From NCBI GenBank assembly GCA_012959965.1, contig DUCF01000066.1, positions 5,886-69,885 on the forward strand: DNA of 64,000 nucleotides. Reading direction: 5' to 3'. The stretch comes from Candidatus Thioglobus sp. GTDB taxonomy: Bacteria; Pseudomonadota; Gammaproteobacteria; PS1; Pseudothioglobaceae. Of the stretch, positions 1 to 64,000 are shown in pieces; positions within the stretch are counted from its first letter, which is position 1; the number at the start of each line of letters is the position of its first letter. The position numbers and the translations under genes are program-made. Under the pieces are notes generated by a model. It saw nothing but the letters and a program-made list of their open reading frames with translations. It was not told where the DNA came from and did not search any database.

Positions 1-1479
1 GAACGCACGCGAAAAGTGCGGCGGGAACATGATGAACTATTGAAAGTCAATCGGGCATTCGATGATGCTCGCCGCGAGGCGGAACATTCGAAGATGCTCG
101 CGGTGGAAGCCAATCAGGCCAAAAGTCGTTTTCTGGCCAACATGAGTCACGAAATCAGAACGCCGTTGAATGCGATTCTGGGTTATACGCAGATTCTGCA
201 GCGGGAGACCAGCCTGACAGAAGATCAGCAGTCTGCCTTCCAGGCCATACACGATAGTGGCGAACACCTGCTTATACTCATCAACAACGTCCTCGATATT
301 TCGCGGGTAGAAGCCGGAAAAATGGAGTTGGAACCGTTCGATTTCGATATCCAGACTGTCATCCGGCAGACAGCCGATATGTTCCGACTCCGATGCGAAC
401 AAAAAGGTCTGGAATGGTGCGTGGAGACGATTGAAGATCCAATTATTCCCGTTCACAGTGATGAAAATAAAATTAGACAGATCCTCGTCAATCTATGCGG
501 TAATGCCGTGAAATTCACCGATGGCGGCTGCATTACGTTGAGGTTACAACGGCATGCTGAAGATCGTTACGTCATCGAGGTGGAAGACTCCGGGCGCGGT
601 ATAGAGGAAGGCCGTCTAAACATTATCTTCGAACCGTTTAATCAATCGCATTATGGCGACCAGGCAGAAGGGACCGGCCTGGGGCTTTCTATTACGAAAC
701 GTCATGTGGAATTAATGCATGGGACTATTGAGGTGACATCGAAGCCGGATGTCGGCACCTGTTTTCGTGTTGAATTAACCCTTCCGCCGGCCCAGGAACT
801 TTTGCTGGATATCGATCAGGATACGATATATCGATTAAACACCGACGACCTTTTATCAGCACTTATTGTTGATAATAACGCATTAAATCGGGATGTCTTA
901 CGTTGGATGTTGAGTGATATGGGGATGGAGGTAAGGGTAGCTAATAGCGCCTCGGAGGCCTTTTATGTTCTGCGGGACTGGATGCCGTCTATAATTTTCA
1001 TGGATGTACGAATGCCGGGCGTAGACGGCGTTACGGCGACCCAGCGCATTTGGGATATGTATGGTCGCGATCAATACCGCCTTGTGATGGTCTCCGCCTC
1101 TGTTTTTCAGCAGGATAAAGATCGTATTCTGGATTTGGGCGTAGATGATTTTATAGAGAAGCCATTCAAAATCGATCGGTTGGTATCCTGTCTGAAGAAA
1201 ACATTGAATGTAGAGTTCGACACCATCGAGCTGCAAAAACCAGAGGCTGATTCGGCAGATATAGATATGGGCAACATACACGTCAGTCTACCTGAGACCA
1301 TGCGGGGTCGTCTCCTTGAAGCAGCAGACCTTTATAAAGTAACAGAGTTGGATGTTTGTCTCGGCGAGATGGAAATATTGGGAGACGAAGAACGTAGCCT
1401 GGCACGGCACCTGCGCAGGTTAAATCGCCGCTTCGATATGCCGGGCATCACCAAAATCGTCCAAAGTCTTGAACCCTGA
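1..1479 (+). CDS. Hybrid sensor histidine kinase / receiver protein (5' end outside window)
   Basis: This is the cytoplasmic C-terminal part of a sensor kinase that autophosphorylates on histidine and passes the phosphate to a receiver aspartate. The reading frame is open to base 1, so the sensing part is missing; an internal GTG lies at 16. Counting from there, a coiled-coil lead-in is followed by the H-box around His45 (FLANMSHEIRTPLNAILGY), an N-box (DENKIRQILVNLCGNAVKFT), G1 (DSGRGI) and G2 (GTGLGLS). A receiver domain follows, with phosphoacceptor motif FMDVRMPG and lysine in IEKPFK, then a short helical C-terminal domain. The response regulator downstream, on the same strand, is a likely partner. 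Base composition differs from everything after about 3,785. The family assignment is firm; the signal sensed is unknown. Confidence 0.93.
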   Translation, partial: ERTRKVRREHDELLKVNRAFDDARREAEHSKMLAVEANQAKSRFLANMSHEIRTPLNAILGYTQILQRETSLTEDQQSAFQAIHDSGEHLLILINNVLDISRVEAGKMELEPFDFDIQTVIRQTADMFRLRCEQKGLEWCVETIEDPIIPVHSDENKIRQILVNLCGNAVKFTDGGCITLRLQRHAEDRYVIEVEDSGRGIEEGRLNIIFEPFNQSHYGDQAEGTGLGLSITKRHVELMHGTIEVTSKPDVGTCFRVELTLPPAQELLLDIDQDTIYRLNTDDLLSALIVDNNALNRDVLRWMLSDMGMEVRVANSASEAFYVLRDWMPSIIFMDVRMPGVDGVTATQRIWDMYGRDQYRLVMVSASVFQQDKDRILDLGVDDFIEKPFKIDRLVSCLKKTLNVEFDTIELQKPEADSADIDMGNIHVSLPETMRGRLLEAADLYKVTELDVCLGEMEILGDEERSLARHLRRLNRRFDMPGITKIVQSLEP

Positions 1480-1540
1480 ACCAAACATAAGGAAATGGTG
1501 ATGACAAGTGTCCTGCGGACGCGTTGCGAGCACTTCGTGG

Positions 1541-1626
1541 TTTAGTGATTGGGTGATCGAAAAGACCAATTAAAATTCAAAGTCCAATCACCCGACCACC
1601 CAATCACTCATTCACCAATCACTAAA
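1541..1626. repeat. Intergenic inverted repeat built from degenerate 'caatcac' units
   Basis: The 12-base word at 1541-1552 (tttagtgattgg) is exactly reverse-complemented at 1615-1626. A second pairing, with one mismatch in 15, links the overlapping word starting at 1544 to 1593-1607. The right side is a loose tandem run of 7- to 8-base units related to ccaatca/cccaatca/ctcattca. The right arm ends on the A of the downstream ATG, and no Shine-Dalgarno sequence is visible there. It could be a transcript hairpin that limits initiation of the regulator, or a dispersed intergenic repeat of the source genome. The repeat structure is seen directly; the role is open. Confidence 0.7.
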
Positions 1627-3149
1627 TGTCCCCTACGCCTCCATCATACACAGAGCCCATCGGCGGGACCATCCTGATTGTTGACGATGTGCCAGCCAAC
1701 TTGAGTGTGTTGAAAACAACGCTCGAATCGGCCGGATACAATGTGTCTGTCGCCCCCAGTGGTGAAATAGCGCTCCGCATTGTAAACGGCGTAAAGCCGG
1801 ATCTGATTCTGCTTGATATCCTTATGCCCGGGATGGATGGTTTTGAATTATGCAGGCAGTTAAAATCCAGAGAAGGAACCCGTTCCGTTCCGGTTCTTTT
1901 TCTGAGCGCCCAGGATGATAAAAAAATTGTGATTAAAGGATTCCAACATGGTGGGGTGGACTATCTTACAAAACCGTATGCTGTGGAAGAGGTGCTTGCC
2001 CGCGTAAGAACCCACCTGGATCTGCATCAGATGATTCGTTTGCTGGATAAAAAGAACGATGAGCTGGAAGGCCAGAACAAAGCCCTAAAAATAGCCGTCG
2101 AAGAGCGGGATCACGCAGAAAAAGAACGCGAAAAACTGACCGATCGATTGGCGGTTATAGAACGGCAGGACGAACACTGGGATGTGGACGGTATCATCAC
2201 CCGGAGTAAGACGCTGCAGAATATTTTGAGTAATCTGACGCCGTTGAGCCAGGCTCATACGGTCAGCGTACTGATTACAGGCGAAAGCGGCACAGGAAAG
2301 GAACTGATCGCCCGGGCGATCCATCGGCGTGGCCCGAATCATAACAGGCCGTTTATTCCGGTCAACTGTTCAGCCATTCCTGGAGAACTAGCTGAATCTT
2401 TGCTGTTTGGCCATCGTGCCGGTGCGTTCACCGGGGCGGCACATGATCACAAGGGATACTTTGAAACGGCGGAGGATGGGACTCTTTTTTTGGATGAGAT
2501 CAGTAGTATGCCATTGGATCTCCAGTCGAAATTATTACGCATTCTGGAAACAAAATGTATTCAACGACTGGGGGATCAGGCAGAAAAAAAGATCAACGTG
2601 CGGGTCGTCGCTGCCAGCAATCAGGATTTGCAGACGCGTATTGCCGAGGGCAGTTTCCGTCAGGATCTTTATTACCGACTGGCGCGGTTTATAATCACGC
2701 TGCCCACCCTCCGTGAGATTCCGGAAGATGTACCGATTCTGGCAAATCACTTTATCCGCATGTTTTCTGCAGAGATGAATATTGATCCGCCCACCCTGAG
2801 TCCGGACATATTGAGCGCCTTGCAAGCCTATTCTTTTCCTGGAAATGTACGGGAATTGAAGAACTTGATGGAACGGGCCGTTCTCATGTGCAGCGGCCGC
2901 GAGATCCTGCCGGAGCACATCCCGTTTGATACCGGACGATTATCACCCATCCAGCCGACGACCGGCGGATCATCAATACACATCAACGCTGCAGATGATA
3001 TTCCCTTCAACCTGGCAGATGCGGAGGTTTACCTTTTCCGCCGTGCACTCAAGAAATCGGATGGAAACATGGCCGCTGCCGCTCGCCTCCTTGGTGTCGG
3101 CCGCCAGAAAGTTTACCATGTTCTTGCCCGGAAAAAACCTAGAAAATGA
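1626..3149 (+). CDS. NtrC-type sigma-54-dependent response regulator
   Basis: This is an enhancer-binding activator that opens sigma-54 promoters after phosphorylation of its receiver. The receiver domain spans roughly residues 15-130, with an acidic pair at Asp20-Asp21, phosphoacceptor Asp64 (LILLDILMPG) and the conserved lysine in LTKPYA. A coiled coil (about 140-180) leads to an AAA+ domain with Walker A GESGTGKE and the sigma-54 contact loop GAFTGA, then Walker B-like FLDEIS. A Fis-type helix-turn-helix closes the protein (AAAARLLGVGRQKVYHVL). The length of 507 residues is normal for a full receiver-AAA-HTH protein. It follows the hybrid kinase after a 146-base gap containing an inverted repeat. 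The start is ATG without a clear ribosome site. Confidence 0.95.
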   Translation: MSPTPPSYTEPIGGTILIVDDVPANLSVLKTTLESAGYNVSVAPSGEIALRIVNGVKPDLILLDILMPGMDGFELCRQLKSREGTRSVPVLFLSAQDDKKIVIKGFQHGGVDYLTKPYAVEEVLARVRTHLDLHQMIRLLDKKNDELEGQNKALKIAVEERDHAEKEREKLTDRLAVIERQDEHWDVDGIITRSKTLQNILSNLTPLSQAHTVSVLITGESGTGKELIARAIHRRGPNHNRPFIPVNCSAIPGELAESLLFGHRAGAFTGAAHDHKGYFETAEDGTLFLDEISSMPLDLQSKLLRILETKCIQRLGDQAEKKINVRVVAASNQDLQTRIAEGSFRQDLYYRLARFIITLPTLREIPEDVPILANHFIRMFSAEMNIDPPTLSPDILSALQAYSFPGNVRELKNLMERAVLMCSGREILPEHIPFDTGRLSPIQPTTGGSSIHINAADDIPFNLADAEVYLFRRALKKSDGNMAAAARLLGVGRQKVYHVLARKKPRK

Positions 3150-3163
3150 CATCGATATTCACA

Positions 3164-3787
3164 TCATCCGTATGCTATATGCGCCACCCTTACCCCTGTT
3201 TCGAATGACTGAATACAGGCCTGCGCCAGCGCTAACGCGCGCGCGCCGGCCTGTGCAGGGACCGGAGGGTGATTCCCCTTGCGAAAGGCATCCAGCATTA
3301 CATCGAAGTACTTGTCGAATGTCTTATGGAATTCACGGTCTTCATCGTTAAAATAGCCTGCCTGCCAGACTTCTGCGGTCTCGTTGCCGACCGCCTGGTA
3401 CGAGAATCGTCTTACCGTATCATCGATCACGATCCGCCCTGAAGTGCCGTTGATTTCCAGTAAGTGGGTGTCCGGATAGGCATAAGAAGCATCGTACGAG
3501 CCGATCATCGCTCCCACGCCCCCTGTGGCAAAATGCAAGGCTACAGAAAGCGTACTGTAGCCTTTGCCGGTCATGTCCGTCATCTGGGCGGCTACCGAAT
3601 CAACGGGCCCGCAAAGAAATTCCAGCATATCGAAGCCATGACACTGCGTCTCGATCAAATTATCATGATCAAAACAAGAACCGCCTTCTCCGCCAAAACG
3701 CCATAGGGCATGGACCACCTGGCCTAACCGGCCGTCCTGAATCGTCTGTTGCGCCATCTGAACTGGCCGGGCATATCGATGATTGAA
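3164..3787 (-). CDS. Gfo/Idh/MocA-family oxidoreductase, N-terminal part missing at a sequence junction
   Basis: Family members oxidise or reduce sugars and related alcohols with NAD(P). What remains is the C-terminal substrate domain. The frame runs past the internal ATG at 3757 to about 3787 and reads [13 protein letters not shown], the family's usual strand-and-helix entry after the Rossmann fold, followed by IQDGRLGQVVHALW and ETQCHGFDMLEFLCG. The Rossmann nucleotide-binding domain (about 120 residues) is absent, and a stop codon (TAG) in frame lies just upstream, where the DNA character changes. The gene was therefore cut at the join rather than worn down, because the rest is intact. It converges on the regulator gene at 3149. 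Substrate unknown. Confidence 0.85.
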   Translation of the reverse strand, partial: FNHRYARPVQMAQQTIQDGRLGQVVHALWRFGGEGGSCFDHDNLIETQCHGFDMLEFLCGPVDSVAAQMTDMTGKGYSTLSVALHFATGGVGAMIGSYDASYAYPDTHLLEINGTSGRIVIDDTVRRFSYQAVGNETAEVWQAGYFNDEDREFHKTFDKYFDVMLDAFRKGNHPPVPAQAGARALALAQACIQSFETGVRVAHIAYG

Positions 3788-3800
3788 ATTAATGGCGAAA
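3770..3800. other. Junction between two unrelated DNA segments
   Basis: Left of this point coding on the minus strand reads as an oxidoreductase up to FNHRY (about 3787). Right of it coding on the plus strand reads as the end of a DUF3108 protein from about 3779. Neither gene has its N-terminal part, base composition shifts, and the style of gene packing changes. The exact base cannot be fixed because both readings stay plausible over roughly 20 bases. No transposase, tRNA, integrase or direct repeat is seen at the join. The simplest reading is an assembly chimera. Confidence 0.75.
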
Positions 3801-3949
3801 AACTACAAACCATTAAGATTGAGTGTGCCGAGTTAAGATTAACATTAAACCTGTCAGAAAAACACAACTATTTGCCTGTTTTAATCCGAAAAACCAATGG
3901 CAATAGCCGCTTCCACCTTACTTTAACAGACTATCAAGAACTGCCTTAA
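3779..3949 (+). CDS. C-terminal fragment of a DUF3108 domain protein
   Basis: About 56 residues remain. They match the end of DUF3108 proteins: a strand with EKLQTIKIE, a short polar stretch, then the characteristic ylPV motif ([10 protein letters not shown]) and a closing strand ([10 protein letters not shown]). DUF3108 proteins are usually about 220-260 residues with a signal peptide and are thought to be periplasmic; their function is not established. The ATG at 3779 is probably internal, since it lies in the junction zone and has no ribosome site. The stop codon overlaps the convergent uvrA stop (TTAA shared at 3946-3949). The assignment rests on a short stretch, so it is moderate. Confidence 0.6.
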
Positions 3950-6762
3950 AGGTGCTTCTTAAGATAATGAGCAGTAAACGATTGCCCTGACTGGCAAACT
4001 TCCTCAGGTGTACCAACGGCAATAATTTCTCCGCCTTTATCACCCCCCTCTGGCCCCAAATCAACCACCCAATCGGCCGTTTTAATCACATCAAGGTTGT
4101 GCTCAATAATGACAATCGTGTTATTCCTATCCCTTAGACGAGAAATCACTGAGAGAAGTTGCTTAATATCATGAAAGTGTAGACCGGTAGTTGGCTCATC
4201 TAGAATGTAGAGTGTTTGGCCGGTGTCTGTTTTCGATAGTTCTTTTGACAGCTTCACTCGTTGCGCCTCACCACCGGATAAAGTGGTCGCATTTTGACCT
4301 AAAGTGATGTAACTCAAACCAACATCCATCAATGTTTGCAATTTTTGTGAGATTTTCGGAATCGCATAGAAAAACTCAAGTGCATCCTCAACCGTCATCT
4401 CTAGCACATCAGCAATACTCTTGCCTTTGTATGTGATTTCTAGCGTCTCTCGATTGTAGCGATGGCCATTGCACACATCACAAGAAACATAAATATCAGG
4501 CAGAAAATGCATTTCAACTTTAATCAAGCCATCACCTTTGCAGGCCTCACAGCGCCCACCTTGTACATTAAAACTAAAACGACCTGATTTATAACCCCTT
4601 GATCGGGACTCCAAAGTTTGAGCAAACAAATCTCTAATCAAAGTAAGGGCGCCGGTGTAAGTGGCGGGATTGGATCTTGGTGTTCTACCAATAGGGCTTT
4701 GATCGATGCTGACCACCTTGTCAAACAGCTCCATACCCTCAACACTCTCATAAGGAGCGATTTCCACCTGCGCCCTGTTGAGGATTTTTGCAGCCAGTAA
4801 GTACAGCGTATTGTTGATCAGTGTGGATTTTCCAGACCCTGAGACACCAGTAATACAAGTGAGCACACCAACAGGAATCTCCAAGTCAACACCTTTCAAA
4901 TTATTACCACTAGCACCAAAGATGCGCAGCCATTGATCGGCTTTTTTCCGTGTTTTTGGTATTTGAATGACTTGACGACCACTGAGATAATCACCTGTTA
5001 AAGAGTTGGTATTTGCAATAACTTCTTCAGGGGTGCCATAAGCAATGATTTCACCACCATGCACACCAGCGCCCGGCCCAATGTCAATCACATAGTCAGC
5101 CTGTCTGATAGCATCTTCATCGTGCTCAACAACGATAACTGTATTGCCCAAATCTCTCAAGTAAATCAATGTATCAAGTAACTTCTGATTGTCGCGTTGG
5201 TGCAAGCCAATCGATGGCTCGTCCAACACATAGAGTACGCCCATTAATCCAGCGCCAATTTGCGAAGCCAGGCGTATTCTCTGCGCCTCACCGCCAGAAA
5301 GGCTATTGGCCTTTCGTTCCAATGAAAGATAATCCAGACCAACATTAATTAAAAAGTGTAGGCGCTGAACAATTTCTTTGAGAATCTTACTAGCAATCTC
5401 GCCACGCTTGCCTTCCAACTCAAGAGTGTCAAAAAATTTAAATGTTTGACCGATAGACAACTTGGTAATGCTTGAAAGATTTCTATTGCGAATGAAAACA
5501 TTTCGTGCCGCTGTATTGAGGCGATCCCCGTGACACGTCGCGCAAGGCTTGCTAACCACATATCGTGACAACTCTTCTCTAACGCTGCGAATCTCGCTTT
5601 CTTCATAGCGTCGCATCATTCTAGGGATTACTCCTTCAAAAGGCTTCTTCTTATTCGACCAACCTTTTCTGCCTTTTATTTTTGAAAAATCCATTTCATC
5701 TTTACCGCTACCATAAAGAATGATGTGTTGATGCTCTTGGGATAATTCATTGAATGGCACATCAATCGCAAAGCTGTAATAATTGGCAACAATAGAAAGC
5801 ATTTGGTAAAAATATGCATTGTGCTTACTCCAGCCATAAATCGCGCCATCTTCCAAGCTGAGCTCAGGATTAGCGACTACTTTTTCTTCGTCAAAAACCT
5901 CTTTTACACCCAAGCCAGCGCAGGTTTCACACGCGCCCACTGGATTGTTGAAAGAGAAAAGTCGCGGCTCTAATTCACTCAAAGAGTAACCGCAGTGTGT
6001 GCATGAAAACTTAGACGAAAAAGTCATTTCCTGCCAATTAACACCCTCTACCATAGGTCCTATTTTGACAATTCCAGCACTCATATTAAGAGCTGTTTCT
6101 AGTGATTCAGACAATCTTGATGAAATATCATCTCTGACTTTTAATCGATCAACAACAATTTCAATGGTGTGAAATTTTGCTCCATCCAAATCATTGAGTT
6201 CGTCAAGTAAAAGAATTTCGCCATCGACTCTCGCCCTTAAAAACCCTTGATGAGACAACTCTTCTAATAATTTCTTATGACTGCCCTTTCGGTTTTGTAC
6301 AATCGGTGCGAGAATGAGTATTTTCTCATCTTCAGGCAGCTCTAGAATGCTGTCCACCATTTGCGAAATGGTTTGTGAGGACAGTGGCACTTGATGCTCT
6401 GGACATCTTGGCGTACCAACTCTGGCATACAACAATCTCAAATAATCATAAATTTCAGTGATTGTGCCGACCGTTGATCTAGGGTTGTGTGAAGTGGCTT
6501 TTTGCTCAATCGAAATGGCTGGAGAAAGACCTTCAATATGATCAACATCTGGCTTCTCCATTAAAGACAAAAACTGTCTAGCATAAGCCGACAAAGATTC
6601 GACATATCGCCTTTGACCCTCGGCATAAATAGTATCAAATGCCAATGATGATTTTCCCGATCCGGACAAACCGGTAATGACAACTAACTTATTCCTAGGG
6701 AGGGTGACATCAATGTTCTTTAAGTTGTGAACTCTGGCGCCGCGGATGCTGATCATATCCAT
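3946..6762 (-). CDS. uvrA: Excinuclease ABC subunit A
   Basis: UvrA is the damage-recognition ATPase of nucleotide excision repair; as a dimer it scans DNA and loads UvrB. At 938 residues it is the usual full length. Two ABC ATPase modules are visible: Walker A at residues 31-38 (GLSGSGKS) and a second GVSGSGKST, each with an LSGGEAQR signature. Cysteine pairs for the zinc modules occur in CTHCGYS/CETCAG and [14 protein letters not shown]. The start [15 protein letters not shown] is the conserved family N-terminus. It is divergent from pyrH with overlapping -10 elements. No LexA-like operator (CTG-N10-CAG) was obvious by eye in the 89-base gap to pyrH. Confidence 0.98.
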
Positions 6763-6797
6763 AATAACAAGCTGGTTTATTGAGGGACAAAGGGTTA

Positions 6798-6805
6798 ATT
6801 ATACT
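6798..6805. promoter_or_regulatory. Overlapping -10 elements of divergent uvrA and pyrH
   Basis: On the minus strand the bases at 6803-6798 read TATAAT, a perfect -10 box about 36 bases before the uvrA start. On the plus strand 6800-6805 reads TATACT, a good -10 box for pyrH. Neither has a good -35 at 16-18 bases. The overlap implies that the two promoters could not be occupied together. This is inferred from sequence only. Confidence 0.4.
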
Positions 6806-6851
6806 CATGCCTTGTGTAAAATCATTATTTTGTAACGAATTCATTGATTTA

Positions 6852-7580
6852 ATGGCTATATACAGTCGAATTCTACTTAAGCTTAGCGGCGAAGCCTTAG
6901 CTAGCGACAGCAATAGTATTGACCCAAAAACCTTGGACAAAGTTGTTTCGATTGTGCGCTCTGCACTGGATTTAGACGTCGAGGTTGCCATTGTGATCGG
7001 TGGCGGCAATATTTTTCGTGGTGCAAGTCTTGCTAAAGCGGGCATGAATCGCGTAACAGGCGACCATATCGGCATGTTGGCAACAGTGATGAACGCATTG
7101 GCCATTGCTGACGCCTTTGAAAGAAATCAAATCACTTCAACAGTAATGTCAGGTTTTCCAATTGGCGGCGGCGTATGCGACCCCGTTGATCACAAGAAAG
7201 CCAAAGAAGCTTTATCGCAAGGCACGGTAGTCATATTTTCAGCCGGCACTGGCAACCCATGCTTTACAACCGACACAGGTGCAGCACTCAGAGCTATCGA
7301 AGTTGATGCTGATGTTGTCTTCAAGGCCACTAAAGTTGATGGTATATATTGCTCTGATCCCGCCAATAATCCAAACGCAGTAAAATACGACACCTTAAAT
7401 TTTAACGAAGCAATTGAACAAAATCTAGCAGTCATGGATACAGCTGCATTTGCACTTTGTCGTGAACACAATATCGATATTTGTGTTTTTTCTATGCTTG
7501 ACGACATCAATACCTTATCACATATTTTAAATGGACGCTCAGTTGGTACAACTGTGAGTCAAAACGGAGATTTAACATGA
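6852..7580 (+). CDS. pyrH: Uridylate kinase (UMP kinase)
   Basis: PyrH phosphorylates UMP to UDP with ATP in pyrimidine nucleotide synthesis and acts as a cytoplasmic hexamer. The 242-residue product has the amino-acid-kinase fold: [10 protein letters not shown] at the N-terminus, the glycine-rich [24 protein letters not shown], and the acceptor region [20 protein letters not shown]. The start at 6852 ([16 protein letters not shown]) fits the family; an upstream in-frame start at 6780 would add 24 unrelated residues. The stop overlaps the frr start (ATGA), so the two are translationally coupled. In many proteobacteria rpsB-tsf precede pyrH; here uvrA is the neighbour instead. Confidence 0.97.
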
Positions 7581-8134
7581 TTAATGAAATTCATAACGAT
7601 GCAGACGATCGTATGAAAAAATCCTTTGCCGCTTTGGAAACTAATTTTAGTAAGATTCGCGCTGGACGAGCACACCCCTCTCTACTGGAGCAGATTCAAG
7701 TGGAATATTACGGCTCGATGGTTCCCCTTTCTCAGGTGTCTAACATCAGTGCTGAAGACTCAAGAACGCTCAAAGTCTCTCCTTGGGAAAAAGACATGGT
7801 AGCGCCAATCGAAAAGGCAATAATGAAGTCGGACTTAGGTCTAAACCCAACAACTATGGGTCAAATCATGCGTATCCCATTGCCGCCACTGACAGAGGAG
7901 CGTCGCAGAGAATTGGTGCGTGTCGTACGCGATGAAGCCGAGCATGCAAAAGTTGCCATTAGAAATATTCGTAGAGATGCGATTTCTGATTATCGCGACC
8001 TGCTAAAAGAAAAAGAAGTCTCAGAAGATGAGGCACACCGTGCAGAAGACAACATCCAAAAAATCACCGATGCGCATATTGCTGAGATCGAAAAAGCACT
8101 GGGCGATAAAGAGAACTCACTGTTAGAAATATAG
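7577..8134 (+). CDS. frr: Ribosome recycling factor
   Basis: With EF-G, this factor splits the post-termination ribosome so that subunits can be reused. The 185 residues match the standard length, with the three-helix-bundle signature segments [14 protein letters not shown], the domain II beta region [18 protein letters not shown], and [21 protein letters not shown]. It overlaps pyrH by four bases. A strong factor-independent terminator lies 17 bases after the stop, so pyrH-frr is a closed two-gene unit. Confidence 0.98.
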
Positions 8135-8150
8135 ACTTTTCATTGGTTAT

Positions 8151-8179
8151 AAAAAAAGCCCGCATCAGCGGGCTTTTTT
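8151..8179. terminator. Bidirectional Rho-independent terminator after frr
   Basis: The stem GCCCGC-ATCA-GCGGGC (8158-8173) is preceded by a run of A and followed by a run of T, so it can end transcription from frr on the plus strand and from the acidic secreted protein gene on the minus strand. The two genes converge here. Confidence 0.93.
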
Positions 8180-8197
8180 ATTGATATTTGATGAACA

Positions 8198-8794
8198 TTA
8201 AAGCATCAACATACCAGTCAATACCAGTGCACAAGTATTTGCCACAAGTGGATCATCAGAATCAAATGTATCTTCACAAGTCTCTGTCATGCTTTCGAAA
8301 GTCTCTTCAAAAAACTCAACAACATTATCCGCCGCTTCCTCAAGAACAGTCTTAGGCTCAAGAGTCATCGCAAGTGCCTCTTCATCGATTGAGACCATTT
8401 GCTCGCCGCAAGGCATTGCAGCCTCTACAACAACTTCTGTAATTGTGCCAACACCCGAAAGTGCACCTGTTATCACATCGTCTTCAGCAAACGACCCGTA
8501 ACCTGTTTCAGCAGTCTGAAAATAGATCAAAGTGTGCGTCTCATCATCATAAGAGGTCACAATTGCTTGCGTACCGCTTTCAGCAGAAATAATTTCACCC
8601 CCAACAAAACCACTGTCGCTAGACAAAACAAGAGATGTATACATTGTATCAGTACCGCCGTCATCAGTACAAGGGTCGAATACCACTACTTCATCTAAAG
8701 ACTCAACCGGACCTGAATCGCGATCATCGCCACCAGCAACAACATTTGTCGCTAATAATAAAACACATAAAAATTTAATTAATTGGTTTGTCAC
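8198..8794 (-). CDS. Secreted acidic protein of unknown function
   Basis: I do not recognise a family. A hydrophobic N-terminal segment (FLCVLLLATNVVAGG) looks like a cleavable signal peptide, so the protein is probably exported. The mature part is strongly acidic, with many Asp/Glu and few basic residues. It holds five or so cysteines, including the pairs FDPCTDD/MPCGEQ and ETCEDT/ANTCAL, which could form disulfides in the periplasm. The middle (GFVGGEII to GTITEVVVE) has a small beta-rich look, and a short hydrophobic tail ends the protein. The start is chosen as GTG at 8794, five bases after a clear GGAGG; an upstream in-frame ATG at 8806 contains that ribosome site. It shares the frr terminator convergently. 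Confidence 0.7.
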   Translation of the reverse strand: MTNQLIKFLCVLLLATNVVAGGDDRDSGPVESLDEVVVFDPCTDDGGTDTMYTSLVLSSDSGFVGGEIISAESGTQAIVTSYDDETHTLIYFQTAETGYGSFAEDDVITGALSGVGTITEVVVEAAMPCGEQMVSIDEEALAMTLEPKTVLEEAADNVVEFFEETFESMTETCEDTFDSDDPLVANTCALVLTGMLML

Positions 8795-8888
8795 ACTAAC
8801 CTCCATTAGTAAAAAGTAAACAAGCTCCTTTATTACAAATATTTTATACTACTTATATTTTTTACAATAACGTTCTTGTTGAATTATT

Positions 8889-9845
8889 ATGCTAAATGAC
8901 GTACAAACCTTTTTTGATCAATTTGATCATGAAGATATCACAATGCAATGGTTAAAGGCGAGCCAAGCCGCACTGCAAGTTAAAAATGGCAATGTAGGTA
9001 GATGGTCAGCGGCGCTTGATCTCATAACTCCCGATAAGAAAGGCGTTGCCAGTGTGGCAAAGCCATACATTAGCATTACCAACTCCACTGATGACCAAGC
9101 GCAATTGATTGAGGGCTTAAGTAAGCTGATGCCATGGCGCAAAGGACCATTTTTGATTGACAACTTAGCGCTCGAAAGTGAATGGCAAGGCGACATGAAA
9201 TGGCAACGCCTAAAGCAACATATTCAGCCTCTCAGGGGCAGGAAAGTATTGGATGTGGGTTCTGGTAATGGCTATTTCACTCTAAGAATGGCGCTCGAAG
9301 GTGCGGCACTCGCATTAGGAATTGAGCCATTTTTACTGTTTAACTATCAATTTATGGCAATCAAATCGTTAACGTCATCCTGTACCACGGCGCATTTATT
9401 ACCAATCAGACTTGAGGACATGGCACCCGCGGCCATTTTTGACACTGTGTTTTCAATGGGCGTTCTGTACCACCAAAGAGATCACATGCTGCACTTACAA
9501 CAACTGAAAAAAATGATGGCGCCAGAAGGTGAACTTATTTTAGAAACACTCATCGTTGATGGCGTCAAAGGTCACGCTCTTATTCCACAAGATCGTTACG
9601 CCAGAATGCGCAACGTCCACTGCCTACCCAGCGTAGAAACGCTTAAATCCTGGCTGGAAGAAGCAGAATTCAATCAAATCAAGGTGATTAATGTTTGCAA
9701 AACCACTATTGAGGAGCAGCGCCGTACTGAGTGGATTGGCGAAAATAGCGCCTCTCTCGAAGACTTTCTCGATCCATCGGATGATAATTTGACGATTGAA
9801 GGACTTCCAGCGCCAAAAAGAGTGATTGTCATCGCACAGCAATAG
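8889..9845 (+). CDS. cmoB: tRNA U34 carboxymethyltransferase CmoB
   Basis: CmoB transfers the carboxymethyl group of carboxy-S-adenosylmethionine to 5-hydroxyuridine at the wobble base of certain tRNAs, giving cmo5U. The 318-residue protein has the family N-terminus, then WRKGPFLIDNLALESEW, the SAM-fold motif LDVGSGNGYFTLRM, GIEPFLLFNYQF, and FSMGVLYHQRDH, all hallmarks of CmoB rather than a generic methyltransferase. Length is close to the E. coli protein. Its usual partner CmoA, which makes the cofactor, is not in the window. It starts a rightward run with the ZnuA-like gene and bioC. Confidence 0.95.
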   Translation: MLNDVQTFFDQFDHEDITMQWLKASQAALQVKNGNVGRWSAALDLITPDKKGVASVAKPYISITNSTDDQAQLIEGLSKLMPWRKGPFLIDNLALESEWQGDMKWQRLKQHIQPLRGRKVLDVGSGNGYFTLRMALEGAALALGIEPFLLFNYQFMAIKSLTSSCTTAHLLPIRLEDMAPAAIFDTVFSMGVLYHQRDHMLHLQQLKKMMAPEGELILETLIVDGVKGHALIPQDRYARMRNVHCLPSVETLKSWLEEAEFNQIKVINVCKTTIEEQRRTEWIGENSASLEDFLDPSDDNLTIEGLPAPKRVIVIAQQ

Positions 9846-9887
9846 GTCGCATTCAAGTATAATTTACCCTTGAATTTAAGGCATGCA

Positions 9888-10760
9888 ATGATCTCTCGTC
9901 TTTACCTAAGTTTGGCTCTTTTATTACTCACTTACAGCGCCAGCGCTCAAAGTACACCTAGCGTTGTGGTAAGTATTAAACCTATTCACTCAATCGTCTC
10001 AAGCCTTATGCAAGGCGTTGGTGTGCCTCAACTATTGCTAGAAACTAATGAGTCCGCCCATGGCTTTCATATTCGGCCATCTCAGGTGATGGCTATTGAA
10101 AATGCAGATCTCATTGTCTCGATTGACCCTAAATTTGAGGCTGGATTAGCAAACATCCTTAGTACTTACAGCGCCTCATCTCAACTGATTATTAGCGAGT
10201 TAAATCTTGCTAACTTTTATACTTTTAGAGGGAATGGCGAGGCAGGAGAGCACGATTACCACTTGTGGCTAGATGTCAACAATGTCAGGGCTGTCGCCAA
10301 ACATCTGGCCAATCGCTTGATTAAAATCGATGCAGACAATACCTCTACATATTCCAGAAATTTAGAAGCTCTTAATGTCAAATTACTGCAGCTTCACAAA
10401 GATAATAACGCTCAATTAGCAGAACTTGCTGAGATCAATTTTGCCAATTATTCTGACACGATTCAATATTTTGAAAAAAGTTACAACCTCAACCAACCCA
10501 TTATCATCACACCCTATCATGGCGCAAGGCTTAGTATTCGCGGCGTATTGAATGCCAAAAAGAAAATGAAACAACAGCAAGTAAAATGCTTACTTCACAC
10601 CAATGAAATTAGCCTTGAAAAAACAGACGTTATCGTTGAAGGCGTGGCAATTATGCGCAATGAAATCAGCATACTAGGCAACGAACTTGAAAGCGGCCCA
10701 GACCAATATTTCAATTTAATGAAAAACCTCACCTCACAAATATCACAATGTCTCCGATAA
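9888..10760 (+). CDS. ZnuA-like periplasmic metal-binding protein
   Basis: This is a substrate-binding protein of the zinc/manganese ABC transporter family (cluster A-I). A signal peptide (LYLSLALLLLTYSASA) is followed by VVVSIKPIHSIVSSLMQGV, then metal-ligand regions: His in ESAHGFHIRPSQ, His in HDYHLWLDVNNV, and the C-terminal PYHGARLSIRG and EGVAIM. The acidic/His-rich loop typical of ZnuA is short (GEAGEHDYH). The start at 9888 follows AAGG six bases upstream; a TTG at 9870 is in frame but less likely. No permease or ATPase lies nearby, so its transporter is encoded elsewhere or it works alone. It overlaps bioC by 13 bases. Confidence 0.82.
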   Translation: MISRLYLSLALLLLTYSASAQSTPSVVVSIKPIHSIVSSLMQGVGVPQLLLETNESAHGFHIRPSQVMAIENADLIVSIDPKFEAGLANILSTYSASSQLIISELNLANFYTFRGNGEAGEHDYHLWLDVNNVRAVAKHLANRLIKIDADNTSTYSRNLEALNVKLLQLHKDNNAQLAELAEINFANYSDTIQYFEKSYNLNQPIIITPYHGARLSIRGVLNAKKKMKQQQVKCLLHTNEISLEKTDVIVEGVAIMRNEISILGNELESGPDQYFNLMKNLTSQISQCLR

Positions 10761-11533
10761 GGCCCAGTTTCAATAAAGCAGCTTCACAGTATAATGCTCA
10801 CGCATTTTTACAAGATGAGATAGCGCTTCGTCTTTCAGAAAAGCTTAATGTCATTGCAATCAATCCTGGAGTGGTGATAGATTTAGGCGCAGGCACGGGT
10901 CTATTAAGCAGCAAACTCTCGCAAAAACTGCCGAACGCACAACTGGTTTGTGTTGATTTCGCCCAGCAATCATTACAATCAAACCCAGCCCAATACAAGG
11001 TTTGTGCAGATGCTCACCAGTTACCATTTGCGGATAAAAGCATTGACTTCATTGCCTCCAACCTAATGATGCAATGGTGTCCAGATTTAAAAATTCTGTT
11101 TACTGAGTGTCATCGAGTATTAAAACCTGGTGGCCTAATGCTTTTCTCAACTTTTGGCCCAGACACACTGAAAGAATTAAAGCGCAGTTGGTCTGTCGTC
11201 GACTCCGAGCCTCATGTCAACACGTTTACGGACATGCACGATATTGGCGACCAAATGCTACAATCTGGCTTTAACAACCCTATTATGGAAATGGAGACAC
11301 TCACCCTAACCTATGAAAAGGTCATCGATCTGATGCGAGACTTAAAAGGCATTGGCGCGCAAACTGTACGTAACCGCTCAAAATCATTAATGGGAAAAAC
11401 AAAGTTTAGCAAGATGATTGAGATGTATGAGGCCTATCGAAAAGAGGGCAAATTACCCGCAACTTACGAAGTAGTTTACGGCCATGCTTGGAAGAGCGAG
11501 AATAAACTCAACCAAATCGCACTAGAAAATTAA
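10748..11533 (+). CDS. bioC: Malonyl-[acyl-carrier protein] O-methyltransferase
   Basis: BioC methylates the free carboxyl of malonyl-ACP so that fatty-acid synthesis can build the pimeloyl chain of biotin. The 261 residues contain FNKAASQYNAHAFLQDEIA at the N-terminus, SAM motif I VIDLGAGTGLLS, the acidic end of strand 2 (CVDFAQQ), and the BioC-type segment ASNLMMQWCPDLKILFTECHRVLKPGG. The tail (VVYGHAWK) also fits. The start lies inside the upstream ZnuA-like gene. The stop overlaps the convergent ybjQ-type gene. Other biotin genes are not in the window. Confidence 0.93.
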   Translation: MSPIRPSFNKAASQYNAHAFLQDEIALRLSEKLNVIAINPGVVIDLGAGTGLLSSKLSQKLPNAQLVCVDFAQQSLQSNPAQYKVCADAHQLPFADKSIDFIASNLMMQWCPDLKILFTECHRVLKPGGLMLFSTFGPDTLKELKRSWSVVDSEPHVNTFTDMHDIGDQMLQSGFNNPIMEMETLTLTYEKVIDLMRDLKGIGAQTVRNRSKSLMGKTKFSKMIEMYEAYRKEGKLPATYEVVYGHAWKSENKLNQIALEN

Positions 11534-11862
11534 GATACCGACTGGTTTTTTTCCAATTTAACCGCAGTGCCACAAGCAAACAACTCTGCCGAGCCTTGTA
11601 GTACTGTTGACGTGGTAAACCTGACACAAACAATGCCATCAGCGCCCATAGATTTTGCGTCAGCAATCATTCTATCGATCGATTGCTCTCTAGATTCGGC
11701 TATCATCTTAGTATATTCAGTGATTTCACCACCAATCAAAGTGCGTAAGCCCGCAAGAATGTCTTTGCCAATATGTCTCGCGCGAATGGTGTTGCCTTTT
11801 GCAAGGCCAAGCGTTTCGATAACCTGGTAATCTGAAAATGTATCTTGTGTTGTAATTAACAT
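11530..11862 (-). CDS. YbjQ/UPF0145 family protein
   Basis: A 110-residue member of the YbjQ family, small cytoplasmic proteins forming pentamers, annotated as putative heavy-metal-binding although the function is not settled. Family marks are MLITTQDTFSDYQVIETLGLA near the start, RARHIGKDILAGLRTLIGGE, and the core GADGIVCVRFTTSTV. The start is set at 11862 because MLITT is the conserved N-terminus. It is preceded by a 66-residue membrane protein gene on the same strand with a 13-base gap, forming a likely two-gene unit. Confidence 0.9.
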   Translation of the reverse strand: MLITTQDTFSDYQVIETLGLAKGNTIRARHIGKDILAGLRTLIGGEITEYTKMIAESREQSIDRMIADAKSMGADGIVCVRFTTSTVLQGSAELFACGTAVKLEKNQSVS

Positions 11863-11875
11863 CCCAACTCTCCTT

Positions 11876-12076
11876 TTATCTTTTAACTGTTTTTGAATAA
11901 TGATCGTCCTCTTTATTTCTAAGACGCTCAACAATAACCTTGATAATCAATAAAATAACACCCGTAGCCCCAGCAAGTGCAGATAAACCTAAGCCACCAA
12001 CTGGAACAATATCAATCACCACCAGCAGCCAACAAAATGCAGCAATGCCTAACAGTGAATAAGCCAGTCTTTCCAT
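11876..12076 (-). CDS. Small two-helix membrane protein
   Basis: I do not recognise a named family. The 66 residues hold two predicted membrane segments (SLLGIAAFCWLLVVIDIVPV and ALAGATGVILLIIKVIV) and a basic tail ending in TVKR. The start at 12076 follows GGAGA by six bases; an ATG at 12088 in frame overlaps that site and is less likely. It sits directly before the ybjQ-type gene on the same strand, so a shared role in the envelope or stress is possible but unproven. Confidence 0.7.
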   Translation of the reverse strand: MERLAYSLLGIAAFCWLLVVIDIVPVGGLGLSALAGATGVILLIIKVIVERLRNKEDDHYSKTVKR

Positions 12077-12116
12077 GGTCTTCTCCATAACATGATCAGT
12101 GCATTCTACACCAGAC

Positions 12117-12968
12117 CTATATATTTAAAAGCACTTCATCACCCACTTCCACGACAGTCATCAGATTTTCGGCGCTTGAAACAATTGCATTCTGTCCAAA
12201 AATTGCATTTTTCTCATCACCACTCATATTCAATTTAGCCAATGTTGTAAGTGGCTCCTTCGAATTTCTCACAACACCGGTGTCTTGTTGGATTGTTGTA
12301 ATTTTGCAGCGAATACAAGGTTTTTTCATAGCGAACCGATAACGACCAGCCGCCTCATCAAGATAATACGAGGTTTTTTTTTCTATCTTCTCAAGCCCAT
12401 CAACAACAATATTTGGTCGAAAGCAATCCATCGTCACTGCTGATTCACCATTTAATACAAGACTGGTGTTTAAATAATCAAGACTTACACTTGAGGTGAT
12501 TAAATATGGAAACTGGTCGGAAAATGCACTTTGGGCTTGTTCAGAATTCAAGTATTTATTTGGGACTGCTCGCCTCTCATTTGGAGAAAATCTAACCAGC
12601 CTTAGAGCCGATCCCTTGTATTTTCCCAAATGACGAGTGAGCCAAATAGATACCTCTTCCCCCTCATCATACGCCTCACAGCAATCTTGCCAAACTGTTG
12701 CTTTCACCAATGTTTTCCGACCAAAATCCAGCGAAATAACTAAAGGCGTAGAATCTGTGCAATATAGTGTGAGCTTAGTTGAATCAATTTCCACCCCAAT
12801 TGTTGCCATAGATTCAATTTGGCGCTGAGTAATAAAATGATATTGATTATCGGTGATCATCCACTCTCTGTCATATTGAAAGCCATTTATACCAATTTGC
12901 GCCCGCTGAAGCGAGATTCCTGAAAGAGATTTAACAGGGTAAATATACAAATGACTGATATTAATCAT
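12117..12968 (-). CDS. MOSC domain protein (YcbX/mARC-like)
   Basis: This is a molybdenum-cofactor-binding reductase-type protein. The N-terminal MOSC_N beta-barrel starts with ISHLYIYPVKSLSGISL and has GFQYDREWMITD; the MOSC domain follows with FRPNIVVDG and the cofactor cysteine in KKPCIRCKITTI (conserved R-C pattern). At 283 residues it lacks the C-terminal 2Fe-2S ferredoxin domain found in E. coli YcbX, so it resembles the two-domain mARC forms, which reduce N-hydroxylated compounds using partner proteins. It follows plsY by three bases and is probably cotranscribed with it. Substrate inferred only from family. Confidence 0.87.
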   Translation of the reverse strand: MINISHLYIYPVKSLSGISLQRAQIGINGFQYDREWMITDNQYHFITQRQIESMATIGVEIDSTKLTLYCTDSTPLVISLDFGRKTLVKATVWQDCCEAYDEGEEVSIWLTRHLGKYKGSALRLVRFSPNERRAVPNKYLNSEQAQSAFSDQFPYLITSSVSLDYLNTSLVLNGESAVTMDCFRPNIVVDGLEKIEKKTSYYLDEAAGRYRFAMKKPCIRCKITTIQQDTGVVRNSKEPLTTLAKLNMSGDEKNAIFGQNAIVSSAENLMTVVEVGDEVLLNI

Positions 12969-12971
12969 TAA

Positions 12972-13598
12972 TCAGTTTCTTCTATTGCTCAGCCACTGCC
13001 TGTAATTTGGGGTATGTCTATAAAGTATCAACACAAACAGAAACATAGTTGCTATTAGAAAATAGTTGTAATCTAAGTCGAGTAGTGGGGAATACCACTG
13101 CGGCTGATAATGATACGCCCAAACAGTAAAAATCGGAAACACGGCAGTGCCAACAGTAGAGGCAATAAACGGAGTCTTGTTTGAGCAGAAAAAAGCAATA
13201 CCGTACAATAACAAAGAAACCAATATCGCAATGGGTGACAAGACCAGCATAACTCCTGCACTGGTGGCAACACACTTTCCTCCCCTAAATTTTAAGAAAA
13301 CCGGATAGGCATGACCAATGACCGAACTCACGCCAATAACAATCATCAGGTTGTCTGCTAAATTAAGCCAATACTTAGCAAGGATAATGGCGAGAGCGCC
13401 TTTACTGACATCAAAGAACAAGGCCAGTGCGCCTGGAATTTTTCCGGCCGATCGGATGGTGTTAACTGCACCAACATTGCCGCTGCCTTTGGTTCGTATA
13501 TCTACTCCCCACAACTTACCAAAGAGCAAAGAAAATGGAATAGAGCCCAAAAGATAACTGAATAGCGCGATCAAAACAAATTCAATATTAAAAGTCAT
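12972..13598 (-). CDS. plsY: Acyl-phosphate glycerol-3-phosphate acyltransferase
   Basis: PlsY is an inner-membrane enzyme that moves an acyl group from acyl-phosphate to glycerol-3-phosphate, the first step of phospholipid synthesis. The 208 residues have the family's conserved loops: YLLGSIPFSLLFGKLWG, DIRTKGSGNVGAVNTIR, and GHAYPVFLKFRGGKCVATS, with several membrane helices between. The start overlaps the end of the upstream aminotransferase gene by 11 bases. Many gammaproteobacteria have plsY beside tsaD/folB; that is not the case here. Confidence 0.96.
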   Translation of the reverse strand: MTFNIEFVLIALFSYLLGSIPFSLLFGKLWGVDIRTKGSGNVGAVNTIRSAGKIPGALALFFDVSKGALAIILAKYWLNLADNLMIVIGVSSVIGHAYPVFLKFRGGKCVATSAGVMLVLSPIAILVSLLLYGIAFFCSNKTPFIASTVGTAVFPIFTVWAYHYQPQWYSPLLDLDYNYFLIATMFLFVLILYRHTPNYRQWLSNRRN

Positions 13599-14796
13599 TA
13601 CTTGTCGCCTTCTCTAATAATAATCCCAGTCGCTTTACTTCTTTCAAAGACATGCAGTCATAACAAGGAAGATAAATCATTGACTTGATTAATTGTGCCG
13701 CCCTAGATGCAGTATACGCACTTTTTTGAGATGCATCTTCAACCGCAATTAAGCTTTGTCTAGTGGTTGCATCAAAGCCATTTTTTCTAAGCAGCGCAAT
13801 CAAGCCATCAACCTCTTGCTCTTTTTTAACAATAATAGGAAATACCCAATAAATATGACTTGCAGCACCGTCGCCCGGACAACTGTAATATTTACTGGCG
13901 AAGCTGTAGAGTATTTTTCCGCGTTCAGTTTGCGCTCGATAGCGCTGCGAACGATTATCTTTAAAGCGTCTTTTCATCACCGACATTAAAGATGAACAAG
14001 GTCTTTTTCTAATATTTTGAAAAAACCCATCACCGGAAAAACCTTTAGACCACTTATAGAGTATCTTATCGTAATCAATACTAAACCACTGGCAATATTT
14101 AACAAGTACGGCAAATGAGAAACTCAGCGTGAGGGTTTTTAGAAAGCTGTATTTAAGGATTTTTTTCAAATAACTTGACGTGCTTTGAATGGGATAGATC
14201 TTGTATGCTTTAATCATTAATTCTCTTAATGCCGTATCTTGGACTTCTAGTATTGCACCGCCCAGCGCAGTAGCCGTTTTAATGGTACCGAAACTGTACA
14301 TTGAGATATCGGTCAACTCATTAGGCTTGCAACTCTCGACGCCATAGGACTGAGCAAAGTCCTCAATCAGCAAAAGATCTCGATTTTTGACCACACTGAC
14401 AATGTCATCAATTGGACTGTGGGTGCCGAATAAGTGCGTAATAATAACCGCACAAGTGTTATCGGTAATAAGCGCCTTAACCGAGTTTGCACTGGGCAGA
14501 GTCGTGCGCTCATCTATCTCAAGGGGCACAGCAACCAAACCATGCTCTTCTATGATGCTAATCATATCCGGAATAGTGAGAGCTGAAATAAGCACTTCAC
14601 CGCCCTCCTGATAACTCAACGTTTTGAGTAATAAATCAAAGCCCGTTCTAACCGAAAAGCAGGTGAATGTCGACTGATCACCCCACTGCGCGTTGATCGC
14701 TTTTATGGTTTTGCTGAAATTGGGCGGAACAATGCACTTGCCCATGCCAAATAAGAGATCTGAATATGAAATGTCTATGCGCTTTCTAATCCACAT
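13588..14796 (-). CDS. DegT/DnrJ/EryC1/StrS-family PLP aminotransferase
   Basis: Family members transfer an amino group to keto-sugars or related carbonyl compounds using pyridoxal phosphate. The 402-residue protein shows the fold's landmarks: VRTGFDLLLKTL at the cofactor phosphate end, VIITHLFG, the LLIEDFAQSYG motif with the PLP-stacking Asp, and the Schiff-base lysine in MYSFGTIKTATALGGAIL. The middle contains an unusual hydrophobic/basic stretch (about residues 200-260) that is less like standard sugar aminotransferases. No nucleotide-sugar or glycosyltransferase genes are adjacent, so its product is unknown. It overlaps plsY by 11 bases. Confidence 0.85.
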   Translation of the reverse strand: MWIRKRIDISYSDLLFGMGKCIVPPNFSKTIKAINAQWGDQSTFTCFSVRTGFDLLLKTLSYQEGGEVLISALTIPDMISIIEEHGLVAVPLEIDERTTLPSANSVKALITDNTCAVIITHLFGTHSPIDDIVSVVKNRDLLLIEDFAQSYGVESCKPNELTDISMYSFGTIKTATALGGAILEVQDTALRELMIKAYKIYPIQSTSSYLKKILKYSFLKTLTLSFSFAVLVKYCQWFSIDYDKILYKWSKGFSGDGFFQNIRKRPCSSLMSVMKRRFKDNRSQRYRAQTERGKILYSFASKYYSCPGDGAASHIYWVFPIIVKKEQEVDGLIALLRKNGFDATTRQSLIAVEDASQKSAYTASRAAQLIKSMIYLPCYDCMSLKEVKRLGLLLEKATSNDF

Positions 14797-14830
14797 AGCA
14801 AGGCGATTGTAACGATTGCAACATAAAGCT

Positions 14831-14860
14831 CATTATAGGTTTTGCATGAGACCTATAATG
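14831..14860. repeat. Perfect 10-bp inverted repeat
   Basis: The arms cattataggt (14831-14840) and acctataatg (14851-14860) are exact reverse complements around a 10-base loop. It lies between the start of the aminotransferase gene and the end of the decayed DUF1801 gene. There is no T run on either side, so it is not a standard terminator; it could be an operator overlapping the aminotransferase promoter, since each arm includes a TATAAT-like word. Confidence 0.6.
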
Positions 14861-14865
14861 ATTAA

Positions 14866-15303
14866 CTATTGCCTAATAGTTGATTGATATTGGGTAATCC
14901 ACTCATCAACACTCACTTTTCTTACCAATTGAGCAATAAGCTCTAGGGGTAAGCTACTAAAGTCTTTAAAGCGAGTGCAAGATTTACTCATATCAAGTTT
15001 TCTCCTTGAGTGTTTTAGGCGCTCTACCACAAACCAGTCAAGCAACTCTGGCATGGCGTATATGCCCATGTGATAAAAACCAACAAAATGTTTTTGTGGG
15101 GCCAAATTAATAAAAGGCAGGGGTAGCTTTGGATTACAGTGACAATCCGCCGAAAAAAGACTATGTGGCACTACGTAGTCAATCATCCCAACTCGCTACC
15201 CCTCCAAGCTCTTAGGGATATTGCCTATAATTGTCTTTCTGAGCACAATAAAACCAGCTCGCCTCTCACGCGGAACTTTTGTCAAATACTCCTCAACAGT
15301 CAA
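14866..15303 (-). pseudogene. Decayed DUF1801 family gene
   Basis: The open part from 15186 down reads as the middle and end of a DUF1801 protein: GMIDYVVPHSLF, CNPKLPLPFINLAPQKHF, GFYHMGIY, and a C-terminal LELIAQLV. The missing N-terminal part is readable in the same frame upstream to a TTG at 15303 (TVEEYLTKVPRERRAG, then NIPKSLEG). It is interrupted by a TAG at 15198-15196. Compared with the family, about four residues are also missing between SLEG and GMIDY, where a FEEVISY-like segment is expected. Nonsense plus in-frame loss argues for real decay rather than a read error. The family's function is not established. Confidence 0.72.
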
Positions 15304-15324
15304 CGCTTAAGATTGCATAATTAA

Positions 15325-16335
15325 TTATAAATCACCATAATTGGTTAAAAAACCTGGCGACTCATCAGCAAGATCTTTAATGGCGACCTCAACCTCTTTG
15401 ATGGCGCTTTTGAGTTCGCCAATAATATAATTTTTATCCTTGGTAAACGGCAGTTCATCAATCAAGCGGTCAAGTCGACCTCGAGCCAACCAGGCCTTAT
15501 GGCGCGCCCATTCAGGGAGCAAAACATCGTGAGGGTCAACAGCTTTAATATCAGAAAAACGAGAGAAGTCGGGTGATGTAGTATCAAGTGGTACGTAACC
15601 ATTTACCATTGTTATACGGTCATAAACCGCCTTTAATTTCGCCCCACGATGGACAATCATGCCGCCTTGCATAACCACCATGTAACCAGGACCCGGGAAG
15701 TTAGGGCTCACAATTCGATGTTCAGGCATTGGTTGACCGTTACGGGTAATTTCTGCTACTTCGGCTTTTGTTCCCAAAAAATATTGAAATTCACCGCCCA
15801 CTTGCTCTCTTGGATCTGAAACCATCAACACATAATCCAATCCCAGCGTATCACTGTGCCATTTATCTATCGCTCGATCGAGATCATCAGGCGCATAATT
15901 ACAGTGGCCCAAATGCAATGGAATACTATGTGGCGCAACAGCAATACCGTAGATTTCTGAAAGAAATTTTGACACTTTTGGGCATAAACATAAGTCTCGC
16001 AAAAAACGAGATCGATACACACCCCCACGTAGTATGTATTGAATTCTCTCTCCACCCGTCACTGTGTATTGCCTTAACTGTTGCACAACATTCATTAATG
16101 CCGCCACACCTTCGTCTGAAAGTAGTCGCGCAACTCCAGAAATGCCGTAATCTGTAGGGCACTGTTCAATTTCAGCATCACTGTAACCAAAATCTCGTAA
16201 AGAGAGTGATTCTTTCGGATACTCTAAAGCCAAATGCTTATCTGAATTATAGGTCGGTTCATCATCCAAGTATTGATAACCTTCTGGCAAGGTTTTCGGG
16301 AATGCAATTGGTTGGTTTTTTGTTTGTTTCCTCAT
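15325..16335 (-). CDS. Fe(II)/2-oxoglutarate-dependent oxygenase-like protein
   Basis: A 336-residue protein resembling the phytanoyl-CoA dioxygenase-like part of the double-stranded beta-helix oxygenases. The facial triad can be proposed as His and Asp in DKWHSDTLGLDYVLM and the distal His in GMIVHRGAKLKAVYDR, with the following Arg as the 2-oxoglutarate salt bridge. A central beta region (GGEFQYFLGT, GYMVVMQGG) fits the fold. The C-terminal 60 residues are helical and charged. The start ATG at 16335 has no good ribosome site. It stands alone between a decayed gene and an ABC exporter, so the substrate is unknown. The fold call is fairly safe; the reaction is inference. Confidence 0.7.
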   Translation of the reverse strand: MRKQTKNQPIAFPKTLPEGYQYLDDEPTYNSDKHLALEYPKESLSLRDFGYSDAEIEQCPTDYGISGVARLLSDEGVAALMNVVQQLRQYTVTGGERIQYILRGGVYRSRFLRDLCLCPKVSKFLSEIYGIAVAPHSIPLHLGHCNYAPDDLDRAIDKWHSDTLGLDYVLMVSDPREQVGGEFQYFLGTKAEVAEITRNGQPMPEHRIVSPNFPGPGYMVVMQGGMIVHRGAKLKAVYDRITMVNGYVPLDTTSPDFSRFSDIKAVDPHDVLLPEWARHKAWLARGRLDRLIDELPFTKDKNYIIGELKSAIKEVEVAIKDLADESPGFLTNYGDL

Positions 16336-16519
16336 CACTAATCAAGTTGAAAAACTCAGATTGTAAATGACTTTAACGCCCAATATAAAAAAATCATAAT
16401 AATAACGATGTTAAATTCAACTAACCATTAAGCTTTAAGTCGAATCGTAACTCATCAGGACACCCAAAAAACCTTTATTGCAATGAGGCTTAACATGGCT
16501 GCCAAGAGATAAATTGGCT

Positions 16520-17281
16520 CTACTGCTTAAGTCGATAGCCTGTCTTAAACATCCAGGCAACAATCGCCATACAAGCACCTAAAAATATCAGAATCATTGT
16601 CAAACTAGTTCCGATACTAACATCACTTACTTCAAAAAAGCTCCAACGAAACCCACTAACTAAATACAGTACCGGGTTGAATAAAGTCACTTTTTGCCAA
16701 AATTCTGGAAGCATACTGATGGAGTAAAAACTACCTCCCAAAAAAACCAAAGGTGTAACAATCAATAGCGGAACCACTTGTAGTTTCTCGAAATTGCCCG
16801 CCCATAGGCCAATAATAAAGCCAAACAAACTAAAAGTGATGCAAGTAAGTACTAAGAAAGACAGCATCCATATAGGATGATCGATTTGCAGCTCAACAAA
16901 AAAGCTGGCAGTAATCAAGATTACAGCCGCTAGAATGAGTGACTTGCTTGCTGCTGCGCCAACATAGCCGATTAGCACTTCGAAGAATGAAAGTGGCGCC
17001 GAGAGAATCTCGTAAATTGTGCCCGTAAATTTTGGAAAGAATATCCCAAATGAAGCATTAGAGATGCTCTGCGTCAAAATGGAAAGCATAGTTAATCCAG
17101 GCACAATAAAGAGCCCGTAAGAGACGCCTTCAATGCTGTCAATACTTGCGCCTATTGCTGCACCGAAAACAATAAAGTACAGCGCTGTAGAAATAACTGG
17201 TGAAGCAATACTTTGAAACAAAGTTTGCCAAAAACGGGTCATCTCGTTGAGATAAATCACTTTGATTGCACGGAAATTCAT
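16520..17281 (-). CDS. ABC-2 type transporter permease
   Basis: The membrane half of an exporter: 253 residues with about six hydrophobic segments and the ABC-2 signature order ([27 protein letters not shown]-like [44 protein letters not shown]). This pattern is closest to the YadH-type permeases. The start codon overlaps the stop of the ATPase gene by four bases, so the two form one transporter. The exported compound is unknown. Confidence 0.9.
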
Positions 17282-18204
17282 GCCACCTCCTTCACCAAAT
17301 CAACAAAAATATCCTCGAGTGAACTTTGCGAAATTTTTAAATCGCTAAAGACTAACCCAGCCTCACTAATGGAATGAATAACGTCGGCAATGTTGGCCCC
17401 CTCCTCCGTCGTATCATACGTATATGTCACTGAGCTTCCTTTTGGTGAAAGCTCCAGGTTAAACTGGGTCAATGATTCGGGGATTGTCTCGATAACTTCA
17501 TTCAGCTCTAAAATCAATTGTTTTTTGCCAAGGCTAGCCATTAAATGGTCTTTTGTTTCCACCAAAAGCAACTCGCCATTATTAATAATACCCACTCTAT
17601 CGGCAATTTCTTCAGCCTCTTCAATATAGTGCGTTGTAAGGATAATGGTCACACCTGAAGCTCTGAGCTTGCGAACAATCGCCCACATATCTTTTCTTAG
17701 CTCCACATCAACGCCAGCTGTTGGCTCATCTAAAAATAATATTTTTGGCTCATGTGACAACGCTTTGGCAATCAATACTCGGCGCTTCATGCCTCCAGAA
17801 AGCGCCCTTAATTCATCATTCTTCTTATCAAAAAGAGACAAATCTTTCAACAGTTGCTCGAGGTATGCCTCATTTTTCTTGCAGCCAAATAAGCCACGAC
17901 TGAAATTAACAGTACTCCAAACTGTCTCGAATGCACCAATCGTTAGCTCTTGCGGGACTAATCCAATAATTTCTCTAGTTTGACGAAAGTCATTAATAAT
18001 ATCTTTACCAGCGACGGTGACAGTGCCAGCACTCGGAGAAACAATACCGCAAATCGCAGAAATAAGTGTTGTCTTGCCAGCGCCGTTTGGCCCCAGAAGG
18101 GCGAGAATTTCACCCTCTTTGATATCGAGAGAAATATTCTTTAAGGCTTCAAAACCTGTGTCATAGGTTTTGCATAGATTATCAATAGAGATGATTGGGT
18201 TCAT
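17278..18204 (-). CDS. ABC-2 exporter ATP-binding protein
   Basis: The ATPase of the exporter encoded with the adjacent permease. Walker A is at residues 38-46 (GPNGAGKTT), the signature is [15 protein letters not shown], Walker B is [12 protein letters not shown], and the switch histidine is in [10 protein letters not shown]. At 308 residues it has a C-terminal extension of about 90 residues after the nucleotide-binding domain, usual for the YadG-type and drug-export families. Coding is back to back with the permease. Substrate not deducible from sequence. Confidence 0.93.
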
Positions 18205-18248
18205 AAATTAGGGAATATTTTATGCAGTTTAATTTGTGCTCATTTTAC

Positions 18249-18587
18249 TCAGAGAAGCCGCGAACCATTAGCAATTTCACCGTCTGGTATTGCCAAAATG
18301 ACAGAATTATCTTTGCGGTAAAAACCAAGCACTAAACACTCGCTCATGATTGGCCCCACTTGCTTTGGTGGGAAGTTCACAACACCAAGTACTTGTTTGC
18401 CAATAAGGTCGCCCTTGTCATAAAAATCGGTTATTTGTGCACTTGATTTTTTGACACCAATTTCATCGCCGAAATCAACGGTGAGGATATAGGCAGGACT
18501 TCTCGCCTCGGGAAAATCCTGAGTTGAGAGCACCGTACCCACTCTAATGTCCACTTTTTCAAAATCTTGCCAACTTATTTCTCCCAT
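18249..18587 (-). CDS. CsaA-like tRNA-binding domain protein
   Basis: A 112-residue stand-alone EMAP-II/OB-fold protein of the CsaA/YgjH type. Family marks are DFEKVDIRVGTVLS, ARSPAYILTVDFG, KKSSAQITDFY, KQVLGVVNFPPKQVG and the end CLVLGFY. CsaA binds tRNA and has chaperone-like effects in Bacillus. The start at 18587 (MGEISWQDF) follows AGGAA; an in-frame ATG at 18617 would run into the upstream gene and is not favoured. Confidence 0.9.
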   Translation of the reverse strand: MGEISWQDFEKVDIRVGTVLSTQDFPEARSPAYILTVDFGDEIGVKKSSAQITDFYDKGDLIGKQVLGVVNFPPKQVGPIMSECLVLGFYRKDNSVILAIPDGEIANGSRLL

Positions 18588-18601
18588 AATCACATTCCTA
18601 T

Positions 18602-18892
18602 TTACAGCCGATACCAAGTAAGTGGTTTACTGTTATTTCTTTTGATAACACCTTTCGCTTCAAGATCAAGCTGTACGGTTTTCATCCACCAACTGGACTT
18701 CGCACCTTCGGGAAAAAGGTCTTGTGGCAAATGCGGCTGAATCAAAACCAGCATTTCTTTTTGAGTGATGCCACTTATATCAATTGACAAAACGGCTAGC
18801 AAAGCTTCTTTCATTGCAGAATACTTAATTTTGTTCACTCGTGAAGTGCACCCAGGTACATTGATATTCTCAACAACAACTTTATCAATCAT
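18602..18892 (-). CDS. DUF6958-like small protein
   Basis: A 96-residue protein that appears to match DUF6958: CTSRVNKIKYSAMKEALL, a middle helix pair with SGITQKEMLVLIQPHL, and the tail PEGAKSSWWMKTVQLDLEAKGVIKR. The architecture is like a winged helix, but no DNA-binding role is shown. The ATG at 18892 is preferred to a TTG at 18901. It lies 14 bases before the CsaA-like gene on the same strand. The family name is from memory of its motifs and should be treated as moderate. Confidence 0.65.
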   Translation of the reverse strand: MIDKVVVENINVPGCTSRVNKIKYSAMKEALLAVLSIDISGITQKEMLVLIQPHLPQDLFPEGAKSSWWMKTVQLDLEAKGVIKRNNSKPLTWYRL

Positions 18893-18910
18893 TTTTACCA
18901 ACGAGAAGGA

Positions 18911-19375
18911 TTAAAACCAACGCCGGACTTTGGCTTTGTAAGTTGTGTAGTGCTCTCTAAAATTAAGCTCCATCGCCTTTTCTTCGGGGATTATTTGCAG
19001 AAAGTTCAATACCGGTACAAATAATACAGCCAATACCAGCGAAAAGCCGTTGGCCAAAAACACGCCCCAAGCCAATAGCACACATAGCATACCCAAGTAC
19101 ATTGGGTTACGAGTATATTGATAAATTCCCGTTGTCACTAACGTTCCAGCCTTCTCAGGCTGAAGAGGGTTGACTGTGGTCTTAGCTTTCACAAAAGACA
19201 CGACACCCAGAATCGAAAACAATGCCCCGAATGAAGCAAGACCTATTGCCATAGATAATCTCACTGCTTCATCAAGCACAGACCCCGGCAAATATTGGTC
19301 GGAGACCCACATACAAAAAACAAAAAGTGCTGTCAGCATAGGTGGTGGAATTTTTGTTTCAAGACTTTTCAGCAT
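18911..19375 (-). CDS. Isoprenylcysteine carboxyl methyltransferase family membrane protein
   Basis: A 154-residue integral membrane protein of the ICMT/PEMT type. The conserved cofactor-binding end is clear: LVTTGIYQYTRNPMYLGMLC and later EEKAMELNFREHYTTYKAKV. Four membrane segments can be read. Bacterial members methylate unknown small or lipid substrates with S-adenosylmethionine. It precedes two small genes on the same strand, with short gaps. Confidence 0.9.
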   Translation of the reverse strand: MLKSLETKIPPPMLTALFVFCMWVSDQYLPGSVLDEAVRLSMAIGLASFGALFSILGVVSFVKAKTTVNPLQPEKAGTLVTTGIYQYTRNPMYLGMLCVLLAWGVFLANGFSLVLAVLFVPVLNFLQIIPEEKAMELNFREHYTTYKAKVRRWF

Positions 19376-19439
19376 AATTAGTTACAAGACAACAAAGGCG
19401 GATTATTAATTCTACTCCTTCTCAAGGCGTGCAATAATC

Positions 19440-20450
19440 TTAAACAAGCAAATCCCTAATAGATTGCTCAAGTGCTCCTGTAAAGCCAGAATCGTTTCCC
19501 GGGTTGGCGGCACAATGTCCCCAGGGCGAGTCATAAGCTCTAAGCTCTGCATTCGGTATGAGTTCAGCTTCAATTTGATTGTCTGCCGGCGGAAAGTACA
19601 AATCCTGAGCGCAAGGCATGAGAATTGTCTTTGCCTTAATGGAGCTGAGCGCTTGATGATAATTACCGTTATACAGAGGCCCAACACTTATATCACCGGC
19701 TTGCCAAGTGCTTAACTTTGCCAACAAATTATTGGCATCCCAGTTCTCAGCGTGATCCTTCTCCCAATCAAGAAGCAACGCTTCAGCTGACTCGTAACCA
19801 ATCTCTTTGAACAACTCGTCTCGATAAAATGTTTGCGAAAAAGCCCAGCCGGCATATACTCTGGCAAACGCTTTTAAACCGGCAATTGGCGGCGTTGTGT
19901 AATTACCACCATCCCAATGCCCATCAGCACACAGTGCGGCTTTAACCCCTTCAAGAAACACGTGGTTATGAATTGAGGTCTTGGCAGATGCGCAAAACGG
20001 AAGTATGGTGTCAACAAAATCTGGATACTGCGCAGCCCATTGATAGGCCTGACAGCCAGCCATTGACCAGCCAGTGACAAGCGCTATGCGTTCAACATAC
20101 AGATGCTCAGTTAATAATCGATACTGGCAAGCAATATTATCCCAAAGGCTTATTTGTGGGAAGCGTGGCCCATCTTGTGGTACAGGTGTATTAGACGGTG
20201 AAGATGAGAGACCATTACCAAATAAGTTAATAGAGACAATGAAATGTTTCTTTGGATCAATCGCCCTGCCAGCGCCAAAAAAAACCTCGTTTCTTTGATG
20301 AGAGCCGGTGTAAAAAGTCGGCAAAACTACAACATTGTCTTTGTTTTTATTTAACTTACCGTATGTTTTATAAACCAAGAATGCCGCTTTCAGACACTCA
20401 CCCGACAAAAGAGAGACTGATCCTAATTCGTATTTTTTGCTATTAATCAT
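19440..20450 (-). CDS. MetX-fold alpha/beta hydrolase (homoserine acetyltransferase-like)
   Basis: The 336-residue protein has the alpha/beta-hydrolase fold of the MetX group: YELGSVSLLSGECLKAAFLV, LVYKTYGKLN, the FGNGLSSSPSNTP loop, nucleophile serine in TGWSMAGCQAY, Asp in CAQDLYFPPAD and His in SPWGHCA. True homoserine acetyltransferases carry different substrate motifs, so the reaction is probably another acyl transfer or hydrolysis. The start at 20450 is chosen because family members begin about eight residues before the ELG motif; an ATG at 20498 in frame would add 16 residues. It is the last gene of the glutamate-synthase-like operon, close behind the GlnT/GmaS gene, which suggests action on a gamma-glutamyl amide or related product. 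Confidence 0.8.
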   Translation of the reverse strand: MINSKKYELGSVSLLSGECLKAAFLVYKTYGKLNKNKDNVVVLPTFYTGSHQRNEVFFGAGRAIDPKKHFIVSINLFGNGLSSSPSNTPVPQDGPRFPQISLWDNIACQYRLLTEHLYVERIALVTGWSMAGCQAYQWAAQYPDFVDTILPFCASAKTSIHNHVFLEGVKAALCADGHWDGGNYTTPPIAGLKAFARVYAGWAFSQTFYRDELFKEIGYESAEALLLDWEKDHAENWDANNLLAKLSTWQAGDISVGPLYNGNYHQALSSIKAKTILMPCAQDLYFPPADNQIEAELIPNAELRAYDSPWGHCAANPGNDSGFTGALEQSIRDLLV

Positions 20451-20513
20451 CAAGAGTGTTTTACTTATAGGGTTGTTGTTTTTATACAGACAATCCATCA
20501 AAGTTTGCCATTA

Positions 20514-21827
20514 TTAACAGTCTAACGTATGATCGCGCTCCCACTGGCTTAGATGAGAGGAGTGATCGTCCCACTGACTTTTTTTCATTTTCACGTAAGA
20601 GTCAATTAAGTTGTCTCCCAATCGCTCTCGCAACACATCACTGCCGTCAAGCAAGCGTAGCGCATCAAGTAGGTTACGTGGCAACTGCTTGTAACCTTCT
20701 AAATCTTTGCCAAGCTCGTACATGTTAATATTTAGTGGATCACCCGGATCGCGATTAGCTGCAACCCCGTCAAGACCACAGGCAAGGATAGCTGCTTGCA
20801 TTAAATACGCATTAGCAGCACCATCCATTAAGCGCAATTCAAAACGCCCCGAGTCTGGCACTCGAATCATATGGGTGCGATTGTTGCCACCATAAGTTAT
20901 CGAGCTCGGTGACCAAGTTGCACCTGAATCCGTTCTTGGCGCATTGATGCGCTTATAACTGTTGATAGTTGGGTTGAAGATTGCAGTGAGACGGTCAGCG
21001 CTGTGCATAATGCCGCCAAGAAATTGATAAGCTAAAGGCGATAACCCCAAACCACGAGCATCGTCCTCACCATTAAATAGGTTTTTACTGCCATCCAGAC
21101 TCCAAATGGATAGATGAGAGTGACAGCCGTTTCCTGTTAGATGACTGAATGGTTTAGGCATAAACGTTGCTCTCATACCATGAAGCTCAGCGATAGATTT
21201 AACCATGTACTTGAAAAACACATGACGATCTGCAGTTTTCAGTACATCATCATAATCCCAGTTCATTTCAAACTGGCCGTTGGCATCTTCGTGATCGTTC
21301 TGATACGGATTCCATTCTAATTCGATCATTGCATCACAAATCTGTTTTATCACTGGATACTGGCGCATTAAAGCCTGTTGATCGTAGCAAGGTTTGCTAT
21401 GCTGATCTTTGTCATCAGCGATATTGGTGCCATCACTGTTGATCAAGTGATACTCACACTCCACACCGGTTTTCATGCGAAAGCCCAATTTTTCAGCTTC
21501 AACCAACTGCCTTTTAAGGGCAACTCTTGGCGAGGCCTCAACCGGCTTGCCGTCCATCCATAAATCTGATGCCAACCAGGCAACTTCCTTCTTCCAAGGC
21601 AATTGAATCAAACTGTCAGGATCAGGAATAGCAAACATATCTGGATGCGCAGGAGTCATATCTAACCAAGCAGCAAACCCGGCAAAACCCGCACCATTTT
21701 TTTGCATGCCGTCGATGGCTCTAGTAGGCACCAATTTAGAGCGCAAATTTCCGAATAGGTCAACAAAGCTGATAAGAAAATATTCAATGCCACGTTCAGC
21801 AGCTATCTCACTTAGTTTAATTGTCAT
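20514..21827 (-). CDS. GlnT/GmaS-type glutamine synthetase-like ligase
   Basis: The 437-residue protein belongs to the glutamine synthetase superfamily branch that includes GlnT and gamma-glutamylmethylamide synthetase (GmaS), which join glutamate to ammonia or methylamine with ATP. Landmarks are the N-terminal IEYFLISFVDLFGNLRSKLVP, metal-site GVECEYHL, FEMNWDY, the HLTGNGCHSHLSIW segment, and NSYKRINAPRTDSGATWSPSS for ATP and glutamate binding, with the substrate Arg/Glu in SGRFELRLMDGAANAYL. A strong AAGGAGG precedes the start. It follows the three glutamate-synthase-like genes, the arrangement known for methylamine assimilation. GlnT and GmaS cannot be separated by eye. Confidence 0.88.
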   Translation of the reverse strand: MTIKLSEIAAERGIEYFLISFVDLFGNLRSKLVPTRAIDGMQKNGAGFAGFAAWLDMTPAHPDMFAIPDPDSLIQLPWKKEVAWLASDLWMDGKPVEASPRVALKRQLVEAEKLGFRMKTGVECEYHLINSDGTNIADDKDQHSKPCYDQQALMRQYPVIKQICDAMIELEWNPYQNDHEDANGQFEMNWDYDDVLKTADRHVFFKYMVKSIAELHGMRATFMPKPFSHLTGNGCHSHLSIWSLDGSKNLFNGEDDARGLGLSPLAYQFLGGIMHSADRLTAIFNPTINSYKRINAPRTDSGATWSPSSITYGGNNRTHMIRVPDSGRFELRLMDGAANAYLMQAAILACGLDGVAANRDPGDPLNINMYELGKDLEGYKQLPRNLLDALRLLDGSDVLRERLGDNLIDSYVKMKKSQWDDHSSHLSQWERDHTLDC

Positions 21828-21872
21828 AAAACCTCCTTTTCCTCTTAAATAGAATATGTATGAATAAAGCTA

Positions 21873-23195
21873 TTAAAAACTACTTTTACCTGGAATCCAG
21901 TTGGTTCCTGCCAATGGCACGCCAGCCATTGCTGCCGCTTCCATTGTCAGTGCCACCATATCCTCTGGCTCCAAGTTATGTACATGACTCTTGCCACAGG
22001 CTCGCGCAAGTGTTTGCAGTTCCAGAGTAAGAACATTAAGATAGTTAGCCAATCGGCGTCCGCCCAGTTCTGGATCCAGCCTTTTGGCAAGCTCAGGGTC
22101 TTGAGTAGTAATACCGGCCGGATCATTGCCCGCTTGATAATCATCCCAAAATCCAGCGGCAGAGCCGAGGGCTTTGTATTCTTCATCGAACTCAGGGCTT
22201 TGGTCACCAAGCGCAATGAGCGCGGCTGATCCAATAGCCACAGCATCAGCACCTAAGGCTAAGCACTTGGCCACATCAGCGCCACTGCGAATACCGCCAG
22301 AGACAATCAATTGTACTTTGCGGTGCATATCCATCTCCACTAAAGCCTCAACAGCCAAGCGTACTGCTGGCATAGTTGGAATACCTACATGCTCAATAAA
22401 AACATCTTGGGTTGCTGCGGTACCGCCTTGCATGCCATCCACAACGACCACGTCAGCGCCCGATTTGACCGCCAAGGTGACATCGTAAAACACACGCGTG
22501 GCACCGACTTTGACATAAATAGGCTTTTCCCAGTTAGTAATTTCTCGTAACTCCTGGATTTTAATTTCCAGATCATCTGGGCCCGTCCAATCGGGGTGAC
22601 GACACGCAGAGCGCTGATCAATTCCTTCAGGAAGGTTTCGCATTTGTGCAACTCTCGGGGAAATTTTTTGTCCGAGTAGCATGCCGCCTCCGCCTGGTTT
22701 GGCGCCTTGACCAAGGACGATTTCAATGGCATCGGCACGTCTCAAGTCATCGGGGTTCATGCCATAACGTGATGGCAAGTATTGATAGATAAGGATTTTC
22801 GAGTGCCCCCTTTCTTCCGGCGTCATACCACCATCACCTGTCGTTGTACTGGTGCCTGCAAGTGTTGCACCCCTACCTAAAGATTCTTTAGCTTGTGCCG
22901 AGAGAGCGCCAAAGCTCATGCCGGCAATTGTAATTGGGGTTTTTAAATGAATTGGATTTTTTGCAAAACGACCCCCCAACACCACTTCAGTGGTGCATTT
23001 TTCACGGTAACCTTCCAAGGGGTAGCGGGAAGTTGAGGCGCCTAAAAATACCAAATCATCAAAACTTGGGAGAGCTCTTTTGGCGCCAAAGCCGCGAATA
23101 TCATAAATACCCGTTCTGGCAGCGCGCTGAATTTCCGCAACCACATGACGTGGAAATGTAGCTGATTCAATTAATGCTGGATTATCTTTACTCAT
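21873..23195 (-). CDS. Glutamate synthase-like FMN-binding subunit (MgsC/GlxD type)
   Basis: This is the central/FMN-binding part of glutamate synthase as a separate 440-residue protein, as in N-methylglutamate synthase MgsC or GlxD. Visible marks are TPITIAGMSFGALSAQAKE, TTTGDGGMTPEERGHSK, the GQGAKPGGGGMLLGQK loop, KVGATRVFYD, VVDGMQGGTAATQ and the phosphate-binding ends IVSGGIRSGADVAK and ALGADAVAIG. In the Mgs enzyme this subunit joins the transferred amine to 2-oxoglutarate or releases it from glutamate. AAGGAG precedes the start; the gap to mgsB is 12 bases. Confidence 0.88.
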   Translation of the reverse strand: MSKDNPALIESATFPRHVVAEIQRAARTGIYDIRGFGAKRALPSFDDLVFLGASTSRYPLEGYREKCTTEVVLGGRFAKNPIHLKTPITIAGMSFGALSAQAKESLGRGATLAGTSTTTGDGGMTPEERGHSKILIYQYLPSRYGMNPDDLRRADAIEIVLGQGAKPGGGGMLLGQKISPRVAQMRNLPEGIDQRSACRHPDWTGPDDLEIKIQELREITNWEKPIYVKVGATRVFYDVTLAVKSGADVVVVDGMQGGTAATQDVFIEHVGIPTMPAVRLAVEALVEMDMHRKVQLIVSGGIRSGADVAKCLALGADAVAIGSAALIALGDQSPEFDEEYKALGSAAGFWDDYQAGNDPAGITTQDPELAKRLDPELGGRRLANYLNVLTLELQTLARACGKSHVHNLEPEDMVALTMEAAAMAGVPLAGTNWIPGKSSF

Positions 23196-23207
23196 GTTCT
23201 TGTCTCC

Positions 23208-23882
23208 TTAGTAGGCGTCAACTTGATCAATATCAAAATTGTATAATTTTCGGGCAGAGCCGTAGCGGCGAAACTCGTCAACATTGTGACCCATCTCGGA
23301 TTGCTTTAATAACTCCTCTAACTGCTCTTTGTGTTCAGCACGCATTTCTTTTTCAATACAATCTGTGCCCAGACTGGCCACCTGGCCACGGACGTATAAA
23401 CGCGCTTCGTAAATAGAGTCGCCCAGAGCGTCACCAGCGTCACCACAAACCACTAAACAGCCAGACTGTGCCATGAAGGCACTCATATGACCGATGTTGC
23501 CGCCGACAACAATATCAACACCTTTCATTGATATGCCGCAGCGTGAGCTAGCATCGCCCTCAATCACAAGTAGCCCGCCGTGTGCTGTTGCGCCAGCGTA
23601 TTGTGAGGCGTTGCCGGTCACGTGGACTTTGCCTGACATCATGTTCTCTGCTAAACCAGGACCTGCATTGCCGTTAATGGCAATGCTTGCCTGTTGATTC
23701 ATACCAGCGCAGTAATAGCCTACATGGCCGTTAATACCAACATTGATGGCCGTGGTTAAGCCCACTGAGACAGCGTGCTTTCCACCAGTATTACTGATGC
23801 TGAACTTGCCTCCAGAAGCGGCTCCTTGCAACGCCTCATTAAGGCTTCTAACAGTGCTTGTATTTAAATTAATTTCTGTCAT
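23208..23882 (-). CDS. Glutamate synthase GXGXG-domain subunit (MgsB/GlxC type)
   Basis: The 224-residue product is a right-handed beta-helix corresponding to the C-terminal GXGXG domain of glutamate synthase. It shows repeated glycine steps such as INVGINGHVGYYCAG, ASIAINGNAGPGLAENMMSG, VHVTGNASQYAGATAHGG and IVVGGNIGHMSAFMAQSG. The domain is structural, linking the amidotransferase and FMN parts. The start at 23882 follows AAAGGAGC and lies two bases after the mgsA stop; a longer in-frame reading to 23930 would overlap mgsA and is rejected. Confidence 0.9.
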   Translation of the reverse strand: MTEINLNTSTVRSLNEALQGAASGGKFSISNTGGKHAVSVGLTTAINVGINGHVGYYCAGMNQQASIAINGNAGPGLAENMMSGKVHVTGNASQYAGATAHGGLLVIEGDASSRCGISMKGVDIVVGGNIGHMSAFMAQSGCLVVCGDAGDALGDSIYEARLYVRGQVASLGTDCIEKEMRAEHKEQLEELLKQSEMGHNVDEFRRYGSARKLYNFDIDQVDAY

Positions 23883-23884
23883 GA

Positions 23885-24778
23885 TTAGCTCCTTTTCCAG
23901 CTGTAAATTTGAGTCGGCTCTGGTTCCCAAATACGCGCATTTTCAGCGCCAGGCAAAGTTGCAATGGCACGATACTCAGAGGCCATTGCCGCCCAGTCAT
24001 CTGTTTCTGCCATGATTGCAGGCTTACAACCAACAGGATCTCGCATTACCGCAAAGCCATCCTTAGTACCAATTGCAAAGGTATAAAAACCGTCTAGATC
24101 ATCAATTGCGTGGTTAAGAGCTTGCTCCAAGTCGTCGCCCTCGCTTAAGCGCCAGCTAAGGTAGCCCGCAGCAACTTCGGTATCGTTGTCGGTTGTGAAT
24201 TTAACGCCTCGGCGACGTAAAGTTTCACGCAGACGATTGTGGTTTGATAAGGAGCCGTTATGCACTAAGCACAAATCTTGACCGGTTGAAAATGGGTGGG
24301 AATGTTCGGTTGTAATAGCACTTTCCGTTGCCATGCGAGTATGGCCTAAGGCATGCGTTCCACTCATGCTTTTAATATCAAACTTCTCAATAAAGTCAAG
24401 TGGATCGCCTACACCCTTAAAGACTTCAATATTGGTGCCTGAACTGGTAATACTAAGTTCACTGTAGTTATTATCAAGCCAGTCCTGAACTTCGTCAGCG
24501 CTTGAATTCACAAACAGTACGGCTTGATTGTGCACCACCGCTATTTTTTTAAGGCTAAAAACGGTTTTAATTGCCACTTCAAGAGCATTCCAGTCAAAAT
24601 TTGAATGCTGAGCCAGCACAGAAATTTTGCAACCATTTGTATGAGGGTCTCGGTAAATCGCTATCCCCGCGCTATCCGGTCCACGCTCTGTCATCTCACT
24701 CAACATAGGTGCTATCAGAGCGCCTAATTGAGATTCCAGTGCTGGGTTTTTTATAAACAATCCAACAATTCCACACAT
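23885..24778 (-). CDS. Class II glutamine amidotransferase subunit (MgsA/GlxB type)
   Basis: A 297-residue N-terminal-nucleophile amidotransferase, the glutaminase part of a split glutamate synthase. After removal of Met, Cys2 (MCGIVGLF) is the nucleophile; RGPDSAG, HTRMATES, HSHPF, LVHNGSLSNHNRLR and TDNDTEV line the glutamine pocket. In MgsABC the amide donor can be gamma-glutamylmethylamide instead of glutamine. The start at 24778 is fixed by Cys2 and by GGAG seven bases upstream. It heads the operon mgsA-mgsB-mgsC-GlnT/GmaS-hydrolase and is divergent from a LysR gene across a 295-base region with inverted repeats. Confidence 0.9.
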   Translation of the reverse strand: MCGIVGLFIKNPALESQLGALIAPMLSEMTERGPDSAGIAIYRDPHTNGCKISVLAQHSNFDWNALEVAIKTVFSLKKIAVVHNQAVLFVNSSADEVQDWLDNNYSELSITSSGTNIEVFKGVGDPLDFIEKFDIKSMSGTHALGHTRMATESAITTEHSHPFSTGQDLCLVHNGSLSNHNRLRETLRRRGVKFTTDNDTEVAAGYLSWRLSEGDDLEQALNHAIDDLDGFYTFAIGTKDGFAVMRDPVGCKPAIMAETDDWAAMASEYRAIATLPGAENARIWEPEPTQIYSWKRS

Positions 24779-24900
24779 ATATAACTCCAAAAAAATAGCC
24801 AGCCTGAATTCATAATCAACTTAATTTTGGCTGCAGTTAAAATTAAATCACGAATAACATTATTTTATTAATCACAAGTCTTTCACTTTATTTTCTACAA

Positions 24901-24975
24901 ATGAAAGTTGCCCTAATCAATTAAGGCATAAAGAGAAATAAAAAAAGCCGAAATATCGAGCAAGGCAGCTTTCAT
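24901..24975. promoter_or_regulatory. Nested inverted repeats in the mgsA/lysR divergent region
   Basis: The word atgaaagttgcc (24901-24912) is repeated in reverse complement as ggcagctttcat (24964-24975) with one mismatch in 12, spaced by 51 bases. Inside the left part a shorter near-palindrome, gccctaatcaattaaggc (24910-24927), has one mismatch per arm. Together with the adjacent LysR gene, this suggests a two-site operator controlling the amine operon and the regulator itself. The repeat is seen; the binding is inference. Confidence 0.5.
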
Positions 24976-25014
24976 TTTTAGTGCTTGTTCTGCAATTATC
25001 GTTGTTTTTTTTAT

Positions 25015-25043
25015 TTGACAATAACTAATATATTAAATACACT
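25015..25043 (+). promoter_or_regulatory. Candidate sigma-70 promoter of the LysR gene
   Basis: A perfect -35 TTGACA (25015-25020) is followed after 17 bases by TACACT (25038-25043), a four-of-six -10 match. The predicted transcript would start near 25050, which favours the ATG at 25074 as the start of the regulator over the GTG at 25047. Confidence 0.55.
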
Positions 25044-25073
25044 GTTGTGAAATATCAACAATTCTATGATTCA

Positions 25074-25949
25074 ATGCACCTAAACCAACTGCTAATTTTT
25101 TCAAAAATCGCCCAACATAAAAGCTTTACCAAGGCCGCTACCGAGTTACAAGTCGATAAATCAACAGTCAGCAATAATCTCGCGAAACTTGAATCCCGTC
25201 TGGGGGTTAGATTATTAAATAGAAGTACTCGCAGCGTGACTCTTACTGAAGCTGGACAGGGCTATTATCAGTACTGTCAACAGATTGTAGAGACCGCCGA
25301 AGAGGCCGAGCAATTTACCGCTAATCTCGGCAAGGAAGCGGTTGGATTATTACGCGTAGCAGCTTTAAACGATTTTTCACAAATATTCATTCCCAAAGTT
25401 ATCCAGCCATTTATGGAAGCCAATCCGAAAGTTGAAATGGAACTTATACTTGAATATCGAAACACCGATTTAGTTAAGGAACGTGTCGACATTGCTTTGC
25501 GTTTTGGCATTGTACCTCTTGAAGATTCCAATCTCATTTCAAAAAAAATTCTTGATGATGAGTTAGGCCTTTATTGCTCACCTGGGTTTATCGATAAATA
25601 TGGAAAACTTGTGGATGTCAGTCAAATAAACGATTTTGATTTGATTGAGCTTTTTATGGGTCCGCACATCCAACTCCCCATTAAGAAAGGCAATGTCAGC
25701 TATACAATTGATATGAAAGGTAGATTCAAGGTAAATGACTTACTAAGTGCCAAAGATGCTGCGTTATCTGGCTTAGGGATTGCAGCCCTATCCAAACTCC
25801 TTAGTCAGGAGGCGGTTGAGAAAAAACAACTAGTGCCACTACTGACTGACTGGCAATTTCCAAGTGTTGCTGTATACGCAATCTACCCCAGTCGCCAGTG
25901 GATGCCGGCAAAATTAAAAGTTTTTTTATCGTATCTCGAGCAACTATAA
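25074..25949 (+). CDS. LysR-family transcriptional regulator
   Basis: A 291-residue regulator. The N-terminal winged helix-turn-helix reads LNQLLIFSKIAQHKSFTKAATELQVDKSTVSNNLAKLE and NRSTRSVTLTEAG; the effector domain follows from LLRVAALNDFSQIFIP. The group resembles the CrgA-like branch by the GLLRVAA and LRFG motifs. It is divergent from mgsA, so it most likely controls the amine operon. The start is ATG at 25074, since a candidate promoter places the transcript start after the alternative GTG at 25047. The ligand is unknown. Confidence 0.9.
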   Translation: MHLNQLLIFSKIAQHKSFTKAATELQVDKSTVSNNLAKLESRLGVRLLNRSTRSVTLTEAGQGYYQYCQQIVETAEEAEQFTANLGKEAVGLLRVAALNDFSQIFIPKVIQPFMEANPKVEMELILEYRNTDLVKERVDIALRFGIVPLEDSNLISKKILDDELGLYCSPGFIDKYGKLVDVSQINDFDLIELFMGPHIQLPIKKGNVSYTIDMKGRFKVNDLLSAKDAALSGLGIAALSKLLSQEAVEKKQLVPLLTDWQFPSVAVYAIYPSRQWMPAKLKVFLSYLEQL

Positions 25950-25990
25950 ACCTTTGCTGGCAACTAACAAGCCACCAACAAGGGTTTTTA
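25948..25990. terminator. Hairpin terminator between convergent lysR and ligase genes
   Basis: The arms aaacctttgctgg and ccaccaacaagggttt pair imperfectly around a short loop and are followed by TTTTTA at 25985-25990. It sits exactly between the converging ends of the LysR gene and the second glutamine-synthetase-like gene, and the arm begins in the LysR stop codon. Confidence 0.5.
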
Positions 25991-25998
25991 TAAATGAT

Positions 25999-27417
25999 TT
26001 AGTACAGCCTTAGATACTCCTCAACTTCCCATTCTGTCACCGCCTGGTGATAGCGATCCCATTCGTCCATCTTGTAGGCGAAGAATTGTTTCATCATCGA
26101 CTCACCCAAAACTTCGCGGGCAAAATCACTCTTTTGTAATGCCTCCAATGCCTCAAGTAAGTTGCGTGGCAACGAAGTAATATTAGCTTCTTTGATTTCT
26201 TCTTTACTCAAGGAATACAAATCCAAATTGAGAGGATCACCAGGGTCGATCTTATTCTTAATACCATCAATCGTTGCCGCTGTTGTTAAAGCAAGTGACA
26301 AGTACGGGTTCATGCACATATCCGCCGCACGATTCTCAATACAAAAACGATTTTGAGGCAAGCGAACCATACAAGAGCGGTTGTTATCACCATAAGCCAT
26401 TTGGGTTGGCGCCCAGGTAACTGTCCCCCCCTCGAATCCACCCACTTTAGGCACCAAGCCATTATAAGAATTCACCGTTGAACAGGCAATGGCAGTAATT
26501 GCATGGCCGTGTTTTAATATGCCACCAATTGCATGGTAGGTCTCTTCTGAAAACTTGCCGTCTTCGCCCTCAAAAATATTACCGCCACCGTCAGTGTCAG
26601 TCAAACTGAAATTAATATGCGCACCAGAGCGCCAATCGCCAATTGTAGGCTTCGGCATAAAGGTAATAAACATACCATGGTTTTTTGCTATCTCTTTTAA
26701 CAAGACTCGCAAGAAAACAAGGCGATCGGCCATTTCAAGAACATTGGTATAAGTAAAGTCTAATTCAAATTGCGAATAAGCACCCTCAGCAACTACGTCT
26801 TTAACACCCCAACCGAGACCGTTCAAGATATCAATCATTTCGCCAAGAAAGCCCATCGATTCAATGCTGTATTCAGCATCATAACCAAAGGCTTGACGGC
26901 GTGGACGAAGACCTTTACCAACAGCAGGGTCATCATCAATAGCCTTAACCGGCTGACCATTCTCCCAACGCATTGCAATAAATTCAGGCTCAATGCCACA
27001 GAAGGCTTTAAAGCCAGCATCTTCGGCATCCTTAACTGCACGTTTAAGTGTTTGACGTGGACAAAGGTTGTAAGGTTTACCCTCCCACCATAAGTCTGCA
27101 AAAACCCAGGCGCAAGTTTCATCCCAAGGGCAAATAACCAGGGTATCCAAATCTGGAACAGGAATTTGATCAGAGTCAGCTGGCCCTAATTCTGGCACAA
27201 ATGAAATAGAGTGGACTGCGAATTGCGGACCTTTGCCCATACATAAGGCTTCAAATTCACACATTGGCACCGGTTTGGTTTTTGGAATGCCAAGTAAATC
27301 AATCCAACAGGATAGAATGTATTTAACACCTGCCTTTTCCAGTTTTTCTTTAGCCTTAATAACGCGCGCTTTCGATGGCAGCGCATCAACCATTGATGTT
27401 GGATATGTATTTGTCAT
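25999..27417 (-). CDS. Second glutamine synthetase-like ligase, probable gamma-glutamyl-amine synthase
   Basis: A 472-residue glutamine-synthetase-fold protein that differs clearly from the GlnT/GmaS paralogue in this window. It has VKYILSCWIDLLGIPKTKPVP, FCGIEPEFIAM at the first metal site, AEGAYSQFELDFTYTN, HGMFITFMPKPTIGDWRSGAHINFS, NSYNGLVPKVGGFEGGTVTW and NRFCIENRAADMCMNPYLS. Members of this branch often join glutamate to an amine, as in aniline and isopropylamine breakdown. It is the last gene of the Rieske operon (Rieske, glyoxalase, cupin, Lrp, ligase). The start at 27417 follows AGGAGAA; the in-frame start at 27447 is not favoured. Confidence 0.82.
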   Translation of the reverse strand: MTNTYPTSMVDALPSKARVIKAKEKLEKAGVKYILSCWIDLLGIPKTKPVPMCEFEALCMGKGPQFAVHSISFVPELGPADSDQIPVPDLDTLVICPWDETCAWVFADLWWEGKPYNLCPRQTLKRAVKDAEDAGFKAFCGIEPEFIAMRWENGQPVKAIDDDPAVGKGLRPRRQAFGYDAEYSIESMGFLGEMIDILNGLGWGVKDVVAEGAYSQFELDFTYTNVLEMADRLVFLRVLLKEIAKNHGMFITFMPKPTIGDWRSGAHINFSLTDTDGGGNIFEGEDGKFSEETYHAIGGILKHGHAITAIACSTVNSYNGLVPKVGGFEGGTVTWAPTQMAYGDNNRSCMVRLPQNRFCIENRAADMCMNPYLSLALTTAATIDGIKNKIDPGDPLNLDLYSLSKEEIKEANITSLPRNLLEALEALQKSDFAREVLGESMMKQFFAYKMDEWDRYHQAVTEWEVEEYLRLY

Positions 27418-27449
27418 ATATTCTCCTAATAACTCGTGTTGATACAAAC

Positions 27450-28001
27450 TTAAAGGTTTTCGTGTGACTTTAACAAAAACTGATTTTTAAAGGTTGTTAA
27501 TCCTTTCATTACTTCTACATTGTTGATATCGTCTTTATTAAAACAATGTTCGTCGAGAAAACGGCATAAGGTGTCATCGCTATTCGAAACAATTTCCACC
27601 AAAAGGTCGTAACGCCCAGTAACCCAGATAATAAAAACAATTTCAGGACAATCCTGCAACCTCTTAGCAACCGCCCCAGGGCTTGAAGTAGGCGCAACCT
27701 TAATACCCAACATCGAATCTGTTGCATAATTAATTGCAGAAGGATCAACCAAGGCTTTTATTTGCAAAACTCCAGCATCTTTCATTCGATTCACACGATT
27801 TCTCACCGTGCCTTCGGAAACATCCAGCGCTGTGGCTATCTCTTTAAAGGGTAAGCGTCCATCCATCTCAAGCATGCCAATAATTTGTTGATTTAATTTA
27901 TCACCCAAAGTATCTCTTGATGGGATACGTAGCAATTGATCGCCACCATTCACGTCGGCTGTTTGATTCAAAGACATAACAGGTTTGCTAGAATTATTCA
28001 T
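27450..28001 (-). CDS. Lrp/AsnC-family transcriptional regulator
   Basis: A 183-residue regulator with an N-terminal extension of about 30 residues before the helix-turn-helix (DKLNQQIIGMLEMDGRLPFKEIATALDVSEGTVRNRVNRM), then the ligand-binding RAM domain (SMLGIKVAP, VFIIWVTGRYDLLVEIV, GLTTFKNQFLLK). AAGGA precedes the start. Location inside the Rieske/ligase operon suggests that it senses an amine or amino acid and controls this operon, perhaps through the inverted repeats upstream of the Rieske gene. Confidence 0.9.
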   Translation of the reverse strand: MNNSSKPVMSLNQTADVNGGDQLLRIPSRDTLGDKLNQQIIGMLEMDGRLPFKEIATALDVSEGTVRNRVNRMKDAGVLQIKALVDPSAINYATDSMLGIKVAPTSSPGAVAKRLQDCPEIVFIIWVTGRYDLLVEIVSNSDDTLCRFLDEHCFNKDDINNVEVMKGLTTFKNQFLLKSHENL

Positions 28002-28016
28002 TAATAGTCCTTAGTT

Positions 28017-28412
28017 CTATGGCATATCTTCTGGATCAATGCCCGGAACAAAAGTGATGCCAGCTTGTTGCTTCCAATCGTGGGGATAAGCCGCATAAAA
28101 AATCACGCATTTTTCATCACACTCATAAGCAATGTGATTGTCGCGAGGAATATAGAGAACATCACCTGGTGAGCATGTATAGGACTTTCCATCACAAGTC
28201 AGTCTAAACTCACCTTCCATACAATAAATAATTTCATCACAAGTCAGGTCCCATGGGACCGACACTTGATTCAAGAAATTAAGCCCGCCACACATTGTGT
28301 CACTGACGTTGCTTGTGACAAATGGTTTGATATAGGACTTTCCTGGCTCTAAAGTATGCAGACGATTTTCAATATCGCTAAATTTATACAACTTGGGTGT
28401 TTTATCACTCAT
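28017..28412 (-). CDS. EutQ-like cupin protein
   Basis: A 131-residue single-domain cupin. The barrel is visible from PWDLTCDEIIYCMEGEFRLTC through YTCSPGDVLYIPRDNHIAY. The pattern is nearest to the EutQ/DUF861 group, whose best-known member is an acetate kinase in ethanolamine use. Usual metal histidines are only partly present (the E in DEIIY and the H in NHIAY), so metal binding is uncertain. AGGAGA precedes the start. It sits between the glyoxalase-like and Lrp genes, all on one strand with gaps under 20 bases. Confidence 0.78.
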   Translation of the reverse strand: MSDKTPKLYKFSDIENRLHTLEPGKSYIKPFVTSNVSDTMCGGLNFLNQVSVPWDLTCDEIIYCMEGEFRLTCDGKSYTCSPGDVLYIPRDNHIAYECDEKCVIFYAAYPHDWKQQAGITFVPGIDPEDMP

Positions 28413-28427
28413 CTTTTTCTCCTAGAT

Positions 28428-28850
28428 TTAGTTTGGATTAATGGTTTCGTTTAATTCAACAACATAGCCGTCAGGATCTTTCAAGAAAGCTAAAATTCTT
28501 GTCCCATGACTCATTGGACCAGGTGGTGCTATGATTTCAGCACCTTGCGCAGTGAGGTCTTCAAAAGCTTTATGTACATCTGGGGTTTCAATGCAAAGAT
28601 GGCCCCAGCCATTGCCCTTGTCGTAGTGCCCTTCTTGGTCCCAGTTATGAGTTAACTCCAAGGTTGGGAATTCTGCTTCGGGGCCATAACCAATAAAAGT
28701 ATTGGTGTAACGGCCACCTGGATAGTCGGTCTTTCTTAACACCTGCATTCCTAAAATATCGCAGTAAAAATGGATAGACTTATCTAGATCCAACACCCTG
28801 ATCATTGTGTGGGCCAGTCTATAATTCGGTTTTTTATTCTCTTCAAACAT
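28428..28850 (-). CDS. Glyoxalase I-like protein (lactoylglutathione lyase family)
   Basis: A 140-residue vicinal-oxygen-chelate protein. The four metal ligands of glyoxalase I can be placed: His in LAHTMIRVLDLDKS, Glu in PTLELTHNWD, His in GWGHLCIE and Glu in GYVVELNE. The family motif YCDILGMQVLRKTDYPGG is also clear. Glyoxalase I converts the hemithioacetal of methylglyoxal and glutathione to lactoylglutathione. Placement in an amine-oxidation operon suggests removal of a reactive aldehyde formed there, or of methylglyoxal from an aminoacetone-like substrate. The family call is firm; the role is inference. Confidence 0.88.
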   Translation of the reverse strand: MFEENKKPNYRLAHTMIRVLDLDKSIHFYCDILGMQVLRKTDYPGGRYTNTFIGYGPEAEFPTLELTHNWDQEGHYDKGNGWGHLCIETPDVHKAFEDLTAQGAEIIAPPGPMSHGTRILAFLKDPDGYVVELNETINPN

Positions 28851-28870
28851 TAATTAACTCCTAGTTTTGT

Positions 28871-29971
28871 TTATTTATTCTGTGTCACAGCAGTTGAAAT
28901 CATTGTTTGGAAGGCGCGAACACTATCCTCCCAATGAGGTGATAATAGACCACCATCTTCCGCAACAGGTGACGCTCTACCGAGCTGCATGCGCGCGCAG
29001 ATTGCATGGTCTTCTTTGTGCACATCCCACCATAGTTGTTTTATCTCTTCTATCTCAGGCGCCGATAAAGATTGACCTTCTGTAGTGTAAATTACTCTTT
29101 TCTGAGTTGTACGCCCAGAGTCTACGGGTACGCTCAAATACACGCCAAGTTGATCGGGGAAATAACGCCCAATAATAAAATTCGGAAATAGGGTTAGATA
29201 GCGCGAACTCACCGAAAGACAGCCCTCTACTTGATCACTATCATCCAAATCGACCGCACTACCAAGACACACACCATCAACGATTGTGTAGTGATCTTCA
29301 AGCGGTTGATTGGTTGTTGTGCGGTGTACAAATTGAACGTGATAAGGCTCAATAAAATTTTCAATAAGAAATTTCCAATTGCACGAAATTTCACCGAAGT
29401 CCAATGTCGCCACAGGACTAACTTGATCAAAATTTATACCATCTAAATGTCGAATCAAGGGCTCCGCATAAACTTCAAATTCTGGCGCATCACCGCTTAA
29501 ATTGATAAAAATCCAATCGTGCCAAACTACCAACCTTATTGGTATAAGGCCATGTTCCGACATTTCAAAACCTTCTGGGTGATGTTCTTTACCACCAAAA
29601 AATGGGGTTGCGCAAAGCTCGCCATCCAAATTATAGGTCCAAGCATGGTAAGGGCAGCACAACATGGCACCGACATTCATCGGCTCATCAACCAGCTTAA
29701 GGCATCGATGAGAGCAGGCATTATGAAATGCACCTATATCACCTCGCGTATTTTTGATTAGCAGTACGGGTTTTCCAGCCACTATCACTGGCTGTGCATC
29801 GCCAGGCTCAGCAAGCTCATGAGCAAAGCCAACAAAAACCCAGTTATCAGAAAACAGTGTGTCGTATTCAGCTTGTAAAAATTGCTCATCATTGTACGCA
29901 GCAGCAGGCAAGCCATGCTTTAGCACGCCTTGCTCGAAGAACGCAGACAATTCAATTGTATTCTTACTCAT
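28871..29971 (-). CDS. Rieske non-heme iron oxygenase, alpha subunit
   Basis: A 366-residue oxygenase. The Rieske [2Fe-2S] ligands are CSHR and, 17 residues on, CPYH (NACSHRCLKLV, LCCPYHAWTYN). The mononuclear iron site is NWKFLIENFIEPYHVQFVH, with the third ligand likely the Asp in HWEDSVRAF. The pattern and length fit single-component alpha oxygenases that demethylate or hydroxylate small quaternary amines and aromatics. No beta subunit, ferredoxin or reductase is in the window. Start at 29971 follows GGAG; a TTG at 29983 overlaps that site. It heads the operon and has two inverted repeats upstream. Confidence 0.92.
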   Translation of the reverse strand: MSKNTIELSAFFEQGVLKHGLPAAAYNDEQFLQAEYDTLFSDNWVFVGFAHELAEPGDAQPVIVAGKPVLLIKNTRGDIGAFHNACSHRCLKLVDEPMNVGAMLCCPYHAWTYNLDGELCATPFFGGKEHHPEGFEMSEHGLIPIRLVVWHDWIFINLSGDAPEFEVYAEPLIRHLDGINFDQVSPVATLDFGEISCNWKFLIENFIEPYHVQFVHRTTTNQPLEDHYTIVDGVCLGSAVDLDDSDQVEGCLSVSSRYLTLFPNFIIGRYFPDQLGVYLSVPVDSGRTTQKRVIYTTEGQSLSAPEIEEIKQLWWDVHKEDHAICARMQLGRASPVAEDGGLLSPHWEDSVRAFQTMISTAVTQNK

Positions 29972-30008
29972 TACACACTCCAAACATTAGGCAGCAAATT
30001 TTCTATAT

Positions 30009-30072
30009 TGGCAGATTGTTTCTGCCATATATTGCATTTAATGCAATATATAATAAGATATTTGCAATATAC
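30009..30072. promoter_or_regulatory. Two adjacent inverted repeats upstream of the Rieske gene, candidate operator
   Basis: TGGCAGA-TTGTT-TCTGCCA (30009-30027) is a perfect 7-base inverted repeat. It touches a second palindrome at 30027-30051 with perfect 12-base arms about a single T (core attgcatttaatgcaat). A further half-site, ttgcaatata, lies at 30063-30072. The set lies 38-100 bases before the Rieske start, the right place for control by the Lrp/AsnC or LysR product encoded nearby. Repeats are seen; the binding protein is inferred. Confidence 0.6.
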
Positions 30073-30241
30073 ACATATTTAATGGATATAAATGATAAAT
30101 ATGCAATTAATTTTGATATTTCTGAGTATTTGTGTCAGGTTGATACCAGTGAAGGAGCGTAAGAAGGGATTAAAACGAACTTCGAGTGATTTTCAGGGTG
30201 TCGTGAAATCTACAAACTGTATGGTTGTGATGATAAATAAA

Positions 30242-31108
30242 CTAAGAATATTTTTTACCCCAAATTTCAAGACTACTCGTTGCAAGAATAATCACTAAAA
30301 CTCCTACCCACTGAGAGAGGGCGAGTGAGTTATGGAAAGCAACAATGCCAATCATAATGGTAAATATTGGCTCAAAAAACATCACATTAGAGGTGCGAAC
30401 AGGGCCAATTTTTGCAATCGAATAAAAGAAGAAATAAAATCCGCCGATCATACCCACGGCCGAGGCCAAACTCCACTGAATCATCTCAAAGGTAACTGAA
30501 GCAATAGGCTCTGGCGTGATAATAAAATAAATCAGTGCAAATACACCTGTTGGCAATATCATCAGATATTTAATCAAACCCCAGCCCGGCTCCACGTCTT
30601 TATGACGTGAAAGAATATTAACCGCCGCCTGGGCAATAGACGCAATCGTTCCCCAGAAAACACCCCAAGCTTCCCAATCAGAGGCATCGCCTTGCACCAT
30701 TAGCCAAATACCAAACAGAGAGACAATTAACGCAGCTGCTGATATTAGGTCAATGGAGCGACTCTTCATCACCGAGTTGGCAAAAAAGGTAAACAGCGGG
30801 AAGGTGTAGATCACCACAACCGCTAGACTGAGTGGGATCAACTTGAGTGAGTACATATAACAGCCGACAAATACAGCCTGCAAAATGCTGATTGCAATCA
30901 GCCTCATATAAAGTGATTTCGTTTTTTTCTTTTTGCTGGTCTTGTCTAGCGCGCTTGAGAGTAACAGGGTTGTTGTGTAACGAACACAAAGCAAAAGAAA
31001 GACACTACCACCTGCAGCATAATACAAGGGTGCCATCGAAGCAGCGAACGAAAAAAAGAGTGCCGAGACAATAGCTGAAAGAATATTGACAGAGAGTAAC
31101 GCTTTCAC
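30242..31108 (-). CDS. EamA/DMT-family transporter
   Basis: A 288-residue inner-membrane protein with about ten hydrophobic segments in two homologous halves, typical of the drug/metabolite transporter superfamily. Marks are VVIYTFPLFTFFANSV at the end of the first half and the second-half FFEPIFTIMIGIVAFHN. Such proteins export amino acids or other metabolites. It is on the same strand as the Rieske operon but separated from it by the 270-base operator region, and its own start is followed upstream by the GDPD gene 90 bases away. Substrate unknown. Confidence 0.9.
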   Translation of the reverse strand: MKALLSVNILSAIVSALFFSFAASMAPLYYAAGGSVFLLLCVRYTTTLLLSSALDKTSKKKKTKSLYMRLIAISILQAVFVGCYMYSLKLIPLSLAVVVIYTFPLFTFFANSVMKSRSIDLISAAALIVSLFGIWLMVQGDASDWEAWGVFWGTIASIAQAAVNILSRHKDVEPGWGLIKYLMILPTGVFALIYFIITPEPIASVTFEMIQWSLASAVGMIGGFYFFFYSIAKIGPVRTSNVMFFEPIFTIMIGIVAFHNSLALSQWVGVLVIILATSSLEIWGKKYS

Positions 31109-31198
31109 AGTAATAAAGATAAGGCCATATAGAAAGTCTGCATTTTATAACTCAAAAATGTGAAGCGTCAAGCTTTATCTTTAACCCCAATAAAATAC

Positions 31199-31918
31199 TT
31201 ATTTACTGAGATTGTTCCTCATTTTCTCTGGGTTATTTGTTGTCAAAGAGGATGCACCCCAATCCGACATACGTTGAGCCCAAGCTGCATCATCAATAGT
31301 CCAGCCGGTGTGGTATGACAAACCCAGTGCAAGCACTGCATCAACCAATTCTTTTGAATTTTCATTGTTTGAGCTCAGGCCATCGGCACCAATATCAAGC
31401 AATACTGGTAGGATTTTCTCAATATCAAAATCCGTTTCAAAGTCATTCAACCAATTTGCCTGATACTCCGGCGCCAACGCTTTACACGCTTTAATAACAT
31501 CCGCATCAAAAGCAATAATAACAACTTGCTCAGGACTTAAGTTTGATTGCCTAAGCTGACTCACCAATACCGGCACGATTTCCGTACCGCATTTGATTTC
31601 AATAAGAATTTTCTTACAAACGGGAATGGTGGCAATCACCTCATCGAGCGTAGAGATTCTTTCTGCAGAAAACTTCTTTGCACGATAACTACCAATATCA
31701 ACAACTTTCAACTCTTGTAAAGTGGATTCGACAACAACAAGCTTTTTATCACCAACTCGTCCAGTATTGTCATCGTGAATGCAAACAATAACACCGTCTT
31801 TCGTTAGCCGAAAATCACCTTCAATTGCATCGGAATTTTGCTCCCAAGCCAACTCAAATGAAGCCAGTGTGTTTTCTGGTGCAGCGCCAGAAGCGCCCCT
31901 GTGTGCAACAATAAGCAT
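31199..31918 (-). CDS. Glycerophosphodiester phosphodiesterase
   Basis: A 239-residue TIM-barrel enzyme hydrolysing glycerophosphodiesters, the deacylated phospholipid head groups, to glycerol-3-phosphate and an alcohol. The catalytic signature is intact: VAHRGASGAAPENTLASFELA with the first histidine, EGDFRLTKDGVIVCIHDD with the metal acid and second histidine, and LIEIKCG. It is the cytoplasmic UgpQ-like form, without a signal peptide. The GlpD-like gene ends five bases upstream, and that enzyme would use its product. Confidence 0.94.
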   Translation of the reverse strand: MLIVAHRGASGAAPENTLASFELAWEQNSDAIEGDFRLTKDGVIVCIHDDNTGRVGDKKLVVVESTLQELKVVDIGSYRAKKFSAERISTLDEVIATIPVCKKILIEIKCGTEIVPVLVSQLRQSNLSPEQVVIIAFDADVIKACKALAPEYQANWLNDFETDFDIEKILPVLLDIGADGLSSNNENSKELVDAVLALGLSYHTGWTIDDAAWAQRMSDWGASSLTTNNPEKMRNNLSK

Positions 31919-31923
31919 ATTAA

Positions 31924-32991
31924 TTACAAGTATTTATTCGCAAGCTTCTCACCAAGAGCACGGGAGGTTGTCCACTTACCACCAAAAACAGTGATGATTT
32001 CACCATTTTTCTCAAGCACGTATTCTCGGGACGCCTTATTAGGGTTTTTGTGTGAAATTAGCAGCGGCCTTAAACCGGCATAATTGCCAACAATATCCAC
32101 TCTCGTCACGCCATTTTTAAAATAATACTGATAGGCGGCCAACAAATAGCTGATTTCTTCACTCGACGGCTTAATCGGCTCATCAATCGATTGGTGTACT
32201 TCGGTCGTGCCAACTAAAGTCTTGCCATGATGAGGTAGCACAAAAAAGACACGCTCCTCGCCGGGCACTTCCAATATGAAGCCACTGTCTAATGGACGAT
32301 TAATAATAATATGCGAGCCACGAATCAAATCAAGATGTGTTTCAGTTTTAATGTCTGAGTGCTGCAACAAGGCCTCAGCCCATGGGCCAGTCACATTAAT
32401 GACTTTGTCGAATTGATGCAATTCTCCCGACTCTAAGTGAATTGTGCCATCAATATCAAGTCGACTAACAGGGCTATTCTCAAATATTCTACAACCCTCG
32501 GCACGCAATTCATCAGCCAACATCAAGCCTAAATTCTTGTCGTCCATTTGCCCGTCAGAATAACTGTAAAGAGCCGACAAATTGCTTTTGTTAAACTGAG
32601 GGTATTGCTTAGAAAATTGATCGATACCTTCTTTACAATGTTTCTGGATCGTGTGCTTTCCTGCCAAAATATCGTACAGATACAAGCCAACGCGCACCAT
32701 CCAAGCGGGGCGTCTACTTGTTTTATAAATAGGAAGATAGAAACGCAAAGGCCGAGTCAATTCGCTAGACTTATTGAGCCAATATTTCCGCTCTTTGAGG
32801 GACTCTCGCACCAAGCGAAATTCGGCATGCTCCAAATAGCGTAAGCCACCATGCAAAAGTTTAGATGAGTTAGCACTGGTCTCACTCATCAAAGAGCCAC
32901 GCTCAAATAGCGTGACTTCATGGCCTTTTTTCAAAGCCTCTGAGGCCACACAAAGGCCGTTAATACCCCCGCCTACAATGCCAATTTTCAT
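31924..32991 (-). CDS. GlpD-like FAD-dependent glycerol-3-phosphate dehydrogenase, short form
   Basis: This 355-residue protein matches the FAD domain of aerobic glycerol-3-phosphate dehydrogenase, which feeds electrons to quinone. The dinucleotide fold starts at residue 3 (IGIVGGGINGLCVASEAL); SSKLLHGGLRYLEH, INVTGPWAE, LIRGSHIIINR, FFVLPHHGKTLVGTTE and FGGKWTTSRALGEKLA are all GlpD marks. The usual helical C-terminal domain of about 130 residues is absent, and the gene ends cleanly, so this looks like a natural short form. The neighbour GDPD supplies glycerol-3-phosphate. A minus-strand TATAAT lies about 31 bases upstream of the start. Confidence 0.88.
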   Translation of the reverse strand: MKIGIVGGGINGLCVASEALKKGHEVTLFERGSLMSETSANSSKLLHGGLRYLEHAEFRLVRESLKERKYWLNKSSELTRPLRFYLPIYKTSRRPAWMVRVGLYLYDILAGKHTIQKHCKEGIDQFSKQYPQFNKSNLSALYSYSDGQMDDKNLGLMLADELRAEGCRIFENSPVSRLDIDGTIHLESGELHQFDKVINVTGPWAEALLQHSDIKTETHLDLIRGSHIIINRPLDSGFILEVPGEERVFFVLPHHGKTLVGTTEVHQSIDEPIKPSSEEISYLLAAYQYYFKNGVTRVDIVGNYAGLRPLLISHKNPNKASREYVLEKNGEIITVFGGKWTTSRALGEKLANKYL

Positions 32992-33021
32992 TCAGATTGA
33001 ATCAGTATTTTCCAAGTTTGC

Positions 33022-33027
33022 ATTATA
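33022..33027 (-). promoter_or_regulatory. Candidate -10 box of the GlpD-like/GDPD operon
   Basis: On the minus strand these bases read TATAAT, about 31 bases before the GlpD-like start. No convincing -35 is seen at 16-18 bases. Confidence 0.35.
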
Positions 33028-33076
33028 GGGCCTTCAAGGTACAGAAAATTAAAATATAGCAAACCCATCTTCAATA

Positions 33077-33158
33077 ATTTTCTTAAGAAAATCACTTAAT
33101 TCTAAAGACGAAAAATACCGATTTAGTGTGCTTTAAGGCTTTAAATCGGTGTTTTTTT
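33077..33158 (+). terminator. Palindrome followed by an orphan terminator-like hairpin
   Basis: A perfect 16-base palindrome, attttcttaagaaaat, occupies 33077-33092. At 33117-33150 the arms accgattta and taaatcggt form a stem around a 16-base loop, followed by a G and seven T. No gene reads into this hairpin from the left: the GlpD-like gene runs the other way. So it either ends a small RNA or a leader transcript of the DUF1330-type gene at 33236. It has a T run on the other strand as well. Confidence 0.6.
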
Positions 33159-33235
33159 GAGATGTTTACAGAAATTTAAGAAATAATGAAAAGGAAAATC
33201 GCTTAACAATATTTTTAGAGTAATATGGCAATACT

Positions 33236-33523
33236 ATGGCAGCATTTTTAATTGTTCACTCAAAACTGAACAACCCCAATCTTTTTCAGAAATACGTTGT
33301 CGCATCAGAAGACTCACTTAAACAATACAAAGGAGAGTATTTATTAGGTGGCAAACTTAATACAGTATTAGAGGGAAAACACGATAAATCTCGTACAGTT
33401 GTATTTCAATTCCCAAGCTCCGAACATGCAAAAAATTGGTACAACAGTGAAGAGTATCGCAAAGTTAAGCACTTACGTGACAACACAGGCGTATTTGACT
33501 TTGTTTTAGTCGACTCATTCTAG
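33236..33523 (+). CDS. DUF1330 family small protein
   Basis: A 95-residue ferredoxin-like-fold protein of the DUF1330/YciI-like dimeric alpha-beta barrel group. Family marks are FLIVHSKLNNPNLFQKYV, GEYLLGGKLNTVLEG, SRTVVFQFPSSEHAKNWYNSEEYRKV and a closing strand. The function of the family is not established; some members are small-molecule monooxygenase-like. It is preceded by a leader with a palindrome and an intrinsic-terminator-like hairpin, suggesting attenuated expression. It converges on the end of the nuo operon. Confidence 0.82.
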   Translation: MAAFLIVHSKLNNPNLFQKYVVASEDSLKQYKGEYLLGGKLNTVLEGKHDKSRTVVFQFPSSEHAKNWYNSEEYRKVKHLRDNTGVFDFVLVDSF

Positions 33524-33562
33524 TACGATTGAACGGAATAATCACCTAAAAAATAGGTCTTG

Positions 33563-33590
33563 TTATAAAAAAGGCTCTAAATAAGAGCCC
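33563..33590 (-). terminator. Rho-independent terminator of the nuo operon
   Basis: Read on the minus strand, the stem GGCTCT-TATTT-AGAGCC is followed by TTTTTTATA, 32 bases after the nuoN stop. It would end the 14-gene nuo transcript and may also act weakly for the convergent DUF1330 gene. Confidence 0.85.
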
Positions 33591-33621
33591 TTAAATTACA
33601 ACAAACAATTGTTACGAGAAT

Positions 33622-35070
33622 CTAGAAAAGTGAAATCGCCAACACCATCCAGTAACTTGGCATAAGGCCAATCACCAAAATAAGAATGCCGTTGATAGAC
33701 AAAACAACTTTCATGTCCAATGGTGCAGACACTACAATCTCTTTATCGGCATCATCAAAATACATGGTCTTAATAATTTGCAAATAATAGTAAGCACTGA
33801 TTACCGCAAACACGACCGCGATGATTGCGAGGTAAACATAACCTGCTGATACCACTTGCTGGAGAATGAATAACTTTGAGAAGAAGCCAATAAATGGCGG
33901 CACGCCAGCCATGGAAAGCATAACAACAAGCATGATTAAGGCAAACCAAGGCGAGTGTTTGCTAAGACCTCTAAAGTCAGAAACTTGCTCGGCCTCAAAG
34001 CCTTGTTTGTTAAGGGCGATGATTGAGCCAAACGCAGCCAAACTCATCAAAATGTAGGCCAACACATAAAATGCAGCCGCACCGTAGCCTTCAATAACGC
34101 CGGTGGCGAAGCCAAGCAAAATAAAACCAATATGAGAAATTGTCGAATAAGCCAAAAGGCGCTTGATGTTGGATTGCATTAAAGCAACCAAAGAGCCAAG
34201 CGCGATGGAAAGAATCGCCAACACCATAAATAGATCCGACCAATACGCCTGCATCGCACCAAGACCATCAATCATTAAACGCACCAACATCGCTGCAGCA
34301 GCAATTTTTGGCACGGTAGATAAGAACATTGTGACCGAAGTCGGCGCGCCTTGATAAACATCCGGAACCCACATGTGAAATGGCACAGCGCCCAGCTTGA
34401 AAGCAATACCAATAACCAAGAACACTAGGCCAAAATTAAGAATAAGCACTTGTTCTGAGACTAAGGTCGCACTTGTAGCAAATGTCGCAATTTGGGCAAT
34501 ATCCAAAGCGCCAGTAATGCCGTAAATCATTGACATGCCATAGAGCAACAAGCCCGATGCAATTGCGCCCAATACAAAATACTTCAGCGCAGCTTCAACA
34601 GCTGTTGCACGATCTCTAGCGATGGCAATCAGCGTGTATAAAGATAGTGACATAATCTCAAGGCCTAGATAAATCGTCAGCAAGCTGTGAGCTGAAATCA
34701 TCACCATCATGCCGAGTATTGAAAGCAAAGCAAGGACAAAATATTCACCTTTAAACAGATTATGTACCTTGAGGTAGTGGCGAGTATAGACAAGCGCCAC
34801 CATGGCAAAGCCCATGGTAAAGATCTTAAAGGTTGAGCCCATCGTATCAAGCACAAAAGTGCCGTCGAAAATCACTTGCGATTCACCGATTAAAGTAAAG
34901 GCTAAGTAGCCAGTAACGAATAAAGTGATTTGCGTTAAATAATAAGTCAGATTTTGAAAACGCTCAGAGGTGTATAAGTCAAGTAGCAAAATCACAACAG
35001 CGGCCGACAACATAAAAACCTCTGGCAGAGCGAAACACAAGTCGGCAATATTAAATTGATAATCTATCAT
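33622..35070 (-). CDS. nuoN: NADH-quinone oxidoreductase subunit N
   Basis: One of the three antiporter-like proton-channel subunits in the membrane arm of complex I. The 482 residues form about 14 membrane segments. Conserved parts are GLEIMSLSLYTLIA with the channel glutamate, KYFVLGAIASGLLLYG, FKLGAVPFHMWVPDVYQGAPT with the central lysine, and NIKRLLAYSTISHIGF. It is the last gene of the operon, with a four-base overlap with nuoM and a terminator after it. Confidence 0.97.
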   Translation of the reverse strand: MIDYQFNIADLCFALPEVFMLSAAVVILLLDLYTSERFQNLTYYLTQITLFVTGYLAFTLIGESQVIFDGTFVLDTMGSTFKIFTMGFAMVALVYTRHYLKVHNLFKGEYFVLALLSILGMMVMISAHSLLTIYLGLEIMSLSLYTLIAIARDRATAVEAALKYFVLGAIASGLLLYGMSMIYGITGALDIAQIATFATSATLVSEQVLILNFGLVFLVIGIAFKLGAVPFHMWVPDVYQGAPTSVTMFLSTVPKIAAAAMLVRLMIDGLGAMQAYWSDLFMVLAILSIALGSLVALMQSNIKRLLAYSTISHIGFILLGFATGVIEGYGAAAFYVLAYILMSLAAFGSIIALNKQGFEAEQVSDFRGLSKHSPWFALIMLVVMLSMAGVPPFIGFFSKLFILQQVVSAGYVYLAIIAVVFAVISAYYYLQIIKTMYFDDADKEIVVSAPLDMKVVLSINGILILVIGLMPSYWMVLAISLF

Positions 35071-36611
35071 AATGTTACCGGTAGTTTGGTTGTGAGCGCC
35101 TGCTCAAGAAGGTTAACAACGGATGCGTGCATCACTTCAACCACCGGTTGCGGATAAACACCCATGACAATAACAGCCACAGCAAGTATTGCCAAGATAA
35201 AGAACTCTCTGTTGTTAATATCACTCAACGTGCTGACAGCTGAATTCGTCACCGGACCCCAGAATACACGCTTCACCATCCACAGCGTGTAAGCTGCACC
35301 GATGATAAGCGTTGTTGCTGCAAGGAAGGCGTACCAGAAGTTTGCTTGAAGCGCACTAAGGATAACCATGAACTCACCAACAAAGCCAGACGTTCCTGGA
35401 AGACCAGCATTTGCCATCGCAAATAACACGGCAAAACCGGTGAATTTAGGCATGGAGTTAATGACGCCACCATAGGTTGAAATGTCTCTTGAGTGCAAGC
35501 GGTCATAAAGCACACCAACCACCAAGAACATCGCGGCAGAAATAAAGCCGTGGGAAATCATTTGTATCATCGCACCTTCAAGGCCGAGATAAACACCTTC
35601 GAGACTGCCAATAATATTGCCGTCGGTACCCATTTCCACGATTGAGAATAAAGAAAACACACCCAAAGTCACAAAACCCATGTGGGAAATTGATGAATAA
35701 GCAATGAGCTTCTTCATGTCTTTTTGCACAAGGGCGACAAAGCCAATGTAGACAATTGCAATAAGGGAAAGTACGATCACAACAGTTGCAAACTCTGACG
35801 AAGCATCTGGCGTAATTGGTAATGAGAAACGGAAGAAGCCGTAACCACCCATCTTCAACATGATGGCTGCTAGAATAACCGAGCCTCCTGTTGGTGCTTG
35901 TACGTGTGCGTCGGGCAACCAAGTGTGCACTGGGAACATTGGCACTTTCACCGCAAAGGCGAGGAAAAACGCCCAGAAAATCCAGCTTTGCTCGGTGAGC
36001 GTTAACGGTAAATCATTAAGCACTGCAAGTGAGAATGAGGCGCCATCCCCTTGAATGGTGTACATGTAGATCAAAGACACCAGTAGGAATACTGAGCCAA
36101 GGAATGTGTAGAGGAAGAACTTAACCGCCGCATAAACGCGATTTTGACCACCCCAAATACCGATAATAAGCAGCATCGGAATGAGCGAGGCCTCCCAGAA
36201 TACGTAGAATAGAATCGCATCCATTGACGAGAATACGCCGATGATGACACCCTCCATCATTAAAAAGGCTGCCATGTAGTCGGCAGGTCTGTTTTGAATT
36301 ACTTCCCAGCCAGCAACAATCACTAGGATAGTCGAGAATGTCGTAAGGATAATCAAAGGCATCGAAATGCCATCAATACCAATGTGGTAGCGAATATTAA
36401 ATTGCTCAATCCAAGGCAAATCTAGGACAAATTGCATATCAGAAGTTGAGGTATCAAAGCCTGTCCAAAGAGTTAGTGATAGTGCGAACACCGCAACAGC
36501 TATCGCAACAGCTACCCATTTCGCAATATCGCTACGCTTATTGCCAATGGCTATAACCAAGCCGCCGCCTAATACTGGCAGCCAAATCAATATATTAAGT
36601 AACGAGTCCAT
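35067..36611 (-). CDS. nuoM: NADH-quinone oxidoreductase subunit M
   Basis: The second antiporter-like subunit of the complex I membrane arm. The 514 residues show the family marks FYVFWEASLIPMLLIIGIWG with the channel glutamate, VKFFLYTFLGSVFLL, AVKVPMFPVHTWLPDAHVQAP and KLIAYSSISHMGFVTLG, and the C-terminal GLPGTSGFVGEFM. Normal length. It starts one base after the nuoL stop and overlaps nuoN, so all three channel genes are coupled. Confidence 0.98.
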   Translation of the reverse strand: MDSLLNILIWLPVLGGGLVIAIGNKRSDIAKWVAVAIAVAVFALSLTLWTGFDTSTSDMQFVLDLPWIEQFNIRYHIGIDGISMPLIILTTFSTILVIVAGWEVIQNRPADYMAAFLMMEGVIIGVFSSMDAILFYVFWEASLIPMLLIIGIWGGQNRVYAAVKFFLYTFLGSVFLLVSLIYMYTIQGDGASFSLAVLNDLPLTLTEQSWIFWAFFLAFAVKVPMFPVHTWLPDAHVQAPTGGSVILAAIMLKMGGYGFFRFSLPITPDASSEFATVVIVLSLIAIVYIGFVALVQKDMKKLIAYSSISHMGFVTLGVFSLFSIVEMGTDGNIIGSLEGVYLGLEGAMIQMISHGFISAAMFLVVGVLYDRLHSRDISTYGGVINSMPKFTGFAVLFAMANAGLPGTSGFVGEFMVILSALQANFWYAFLAATTLIIGAAYTLWMVKRVFWGPVTNSAVSTLSDINNREFFILAILAVAVIVMGVYPQPVVEVMHASVVNLLEQALTTKLPVTL

Positions 36612-36612
36612 A

Positions 36613-38586
36613 CTATGATCCTAAGCGAATTAGTGGGTTATCGCCTGAGACAAGCACCCAAGTTAAAACAAGCATTAAGCCAATAATCATAAAGAAGGCG
36701 TAATGATATAAATAGCCCGTTTGTACCGGTCGGATAACCGAGCCAACAAAGCGTGCGAATCTGGCAGAGCCGTTAACCACGAATTGATCGATGATTGCCA
36801 TATCTGAAATACGCCACAACAAATCACCTAATTTTCTCGAGCCACGAACAAAAACAATCTCGTTAAAACGGTCAAAACCGTAAAGTGATTCTAAGACGTA
36901 ATTTGTGCGACGGAAGCGCTTTTGAATAGCATCTGCCCACTGCGTGCGATAAAGCGAGAACAGCCAAGCAGTACCAATACCACCGACCATCATCCAGAAT
37001 GGTAATGTCATCACAGAATGGGTAATTAAAGCAAAAGCCGAATGGAAGTGTTCTTTGAGTGCCGCAACAGCGCCGTGCGTTTCTGAGTTAATTGTAATTG
37101 CATTGTCCAGCCAACCGGTAAAGAGCATTGGCTCAATAGTAAAGTAACCGATAACGGCTGACGGTATCGCCAACATAATCAATGGTGCGGTAATCGATGA
37201 AGTGGTTTCATGTAGGTGCTCTTCTGTGTGACGATCAACGCGCGACTTGCCGTGGAAGACCAAAAAGAACATGCGGAATGAATACAAAGCGGTAATAAAT
37301 ACACCAGCAACAACCGCGTAATAAACCCATTCTGCAAACGGTAAATTGGAGAAATGAACCGCCTCGATAATCATGTCTTTCGAGAAAAAGCCGGCAAAGC
37401 CTGGGAAGCCAATCAATGCCAGTGTGCCCACCAAAGAAGTAATATAAGTAATCGGCATTTTCTTGCGCAAACCACCCATCTTGCGAATGTCTTGCTCGTG
37501 ATGCATAGCGACAATCACCGAGCCTGCTGCAAGGAATAATAAAGCTTTAAAGAAGGCGTGTGTCATCAGGTGGAAAATAGCCACTGAGTAAGCGCTAACA
37601 CCGAGAGCAACAGTCATATAACCCAGTTGAGATAATGTTGAATAAGCAACAACACGCTTAATGTCGTTCTGCACAATACCAAGTAAACCCATGAATAAAG
37701 CGGTAATCGCACCAATGACCATAACCACAGTCAAAGCAACATCACTGAGCTCGAAAATAGGCGACATGCGAGAGACCATAAAGATGCCGGCCGTTACCAT
37801 TGTCGCTGCGTGAATCAACGCTGAAATCGGCGTTGGACCCTCCATAGAACCCGGTAGCCACACGTGAAGTGGCACTTGCGCTGATTTACCCATTGCGCCA
37901 ACAAATAGCAATAAGCAAATTACAGTAATCACCGACATGTCGCCAAAGATTGTTTGACCATTAACTTGGTCGGCCAAAGCAAATGTTTCAGCGTAGTCCA
38001 GTGTACCGAAAAATGCCAATAACAACGCAATGCCAAGAAGGAAGCCAAAGTCACCGACGCGGTTTACCAAGAAAGCTTTAAGGTTGGCCTCAACCGCGGA
38101 TTCTTTGCCGTGCCAGAAGCCGATCAATAAGTAAGATACTAAACCCACCGCTTCCCAGCCGAAGAATAACTGCATAAAGTTGTTTGACATTACCAACATA
38201 AACATCGCAAAGGTAAACAGCGAGATATAGCTGAAAAACTTGGTGTAACCATCGTCATCAACCATATAGCCAATGGTGTAAATGTGCACCATCAACGAGA
38301 CAAATGAGACAATAACCAGCATCACCGAGGTTAGATTATCAACCAAGAAGCCAACGCTAATGTTCAGACTACCAATTTGCATCCAGGTATAGAGATTTTC
38401 ATTAAAGACATCGCCACCTTCAAGCACATGGTGATTAAAAACATACAACGCTAAAACAGTCGAAACAGCAACACCTAAAATGGTAATCGTATGCGATAGT
38501 GTGCGACCCAAGCGATTACCTGCAAGACCAACAATGAGTGAACCAATAAGGGGTGATAAGGCAAGTGTTAAATAAATATTTTCCAT
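36613..38586 (-). CDS. nuoL: NADH-quinone oxidoreductase subunit L
   Basis: The distal antiporter-like subunit, whose long lateral C-terminal helix ties the channels together. At 657 residues it has the expected full length. Marks are FFGWEAVGLVSYLLIGFWHG, AFLVNRVGDFGFLLGI, AQVPLHVWLPGSMEGPTPIS with the channel residues, DIKRVVAYSTLSQLGYM, and GFPGFAGFFSKDMI. The C-terminal part (from about residue 540) is the lateral helix and final membrane anchor. The gene is 9 bases after nuoK. Confidence 0.98.
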   Translation of the reverse strand: MENIYLTLALSPLIGSLIVGLAGNRLGRTLSHTITILGVAVSTVLALYVFNHHVLEGGDVFNENLYTWMQIGSLNISVGFLVDNLTSVMLVIVSFVSLMVHIYTIGYMVDDDGYTKFFSYISLFTFAMFMLVMSNNFMQLFFGWEAVGLVSYLLIGFWHGKESAVEANLKAFLVNRVGDFGFLLGIALLLAFFGTLDYAETFALADQVNGQTIFGDMSVITVICLLLFVGAMGKSAQVPLHVWLPGSMEGPTPISALIHAATMVTAGIFMVSRMSPIFELSDVALTVVMVIGAITALFMGLLGIVQNDIKRVVAYSTLSQLGYMTVALGVSAYSVAIFHLMTHAFFKALLFLAAGSVIVAMHHEQDIRKMGGLRKKMPITYITSLVGTLALIGFPGFAGFFSKDMIIEAVHFSNLPFAEWVYYAVVAGVFITALYSFRMFFLVFHGKSRVDRHTEEHLHETTSSITAPLIMLAIPSAVIGYFTIEPMLFTGWLDNAITINSETHGAVAALKEHFHSAFALITHSVMTLPFWMMVGGIGTAWLFSLYRTQWADAIQKRFRRTNYVLESLYGFDRFNEIVFVRGSRKLGDLLWRISDMAIIDQFVVNGSARFARFVGSVIRPVQTGYLYHYAFFMIIGLMLVLTWVLVSGDNPLIRLGS

Positions 38587-38595
38587 AAACTTCGT

Positions 38596-38901
38596 TTAAC
38601 CCTTCAAACTGTTGGTGACGTCAACATCAATCGAGCCACGATTTCTATACATTAGCGTTAGAATCGCCAAGCCGATAGCCACTTCCGCTGCAGCAACTGT
38701 CAAAATAAAGAAGACAAAAATTTGCCCCGCAACATCACCACTGTAATAAGAGAACGCGATGAAATTAGTATTAACCGCTGCCAAAATTAACTCAACACAC
38801 ATCAACAACATGATGATGTTGGTTCTGTTGATGAATATTCCCGCTAGGCCAATACAAAAAACGATGGCACTTAAAATAAGGTAGTCCGATAGAGCAATCA
38901 T
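38596..38901 (-). CDS. nuoK: NADH-quinone oxidoreductase subunit K
   Basis: A small three-helix subunit of the membrane arm (101 residues, normal length). It carries the two conserved buried glutamates used in proton transfer, in [16 protein letters not shown] and [14 protein letters not shown]. The start overlaps the nuoJ stop by four bases. Confidence 0.97.
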
Positions 38902-39512
38902 TTTGACTCCTTACGTTTGCCAGAGGGAATAGAGACAATGCGCATTCTGTCTTTTGCTTGCACGTTCACTTGTTCTGAAACATCTTGCTTTTTGCTTCTA
39001 GAGCCCTTGCGGTGAACCAGTGTAATGGCGGCAATAATCGCAATCAATAGCAACACTGCAGCCAACTCGAATGGGTATACGTAAGCGGTGTATAGCACAT
39101 TGGCAAGTTCTGTAATATTGCTGTAATCAGCAGCGTGTCTAGCTGGTTCGGCCACAACGTCAAGACCAAACTGGCCAGCACTAAGAACCAATGCCATTTG
39201 TGCAATAACGATCGCAGCAACAACAATGCCGAGTGGCAAGTATTTGGTGAATTTTGCACGTAGGGTGGATTGATCAACGTCAAGCATTTTGATGACAAAC
39301 AAGAACAACACCATCACTGCGCCAACGTAGACCAAAATCAACGTCACCGCCAAAAATTCAGCTTCTAGCAACAACCAAATACTGGCTGCACTGAAAAACG
39401 ACAATATTAATAGCATTGCCGCCTTCATTGTGTTTCTTGACGTTACCATCAACGCAGCACTTGCTACAAAGCAGAAGCCAAACACATAAAATAGTACTGA
39501 TGTAAATTCCAT
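38898..39512 (-). CDS. nuoJ: NADH-quinone oxidoreductase subunit J
   Basis: A membrane-arm subunit with five hydrophobic segments, including the conserved tyrosine helix [20 protein letters not shown] whose pi-bulge turns during the catalytic cycle. At 204 residues it carries a basic C-terminal tail (from [10 protein letters not shown]) of about 35 residues that lies on the cytoplasmic side. It lies nine bases after nuoI and overlaps nuoK. Confidence 0.96.
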
Positions 39513-39520
39513 AACTCAAA

Positions 39521-40012
39521 TTACCTGTATTTAGAATCTTCAAGACGAGCTTTGCTAATCGCCTTCTCGTTCTCATCGCCAATCGCTAACAAGCCTTTCT
39601 TGTCGATAATACTGCTCTCTCTTGATTCGAATGCATAATCAAAAATATGCGTTTCAACAATGGCATCGACTGGACAAGCCTCTTCACAAAAACCACAAAA
39701 AATGCACTTGAATAAATCAATATCGTATTGTGTTGTGCGGCGCGTGCCATCGTCTCTCATTTCCGATTCGATGGTTATTGCATTAGCCGGACAAACTGCT
39801 TCACAAAGCTTGCAAGCAATACAGCGCTCTTCGCCGTTTGGATAACGACGCAGGGCGTGAAGCCCTCTAAATCTTGGTGAAATTGGCGTTCTCTCTTCAG
39901 GGAACTGCACCGTAATTTTGTCTGCAACAAGCTGTTTGGCAGTAATTTTCATGCCAGCACGGATATCGCCTAATCCAAAGTCTTTAACAAGTTTTTTTAC
40001 TTTTTTAATCAT
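39521..40012 (-). CDS. nuoI: NADH-quinone oxidoreductase subunit I
   Basis: A peripheral-arm subunit carrying the two [4Fe-4S] clusters N6a and N6b that pass electrons toward N2. Both ferredoxin motifs are complete: [16 protein letters not shown] and [16 protein letters not shown]. The segment [31 protein letters not shown] is the family's quinone-side lead-in. The 163 residues are the usual size. Confidence 0.98.
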
Positions 40013-40032
40013 AAAATTTCCTTTCTAGATTT

Positions 40033-41100
40033 CTAGAACCAAGGGCCAATTTCAAGCTGTGTCATCAATCCCACAACAAAAATCCAGATAATGGTTAGCG
40101 GTAAAAACACCTTCCAGCATAAGCGCATAATTTGGTCGTAACGGTATCTTGGGAATGTCGCCCTAATCCACAAATACAAGAATAGAAAGAAACTCATTTT
40201 TACCAATAACCAGACAAGATCCGGCACAAAAGTAAACCAAGCCTCTAAGTATGGCACGCCTTCAAACGGCGAATGCCAGCCACCGAAAAACATCAATACA
40301 GCAAGGGCTGCCATCATAATCATATTGATGTATTCAGCCATAAAGAATAAGGCAAAACACATGCCTGAATATTCAACATGGGTACCACCAACAATTTCGG
40401 ACTCGCCTTCAACCACGTCAAATGGGGCACGGTTAGTTTCACATAGTGCTGAAATCCAAAAGACAATCATCATTGGGAATAACGGAATCCAATACCAATT
40501 CCAAATGCCGCCCGCTTGGTCTGCAACAATTGTATTCAAATTAACAGAGCCAGCAATCATCACTACCGTGACAACAACAAACCCAATAACAATTTCATAC
40601 GACACCAACATTGAAGCACTGCGAAGTGCGCCCAATAGTGGGTATTTTGAGTTCGATGCCCAACCTGCCAAAATGATGCCGTAAACACCTACAGAACCAA
40701 TCGCCAAGACATAAAGTAAACTCACGTCCAAATCGGTAATGTAGAAACCTTCACCCATCGGGATCACTGCCCAAATAGCAACGGCTGGCACAAAAGCTAA
40801 GATTGGCGCAAGCAGAAATAAATAGATGTTGGCTTTTGATGGGAAAATAATTTCCTTAAACATCATCTTGAAAACGTCAGCAAAGGGCTGCAATAAGCCA
40901 AGTGGCCCAACACGGTTTGGACCGATACGAAGCTGCATATAACCAATGACTTTACGCTCAGCATAAGTCATGTAAGCCATCATAATGATGAGCGGTAAAA
41001 TTAAGGCGACACCCTTAATAAGGATAATAACAACATCGGCTAAGCCGCCGTCAAACCACGGTATCAGCGTATGAATAAGATCTACAAACGATTGCCACAT
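40033..41100 (-). CDS. nuoH: NADH-quinone oxidoreductase subunit H
   Basis: The membrane subunit that forms the heel and much of the quinone chamber. The 355 residues have about eight helices. Conserved stretches include [59 protein letters not shown] and the C-terminal [20 protein letters not shown]. The start MWQSFVDLI is 16 bases from the nuoG stop. Confidence 0.98.
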
Positions 41101-41115
41101 AATAAAGTCTCGCCC

Positions 41116-43344
41116 CTATCGCTGTCTTGCTTGGTTTGTGTGAACAAACACACAACCTTCAGCAACGGTTTCGTTAATATTGACAGGTACACCTTTATAA
41201 CAATCGCCCTGTGATAATTCAAGTATTTTCGCGGTCGCCGCACTAACAACCGCCTCGCTTATTTGACCTATTTGAGTTTGTTGTAAGGACTGCGCATGTC
41301 TAGTTAATACGTCCGAAGCATAAGGTGTGTATTGCCAAACGGTAGCGATATTCGGCACCTCCATGGCAATAATATCAACTTCACTGGTTGCTACATTTGG
41401 GCTTAGTGACAACGCATCATCCGCCACTTGTGGCGAATCCGTATAATCAAAACCTGGCAACTCCAATAAATCAGCCAATACTTTAAGCACTTTCCAGCCC
41501 GGCTTGGAATCGCCCGCAGCCTTTACTGAAGCACCATAAGATTGTGCCACATTTTCGATATTGATGTGCGTTCCAGAAGTCTCGTAGAAACTTGCCAGCG
41601 GTAAAATGACATCGGCGAAACCTAATACCGACTCATCCTCAAAACTATTAATTGCAACAACAAAAGCGTCATCTCGACTCAAATCTTCAATGGCAGCAGT
41701 TGAATCCACACAATCATATGTAGGATAAACATCCAGCAAAACAAAAGTATTCAAATTTGCAGTAAACATTTGTGCTGCATTCAAACCGCCGTTTGGTTTA
41801 AAGCTGACTTTTTCTGCAGCAAGCGTATTGCCCGTAGCACTTGCATTCAGTGTTTTAGAGTTTGATGCTTTAGCAATTTGCGTAACAAGTTTGGCCACTT
41901 GATCCGCACAAGGATTGCTGTTGACTTGTTCGCCCAATACCACAACCGCATTTTCTGCAGCCGATAAAGTGCTGGCAATATCAATCTGTGCTTGATCAAC
42001 TTTCGTATCTTTTAAATAATCTGGCAGCGCAAGAGAGTTAGCCTCTAGCAAGGCCTTTAATACACCCGAAAGTGTGGCAAGCGTATTTTGTGGTGCGCTT
42101 AATACGCTGTTGGCAACTCGATAATTAAAATCAAATGTCAACGAATTGACAGTTGAAACCTTGGCGCCATTTAATGTTGCTTTTCTAATACGATGATTAA
42201 TCATCGGTTGCTCTAAGCGCAAGTATGAGTTAACAATCAACGCATGATCGATAGCCTCTAATTCTGCTAAAGAGATAGTGGTCTCTAGCGCACTTGTACT
42301 ACTTGGATTGGCAACATCCAAACGAGTGTCTAAGTTTTCAGAACCTAGGCCACGTGTTAGTTTTTGCAATAAATACAACTCTTCCAATGTTGCATTCTTT
42401 GAAGCCAAAGCGCCAAACGCCTCAGCAGAATTCTTTTTAATGCCGCTCGTTGCCGCTTCAAGTGCAGCTTCCCAAGAGACCTCTTGCCATTCGCCTTTGA
42501 CCTTAATTTTAGGTGTTAAAGCGCGATTTTCATTTGTAAGGCCTTCGTATGAAAAGCGATCTCTGTCTGAAATCCAAGTTTCATTGACGCTCTCGTTGTC
42601 TCTTGCAACAACACGCTTAACTTTGCCTTTATGTGTTTGTGTGAAAATGTTGGAGCCGACTAGATCGTGGCGTGCAACACTCTCAACAGAGTTCATTTGC
42701 CAAGAGCGAACTTCGTAACGGAACGGCTTTGAAGTCAATGCGCCCACTGGACAAACATCGATCATGTTGCCTGAAAGCTCTGATTGAATACCTTCGCTTA
42801 AGAAAGGTTCAATTTTCAGCTCTTCACCTCGTCCCGTTGCGCCCATTTCAACAATACCTGCCACTTCTGCGCCAAAACGTACACAACGTGTGCAGTGAAT
42901 GCAGCGTGTCATATCGGTTTGAATTAATGCGCCAATACCTTTATCGGCAACAATGCGCTTGCCTTCATTAAACTTGGAAACGTCTGAGCCGTATTCCATA
43001 GCTACATCTTGCAATTCACACTCGCCACCTTGATCACAAATTGGGCAATCCAATGGGTGGTTAATGAGCAAAAACTCCATTACCGCTTTTTGCGATGCCT
43101 TGGCTTTTTCATTATTTGTATGGACTCTCATACCCGCCGACGCTGGCGTCGAACAAGCCGGTTGTGGCTTCGGATTGCCCTCAACATCAACAAGGCACAT
43201 ACGGCAATTAGCCGCTACCGATAATTTCTTGTGGTAACAAAAACGGGGAATATCAATACCTTCTCTATCGGCAATCGAAATAATCGACTCACCCGAGTGA
43301 CCATGAACGACACTGCCGTCAATTTCGATTTCAATATCAACCAT
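41116..43344 (-). CDS. nuoG: NADH-quinone oxidoreductase subunit G
   Basis: The largest peripheral subunit, carrying three clusters. Visible ligands: the [2Fe-2S] N1b cysteines in [20 protein letters not shown] and ACSTP; the N5 site His/Cys in [18 protein letters not shown]; and N4 in [14 protein letters not shown] with CPVGALT. The rest is a degenerate molybdopterin-oxidoreductase domain. At 742 residues it is shorter than the E. coli form and I see no N7 cluster motif (four extra cysteines) after CPVGALT. The start overlaps nuoF by eight bases. Confidence 0.97.
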
Positions 43345-44620
43345 CGCTGTTTACCTTAGTTACCATACTCTTGCCGTGTTTAATGTAATACTCAAACTCG
43401 TCTCTAAAATGTCTAATAAAGCTCTCTACAGGCATTGCTGCTGCATCGCCTAATGCACAAATCGTATTGCCCATAATTTTGTCTTGAACGCTCGTCAATA
43501 AATCCAAGTCTTGCATTTTTCCTTGGCCATCCATGATGCGCTTTAATACGCGATACATCCAACCGGTGCCCTCTCTACAGGGTGTGCATTGACCACAAGA
43601 TTCATCATAATAAAAATGCGCCAAACGCGTTAAGGCTGCTACCATACACGTTGTGTCGTCCATAACAATCACCGAGCCTGCGCCGAGCATGGAGCCGACT
43701 TGCTCAATGGAGTCATAATCCATTGTCATTTTCATCGCATCCTCTGCCGGAAGTACTGGCGTCGAAGAGCCGCCTGGAATAACTGCTTTTAATGTTCTGC
43801 CTTCTCGAAGACCACCTGCCATTTCCAATAACTCAGAAAATGGAGTGCCCATTGGAATCTCGAAATTTGCTGGCTTGGTTACATGACCCGTCACCGAGAA
43901 TAATTTACAGCCACCAGAGTTTGGCACCCCTAAATCGGCGAACCATTGACCGCCGCGCGCCAAAATATCCGGCACAGAAGCAAAACTTTCAGTGTTGTTG
44001 ATCGTTGTTGGCATACCGTAAAGTCCAACATTGGCTGGAAACGGCGGCTTAAATCTTGGTTGGCCTTTTTTGCCCTCGAGCGACTCAAGCAATGCCGTCT
44101 CTTCACCGCAAATGTAGGCGCCCGCTCCCAAATGAGTATGCAAGTCAAAGTTGACTTCGCTATCGCCAATGTCGCACCCTAAAAGTCCGGCATCGTAAGC
44201 CTCTTTTAAAGCCTCTTCAAAACGATAGTATGGCTCCATGAACTCGCCACGAATGTAATTGTAGCCCACGGTAGCACCCATCACATAACCGGCAATCGCC
44301 ATGCCTTCAATCACTGAATGCGGATTGAATCTTAGAATATCTCTGTCTTTACAAGTGCCTGGCTCGCCTTCGTCTGAATTACAAACAACGTACTTTTGTC
44401 CGTCTTGGTTGCGAGGCATAAAGCTCCACTTAAGACCCGTTGGGAATCCAGCACCACCGCGCCCTCTTAGGCCGGACGTTTTTAATTCACCCAAAATCGC
44501 CTCTGGCGATAACTCACCATGAAGAATTTTGCGCCAAACACTATAACCACCCGTCGCTTCGTAAGTCGCTAAACTTGATGGGTTTTCTTTATCTATGTTT
44601 TTGAAACAGACTTCGTTCAC
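43337..44620 (-). CDS. nuoF: NADH-quinone oxidoreductase subunit F
   Basis: The NADH-oxidising subunit that binds FMN and cluster N3. The FMN/NADH site reads [17 protein letters not shown] and [15 protein letters not shown]; the N3 [4Fe-4S] ligands are [12 protein letters not shown] and the later GNTICALGD. At 427 residues it has the normal length. Overlaps nuoE and nuoG by a few bases on each side. Confidence 0.98.
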
Positions 44621-45090
44621 TTTAAACCATCCAAAATCTCATCAATTTTTTGCTGTGTTAGGTTTTCATAATACCGGTCACCAATTTGAAACATCGGTGC
44701 ACCAACACATGCGCCCAAGCACTCAACTTTCTTAACGCTAACCAAACCATCTTCACTTACCTCTCCTATTTTCACGCCTGTTTTTGTCTCTAAATACGAG
44801 ATCAAATCATCAGCACCATTGAGCATGCATGAAATATTGTGGCAAAAACGAATAACGTGCTTGCCTACGGGTTTGTGATTGTAATTTTCGTAAAAAGTGG
44901 CCACTTCGTATGCACTGATGACAGGCATTTCTAAGTAATCGGCGACTGCTTGGATTGACTCACTGGTTAGACTGCCGTCATTTTCAGCTTGGACAATTTT
45001 CAAAGCCTCCATCACCGCCGAGCTTTGGCAGCCAGCAGGGTACTTAGCCACCCAAGTGTCAATTTGTTGTTTTGCTTTATCCGAAATCAT
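44617..45090 (-). CDS. nuoE: NADH-quinone oxidoreductase subunit E
   Basis: A thioredoxin-like subunit holding the [2Fe-2S] cluster N1a beside NuoF. The four ligands are in [12 protein letters not shown] (two cysteines) and [16 protein letters not shown] (two). The 157 residues are typical. A helical N-terminus (RYPAGCQS-like [16 protein letters not shown]) and [13 protein letters not shown] are further marks. Confidence 0.97.
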
Positions 45091-46340
45091 CGGTCAATTT
45101 CTCCAAAAACAATATCTTGTGTTCCAATAATTGTGACCACGTCAGAGAGCATATGGCCTCTAGCCATTTCATCCATTGCCGCTAAATGCGCAAAACCTGG
45201 TGCGCGCATCTTAACGCGGTATGGCTTGTTAGCGCCGTCAGAAACTAGGTAAACGCCGAACTCACCCTTAGGGTGCTCAATAGCAGAGTACACCTCGCCT
45301 TCAGGCAGGCAGTAGCCTTCTGTGAATAATTTAAAGTGATGAATGAGGGATTCCATGTCGTCCTTCATATCACTGCGTTTTGGCGGCGCCACTTTGTGAT
45401 CATCCGACATGACAGGACCAGGATTAGCTCGAAGCCAAGTGATACACTGCTCAATAATACGAGTCGACTGACGCATTTCTTCCATGCGCACCAAGTAGCG
45501 GTCATAACTGTCGCCAGTAACACCGACAGGAATATCGAATTCCATCTTATCGTAAACCGAGTAAGGTTCGTTTTTGCGAATATCCCACTCAATACCTGAA
45601 CCGCGAAGCATTGGACCGGTAAAGCCAAGCTGCATTGCTCGCTCCGGGGTAACAATGCCGATATTAACGAGGCGTTGTTTCCAAATTCTGTTGTCCGTCA
45701 AAAGGTTTGAATATTGGTCAATACTGTCTGGAAAGTTCGCAGCAAAGTCGGCAATAAAATCCAGTAAAGAGCCTTGACGATTAGCATTCATTTCTTCAAG
45801 CTCTTTGGCTTTGCGCAATTTTGACTCTAAGTATTGCGGCATTTTGTCCGGCAAATCACGGTACACACCGCCCGGACGATAGTAGGTTGCGTGCATACGA
45901 GAACCACTGACCGCTTCATAGCAATCAATGAGTTTTTCGCGCTCCCTAAAGGCGTACAAGAAAACACTCATTGCACCGACATCTAGGGCATGAGTTCCAA
46001 GCCACATAAGATGGTTAAGAATACGAGTTATTTCATCGAACATTACTCGAATGTATTGGGCGCGCTCTGGAATTTCTAGACCAAGCATGGTTTCAATCGC
46101 CATCACATAAGCGTGCTCGTTACACATCATAGAAACGTAATCGAGTCTGTCCATATAACCAATTGATTGATTATAAGGCTTTGATTCTGCTAATTTTTCT
46201 GTGCCACGATGCAAAAGACCAATATGCGGATCGGCGCGTTCAACGACTTCACCGTCCATTTCAAGAATAAGACGAAGCACGCCATGTGCTGCAGGATGTT
46301 GTGGCCCAAAATTAAGGGTGTAATTGCGCATTTCAGACAT
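45087..46340 (-). CDS. nuoD: NADH-quinone oxidoreductase subunit D
   Basis: The 49-kDa-type subunit that forms the quinone-binding pocket with NuoB. The conserved strand and loop [15 protein letters not shown] carries the quinone-site histidine region; [25 protein letters not shown] and the C-terminal DIVFGEIDR are also diagnostic. The 417-residue protein is separate from NuoC, unlike the fused NuoCD of E. coli. Confidence 0.98.
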
Positions 46341-46342
46341 AA

Positions 46343-46957
46343 TTATTTCCTTATTACCCTTGGAACATTGATATTAGGCTCAATACTTACAGGCTCGTAA
46401 ACAACTCTGCCTAATTCTTCGTCGTAGCGCATTTCTACTTCGCCAATCATTGGGAAGTCTTTTCTCAGAGGGTGGCCTACAAAGCCATAATCGGTCAAAA
46501 TTCGGCGTAAATCCGTGTGGTTTTCGAACAAAATACCAAATAAATCAAAAGCCTCTCTTTCGTACCAGTCCGCCGAATTCCAAATGCCGGTGACAGACTC
46601 AATAATGAGGTTGTCGCCCGCTAAAAGCGCTTTGACGCGCAAACGCTTATTGTCAGAAACAGAGAGCATGTGATAAACAACGGCAAATCGATGGCTTTGT
46701 ATTTTCTCGGATTGTTGCACCGTACGGCCACGGCCATAACCCGATGAGCTGGCATTACCATCCCAATCCGATTCGCCGTAGGTTAGATAATCAATACCGC
46801 TGAGATCAACCAAAATTTCGAAATTAAAATCGTCTCTTAATTTCATGCACGTTTCGATAATAGCGCCACTGTCAATGGTTAATGTGATCTCACCGTATGC
46901 CTCGGTAATACCATCAGCGTCAAAAACGTCACTTAATTGTTTCTTTAATTCGTTCAT
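46343..46957 (-). CDS. nuoC: NADH-quinone oxidoreductase subunit C
   Basis: The 30-kDa-type peripheral subunit. The 204 residues include the family signature in [39 protein letters not shown]. It has no metal site and links NuoD to the rest of the peripheral arm. A short insert ([16 protein letters not shown]) near residue 70 is less conserved. Separate from nuoD, which starts two bases after its stop. Confidence 0.97.
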
Positions 46958-46959
46958 AT

Positions 46960-47439
46960 TTAAGTGCGGGCAATGGTGTTGGTTCGACGAATTTTATCTT
47001 GCAACTGCAAAATCCCGTAGAGCAGGGCTTCAGCTGTTGGCGGACAACCCGGCACATACACATCAACCGGTACGATTCGGTCGCAGCCACGAACTACAGC
47101 ATAAGAATAGTGGTAGTAACCGCCGCCGTTAGCGCAAGAACCCATAGATATCACGTATCTTGGCTCCGGCATTTGGTCGTAAACTTTGCGCAGCGCTGGC
47201 GCCATTTTGTTGGTTAGAGTGCCAGCAACAATCATTAAATCGGACTGTCTAGGCGTTGGCCTAAAAACGATACCGAAACGATCAAGATCGTAACGAGATG
47301 AGCCCGCCTCCATCATTTCAACCGCGCAACAAGCTAGGCCAAACGTCATTGGCCAAAGAGAGCCGGTACGCGCCCAATTAATTACTTTGTCGAGTGAGGC
47401 GGTAACAAACCCCTCTTTCATTAAACCTTCAATAGCCAT
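46960..47439 (-). CDS. nuoB: NADH-quinone oxidoreductase subunit B
   Basis: The PSST-type subunit carrying cluster N2, the last iron-sulfur centre before quinone. The ligands are visible in [11 protein letters not shown] (tandem cysteines), [17 protein letters not shown] and [14 protein letters not shown]. The product is 159 residues, and quinone-pocket residues such as [11 protein letters not shown] are kept. Twelve bases after nuoA. Confidence 0.98.
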
Positions 47440-47451
47440 AATTAACTCTTG

Positions 47452-47808
47452 TTATTCCCACTCTAATGCGCCCTTCTTCCACTCGAATATGAAACCAACA
47501 ACGAGCAACAATAAGAAAATCGACATACCAATAAAACCAAACCATCCAAGCTTGGCCTGCACAACAGCCCAAGGGATAAAGAATGCAACTTCCAAATCAA
47601 AAAGAATAAAGAGGATTGCCACTAAGTAGTAGCGAACATTGAAATGCATTCTGGAGTCTTCAAATGCGGGAAAACCACACTCAAATTGTGAATTTTTTTC
47701 TTCGTATGGCTTGCTTGGGCCAAGAAGGTAACCAACCAAAGTTAGGCCAACGCCAAATGCGATGCCTAGGAATATAAATACTGCGATCGGTAAATAATTT
47801 TCTAACAC
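47452..47808 (-). CDS. nuoA: NADH-quinone oxidoreductase subunit A
   Basis: A three-helix membrane subunit near the quinone entrance. The long loop after the first helix holds the family motif KNSQFECGFPAFEDSRMHFNVRYYLVAILFILFDLEVAF. The 118 residues are normal. The start is a GTG at 47808 with only a weak AAGAAAA upstream, so the operon's first gene may be translated modestly. It begins the 14-gene operon, 101 bases after tldD. Confidence 0.96.
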   Translation of the reverse strand: MLENYLPIAVFIFLGIAFGVGLTLVGYLLGPSKPYEEKNSQFECGFPAFEDSRMHFNVRYYLVAILFILFDLEVAFFIPWAVVQAKLGWFGFIGMSIFLLLLVVGFIFEWKKGALEWE

Positions 47809-47836
47809 TTTTCTTGCTCGGATTAGGGGTGCGAAT

Positions 47837-47842
47837 ATTATA
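47837..47842 (-). promoter_or_regulatory. Candidate -10 box of the nuo operon
   Basis: On the minus strand this reads TATAAT, about 28 bases before the nuoA GTG. No clear -35 stands 16-18 bases away, so an activator may be needed. Transcription from tldD could also continue into nuoA, because no terminator is seen between them. Confidence 0.4.
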
Positions 47843-47909
47843 ACAACTTAATCGTAAAACAGCGAGAAAGTTGGCGCTGAAAACACAGAGAAAATCCGAA
47901 AACGTGGGC

Positions 47910-49334
47910 TTAATTGTTGAGTTGCGTGCCGCCGACGGTGAGAGAGTCCAGTTTTAAGCTTGGCTGGCCAACACCGACTGGCACACTTTGTCCTTCTTTG
48001 CCACAAACGCCTATGCCAGGATCAAGTCTTAGGTCGTTTCCCACCATGGATATTTGGTGCAACACTTCATCGCCCGCACCAATAAGAGTTGCGCCTTTAA
48101 TCGGCTTGGTGATTTTGCCATTTTTGATAAGGTAAGCTTCATTGGCAGAGAAAACAAACTTGCCGTTGGTGATGTCCACTTGACCGCCATCAAAATTCTT
48201 AGCATAGATGCCGTCGTCAACTGAGGCAATCATATCTTCAAAACTGTCCTTACCACTAAGCATATAGGTATTAGTCATTCTTGGCATAGGAATATGCGCA
48301 TAAGACTCTCGTCTGGCGTTACCTGTACTTGACTCACCCATAAGTCTAGCGTTGAGCTTATCGAACATATAGCCTTTCAAGACACCGTCTTTGATTAGAA
48401 CGGTTTCTTGGGTCGGTGTGCCCTCGTCATCAATGGTTAGGCTGCCCCTGCGATTAGCAATTGTGCCATTATCAACAATGGTGCACTTCTCATTGGCAAC
48501 TTGCTGACCAATCTTGCCGCTAAAAACGGACGTTTTTTTGCGATTAAAATCCCCTTCAAGACCATGACCAATCGCCTCATGCAATAATACCCCTGGCCAG
48601 CCAGAGCCAAGAATCACTGGCATCTTTCCAGCTGGCGCATCTTCCGATTCAAGCGCAACCAAGGCCATGCGAATGGCCTCCTGGGTGTAGATTTCTATAA
48701 AGCCATTGTCGACAAAATAACGGTAATCATAGCGACCGCCGCCGCCGCTTGAAGCCTGCTCAACTCGGCCGTTTTTTTCAACAACAACACTGATACTTAT
48801 TCGAACCATTGGACGGCAATCCATTTGATAAACGCCATCGGTCGAAGCAATTAAAATTTCACTATAAGCGCCAGAAAGTGAGGCGCTGACTTGTTTTACA
48901 TTTTTCTCTTTCCTAGCAATAACATCAATTTGGCGTAGCACATCAACCTTCTCTTCCGGGGTTAGGCTGCCCAATGGACTAAGTGCTGGATATTTTGCCC
49001 GTGAAGAGGCCGCTTGTAAGATTTTTGGCTGATGTAGGCGATTTGTGTCTGAAATCCCTTTAGCAAAGTCAATCGCGCCTTGGATAGCCTTCAAGTTAAG
49101 ATCATCCGAATAAGAGAAGCCTGTTTTGTCGCCGATTACGCTGCGCGCGCCCACACCATGACTGATGTGATACGAGCCATCTTTGACAATACCCTCATCA
49201 AGCACCCATGACTCAGCCTCTGAATGCTGAAAATATAAGTCCGCATAGTCAGCGCCAGTTTCAGAAAGGGAGCCTAATAAATCAAAAATACCCTCTTGAT
49301 TAATGCTGTGATCATCGAGCAGCTGCTGAATCAT
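47910..49334 (-). CDS. tldD: TldD metalloprotease subunit
   Basis: TldD with TldE forms a heterodimeric zinc protease that degrades unfolded peptides and processes microcin-like precursors. The catalytic helix with HEAIGHGLEGDF (HExxxH) and the following conserved FSGKIGQQV are present, as are IDDEGTPTQETVLIKDG and GKDSFEDMI. The 474 residues are the standard length. tldE is not in the window. It overlaps the YhdP gene by four bases, the same neighbour as in E. coli. Confidence 0.97.
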   Translation of the reverse strand: MIQQLLDDHSINQEGIFDLLGSLSETGADYADLYFQHSEAESWVLDEGIVKDGSYHISHGVGARSVIGDKTGFSYSDDLNLKAIQGAIDFAKGISDTNRLHQPKILQAASSRAKYPALSPLGSLTPEEKVDVLRQIDVIARKEKNVKQVSASLSGAYSEILIASTDGVYQMDCRPMVRISISVVVEKNGRVEQASSGGGGRYDYRYFVDNGFIEIYTQEAIRMALVALESEDAPAGKMPVILGSGWPGVLLHEAIGHGLEGDFNRKKTSVFSGKIGQQVANEKCTIVDNGTIANRRGSLTIDDEGTPTQETVLIKDGVLKGYMFDKLNARLMGESSTGNARRESYAHIPMPRMTNTYMLSGKDSFEDMIASVDDGIYAKNFDGGQVDITNGKFVFSANEAYLIKNGKITKPIKGATLIGAGDEVLHQISMVGNDLRLDPGIGVCGKEGQSVPVGVGQPSLKLDSLTVGGTQLNN

Positions 49335-51847
49335 AAGTCAGCACCTTTGGATTCAATCACCGGATTAGACCAGGGCCCGGTAATTGTATAGCTGAATTCC
49401 AAAACATCATTAAACATCTTACCAATGACTGCGCCACCGAATAACAATTTATCGGCTGCCCAGATACCCAATCCAGTGAGGCCGCCACCAGCAAGGTAAG
49501 TAGCTAGAGGCACACTATCAGCAATAGCAGGCCTAACAGTTGCCACTAGATTGTAGTTGCGGTTAACCAAGTCGGCATAGCCTGATAATTCGATTTCACT
49601 GTCTTCACTCTCAATTTGAAAGTCATAAATACTGGCCCTTGCATCGCCAAATAGTAATTTAACATTAATTCTATCGTAAGCGAAACCTTGCTCCTTTAGT
49701 TCGCTCTTATCGAGCTTCATTCGACTGGCAATTGAGTTCAGATTGACAAAAGACAATAATTTAAAGAAACTTGGGTCTTGCTCGGTAAACACACCCTTTT
49801 CAATGTCCACCTTGATAAAACCACTCACTTTAGCGGTTGAAATTTCCCACGGCGCACAATCGCAATAAAGGCGGATATCGGTGGTGAATTTACCACCACT
49901 CACCGGCTCCTCAATGCCAAACCTTTCCAAGAAGTCGGATAGATTGTGGTGTGAAGCTTGCGCCCTAAGAATGGTTTTTCCATCCATCCAGTCGCCATTA
50001 AAAACCAATTCCTTATCGCTGACACCAATATCTTCAAATCTTAGGCTTTGAATTTGCATCACTTGCTCTTTGCTAATGAGGTCGGCTTCAAAATTTGGAA
50101 TCGCACTGCCATTCACTTCGGCATTTTTTGAAATTAAGTGAAAGCTTGGGAAGTCACCTGGCAAAAAATTCCAAGGGCTTTTGATCTCGTCAATATCGAC
50201 CATTCTAAGGTCGTGTAATTCAACAAATGCAGGGCCCTTAGGGTGCGGATAAAGATAAACACCAACTTCAACATCTTCAGAGTTAATTTGCGCATGCCAC
50301 TCACTACCACCTTCTTGACTGATAAACACCTCAAGATCACTATCTACTTGCTTCATCGCCACCTTAAATGTGGAAGCGTTGTCATCTATCCACTCATCAG
50401 GGTTGATTGACAATTCAAACGGAACGCCACCTATATCACCCTTACCTTTAGTTTGAAGAATATCATAGTGGTAAGAAATTTGAGAGGTGTAATTATCAAT
50501 CATTATTTTTCCTTCCAGTAAACTCAATCGATTGTCGGTGACAAACATATCACAATCCAGTACAACCTCTTTCCCTTGACCTTTATTAAAAGGTGCTTCA
50601 ATAATAACGTCACCAAAAATATCTCCACTGAGTTCAAACTGATCAATAAAATATTTGGTGACTTCCGAGGCTGGCGATTTTTTAATAAATGCCGTAACTT
50701 GTTCACTGGTTGAGTTAATGCGACCGTGGGCAATAATTTTTGCATCATCCCGGCCAAAATTATGCGCTGAAATATTTAAATAACTGATATCAATACCACC
50801 CACCTTGGCGTCTTTACCCGTAATTTGCACGTAATTATTGGTAAAAGAAACTCTGGCATTAAGCTCGGTAATTGGCGGCCACTCTGGGTCCATTGTCAAT
50901 TGAGCGTTCGCAAGATCTGCACTAAATTTTGTTATTGGCGCAGCCTGTTCGCCAGATAAATTAAAACGTGTGGTAAACATCGCATTTTTTATCATGCCCG
51001 AGTTTAGTGACTGGCTTAGCCAAACAGCACTTTTTGTATTTGCCAATGCTTCGGGTATATTTTGCTGGATTTTAGCGACATCAATCTGGTCAATATAGCT
51101 TTCAAACTCAAGGAACATTTGCCCTTTTTCAGAGAAAATTTTAAGCTGTGCAGAAAGACTAAAATCATCGTTTTTAATAGAAAAAGGAAAAACAGCCATC
51201 TTGTCCTCTTTCGCTCTGGTGACATCAACACTGGTTTTTATGTCCACAGTGTTGCCAATTTTCGGCGCTTGAACACCGGTCACTAGCGTTTGATTTTCCA
51301 TCGAAAAAGTAATCTTTTGTTTGTTTCTTTTTAGTTTAATCGGTGCGAGCTGATGCGCGTTTTCCCCGCGAATAATGGTTTTATTGATGGACAAAGTTTC
51401 CAGTGCTAATAAACTAGAAAGTCCCGTGTTGGAGAAAACAGCGTCCGTATCAATAAACGCCATGTAGGATTCAATTAAAGTTGCGTCAACAGTTAGCTTC
51501 CCAATATCGATATGCCCAGGTATTTCAATACCATCAATAAGGGCAGAAAGGTTAACATCCCAGCGAAGCACGTCCATCGACACAATTGGATTTAGGCCCT
51601 TTGCGCCGATCTCCAGGTCGTGAGCAGCCAATAACAATTCGTTGTCAATAAATTCTAATGCCAGCCGCTCAATACTAACATCCAAACCCGTGGCACTTGA
51701 GAGTCTCTGCTCAAGAGGCCCTTTTATGGTTTGGGGGAAGAGCACAAAGAAGGCCACAACACTCAATAATAGCAGCGATGCAATGCCGGTAAACCAGGTG
51801 CTCATTTTGAGAAGGTTGAAGCTGCGGTGAAGACTTATGTTAAGCAT
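49331..51847 (-). CDS. YhdP/AsmA-like phospholipid-transport family protein, short form
   Basis: An AsmA-like protein anchored by one N-terminal membrane helix (FTGIASLLLLSVVAFFVLF), with a long periplasmic beta-groove (repeated strands across about 750 residues) that in E. coli moves phospholipids to the outer membrane. The C-terminal ADLVNRNYNLVATVRPAIADSVP and GGLTGLGIWAADKLL are typical of YhdP. At 838 residues it is markedly shorter than the roughly 1,270 of E. coli YhdP, with loss apparently in the middle. Adjacent to tldD as in other gammaproteobacteria. Assignment to the YhdP branch rests on that context and the tail. Confidence 0.85.
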   Translation of the reverse strand: MLNISLHRSFNLLKMSTWFTGIASLLLLSVVAFFVLFPQTIKGPLEQRLSSATGLDVSIERLALEFIDNELLLAAHDLEIGAKGLNPIVSMDVLRWDVNLSALIDGIEIPGHIDIGKLTVDATLIESYMAFIDTDAVFSNTGLSSLLALETLSINKTIIRGENAHQLAPIKLKRNKQKITFSMENQTLVTGVQAPKIGNTVDIKTSVDVTRAKEDKMAVFPFSIKNDDFSLSAQLKIFSEKGQMFLEFESYIDQIDVAKIQQNIPEALANTKSAVWLSQSLNSGMIKNAMFTTRFNLSGEQAAPITKFSADLANAQLTMDPEWPPITELNARVSFTNNYVQITGKDAKVGGIDISYLNISAHNFGRDDAKIIAHGRINSTSEQVTAFIKKSPASEVTKYFIDQFELSGDIFGDVIIEAPFNKGQGKEVVLDCDMFVTDNRLSLLEGKIMIDNYTSQISYHYDILQTKGKGDIGGVPFELSINPDEWIDDNASTFKVAMKQVDSDLEVFISQEGGSEWHAQINSEDVEVGVYLYPHPKGPAFVELHDLRMVDIDEIKSPWNFLPGDFPSFHLISKNAEVNGSAIPNFEADLISKEQVMQIQSLRFEDIGVSDKELVFNGDWMDGKTILRAQASHHNLSDFLERFGIEEPVSGGKFTTDIRLYCDCAPWEISTAKVSGFIKVDIEKGVFTEQDPSFFKLLSFVNLNSIASRMKLDKSELKEQGFAYDRINVKLLFGDARASIYDFQIESEDSEIELSGYADLVNRNYNLVATVRPAIADSVPLATYLAGGGLTGLGIWAADKLLFGGAVIGKMFNDVLEFSYTITGPWSNPVIESKGADL

Positions 51848-51887
51848 ATTTATAGTGGATTCGAGTGCAAGTCATTATAACCAAATG

Positions 51888-51893
51888 TATAAT
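51888..51893 (+). promoter_or_regulatory. Candidate -10 box of the cytochrome c5 gene
   Basis: TATAAT is preceded by TG and lies about 36 bases before the start; the ribosome site aaggaag follows. No good -35 is seen. The divergent YhdP gene may use a TATAAT on the other strand nearby. Confidence 0.4.
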
Positions 51894-51928
51894 ATGCCGG
51901 AATTTAATCTGATTACGAAGGAAGAAAA

Positions 51929-52366
51929 ATGAGTCAAGGTGCAAAAGGTACAAGTAGGCTAATGATAATAGCTTGGTTAGCTGCAATGGTGTTTATTGCA
52001 GTAATGTTCTTTGGTGGTTCAAGTGATGATTCTGTCGAGGTTGCTACCGACAGCGCAACACTGGAACGCATTCAGCCAGTAGGTGAAGTCAGCGTTGAAA
52101 GTGCTGTTGCATCAACAGGTGGCACTGAACGCTCAGGCGAAGAGCTTTACGCAAGATGTCAAGGTTGTCATGGCACGGGCGCTATGGGTGCACCGAAGTT
52201 TGGCTCTTTAGCTGATTGGGCGCCAAGAATTGAGCGTGGCATTGATGACGTTCTTCAAGTTGCTATTGCTGGTACTGGCGCGATGCCACCAAAAGGCGGT
52301 TGTTCTGACTGTTCAGACAACGAACTTAAGTCTGTTATTCAATACATGATGGAAAGCACTAAGTAA
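51929..52366 (+). CDS. Membrane-anchored cytochrome c5
   Basis: A 145-residue monoheme cytochrome c. An N-terminal hydrophobic helix (LMIIAWLAAMVFIAVMFFGG) acts as an uncleaved anchor or signal. After an acidic linker comes the heme site CQGCH (ELYARCQGCHGTGAMGAP) and the axial methionine in GTGAMPPKGG; the second cysteine pair CSDCSDN is the hallmark of the c5 group. Such proteins shuttle electrons to terminal oxidases in the periplasm. A good aaggaag lies upstream. The downstream gene converges through a hairpin. Confidence 0.93.
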   Translation: MSQGAKGTSRLMIIAWLAAMVFIAVMFFGGSSDDSVEVATDSATLERIQPVGEVSVESAVASTGGTERSGEELYARCQGCHGTGAMGAPKFGSLADWAPRIERGIDDVLQVAIAGTGAMPPKGGCSDCSDNELKSVIQYMMESTK

Positions 52367-52379
52367 AACTCAGCAACAC

Positions 52380-52436
52380 AGGAGGGTCTTTACAACAAGA
52401 ATTTTATAACTATTGTAGTAAAGAGTCTCCCTTTAG
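52380..52436. terminator. Long imperfect hairpin between convergent genes
   Basis: The sequence ggagggtctttacaacaa pairs with ttgtagtaaagagtctccc around an 11-base loop, with two or three mismatches. The T run is weak. It lies between the converging ends of the cytochrome c5 gene and the asparaginase-like gene, so a bidirectional terminator is likely. Confidence 0.5.
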
Positions 52437-52921
52437 GGGCTTAGCGGTTGAAATACACCCAAGTCCCTATTTTTTTGCACGTCACCCCACGGTAACACTC
52501 TACCGTTCATCGCCACATACACACCCGGATCAAGTAATTGCACCGAACCTAGTGCACAGCCGAAATTAAACAAGGCGTCGGAATTATTCACCGCATAAGG
52601 CACCATTGCGCCAAACAACACGATTGTTTTATTAAAGTCACCCTCACCCAAGAGCTTGGCAGTCTCGCACATCGTATCGGTGCCATGGGTAATCAAAATC
52701 CTATTTTCTTCACACTCTAAGCAATGCTTAAGTATTAACGCCCGATCGGAATCGATCATATCCAAACTGTCCTTTAACAGTAGAATTTCTGACGTTATCT
52801 CAACTTCAGTTCTTGCACGCAAAAGCATTTCAGGAAAATGGGTGGCTTCGAATGTCAGCTCACCGTTAGATTGATCATAAACCTTGTCAATCGTACCGCC
52901 AGTAATTAATAATCTAACACC
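52433..52921 (-). CDS. Half-length asparaginase-domain protein
   Basis: A 162-residue protein with only the N-terminal domain of type I/II asparaginase. The first catalytic Thr is in LLITGGTIDKVYDQ and the second Thr-Asp pair is in LITHGTDTMCETAKLL. The C-terminal domain (about 130 residues) that completes the active site from a neighbouring subunit is absent. It ends cleanly, so this short form is probably natural. The start at 52921 fits the family N-terminus; the longer frame to 52996 overlaps the DUF2147 gene. Function uncertain. Confidence 0.82.
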   Translation of the reverse strand, partial: GVRLLITGGTIDKVYDQSNGELTFEATHFPEMLLRARTEVEITSEILLLKDSLDMIDSDRALILKHCLECEENRILITHGTDTMCETAKLLGEGDFNKTIVLFGAMVPYAVNNSDALFNFGCALGSVQLLDPGVYVAMNGRVLPWGDVQKNRDLGVFQPLSP

Positions 52922-52934
52922 CATCGGAGGCTCT

Positions 52935-53423
52935 TTATTCCTCAGGCGAAATCGTGCGACGCCATATGGTTGTTCGCCCGAACAGCGCAAGACCAATGTA
53001 ACCCCTTACCGACAGAGTGCCGTCACTCTTGAGTTTGATGTTGCAATCGTAATCTTTGCCGTTCTCGGGGTCATAAATCTTACCCTTTCGCCATTTGTTA
53101 TTTCCGATATAGGCGAAACCCCTTAATAAGTTTAAGCCAACAATAGGAAAATCTTGCTTATCTGGATCTGGGTTATTACGATCAACTTTTGCCTGACCCG
53201 CCAAACCGGTCGTCGTGTCGTCCGCATACAAGGGGTTTTTAAGGGCGACAATTCTGCCGAAATACCCATCACCCTCACGATATATCTCCACTGTGGCATT
53301 GTCGTTTTCGGTAAACCAAAAACCCAGTAGCCGATCGCCTTCAGTATTGGCGACGGACGCCGCTGAAACAAACAACAATCCAATTAGCGCTAGTAACCTT
53401 ATTTTTAGGGTGTTTTTAAACAT
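52935..53423 (-). CDS. DUF2147 family exported protein
   Basis: A 162-residue protein with a signal peptide (IRLLALIGLLFVSAASVA) followed by the single DUF2147 domain: LLGFWFTENDNATVEIYREGDGYFGRIV, and later GKIYDPENGKDYDCNIKLKSDGTLSVRGYIG. The family is a small beta-barrel of unknown role, probably periplasmic. Met at 53423 is preferred, giving a compact signal peptide; an ATG at 53450 in frame would add nine residues. It lies 13 bases before the asparaginase-like gene. Confidence 0.87.
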   Translation of the reverse strand: MFKNTLKIRLLALIGLLFVSAASVANTEGDRLLGFWFTENDNATVEIYREGDGYFGRIVALKNPLYADDTTTGLAGQAKVDRNNPDPDKQDFPIVGLNLLRGFAYIGNNKWRKGKIYDPENGKDYDCNIKLKSDGTLSVRGYIGLALFGRTTIWRRTISPEE

Positions 53424-53515
53424 AGTCGAAATAGAAATCGAAAAAATCATTGTACGCTTTTTGATTTATAAAGTCTTAAATCCTTTCTCGAAAATCAAAG
53501 ATTCTAAAAAAGGTA

Positions 53516-53540
53516 TTTAAAAATTCCAGAAAAAATGGAA
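53516..53540 (-). terminator. Weak terminator-like hairpin after yggS
   Basis: On the minus strand TTCCA-TTTTTTC-TGGAA is followed by TTTTTAAAT. The five-base stem is short, so the call is tentative. It lies a few bases after the yggS stop. Confidence 0.35.
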
Positions 53541-53544
53541 ATGA

Positions 53545-54188
53545 CTATTTATAGTCTCTTTTTCCAAAGATATCCGTACCGATTCGAACAAAAGTAGCGC
53601 CATTTTGGACTGCCAATTCCAAGTCCTGGCTCATTCCCATCGATAAAGTGTCCATTTTTGGATATTTAGCAAGTAAATTCGCCATTTTAGAGAAGCTTTG
53701 AGCGGGATGTGCTTGACTGGGAATGCACATAAAGCCTCGAAGAGAAATATTTGGCAAATTTTCGATTTGCGGCACAATCTCCTCGATTTCTTCCAATAGA
53801 AAGCCGGATTTGGTTGCTTCTTGGTCGATATTCACTTGCAATAAAATATTCAAATCGTACAAAGATTCTGATCTTTGATCGCTCAGTCTTTTTGCAATTT
53901 TTACCCGCTCAACACTGTGCACCCAGTCAAAGTGTTCCGCTATTTTTGACGTTTTATTGGATTGAATCGGACCGATAAAATGCCAAATAAGATCCTGACC
54001 TTGAAGGGTGTCTATCTTTTCAAGAGCCTCTTGAAGATAGTTTTCACCAAAATGCTGCTGTCCAGCATCCACGGCCAACTGAAGTTCAACGGCATTACGT
54101 GTTTTGCTTACAGCAATTAATTGAACACTTTGATCGTGACTAACCGAGTCTATTCGCGATTGAACTTTTTCAAGACTCTCATCAATCA

Positions 54189-54189
<1 letters not shown>
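53545..54189 (-). CDS. yggS: YggS family pyridoxal phosphate homeostasis protein
   Basis: A 214-residue TIM-barrel protein that binds PLP and balances vitamin B6 vitamers and amino acid pools. The PLP lysine lies in QLIAVSKTRNAVE; FGENYLQEALEK, IWHFIGPIQSNK, VHSVERVKIAKRL and GMSQDLELAVQNGATFVRIG(T) are family marks. Overlaps the upstream PyrK-like gene by one base. Length slightly short of the E. coli protein but complete. Confidence 0.95.
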
Positions 54190-55920
<1,731 letters not shown>

Positions 55921-55981
55921 TTATTGTTAAAGAAAAACTAGCGAGTATTTTACCCCATGGGCATTTCAAGCGTTAAGTCAG

Positions 55982-56407
55982 TTAATGACAAGCTTTCCCA
56001 AATTTCTTAAGGCGCCAATAGTTGTAAGGCCACGGTGTGATAAAGCCAAAAAATAGTGAGATCGGCAACACCCACCACATAAACACAGCACCGCCGGTTA
56101 ATAAATAGTCTACCAAATTCATTGCTACTTCCATTGAGATCATGGAAATAAGACTCATACCAACGGCTGTTTTAAAAGCCAGCTTTAGCGCCATTGATTG
56201 ACGCACCAATATAATGGTTTCAAGAATAATACTGGTAACAATACCGTTAAACATTGCTAAAGCAAAAATAAACATAGTTGGGTAACCGCTATCCTGCATA
56301 ATCGCAATCGTACCAAAGTCACCAATTGAGCAACCAATCAAACACCATTTGGTGTTGTTAGCACTATTTTTCCAGGTGTGTTTACAAGACCAAAATCCAC
56401 TATTCAT
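55982..56407 (-). CDS. DUF4396 membrane protein
   Basis: A 141-residue integral membrane protein with about four helices. The DUF4396 signature is at the start: CKHTWKNSANNTKWCLIGCSIGDFG, including the Cys-x3-Cys pair. Family members often sit beside copper or cytochrome genes, and a metal role has been suggested but not shown. The ATG overlaps the stop of the cytochrome c gene by one base, so the pair is coupled. Confidence 0.8.
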   Translation of the reverse strand: MNSGFWSCKHTWKNSANNTKWCLIGCSIGDFGTIAIMQDSGYPTMFIFALAMFNGIVTSIILETIILVRQSMALKLAFKTAVGMSLISMISMEVAMNLVDYLLTGGAVFMWWVLPISLFFGFITPWPYNYWRLKKFGKACH

Positions 56408-56802
56408 TATTTAAACCTCTCTTCATATTTAGTTTTTAATTCACTCGGCCAAAGACTCATAATATAGTCAAGAGCCGCTTGTTTTTCGTCATCAGACAAT
56501 GTATTTTCAAAAGCAGGCATCTGACCACCCATTTTAATACCGCCCTCATTAATCGTATTCAATAATTGCAGCGGCGAATGATGCCAAGCATGTGCCGTAC
56601 CATCAAGAGGTGGTGCTGGATATTTTCCATCAGCACCTTTTTCCTTCCAATTACTGACAAGTCCGCGCGCCTCTTTACCATGACAAACAACGCAGTTAGC
56701 CTCAAATACAACCTTGCCAATGGCAACATCCGAATTTTCAGAGTCATCACTACTGCAAGCAGAAAGCAGAAAGAATAACAAAGCGATACTCGGTAATTTC
56801 AT
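56407..56802 (-). CDS. Lipoprotein cytochrome c
   Basis: A 131-residue monoheme cytochrome c with a lipoprotein signal (IALLFFLLSACSSDD; lipobox LSAC). Heme attaches at CVVCH (ANCVVCHGKEARG) and the axial methionine is likely in GGQMPAFENTLSDDEK. The end (ALDYIMSLWP) is typical of class I cytochromes. It is anchored to the inner or outer membrane facing the periplasm. It overlaps hemW by four bases and is coupled to the DUF4396 gene, suggesting one redox or metal task. Confidence 0.9.
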   Translation of the reverse strand: MKLPSIALLFFLLSACSSDDSENSDVAIGKVVFEANCVVCHGKEARGLVSNWKEKGADGKYPAPPLDGTAHAWHHSPLQLLNTINEGGIKMGGQMPAFENTLSDDEKQAALDYIMSLWPSELKTKYEERFK

Positions 56803-57923
56803 AAAAACATTTCCTGTAAATTATTTACAAAGTCAAAACCTTTAGAGGTTGGCGTTAGTCGATTATTCTCGACACTCAACAATCCCAAATCGCTGGCGAT
56901 GCTCAACCTTTCACCAATAACATTTAGCGATTTTCCAGTTCTTGATTCAAATAATGCCAAGTCAAAACCCTGTTTTAATCTCAACGCATTGAGCATAAAC
57001 TCAAAAGTTGTATTTTCGATGATTTTAATAGGCAAATCAAGGTCTTTACCTTGAAATTTAACCATGTAATCTTTCGGTGATTTTGGCTTTAGAGTGCGAA
57101 AGATTGTTTGCGTTTTACAGTTCGTTATCTTGCCGTGTGCGCCCGCTCCAATGCCTAAATAATCGCCAAATTGCCAATAATTCATATTGTGCTTTGAAGG
57201 AATTTTGCCGTAAGCCGAAATCTCATATTGTTGATGCCCATGGCTCTCTATTAGTGCCGCCCCTTTTGCACCCATTGCCCAAATATCCTCATCGTCTGGC
57301 AATTTAGGTGGAAATTTGGCAAATAACGTATTCGGCTCCAAGGTGAGCTGATAAAAAGAAATATGAGTTGAGTCAAATGACAAAGCCATCTCAACATCAC
57401 TCAAACATTGCTTCATCGTCTGCCCTTCAAGACCATGCATCAAATCAATATTAAAATTATCAAACCCCACTTCTTTGGCTTTTTCAATTGCATGAGCGGC
57501 TTCATCACTCGAGTGAATCCTACCTAATTGGCGCAGGTGTTGATCATTAAACGATTGCACACCAATGGACAGTCGATTGATACCCGACTCTCTGAAACGC
57601 GCAAATTTATCAATCTCAAATGTGCCAGGATTGGTCTCTAGGGTGATTTCCGCATCTTTATCAATGTTTAAGTTTTGATAAAGCCCTTGCATTAAACGCT
57701 CAAGCTCATCGCTACCAAGCAAACTGGGGGTACCACCACCCATAAAAATAGAGTGAATGGGGCGGCCTTGCAGATAAGGTAAATCTTTTTCTAAATCTGC
57801 AAGCAAAGCCTCAACATACGCGCCATCCGGCACCCCTTCATGAGAATTAAAATCGCAATAAGGGCATTTTTTTACGCACCAAGGATAGTGAACGTAGAGT
57901 GAAATTGGCGGTAACCGTAGCAA
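56799..57923 (-). CDS. hemW: Heme chaperone HemW (coproporphyrinogen dehydrogenase-like)
   Basis: A radical-SAM protein that binds heme and hands it to respiratory proteins. The cluster motif CVKKCPYCDFNSH is at the N-terminus; SIFMGGGTPSLL, ITLETNPGT, RLSIGVQSFND and FNIDLMHGLEGQ are family marks, and the C-terminal HemN domain is present. The 374 residues match HemW; true HemN is longer with a different N-terminus. It follows rdgB by five bases and leads into a cytochrome c gene, consistent with heme delivery. Confidence 0.95.
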   Translation of the reverse strand: MLRLPPISLYVHYPWCVKKCPYCDFNSHEGVPDGAYVEALLADLEKDLPYLQGRPIHSIFMGGGTPSLLGSDELERLMQGLYQNLNIDKDAEITLETNPGTFEIDKFARFRESGINRLSIGVQSFNDQHLRQLGRIHSSDEAAHAIEKAKEVGFDNFNIDLMHGLEGQTMKQCLSDVEMALSFDSTHISFYQLTLEPNTLFAKFPPKLPDDEDIWAMGAKGAALIESHGHQQYEISAYGKIPSKHNMNYWQFGDYLGIGAGAHGKITNCKTQTIFRTLKPKSPKDYMVKFQGKDLDLPIKIIENTTFEFMLNALRLKQGFDLALFESRTGKSLNVIGERLSIASDLGLLSVENNRLTPTSKGFDFVNNLQEMFL

Positions 57924-57928
57924 GGGAA

Positions 57929-58516
57929 TCAGTCTTTAAGTTGCTCTAGAAAAGCTTGCAGAGCTTGACCTCTGTGCGAAATTTTATTTTTTTCTTCAGG
58001 GCTCAGTTCGGCAGAAGTGCAACCATGCGATGGCACATAAAAGATTGGATCGTAACCAAACCCTCCTTCACCTCGAACTTCATCAATGATTTCACCCTCC
58101 CAACCTCTTTGAATAATCACCGGCGTAGGATCTTGGCAGTGCTGTACGAAAGTCAGTGCACACCAGAAGCGCGCTCGTCGATTGTCATTATTGTTGCGCT
58201 TAAGATCGGACAATAGCTTTTGTAAATTTTCCTCATCGCTAGCACCTTTGCCCGCGTAACGGGCTGAGTAAATGCCAGGGGCGCCGCTCAGTGCATCGAC
58301 CACAAGACCCGAATCATCCGCTAGTGCTGGCAGACCAGTTTGTTTAGAGGCGTTGCGTGCCTTGATTAAGGCATTTTCTACAAAACTCAAGCCAGTTTCT
58401 GGCACTTCATTCACGCCCAGCTCTTTTTGCGAGATGACCTCGTAAACACCGCTTAACATCGCATCCAGTTCGCGCACTTTTCCCGAGTTTCCGGTGGCAA
58501 GAATGAGTTTTTTCAT
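57929..58516 (-). CDS. rdgB: Inosine/xanthosine triphosphate pyrophosphatase (RdgB/HAM1)
   Basis: The enzyme removes non-canonical ITP, dITP and XTP from the nucleotide pool. The 195 residues show KLILATGNSGKVRELDAML at the start, TGLSFVENALIKARNA, ADDSGLVVDALSGAPGIYSARYAG, and GFGYDPIFYVPSHGCTSAEL near the end, all standard. It is divergent from rpiA and coupled to hemW, an arrangement common in gammaproteobacteria. Confidence 0.97.
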   Translation of the reverse strand: MKKLILATGNSGKVRELDAMLSGVYEVISQKELGVNEVPETGLSFVENALIKARNASKQTGLPALADDSGLVVDALSGAPGIYSARYAGKGASDEENLQKLLSDLKRNNNDNRRARFWCALTFVQHCQDPTPVIIQRGWEGEIIDEVRGEGGFGYDPIFYVPSHGCTSAELSPEEKNKISHRGQALQAFLEQLKD

Positions 58517-58558
58517 GGAATATAGCTGCGCATAATATAAGGGAAATTATATCTGAGG

Positions 58559-58564
58559 TATAAT
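58559..58564 (+). promoter_or_regulatory. Candidate -10 box of rpiA
   Basis: TATAAT lies 29 bases before the rpiA start. No convincing -35 at the usual distance. The same 76-base gap must hold the rdgB promoter; a TATATT on the minus strand may serve it. Confidence 0.4.
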
Positions 58565-58592
58565 CGCCCATCAACAGCAATCGGAATGCACG

Positions 58593-59255
58593 ATGACACA
58601 AGATGAAATGAAAAATGACGTGGCAAAAGCCGCCCTTATGTACGTCGTTCCGAATACGATTATTGGCGTTGGTACAGGCTCTACAGCCAATTTTTTCATT
58701 GATGCCTTGGCCACAATGAAAGATCAAATTGTAGGCGCAGTAGCCAGTTCGTTGGCCACACAAGAGCGTCTAGAAGGTCATAACATACCTGTGTTTGATC
58801 TTAACGACGTTGAAACGATGTCAGTCTATATTGATGGTGCAGATGAATCTGATGTCGAACTGAACCTCATCAAGGGTGGTGGTGGTGCACTTACTCGTGA
58901 AAAAATTGTCGCTGCAGTTGCACAGCAGTTTGTTTGTATTGCAGACGAATCCAAGTTGGTTAACGTTATGGGCGAGTTCCCTTTACCGGTCGAGGTAATT
59001 CCAATGTCAGTAAATTATGTTAAGCGAGAAATCACCAACAACATTGGTGGCACACCTGTTTTGCGTGAAGGTTTTGTCACTGATAACGGCAACCTTATTC
59101 TTGACGTTAAAAGCTTAAAAATCACCGATCCAAAAGCGCTAGAAACTGAGCTAAACAACATTGTTGGTGTTGTTACCAATGGCTTATTCGCCAACCGTAG
59201 CGCCGATGTTCTACTGCTTGGCACCCAACAAGGCGTCAAAACAATTACCCTATAG
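58593..59255 (+). CDS. rpiA: Ribose-5-phosphate isomerase A
   Basis: RpiA interconverts ribose-5-phosphate and ribulose-5-phosphate in the pentose phosphate pathway. The 220 residues hold [45 protein letters not shown] with the catalytic Asp and Lys, and [21 protein letters not shown] at the end. Standard length. It reads rightward to tusA-dsrE2 but those have their own promoter. Confidence 0.97.
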
Positions 59256-59270
59256 CCAAACTGCTTTTTA

Positions 59271-59299
59271 TTGACAGCCTTTCTATGCAAGCATAAAAT
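59271..59299 (+). promoter_or_regulatory. Near-consensus sigma-70 promoter of tusA-dsrE2
   Basis: TTGACA (59271-59276) and TAAAAT (59294-59299) are separated by exactly 17 bases, one of the best promoter matches in the window. The transcript would start near 59306, giving a leader of about 43 bases before tusA. Confidence 0.7.
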
Positions 59300-59348
59300 A
59301 ATCTTTAAAGGTGTAACAACCAATTTATTTCTATTTTTTGAGGTCTTT

Positions 59349-59576
59349 ATGGCGCAACACACACTGGACGCAACCGGGCTAAACTGCCCCATGCCCATTT
59401 TAAAAACTAAGCAGGCGCTGGCAAAAATGGAAGCCAAAGATACTCTGAAGGTGACCTGCACGGATAAAGGCTCGACCAAGGACTTTATCGCATTTTGCCA
59501 TCAAACTGGCAATACCCTAATTTCGCATGAAGCCAAAGATGATCAGTATATTTTTAATATCGAGAAGAGAGATTAA
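59349..59576 (+). CDS. tusA: TusA-family sulfur carrier protein
   Basis: A 75-residue sulfurtransferase carrier that holds persulfide on a cysteine. The family motif LDATGLNCPMPILKTKQAL places the active Cys-Pro at residue 13-14. In sulfur-oxidising bacteria TusA works with DsrE-type proteins and feeds the reverse-DsrAB or sHdr pathway; in others it feeds tRNA thiolation. The next gene is dsrE2-like, favouring the sulfur-oxidation role. Start at 59349 after GAGG; the longer frame to 59271 runs through the promoter and is rejected. Confidence 0.93.
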   Translation: MAQHTLDATGLNCPMPILKTKQALAKMEAKDTLKVTCTDKGSTKDFIAFCHQTGNTLISHEAKDDQYIFNIEKRD

Positions 59577-59585
59577 GGAATACAA

Positions 59586-60101
59586 ATGTCTGAAAATAAC
59601 GGAATGACAATAATTGCCTCTAAAGGCACCCTGGACTGGGCTTTCCCGCCATTCATTGTGGGCTCTACTGCCGCCGCAATGGGGAAAGAGGTAACAATAT
59701 TTTTTACTTTTTACGGCCTTGGCTTACTCTTAAAAGACCTCTCAAGTTTACGCGTCTCTCCTCAGGGTAACCCCGCAATGCCGATGAAAATGCCTTTTGG
59801 TCCGCAATGGCTTCAGAAGATTGATTTCGGTCCAAAAATCCCCAACATCATGTGGAATATCCCAGGAATGGAGTTTTTTGCGACAAGCATGATGAAGAAA
59901 ACAATGAAAAAAAATAACATTGCTACCATTGAAGAGCTTCGAGATGTTTGCCTAGAAATGGGTGTTAAGCTCATTGCTTGCGAAATGACCATTGGCATGT
60001 TTGGCTACTCACGAGAAGACTTCATCGATGGCATCGAATACGCCGGAGCAGCAACCTATCTAGACATTGCCCAAGGCTCCAACCATGACTTGTTTATCTA
60101 A
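59586..60101 (+). CDS. DsrE2-like sulfurtransferase (DsrE/DsrF/DrsH family)
   Basis: A 171-residue protein of the DsrE2 group. Marks are MTIIASKGTLDWAFPPFIVGSTAAAMGKEVTIFFTFYGL, a methionine- and proline-rich middle (NPAMPMKMPFGP) and the conserved cysteine in GVKLIACEMTIGMFGYS. Two weak hydrophobic segments fit DsrE2A, reported to be membrane-associated. It follows tusA by nine bases, the classic tusA-dsrE2 pair. The rhodanese gene that often joins them is absent. Confidence 0.88.
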   Translation: MSENNGMTIIASKGTLDWAFPPFIVGSTAAAMGKEVTIFFTFYGLGLLLKDLSSLRVSPQGNPAMPMKMPFGPQWLQKIDFGPKIPNIMWNIPGMEFFATSMMKKTMKKNNIATIEELRDVCLEMGVKLIACEMTIGMFGYSREDFIDGIEYAGAATYLDIAQGSNHDLFI

Positions 60102-60113
60102 CGAGAATAAGTG

Positions 60114-60767
60114 TTAACGCAAGTCCAGAATAGGCCAGTTTTTATCTTCAGCATACGCTCTTAACGCATCATTCGGATTAACCGCAACAGGGTGATCCAC
60201 AACGTCTAGCAGTGGAATGTCATTATGCGAGTCGGAATAAAAGCTTGAGCCCTCCAGGGTCTCACCGTGCTCATCAAGCCACAGCATTAAATTGTCTACT
60301 TTTCCGGAGGCATAAGTAGGAATGCCAACAATCTTACCGGTATAACAACCGTCAACTATCTCAGCTTCAATCGCCAAAATATTATCGATGCCGTATAAGT
60401 TTGCAATCGCCTCGGTGACGAATCGACTGGTTGCAGTAATAACCAGTATGGTGTCGCCTTGGCTTTTATGTTTATCGATTAATTGCTGCGCCTTATCAAG
60501 AATGATAGGCTTAATTTTCTCAGTTATGAATTGCGCGTGCATCGACGTCAATTCACCCATACTAAAGCGAGATAGGGGCTCAATAGCAAATTCTGAATAT
60601 TCTTGGATATCAAGAGTACCAAGGTTGTACTGCTGAAAATAGTGCTCATTTTTTTCACGATGAAACTGCGCATCAACCGCACCAATGTCGCACAAAAACT
60701 CGCCCCAAAGGTAATCACTATCGCCGCCAATGAGTGTGTTGTCCATATCAAAAATTGCTAGTGACAT
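60114..60767 (-). CDS. HAD-family phosphatase, subfamily IB (SerB-like)
   Basis: A 217-residue haloacid-dehalogenase hydrolase. The nucleophile motif is [19 protein letters not shown], motif II is LVITATSRF, motif III includes the lysine in YASGKVDNL, and motif IV is SFYSDSHNDIPLL. The pattern is close to the SerB-like IB group, which dephosphorylates small metabolites; the exact substrate cannot be told. It converges on dsrE2 with a 12-base gap and overlaps the LOG gene by ten bases. Confidence 0.9.
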   Translation of the reverse strand: MSLAIFDMDNTLIGGDSDYLWGEFLCDIGAVDAQFHREKNEHYFQQYNLGTLDIQEYSEFAIEPLSRFSMGELTSMHAQFITEKIKPIILDKAQQLIDKHKSQGDTILVITATSRFVTEAIANLYGIDNILAIEAEIVDGCYTGKIVGIPTYASGKVDNLMLWLDEHGETLEGSSFYSDSHNDIPLLDVVDHPVAVNPNDALRAYAEDKNWPILDLR

Positions 60768-61360
60768 GCACTCTCCTTAATAATTTCTATAATTTCGTCG
60801 GTTGAATCAACCACTCTCATTAATGCAATATCTTGGAGGTCAATATAGCTATCCTCTGCCAGCTTTGAAAACCAAAACAACAGCGGCTTCCAATATTCAA
60901 GACCATACAATATCAAAGGTACACGAGGCATCTTTTGCGTTTGCACCAAAGTCAACACCTCCATCAACTCATCCGCTGTACCATAACCACCGGGAAAGTA
61001 TACGCAAGCTTTGGCGTGCTTAACCAGCATCACCTTTCGTGAGAAAAAATGCTCAAAAGTTAAACACTCATCCAAGTACGGATTGGCGCTTTGTTCGTGC
61101 GGCAATTCAATATTAAGCCCAATACTTTTTGACTTGCCTTCATAGGCGCCCTTATTGGCGGCCTTCATAATGCCGGGCCCAGCGCCAGTAAGAATGTTAT
61201 ACCCCTCATCTGACAGTTCTTTTGCTAGTTGATAAGCCTCTTGAAACAGAGGGTCTGTGCGCTTTACTCTTGCCGAACCAAAAATCGTAATGTTATTTTT
61301 GTAGGCCGACAGGCGCTGCTGAGCCTCAGCCATTTCAAGCCCAACATCAACGATATTCAT
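60758..61360 (-). CDS. LOG family nucleoside 5'-monophosphate phosphoribohydrolase
   Basis: A 200-residue Rossmann-fold protein with the family signature [20 protein letters not shown], preceded by [15 protein letters not shown] and [23 protein letters not shown] proteins split the ribose phosphate from nucleotides such as cytokinin precursors or AMP/pyrimidine monophosphates. It overlaps hemL by four bases. In bacteria the role is probably nucleotide salvage; this is inferred from the family. Confidence 0.93.
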
Positions 61361-62640
61361 AACTGAGAAAAAGCCTTACTAGCAGCATCGATGGTCTTAT
61401 CAAGCTCGTTTTTGCCATGAGCACCCGATAAAAATCCAGCCTCATAGGCCGATGGTGCCAAATATACACCCTCATTCAACATCAGCTGATAAAAAGCCTT
61501 AAAACGTTCGATATTACAATTCGATGCTTGGGAAAAATTACTGACTTTATCTTCATCACTAAAGAACAATCCAAACATGCCACCGATAGTATTCGCTGTC
61601 ATTGGGATATTGCATTCCCTCGCAGCATTAACTATGCCTGAAGTTAAATACTCGGTGCTTTCGCTAAGATTTTTGTAGAAATTCGCATCACTTTCCAAGA
61701 CGCTTAGCATCGCCAAACCGGCAGCCATAGATAGCGGGTTACCCGACAATGTGCCAGCTTGATACACAGGACCCAAAGGCGCAATCCCACTCATAATTTC
61801 ACGCTTACCACCAAAGGCTGCAACCGGCAAACCACCACCAATCACTTTACCCAGGGTGGTTAGGTCGGGCTTCACTTGATAATGCACTTGTGCGCCACCG
61901 AGTGCCACTCGAAAACCGGTCATCACTTCGTCAAAAATAAGCACGGTGCCGTGTGCGTCACAGACATCTCGTAGACCTTGTAAAAATCCTTCGTTCGGTG
62001 GAATGCAATTCATATTGCCAGCCACTGGCTCCACGATAATACAAGCCACTTGCTCACCCATCTCAGCAAACAATGTATTAACGGATTCCAAATTGTTGTA
62101 TTCCAGAGTTAGGGTGTGTTGCGCCAAATCTGCTGGCACACCTGGTGATGTTGGTACGCCCAAGGTCAATGCGCCCGATCCCGCCTTAACCAATAAAGAG
62201 TCTGAATGACCGTGATAACAACCTTCAAACTTTACGATTTTATCGCGATTGGTATAGCCTCGCGCTAAGCGAATAGCGCTCATCGTTGCCTCTGTGCCCG
62301 AACTTACCATTCGTACAAGCTCGATTGATGGCACCAACTGGCAAACTTTTTTCGCCAGTTGAGTTTCAATTTCAGTCGGCGCTCCAAAGCTCAAACCCTT
62401 GTCCAAAGTCTCTCTAACCGCATCAAGAATCACCGGGTTTGAGTGGCCCAAGATCATGGGCCCCCACGAGCCGACGTAGTCTATGTATTCTTTGCCATCA
62501 ACATCAACAAGGTAGGCGCCCTCACCCCGTTCAAAATAGATAGGATCGCCACCAACACCATTAAACGCCCTCACAGGGGAATTAACACCGCCAGGAATGT
62601 AGTTTTTGGCTTCATTAAAAAACGTTGACGACTGACTCAT
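61357..62640 (-). CDS. hemL: Glutamate-1-semialdehyde 2,1-aminomutase
   Basis: HemL converts glutamate-1-semialdehyde to 5-aminolevulinate with PLP, the second step of C5-pathway heme synthesis. The 427-residue protein has [20 protein letters not shown] at the start, the [12 protein letters not shown] and [17 protein letters not shown] motifs, and the PLP lysine in [18 protein letters not shown]. The start at 62640 gives the standard N-terminus; a longer frame to 62700 overlaps holB by more than 60 bases and is rejected. Confidence 0.97.
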
Positions 62641-63680
62641 AAGGCCTCCTGGGGACTGGTAATGGCTGGATATTGTTTGAGATGGGTAATATGCGACCAA
62701 ACAATGAGCACATTATCCAATAATAATGCCATATTTACAGGGCTTTGTGCCAACGAAATCGCTCGTGAAATATCATCCAATAGACGGAATAAATTATCCG
62801 AAGACGCCTTGTTGACAACTTTGTTTAGCTCCAATAAAGCGCCCTGTGTTTTAAGTAGCTTTAGGCGAATGCCTTCGGTTATAAGTTGCTGTAAACAAAC
62901 TAGAGTTTCTAGCTCATGCCCCTCAAACATCTCTGTCTCAATGGTTTTGGCAGGATTCATTGCCATTTCCAGCAAATGATTCTGCCAGCCTTGAAACTGA
63001 AGAAAATAATCCCCCTGCAGCTTTTCCACTGCCCTAAATGGAATACCATGAGCACTTTCAAGCAACTGAGCAGAATCAAAGTCACTGCGCTTTTCACGAT
63101 CAATATGATTGGACAACCACTCCACACTCTCAGAATCAAAAGTCGGTCTAATATGCACACTTTGGCAGCGAGAAAGAATGGTTGCCGGTAATGCGCTGGC
63201 ATTGTGCGCCAGTAAAATAATCAGAGTATTTTCTCGAGGCTCTTCAAGCGTTTTAAGCAGGCTATTGGCAGCACTGACGTTCATCTGGTCAGCATAAAAA
63301 ATAACGCCAATTTGCAGCTCATCTGCAGTTTTGTTCAGAATATCACAAAAAGCGCGAATCTGATCAACACGAATTTCTTTTGACTCCTTGCCAGACTCCC
63401 TTAACTCTGTTCGACAAAAAATCATATTGGGGTAATGCGACCTTCTTACCAGTACGTTTTGATCCAATACCTCTCTTGGATTATCTTTAGCAAGTTGACG
63501 ACAGTGCCGGCAGTCGCCACAAGAGTCATTCTTGCACAAAAGTGTCTGAATAAAACGCTCTGCAAGTTCAAATTTTCCAATTTTTTCAGTGCCGGTAATC
63601 AGTAGTGCTTGTGGCAGGTGGCTTTGCTCTAGCATTTGGGTAAGCTTTGCAAAAGCATTTTGGTGCCAAGGTAGAATCAT
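62637..63680 (-). CDS. holB: DNA polymerase III subunit delta prime
   Basis: The clamp-loader subunit delta prime. The 347 residues begin with [16 protein letters not shown], have a Walker-A-like but degenerate [15 protein letters not shown], zinc-module cysteines [12 protein letters not shown], the [14 protein letters not shown] segment and [18 protein letters not shown] with the SRC motif in LSRCQSVH. The C-terminal collar domain is present. It overlaps tmk and hemL by four bases, a usual tmk-holB order. Confidence 0.95.
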
Positions 63681-64000
63681 AGCTGCTCTAAATAAGTATG
63701 AATTTGTTGACTAACCTCGTCAATTGCAACAGAAGCGTCAACCAATTTGATGCGTTGAGGGTATTGTAAAGAGCGGTCAATAAATACTTGTCTGACGCGC
63801 TCAAAAAAGGCTCGCTCTTCTTGCTCAATACGGTCTTTAGCTGAGCGTACTTCAATTCTTGTCATGCCAATATCAACACTGAGATCCAACAACAAAGTCA
63901 AATCAGGCCGAAACTCACCTTGCACCCAAGTTTCGAGCGCTTCAATACGTTTTAAATCTAGCGATCTTCCGCCACCTTGGTAGGCAAAAGAGGCGTCGGT
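63677..64000 (-). CDS. tmk: Thymidylate kinase, N-terminal part outside the window
   Basis: The 3' end of tmk, 107 codons. The visible part starts at the window edge with TDASFAYQGGGRSLDLKRIE, then RPDLTLLLDLSVDIGM and AKDRIEQEERAFFERVRQVF, which form the LID and acceptor helices of the kinase. The P-loop at the N-terminus lies beyond base 64,000. The enzyme phosphorylates dTMP to dTDP. The stop overlaps the holB start. Confidence 0.95.
   Translation of the reverse strand, partial: TDASFAYQGGGRSLDLKRIEALETWVQGEFRPDLTLLLDLSVDIGMTRIEVRSAKDRIEQEERAFFERVRQVFIDRSLQYPQRIKLVDASVAIDEVSQQIHTYLEQL

Follow-up and report, generated by a model that had tools for sequence, protein, structure and literature searches.

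Which part of the gap in front of a Rieske oxygenase operon acts as an operator, and which protein would bind it? The question is raised by two perfect palindromes lying side by side upstream of such an operon in the window, the 64,000-nucleotide stretch of DNA analyzed here, which comes from a gammaproteobacterium with a 1.8-Mb genome. Comparison with related genomes revealed that the larger repeat, palindrome 2, is almost certainly a conserved operator of the Lrp/AsnC type in front of its own operon, a switch of an ordinary kind that is unusually well supported by evolution.

Organization of the operon and its promoter gap

The operon is located on the minus strand and encodes a Rieske oxygenase, a VOC protein, an EutQ-like cupin, an Lrp/AsnC regulator and a glutamine-synthetase-like ligase. 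The product of 27450-28001 matched PF13404 (E 4.5e-11), PF01037 (E 2.2e-8) and Lrp/AsnC chains in the PDB. The features used below are as follows.

25999-27447, minus strand: glutamine-synthetase-like ligase, a type III / gamma-glutamylamide synthetase relative
27450-28001, minus strand: Lrp/AsnC-family regulator with an AsnC-type HTH and a ligand-binding domain, the proposed operator binder
28017-28412, minus strand: EutQ-like cupin
28428-28850, minus strand: VOC/glyoxalase-family protein
28871-29983, minus strand: Rieske non-heme iron oxygenase, first gene of the operon, likely ATG at 29971
30009-30027, no strand: palindrome 1, in this genome only, over the -10 box position, absent from L032-L050
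30015-30020, minus strand: degraded -10 equivalent AACAAT, where most relatives have TATAAT
30027-30051, no strand: palindrome 2, the full 25-bp palindrome with 12-bp arms, of which the outer 5 bp per arm are not consistently dyadic in relatives
30032-30046, minus strand: putative core operator, 15-bp dyad TTGCATTAAATGCAA, centre 30039, reading TTGCATTTAATGCAA on the plus strand
30062-30076, minus strand: candidate middle site ATGTGTATATTGCAA, 30 bp from the core, including the half-site at 30063-30071
30092-30106, minus strand: candidate distal site TTGCATATTTATCAT, 60 bp from the core
30242-31108, minus strand: EamA-family transporter, upstream and co-directional, joined to the Rieske gene in the Lrp-less clade

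The centre of the core dyad is approximately 68 bp upstream of the likely Rieske ATG. Between the EamA and Rieske genes, the window lacks (at 30120-30243) a segment of about 3.8 kb that is present in L033 (3035-6852) and L034; in these relatives it carries a glycerate kinase, a 2-hydroxyacid dehydrogenase and a second Rieske oxygenase. A 4.4-kb contig of the same bin (C32; locus L032) contained matching sequence and a second Rieske 5' end, with 78% DNA identity to the window copy. This contig may represent a genuine second locus or may have strayed into the bin from a related species; the contamination of the bin was 2.5%, and only one Lrp orthologue was found in it.

Palindrome 2 is far from a chance repeat

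Both perfect inverted repeats and a further half-site were found where the sequence-only reading had placed them. Palindrome 1 is TGGCAGA-N5-TCTGCCA at 30009-30027, and palindrome 2 has a 12+1+12 layout, ATATATTGCATT-T-AATGCAATATAT, at 30027-30051, so that base 30027 is common to the two; the extra half-site TGCAATATA is located at 30063-30071. The intergenic gap (29984-30241) comprises 258 bases with 30% GC, and 1000 dinucleotide shuffles of it were used as the null for inverted repeats. An arm of at least 12 bases was reached with a probability of only 0.001. Elsewhere in the 64-kb window, just one other inverted repeat with 12-base arms (spacer of at most 12) was present, at 8152, and this repeat was terminator-like, being GC-rich with A/T tails. 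Palindrome 2 is therefore far from chance. Palindrome 1 by itself is not clearly beyond chance, as repeats of its class (arms of at least 7, spacer of at most 12) arose in the shuffled gaps with P 0.33, a value that fell to 0.009 when at least 4 of the 7 arm bases had to be G or C, a criterion picked post hoc. Two or more repeats of this class occurred in one shuffled gap with P 0.066. The earlier claim that two such palindromes are far from chance thus holds for palindrome 2, and the pair is less rare than it implied.

Palindrome 2 is conserved with compensatory changes

The upstream regions of orthologous operons were aligned, giving 18 promoters with 11 distinct sequences. A 15-mer of the form TTRC-N7-GYAA was found at a fixed place in all 18, and the two sides of the dyad had changed together, from G-C to A-T at positions 3/13 and from A-T to T-A at positions 5/11. 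Among the 11 distinct sequences, 88% of the dyad positions were paired, compared with 31-44% in slid registers, and the covariation score of the dyad was reached by none of 500 shuffles. The conservation of palindrome 2 extends beyond the genus, because L044, which has the operator, comes from another genus of the same family (G042). The centre of the 15-bp dyad is variable and A/T-rich, as in operators of the Lrp/AsnC family.

The geometry of the promoter was also conserved. In most promoters, TATAAT follows 9-10 nt after the 15-mer, placing the dyad at the position expected for the -35 box. The best -35 match covered only 1-3 of 6 bases in all 18 promoters, and the -10 box was perfect in most of them. 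An exact search of the genome with TTRCATTWAATGYAA gave a single match, at 30032..30046, and the composite of operator, N10 and TATAAT occurred once per genome in 11 genus genomes, always at this promoter, which suggests that the regulator is local. A genome-wide regulon for palindrome 2 was also sought and rejected, as the 26 matches with at most two mismatches were little above the 18 for the reversed control. Three other one-mismatch sites were read out and were all in or at genes, which by eye were a histidine ammonia-lyase-like frame, an unnamed coding frame and a glycine-cleavage-T-like gene.

Additional motif signals were present in the gammaproteobacterial promoters at -30/-31, -50 and -60/-61 from the core, near multiples of the helical repeat, although against permuted alignment columns they were marginal (p 0.04-0.08). 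The half-site described earlier corresponds to the signal at -30. In the distal site, the half TTRCATATT was strongly conserved in relatives, where it stands before the divergent oxygenase promoter; in that promoter, as judged by eye from the alignment, a TATTAT-like box is separated by about 10 nt from a conserved half-site.

Palindrome 1 is private to this genome

Palindrome 1 was absent from all relatives examined and from the second promoter copy of the same bin (L032). At its position, L032 and L033, whose Rieske protein is 90% identical, contained AAGGATATAATTTGCCA, which shares only the TTGGCA side. A conserved compound operator of two palindromes, as the sequence-only reading had envisaged, is thus not supported; conservation in close relatives, which it had named as the check, was found for palindrome 2 and not for palindrome 1. 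Its view of the region as a promoter operator was supported by the compensatory changes in palindrome 2.

In the window copy, palindrome 1 overlies the degraded -10 box, AACAAT instead of TATAAT. Its perfect 7-bp arms are GC-rich (the type with P 0.009), are exactly at the -10 position and, as RNA, fold at -10 to -11 kcal/mol, so one could envisage a second operator or leader hairpin that newly evolved in this species and acts together with palindrome 2. We consider this unlikely, given that the repeat is conserved nowhere among the relatives examined and that a third of the shuffled gaps contained repeats of its general size. The exact pattern occurred once in the genome, and near matches (1-2 mismatches) numbered 6, compared with 3 for the reversed control, revealing no clear regulon. 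An intrinsic terminator, with a GC stem and a T run, was sought in 29950-30250, and no terminator-like site was present. Palindrome 1 is outside the conserved mechanism.

The site and the Lrp gene occur together

All 15 scored promoters whose cluster includes Lrp had palindrome 2 as their top motif match (p <= 0.04), a count that takes in L032, whose contig ends before any Lrp could show, and the site was absent from all four scored promoters without Lrp in the cluster. Of the 29 genus genomes, 18 contained an Lrp orthologue. Genome-wide, none was found in G007, G014, G017, G021 and G027 (completeness 61-95%); these five genomes have kept the Rieske gene, joined directly to the EamA gene, and the palindrome was absent in front of it. 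In L041, L048 and L050, the palindrome was found neither before EamA nor between the ligase and the second oxygenase. The Lrp-less genomes formed one clade, sister to the rest, so site and Lrp may have been lost in one step, and both losses could be due to a deletion that removed the entire promoter gap. This clade reads the operon from a promoter upstream of EamA with TTGACG and a good -10. The joining of the Rieske gene to the EamA gene in L041, L043, L048 and L050, loci without the operon Lrp orthologue, represents a natural regulatory rewiring.

As the presence of palindrome 2 tracks the Lrp gene, the operon's own Lrp/AsnC protein, already suggested by the sequence-only reading, is the best candidate for the ligand of this site. 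The LysR product, which that reading had included in its proposed binding check, was not implicated. Its gene (25047-25949) borders the operon at its end and has been retained in L033, and control of the promoter by the LysR protein through one of the palindromes can be imagined on this basis. This is very improbable, as L033 is the only genus orthologue locus in which the gene is adjacent and has no palindrome 1, and the operator is present in L034-L047, where LysR was not found beside the cluster.

The genome encodes eleven Lrp/AsnC proteins, so the dyad might instead be bound by one of the other ten, or by a dimeric regulator of another family, with the linkage to the operon's Lrp being incidental. 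Such an arrangement seems improbable, because the site is present where the operon's Lrp orthologue is present and because cluster and Lrp are also linked in alphaproteobacteria, where three gene arrangements occur and the divergent one comes with a related dyad.

Comparison with alphaproteobacterial clusters

The Rieske-VOC-cupin-ligase cluster is also present in SAR11 and Ruegeria-like alphaproteobacteria. In most gammaproteobacterial orthologue loci, the Lrp gene is part of the operon; in most non-SAR11 alphaproteobacteria, it is upstream, downstream or divergent relative to the cluster; no Lrp gene was found near the cluster in SAR11 loci. Where Lrp and Rieske are divergent in Ruegeria and Leisingera, the gap between them holds related dyads of the TTGCGAATTTCGCAA type, typically three with a fixed spacing of 72 + 32 bp. 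Loci L100, L105, L072, L074 and L078 of these genera contained three CGAWWWTCG-type dyads at nearly constant 72 + 32 bp spacing. Across 23 alphaproteobacterial promoters, 24 exact CGAWWWTCG dyads were counted against 0.8 expected, and none was found in the SAR11 promoters, which have no Lrp nearby. The score of the generalised motif across alphaproteobacteria was weakly significant, and the core-dyad count was clear. The residues of the HTH recognition helix, SEGT[VI]RNRV, were nearly identical in the gamma and alpha groups. Where Lrp is downstream, the dyad was mostly weak or absent in alphaproteobacteria, and this lack of clear dyads weakens the generality of the pairing.

We also observed a strongly conserved non-palindromic block, TATTGTAAATCTTAATATTCTAAAATAGGGTTTTCAATATAA, between divergent oxygenase genes of SAR11 loci without a nearby Lrp (e.g., L081, L085 and L104), possibly the site of another regulator.

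Proposed mechanism

Palindrome 2 quite probably serves the operon's own Lrp/AsnC protein as its operator, and this protein would act as a local activator; from the comparative evidence, we infer binding by this Lrp, activation and a role for a ligand. An Lrp/AsnC dimer would bind to the 15-bp dyad TTGCATTAAATGCAA, approximately 10 nt upstream of the -10 box and at the usual place of a -35 box, and further dimers would probably join on the same face of the DNA, at weaker sites located upstream by about 30, 50 and 60 bp. Lrp would most likely activate the catabolic operon locally and in a ligand-dependent way, and in most relatives the divergent oxygenase gene is probably under its control as an activator too. 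Activation is favoured because the conserved promoters have a good TATAAT without a -35 box and because the clade without Lrp uses a promoter ahead of EamA in which TTGACG is combined with a good -10. Points against this reading include the decay of the window's -10 box to AACAAT and the ten other Lrp/AsnC proteins encoded in the genome.

It is possible, although clearly less likely, that the same protein represses from the same dyad, obstructing RNA polymerase at the -35 region until the substrate or an intermediate lifts the block. Lying immediately ahead of TATAAT, the dyad overlaps the -35 region, a classic position for blocking, and dual activator/repressor action is common among Lrp-family proteins (PMC2995911); however, the promoter has no usable -35 box to block, and the Lrp-less clade has a good one elsewhere.

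Palindrome 2 has parallels in known systems. Sites of the Lrp family are typically semipalindromic, 15 bp long and AT-rich at the centre, and they follow one another at two or three helical turns (PMC2995911, PMC10201364). The consensus of Ss-LrpB from Sulfolobus solfataricus is the 15-bp sequence TTGCAAAATTTGCAA (PMC4046817), and the core of palindrome 2 is similar to it in being a 15-bp dyad with TTGCA-N5-TGCAA arms and an A/T-only centre; Ss-LrpB also has several sites in one promoter, as may be the case here. In contrast, Ss-LrpB acts at an archaeal promoter with three cooperatively bound sites, whereas here one strong dyad is at -35 with weak auxiliaries. The operators of BarR, a beta-alanine-responsive Lrp-type regulator of Sulfolobales, are likewise 15-bp semipalindromes with AT-rich centres; their spacings of two to three turns may be shared by the candidate auxiliary sites here, and BarR is also linked to the catabolic gene that it controls; it differs in being archaeal, in its target enzyme and in that its ligand is established (PMC10201364). 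The PA2577/PA2576 system of Pseudomonas aeruginosa, which pairs an Lrp/AsnC regulator with an EamA-like transporter, also has a regulator that acts locally, and an EamA-family gene is near the cluster here as well, but the recognition sequence proposed there, CCTGATAAAAAAGG, is unlike palindrome 2, and no oxygenase operon is involved (PMC8707732).

Possible substrate and biological meaning

In L035, the cluster is followed at 11083-13988 by genes for glutamine amidotransferase, GXGXG and glutamate-synthase-domain proteins and then by a second glutamine-synthetase-like gene. By sequence, these genes look like an N-methylglutamate synthase set; such a set is not beside the operon of the window. 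Homarine is a lead for the substrate of the operon. A link of the operon to homarine catabolism is a guess, and homarine is one candidate because N-methylglutamate chemistry is common to methylated-amine routes. Homarine catabolism with N-methylglutamate dehydrogenase has been reported (Nat Microbiol 2026, cited in PMC13390433).

A more far-reaching scenario is offered tentatively and is rather doubtful as a whole: an Lrp/AsnC activator with a single target, its operator taking the place of the -35 box in a divergent promoter for two oxygenases, would respond to a marine methylated nitrogen compound, homarine being one candidate, and regulator and operator would have been lost together in one clade in which the operon was rewired to a constitutive promoter. 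The finding provides a specific, testable regulator-operator pair for a catabolic cluster of SUP05-type gammaproteobacteria, SAR11 and Roseobacter relatives. The ligand of Lrp would point to the substrate of the cluster, and the paired gain and loss of regulator and site across lineages would represent a clean, small case of regulatory rewiring.
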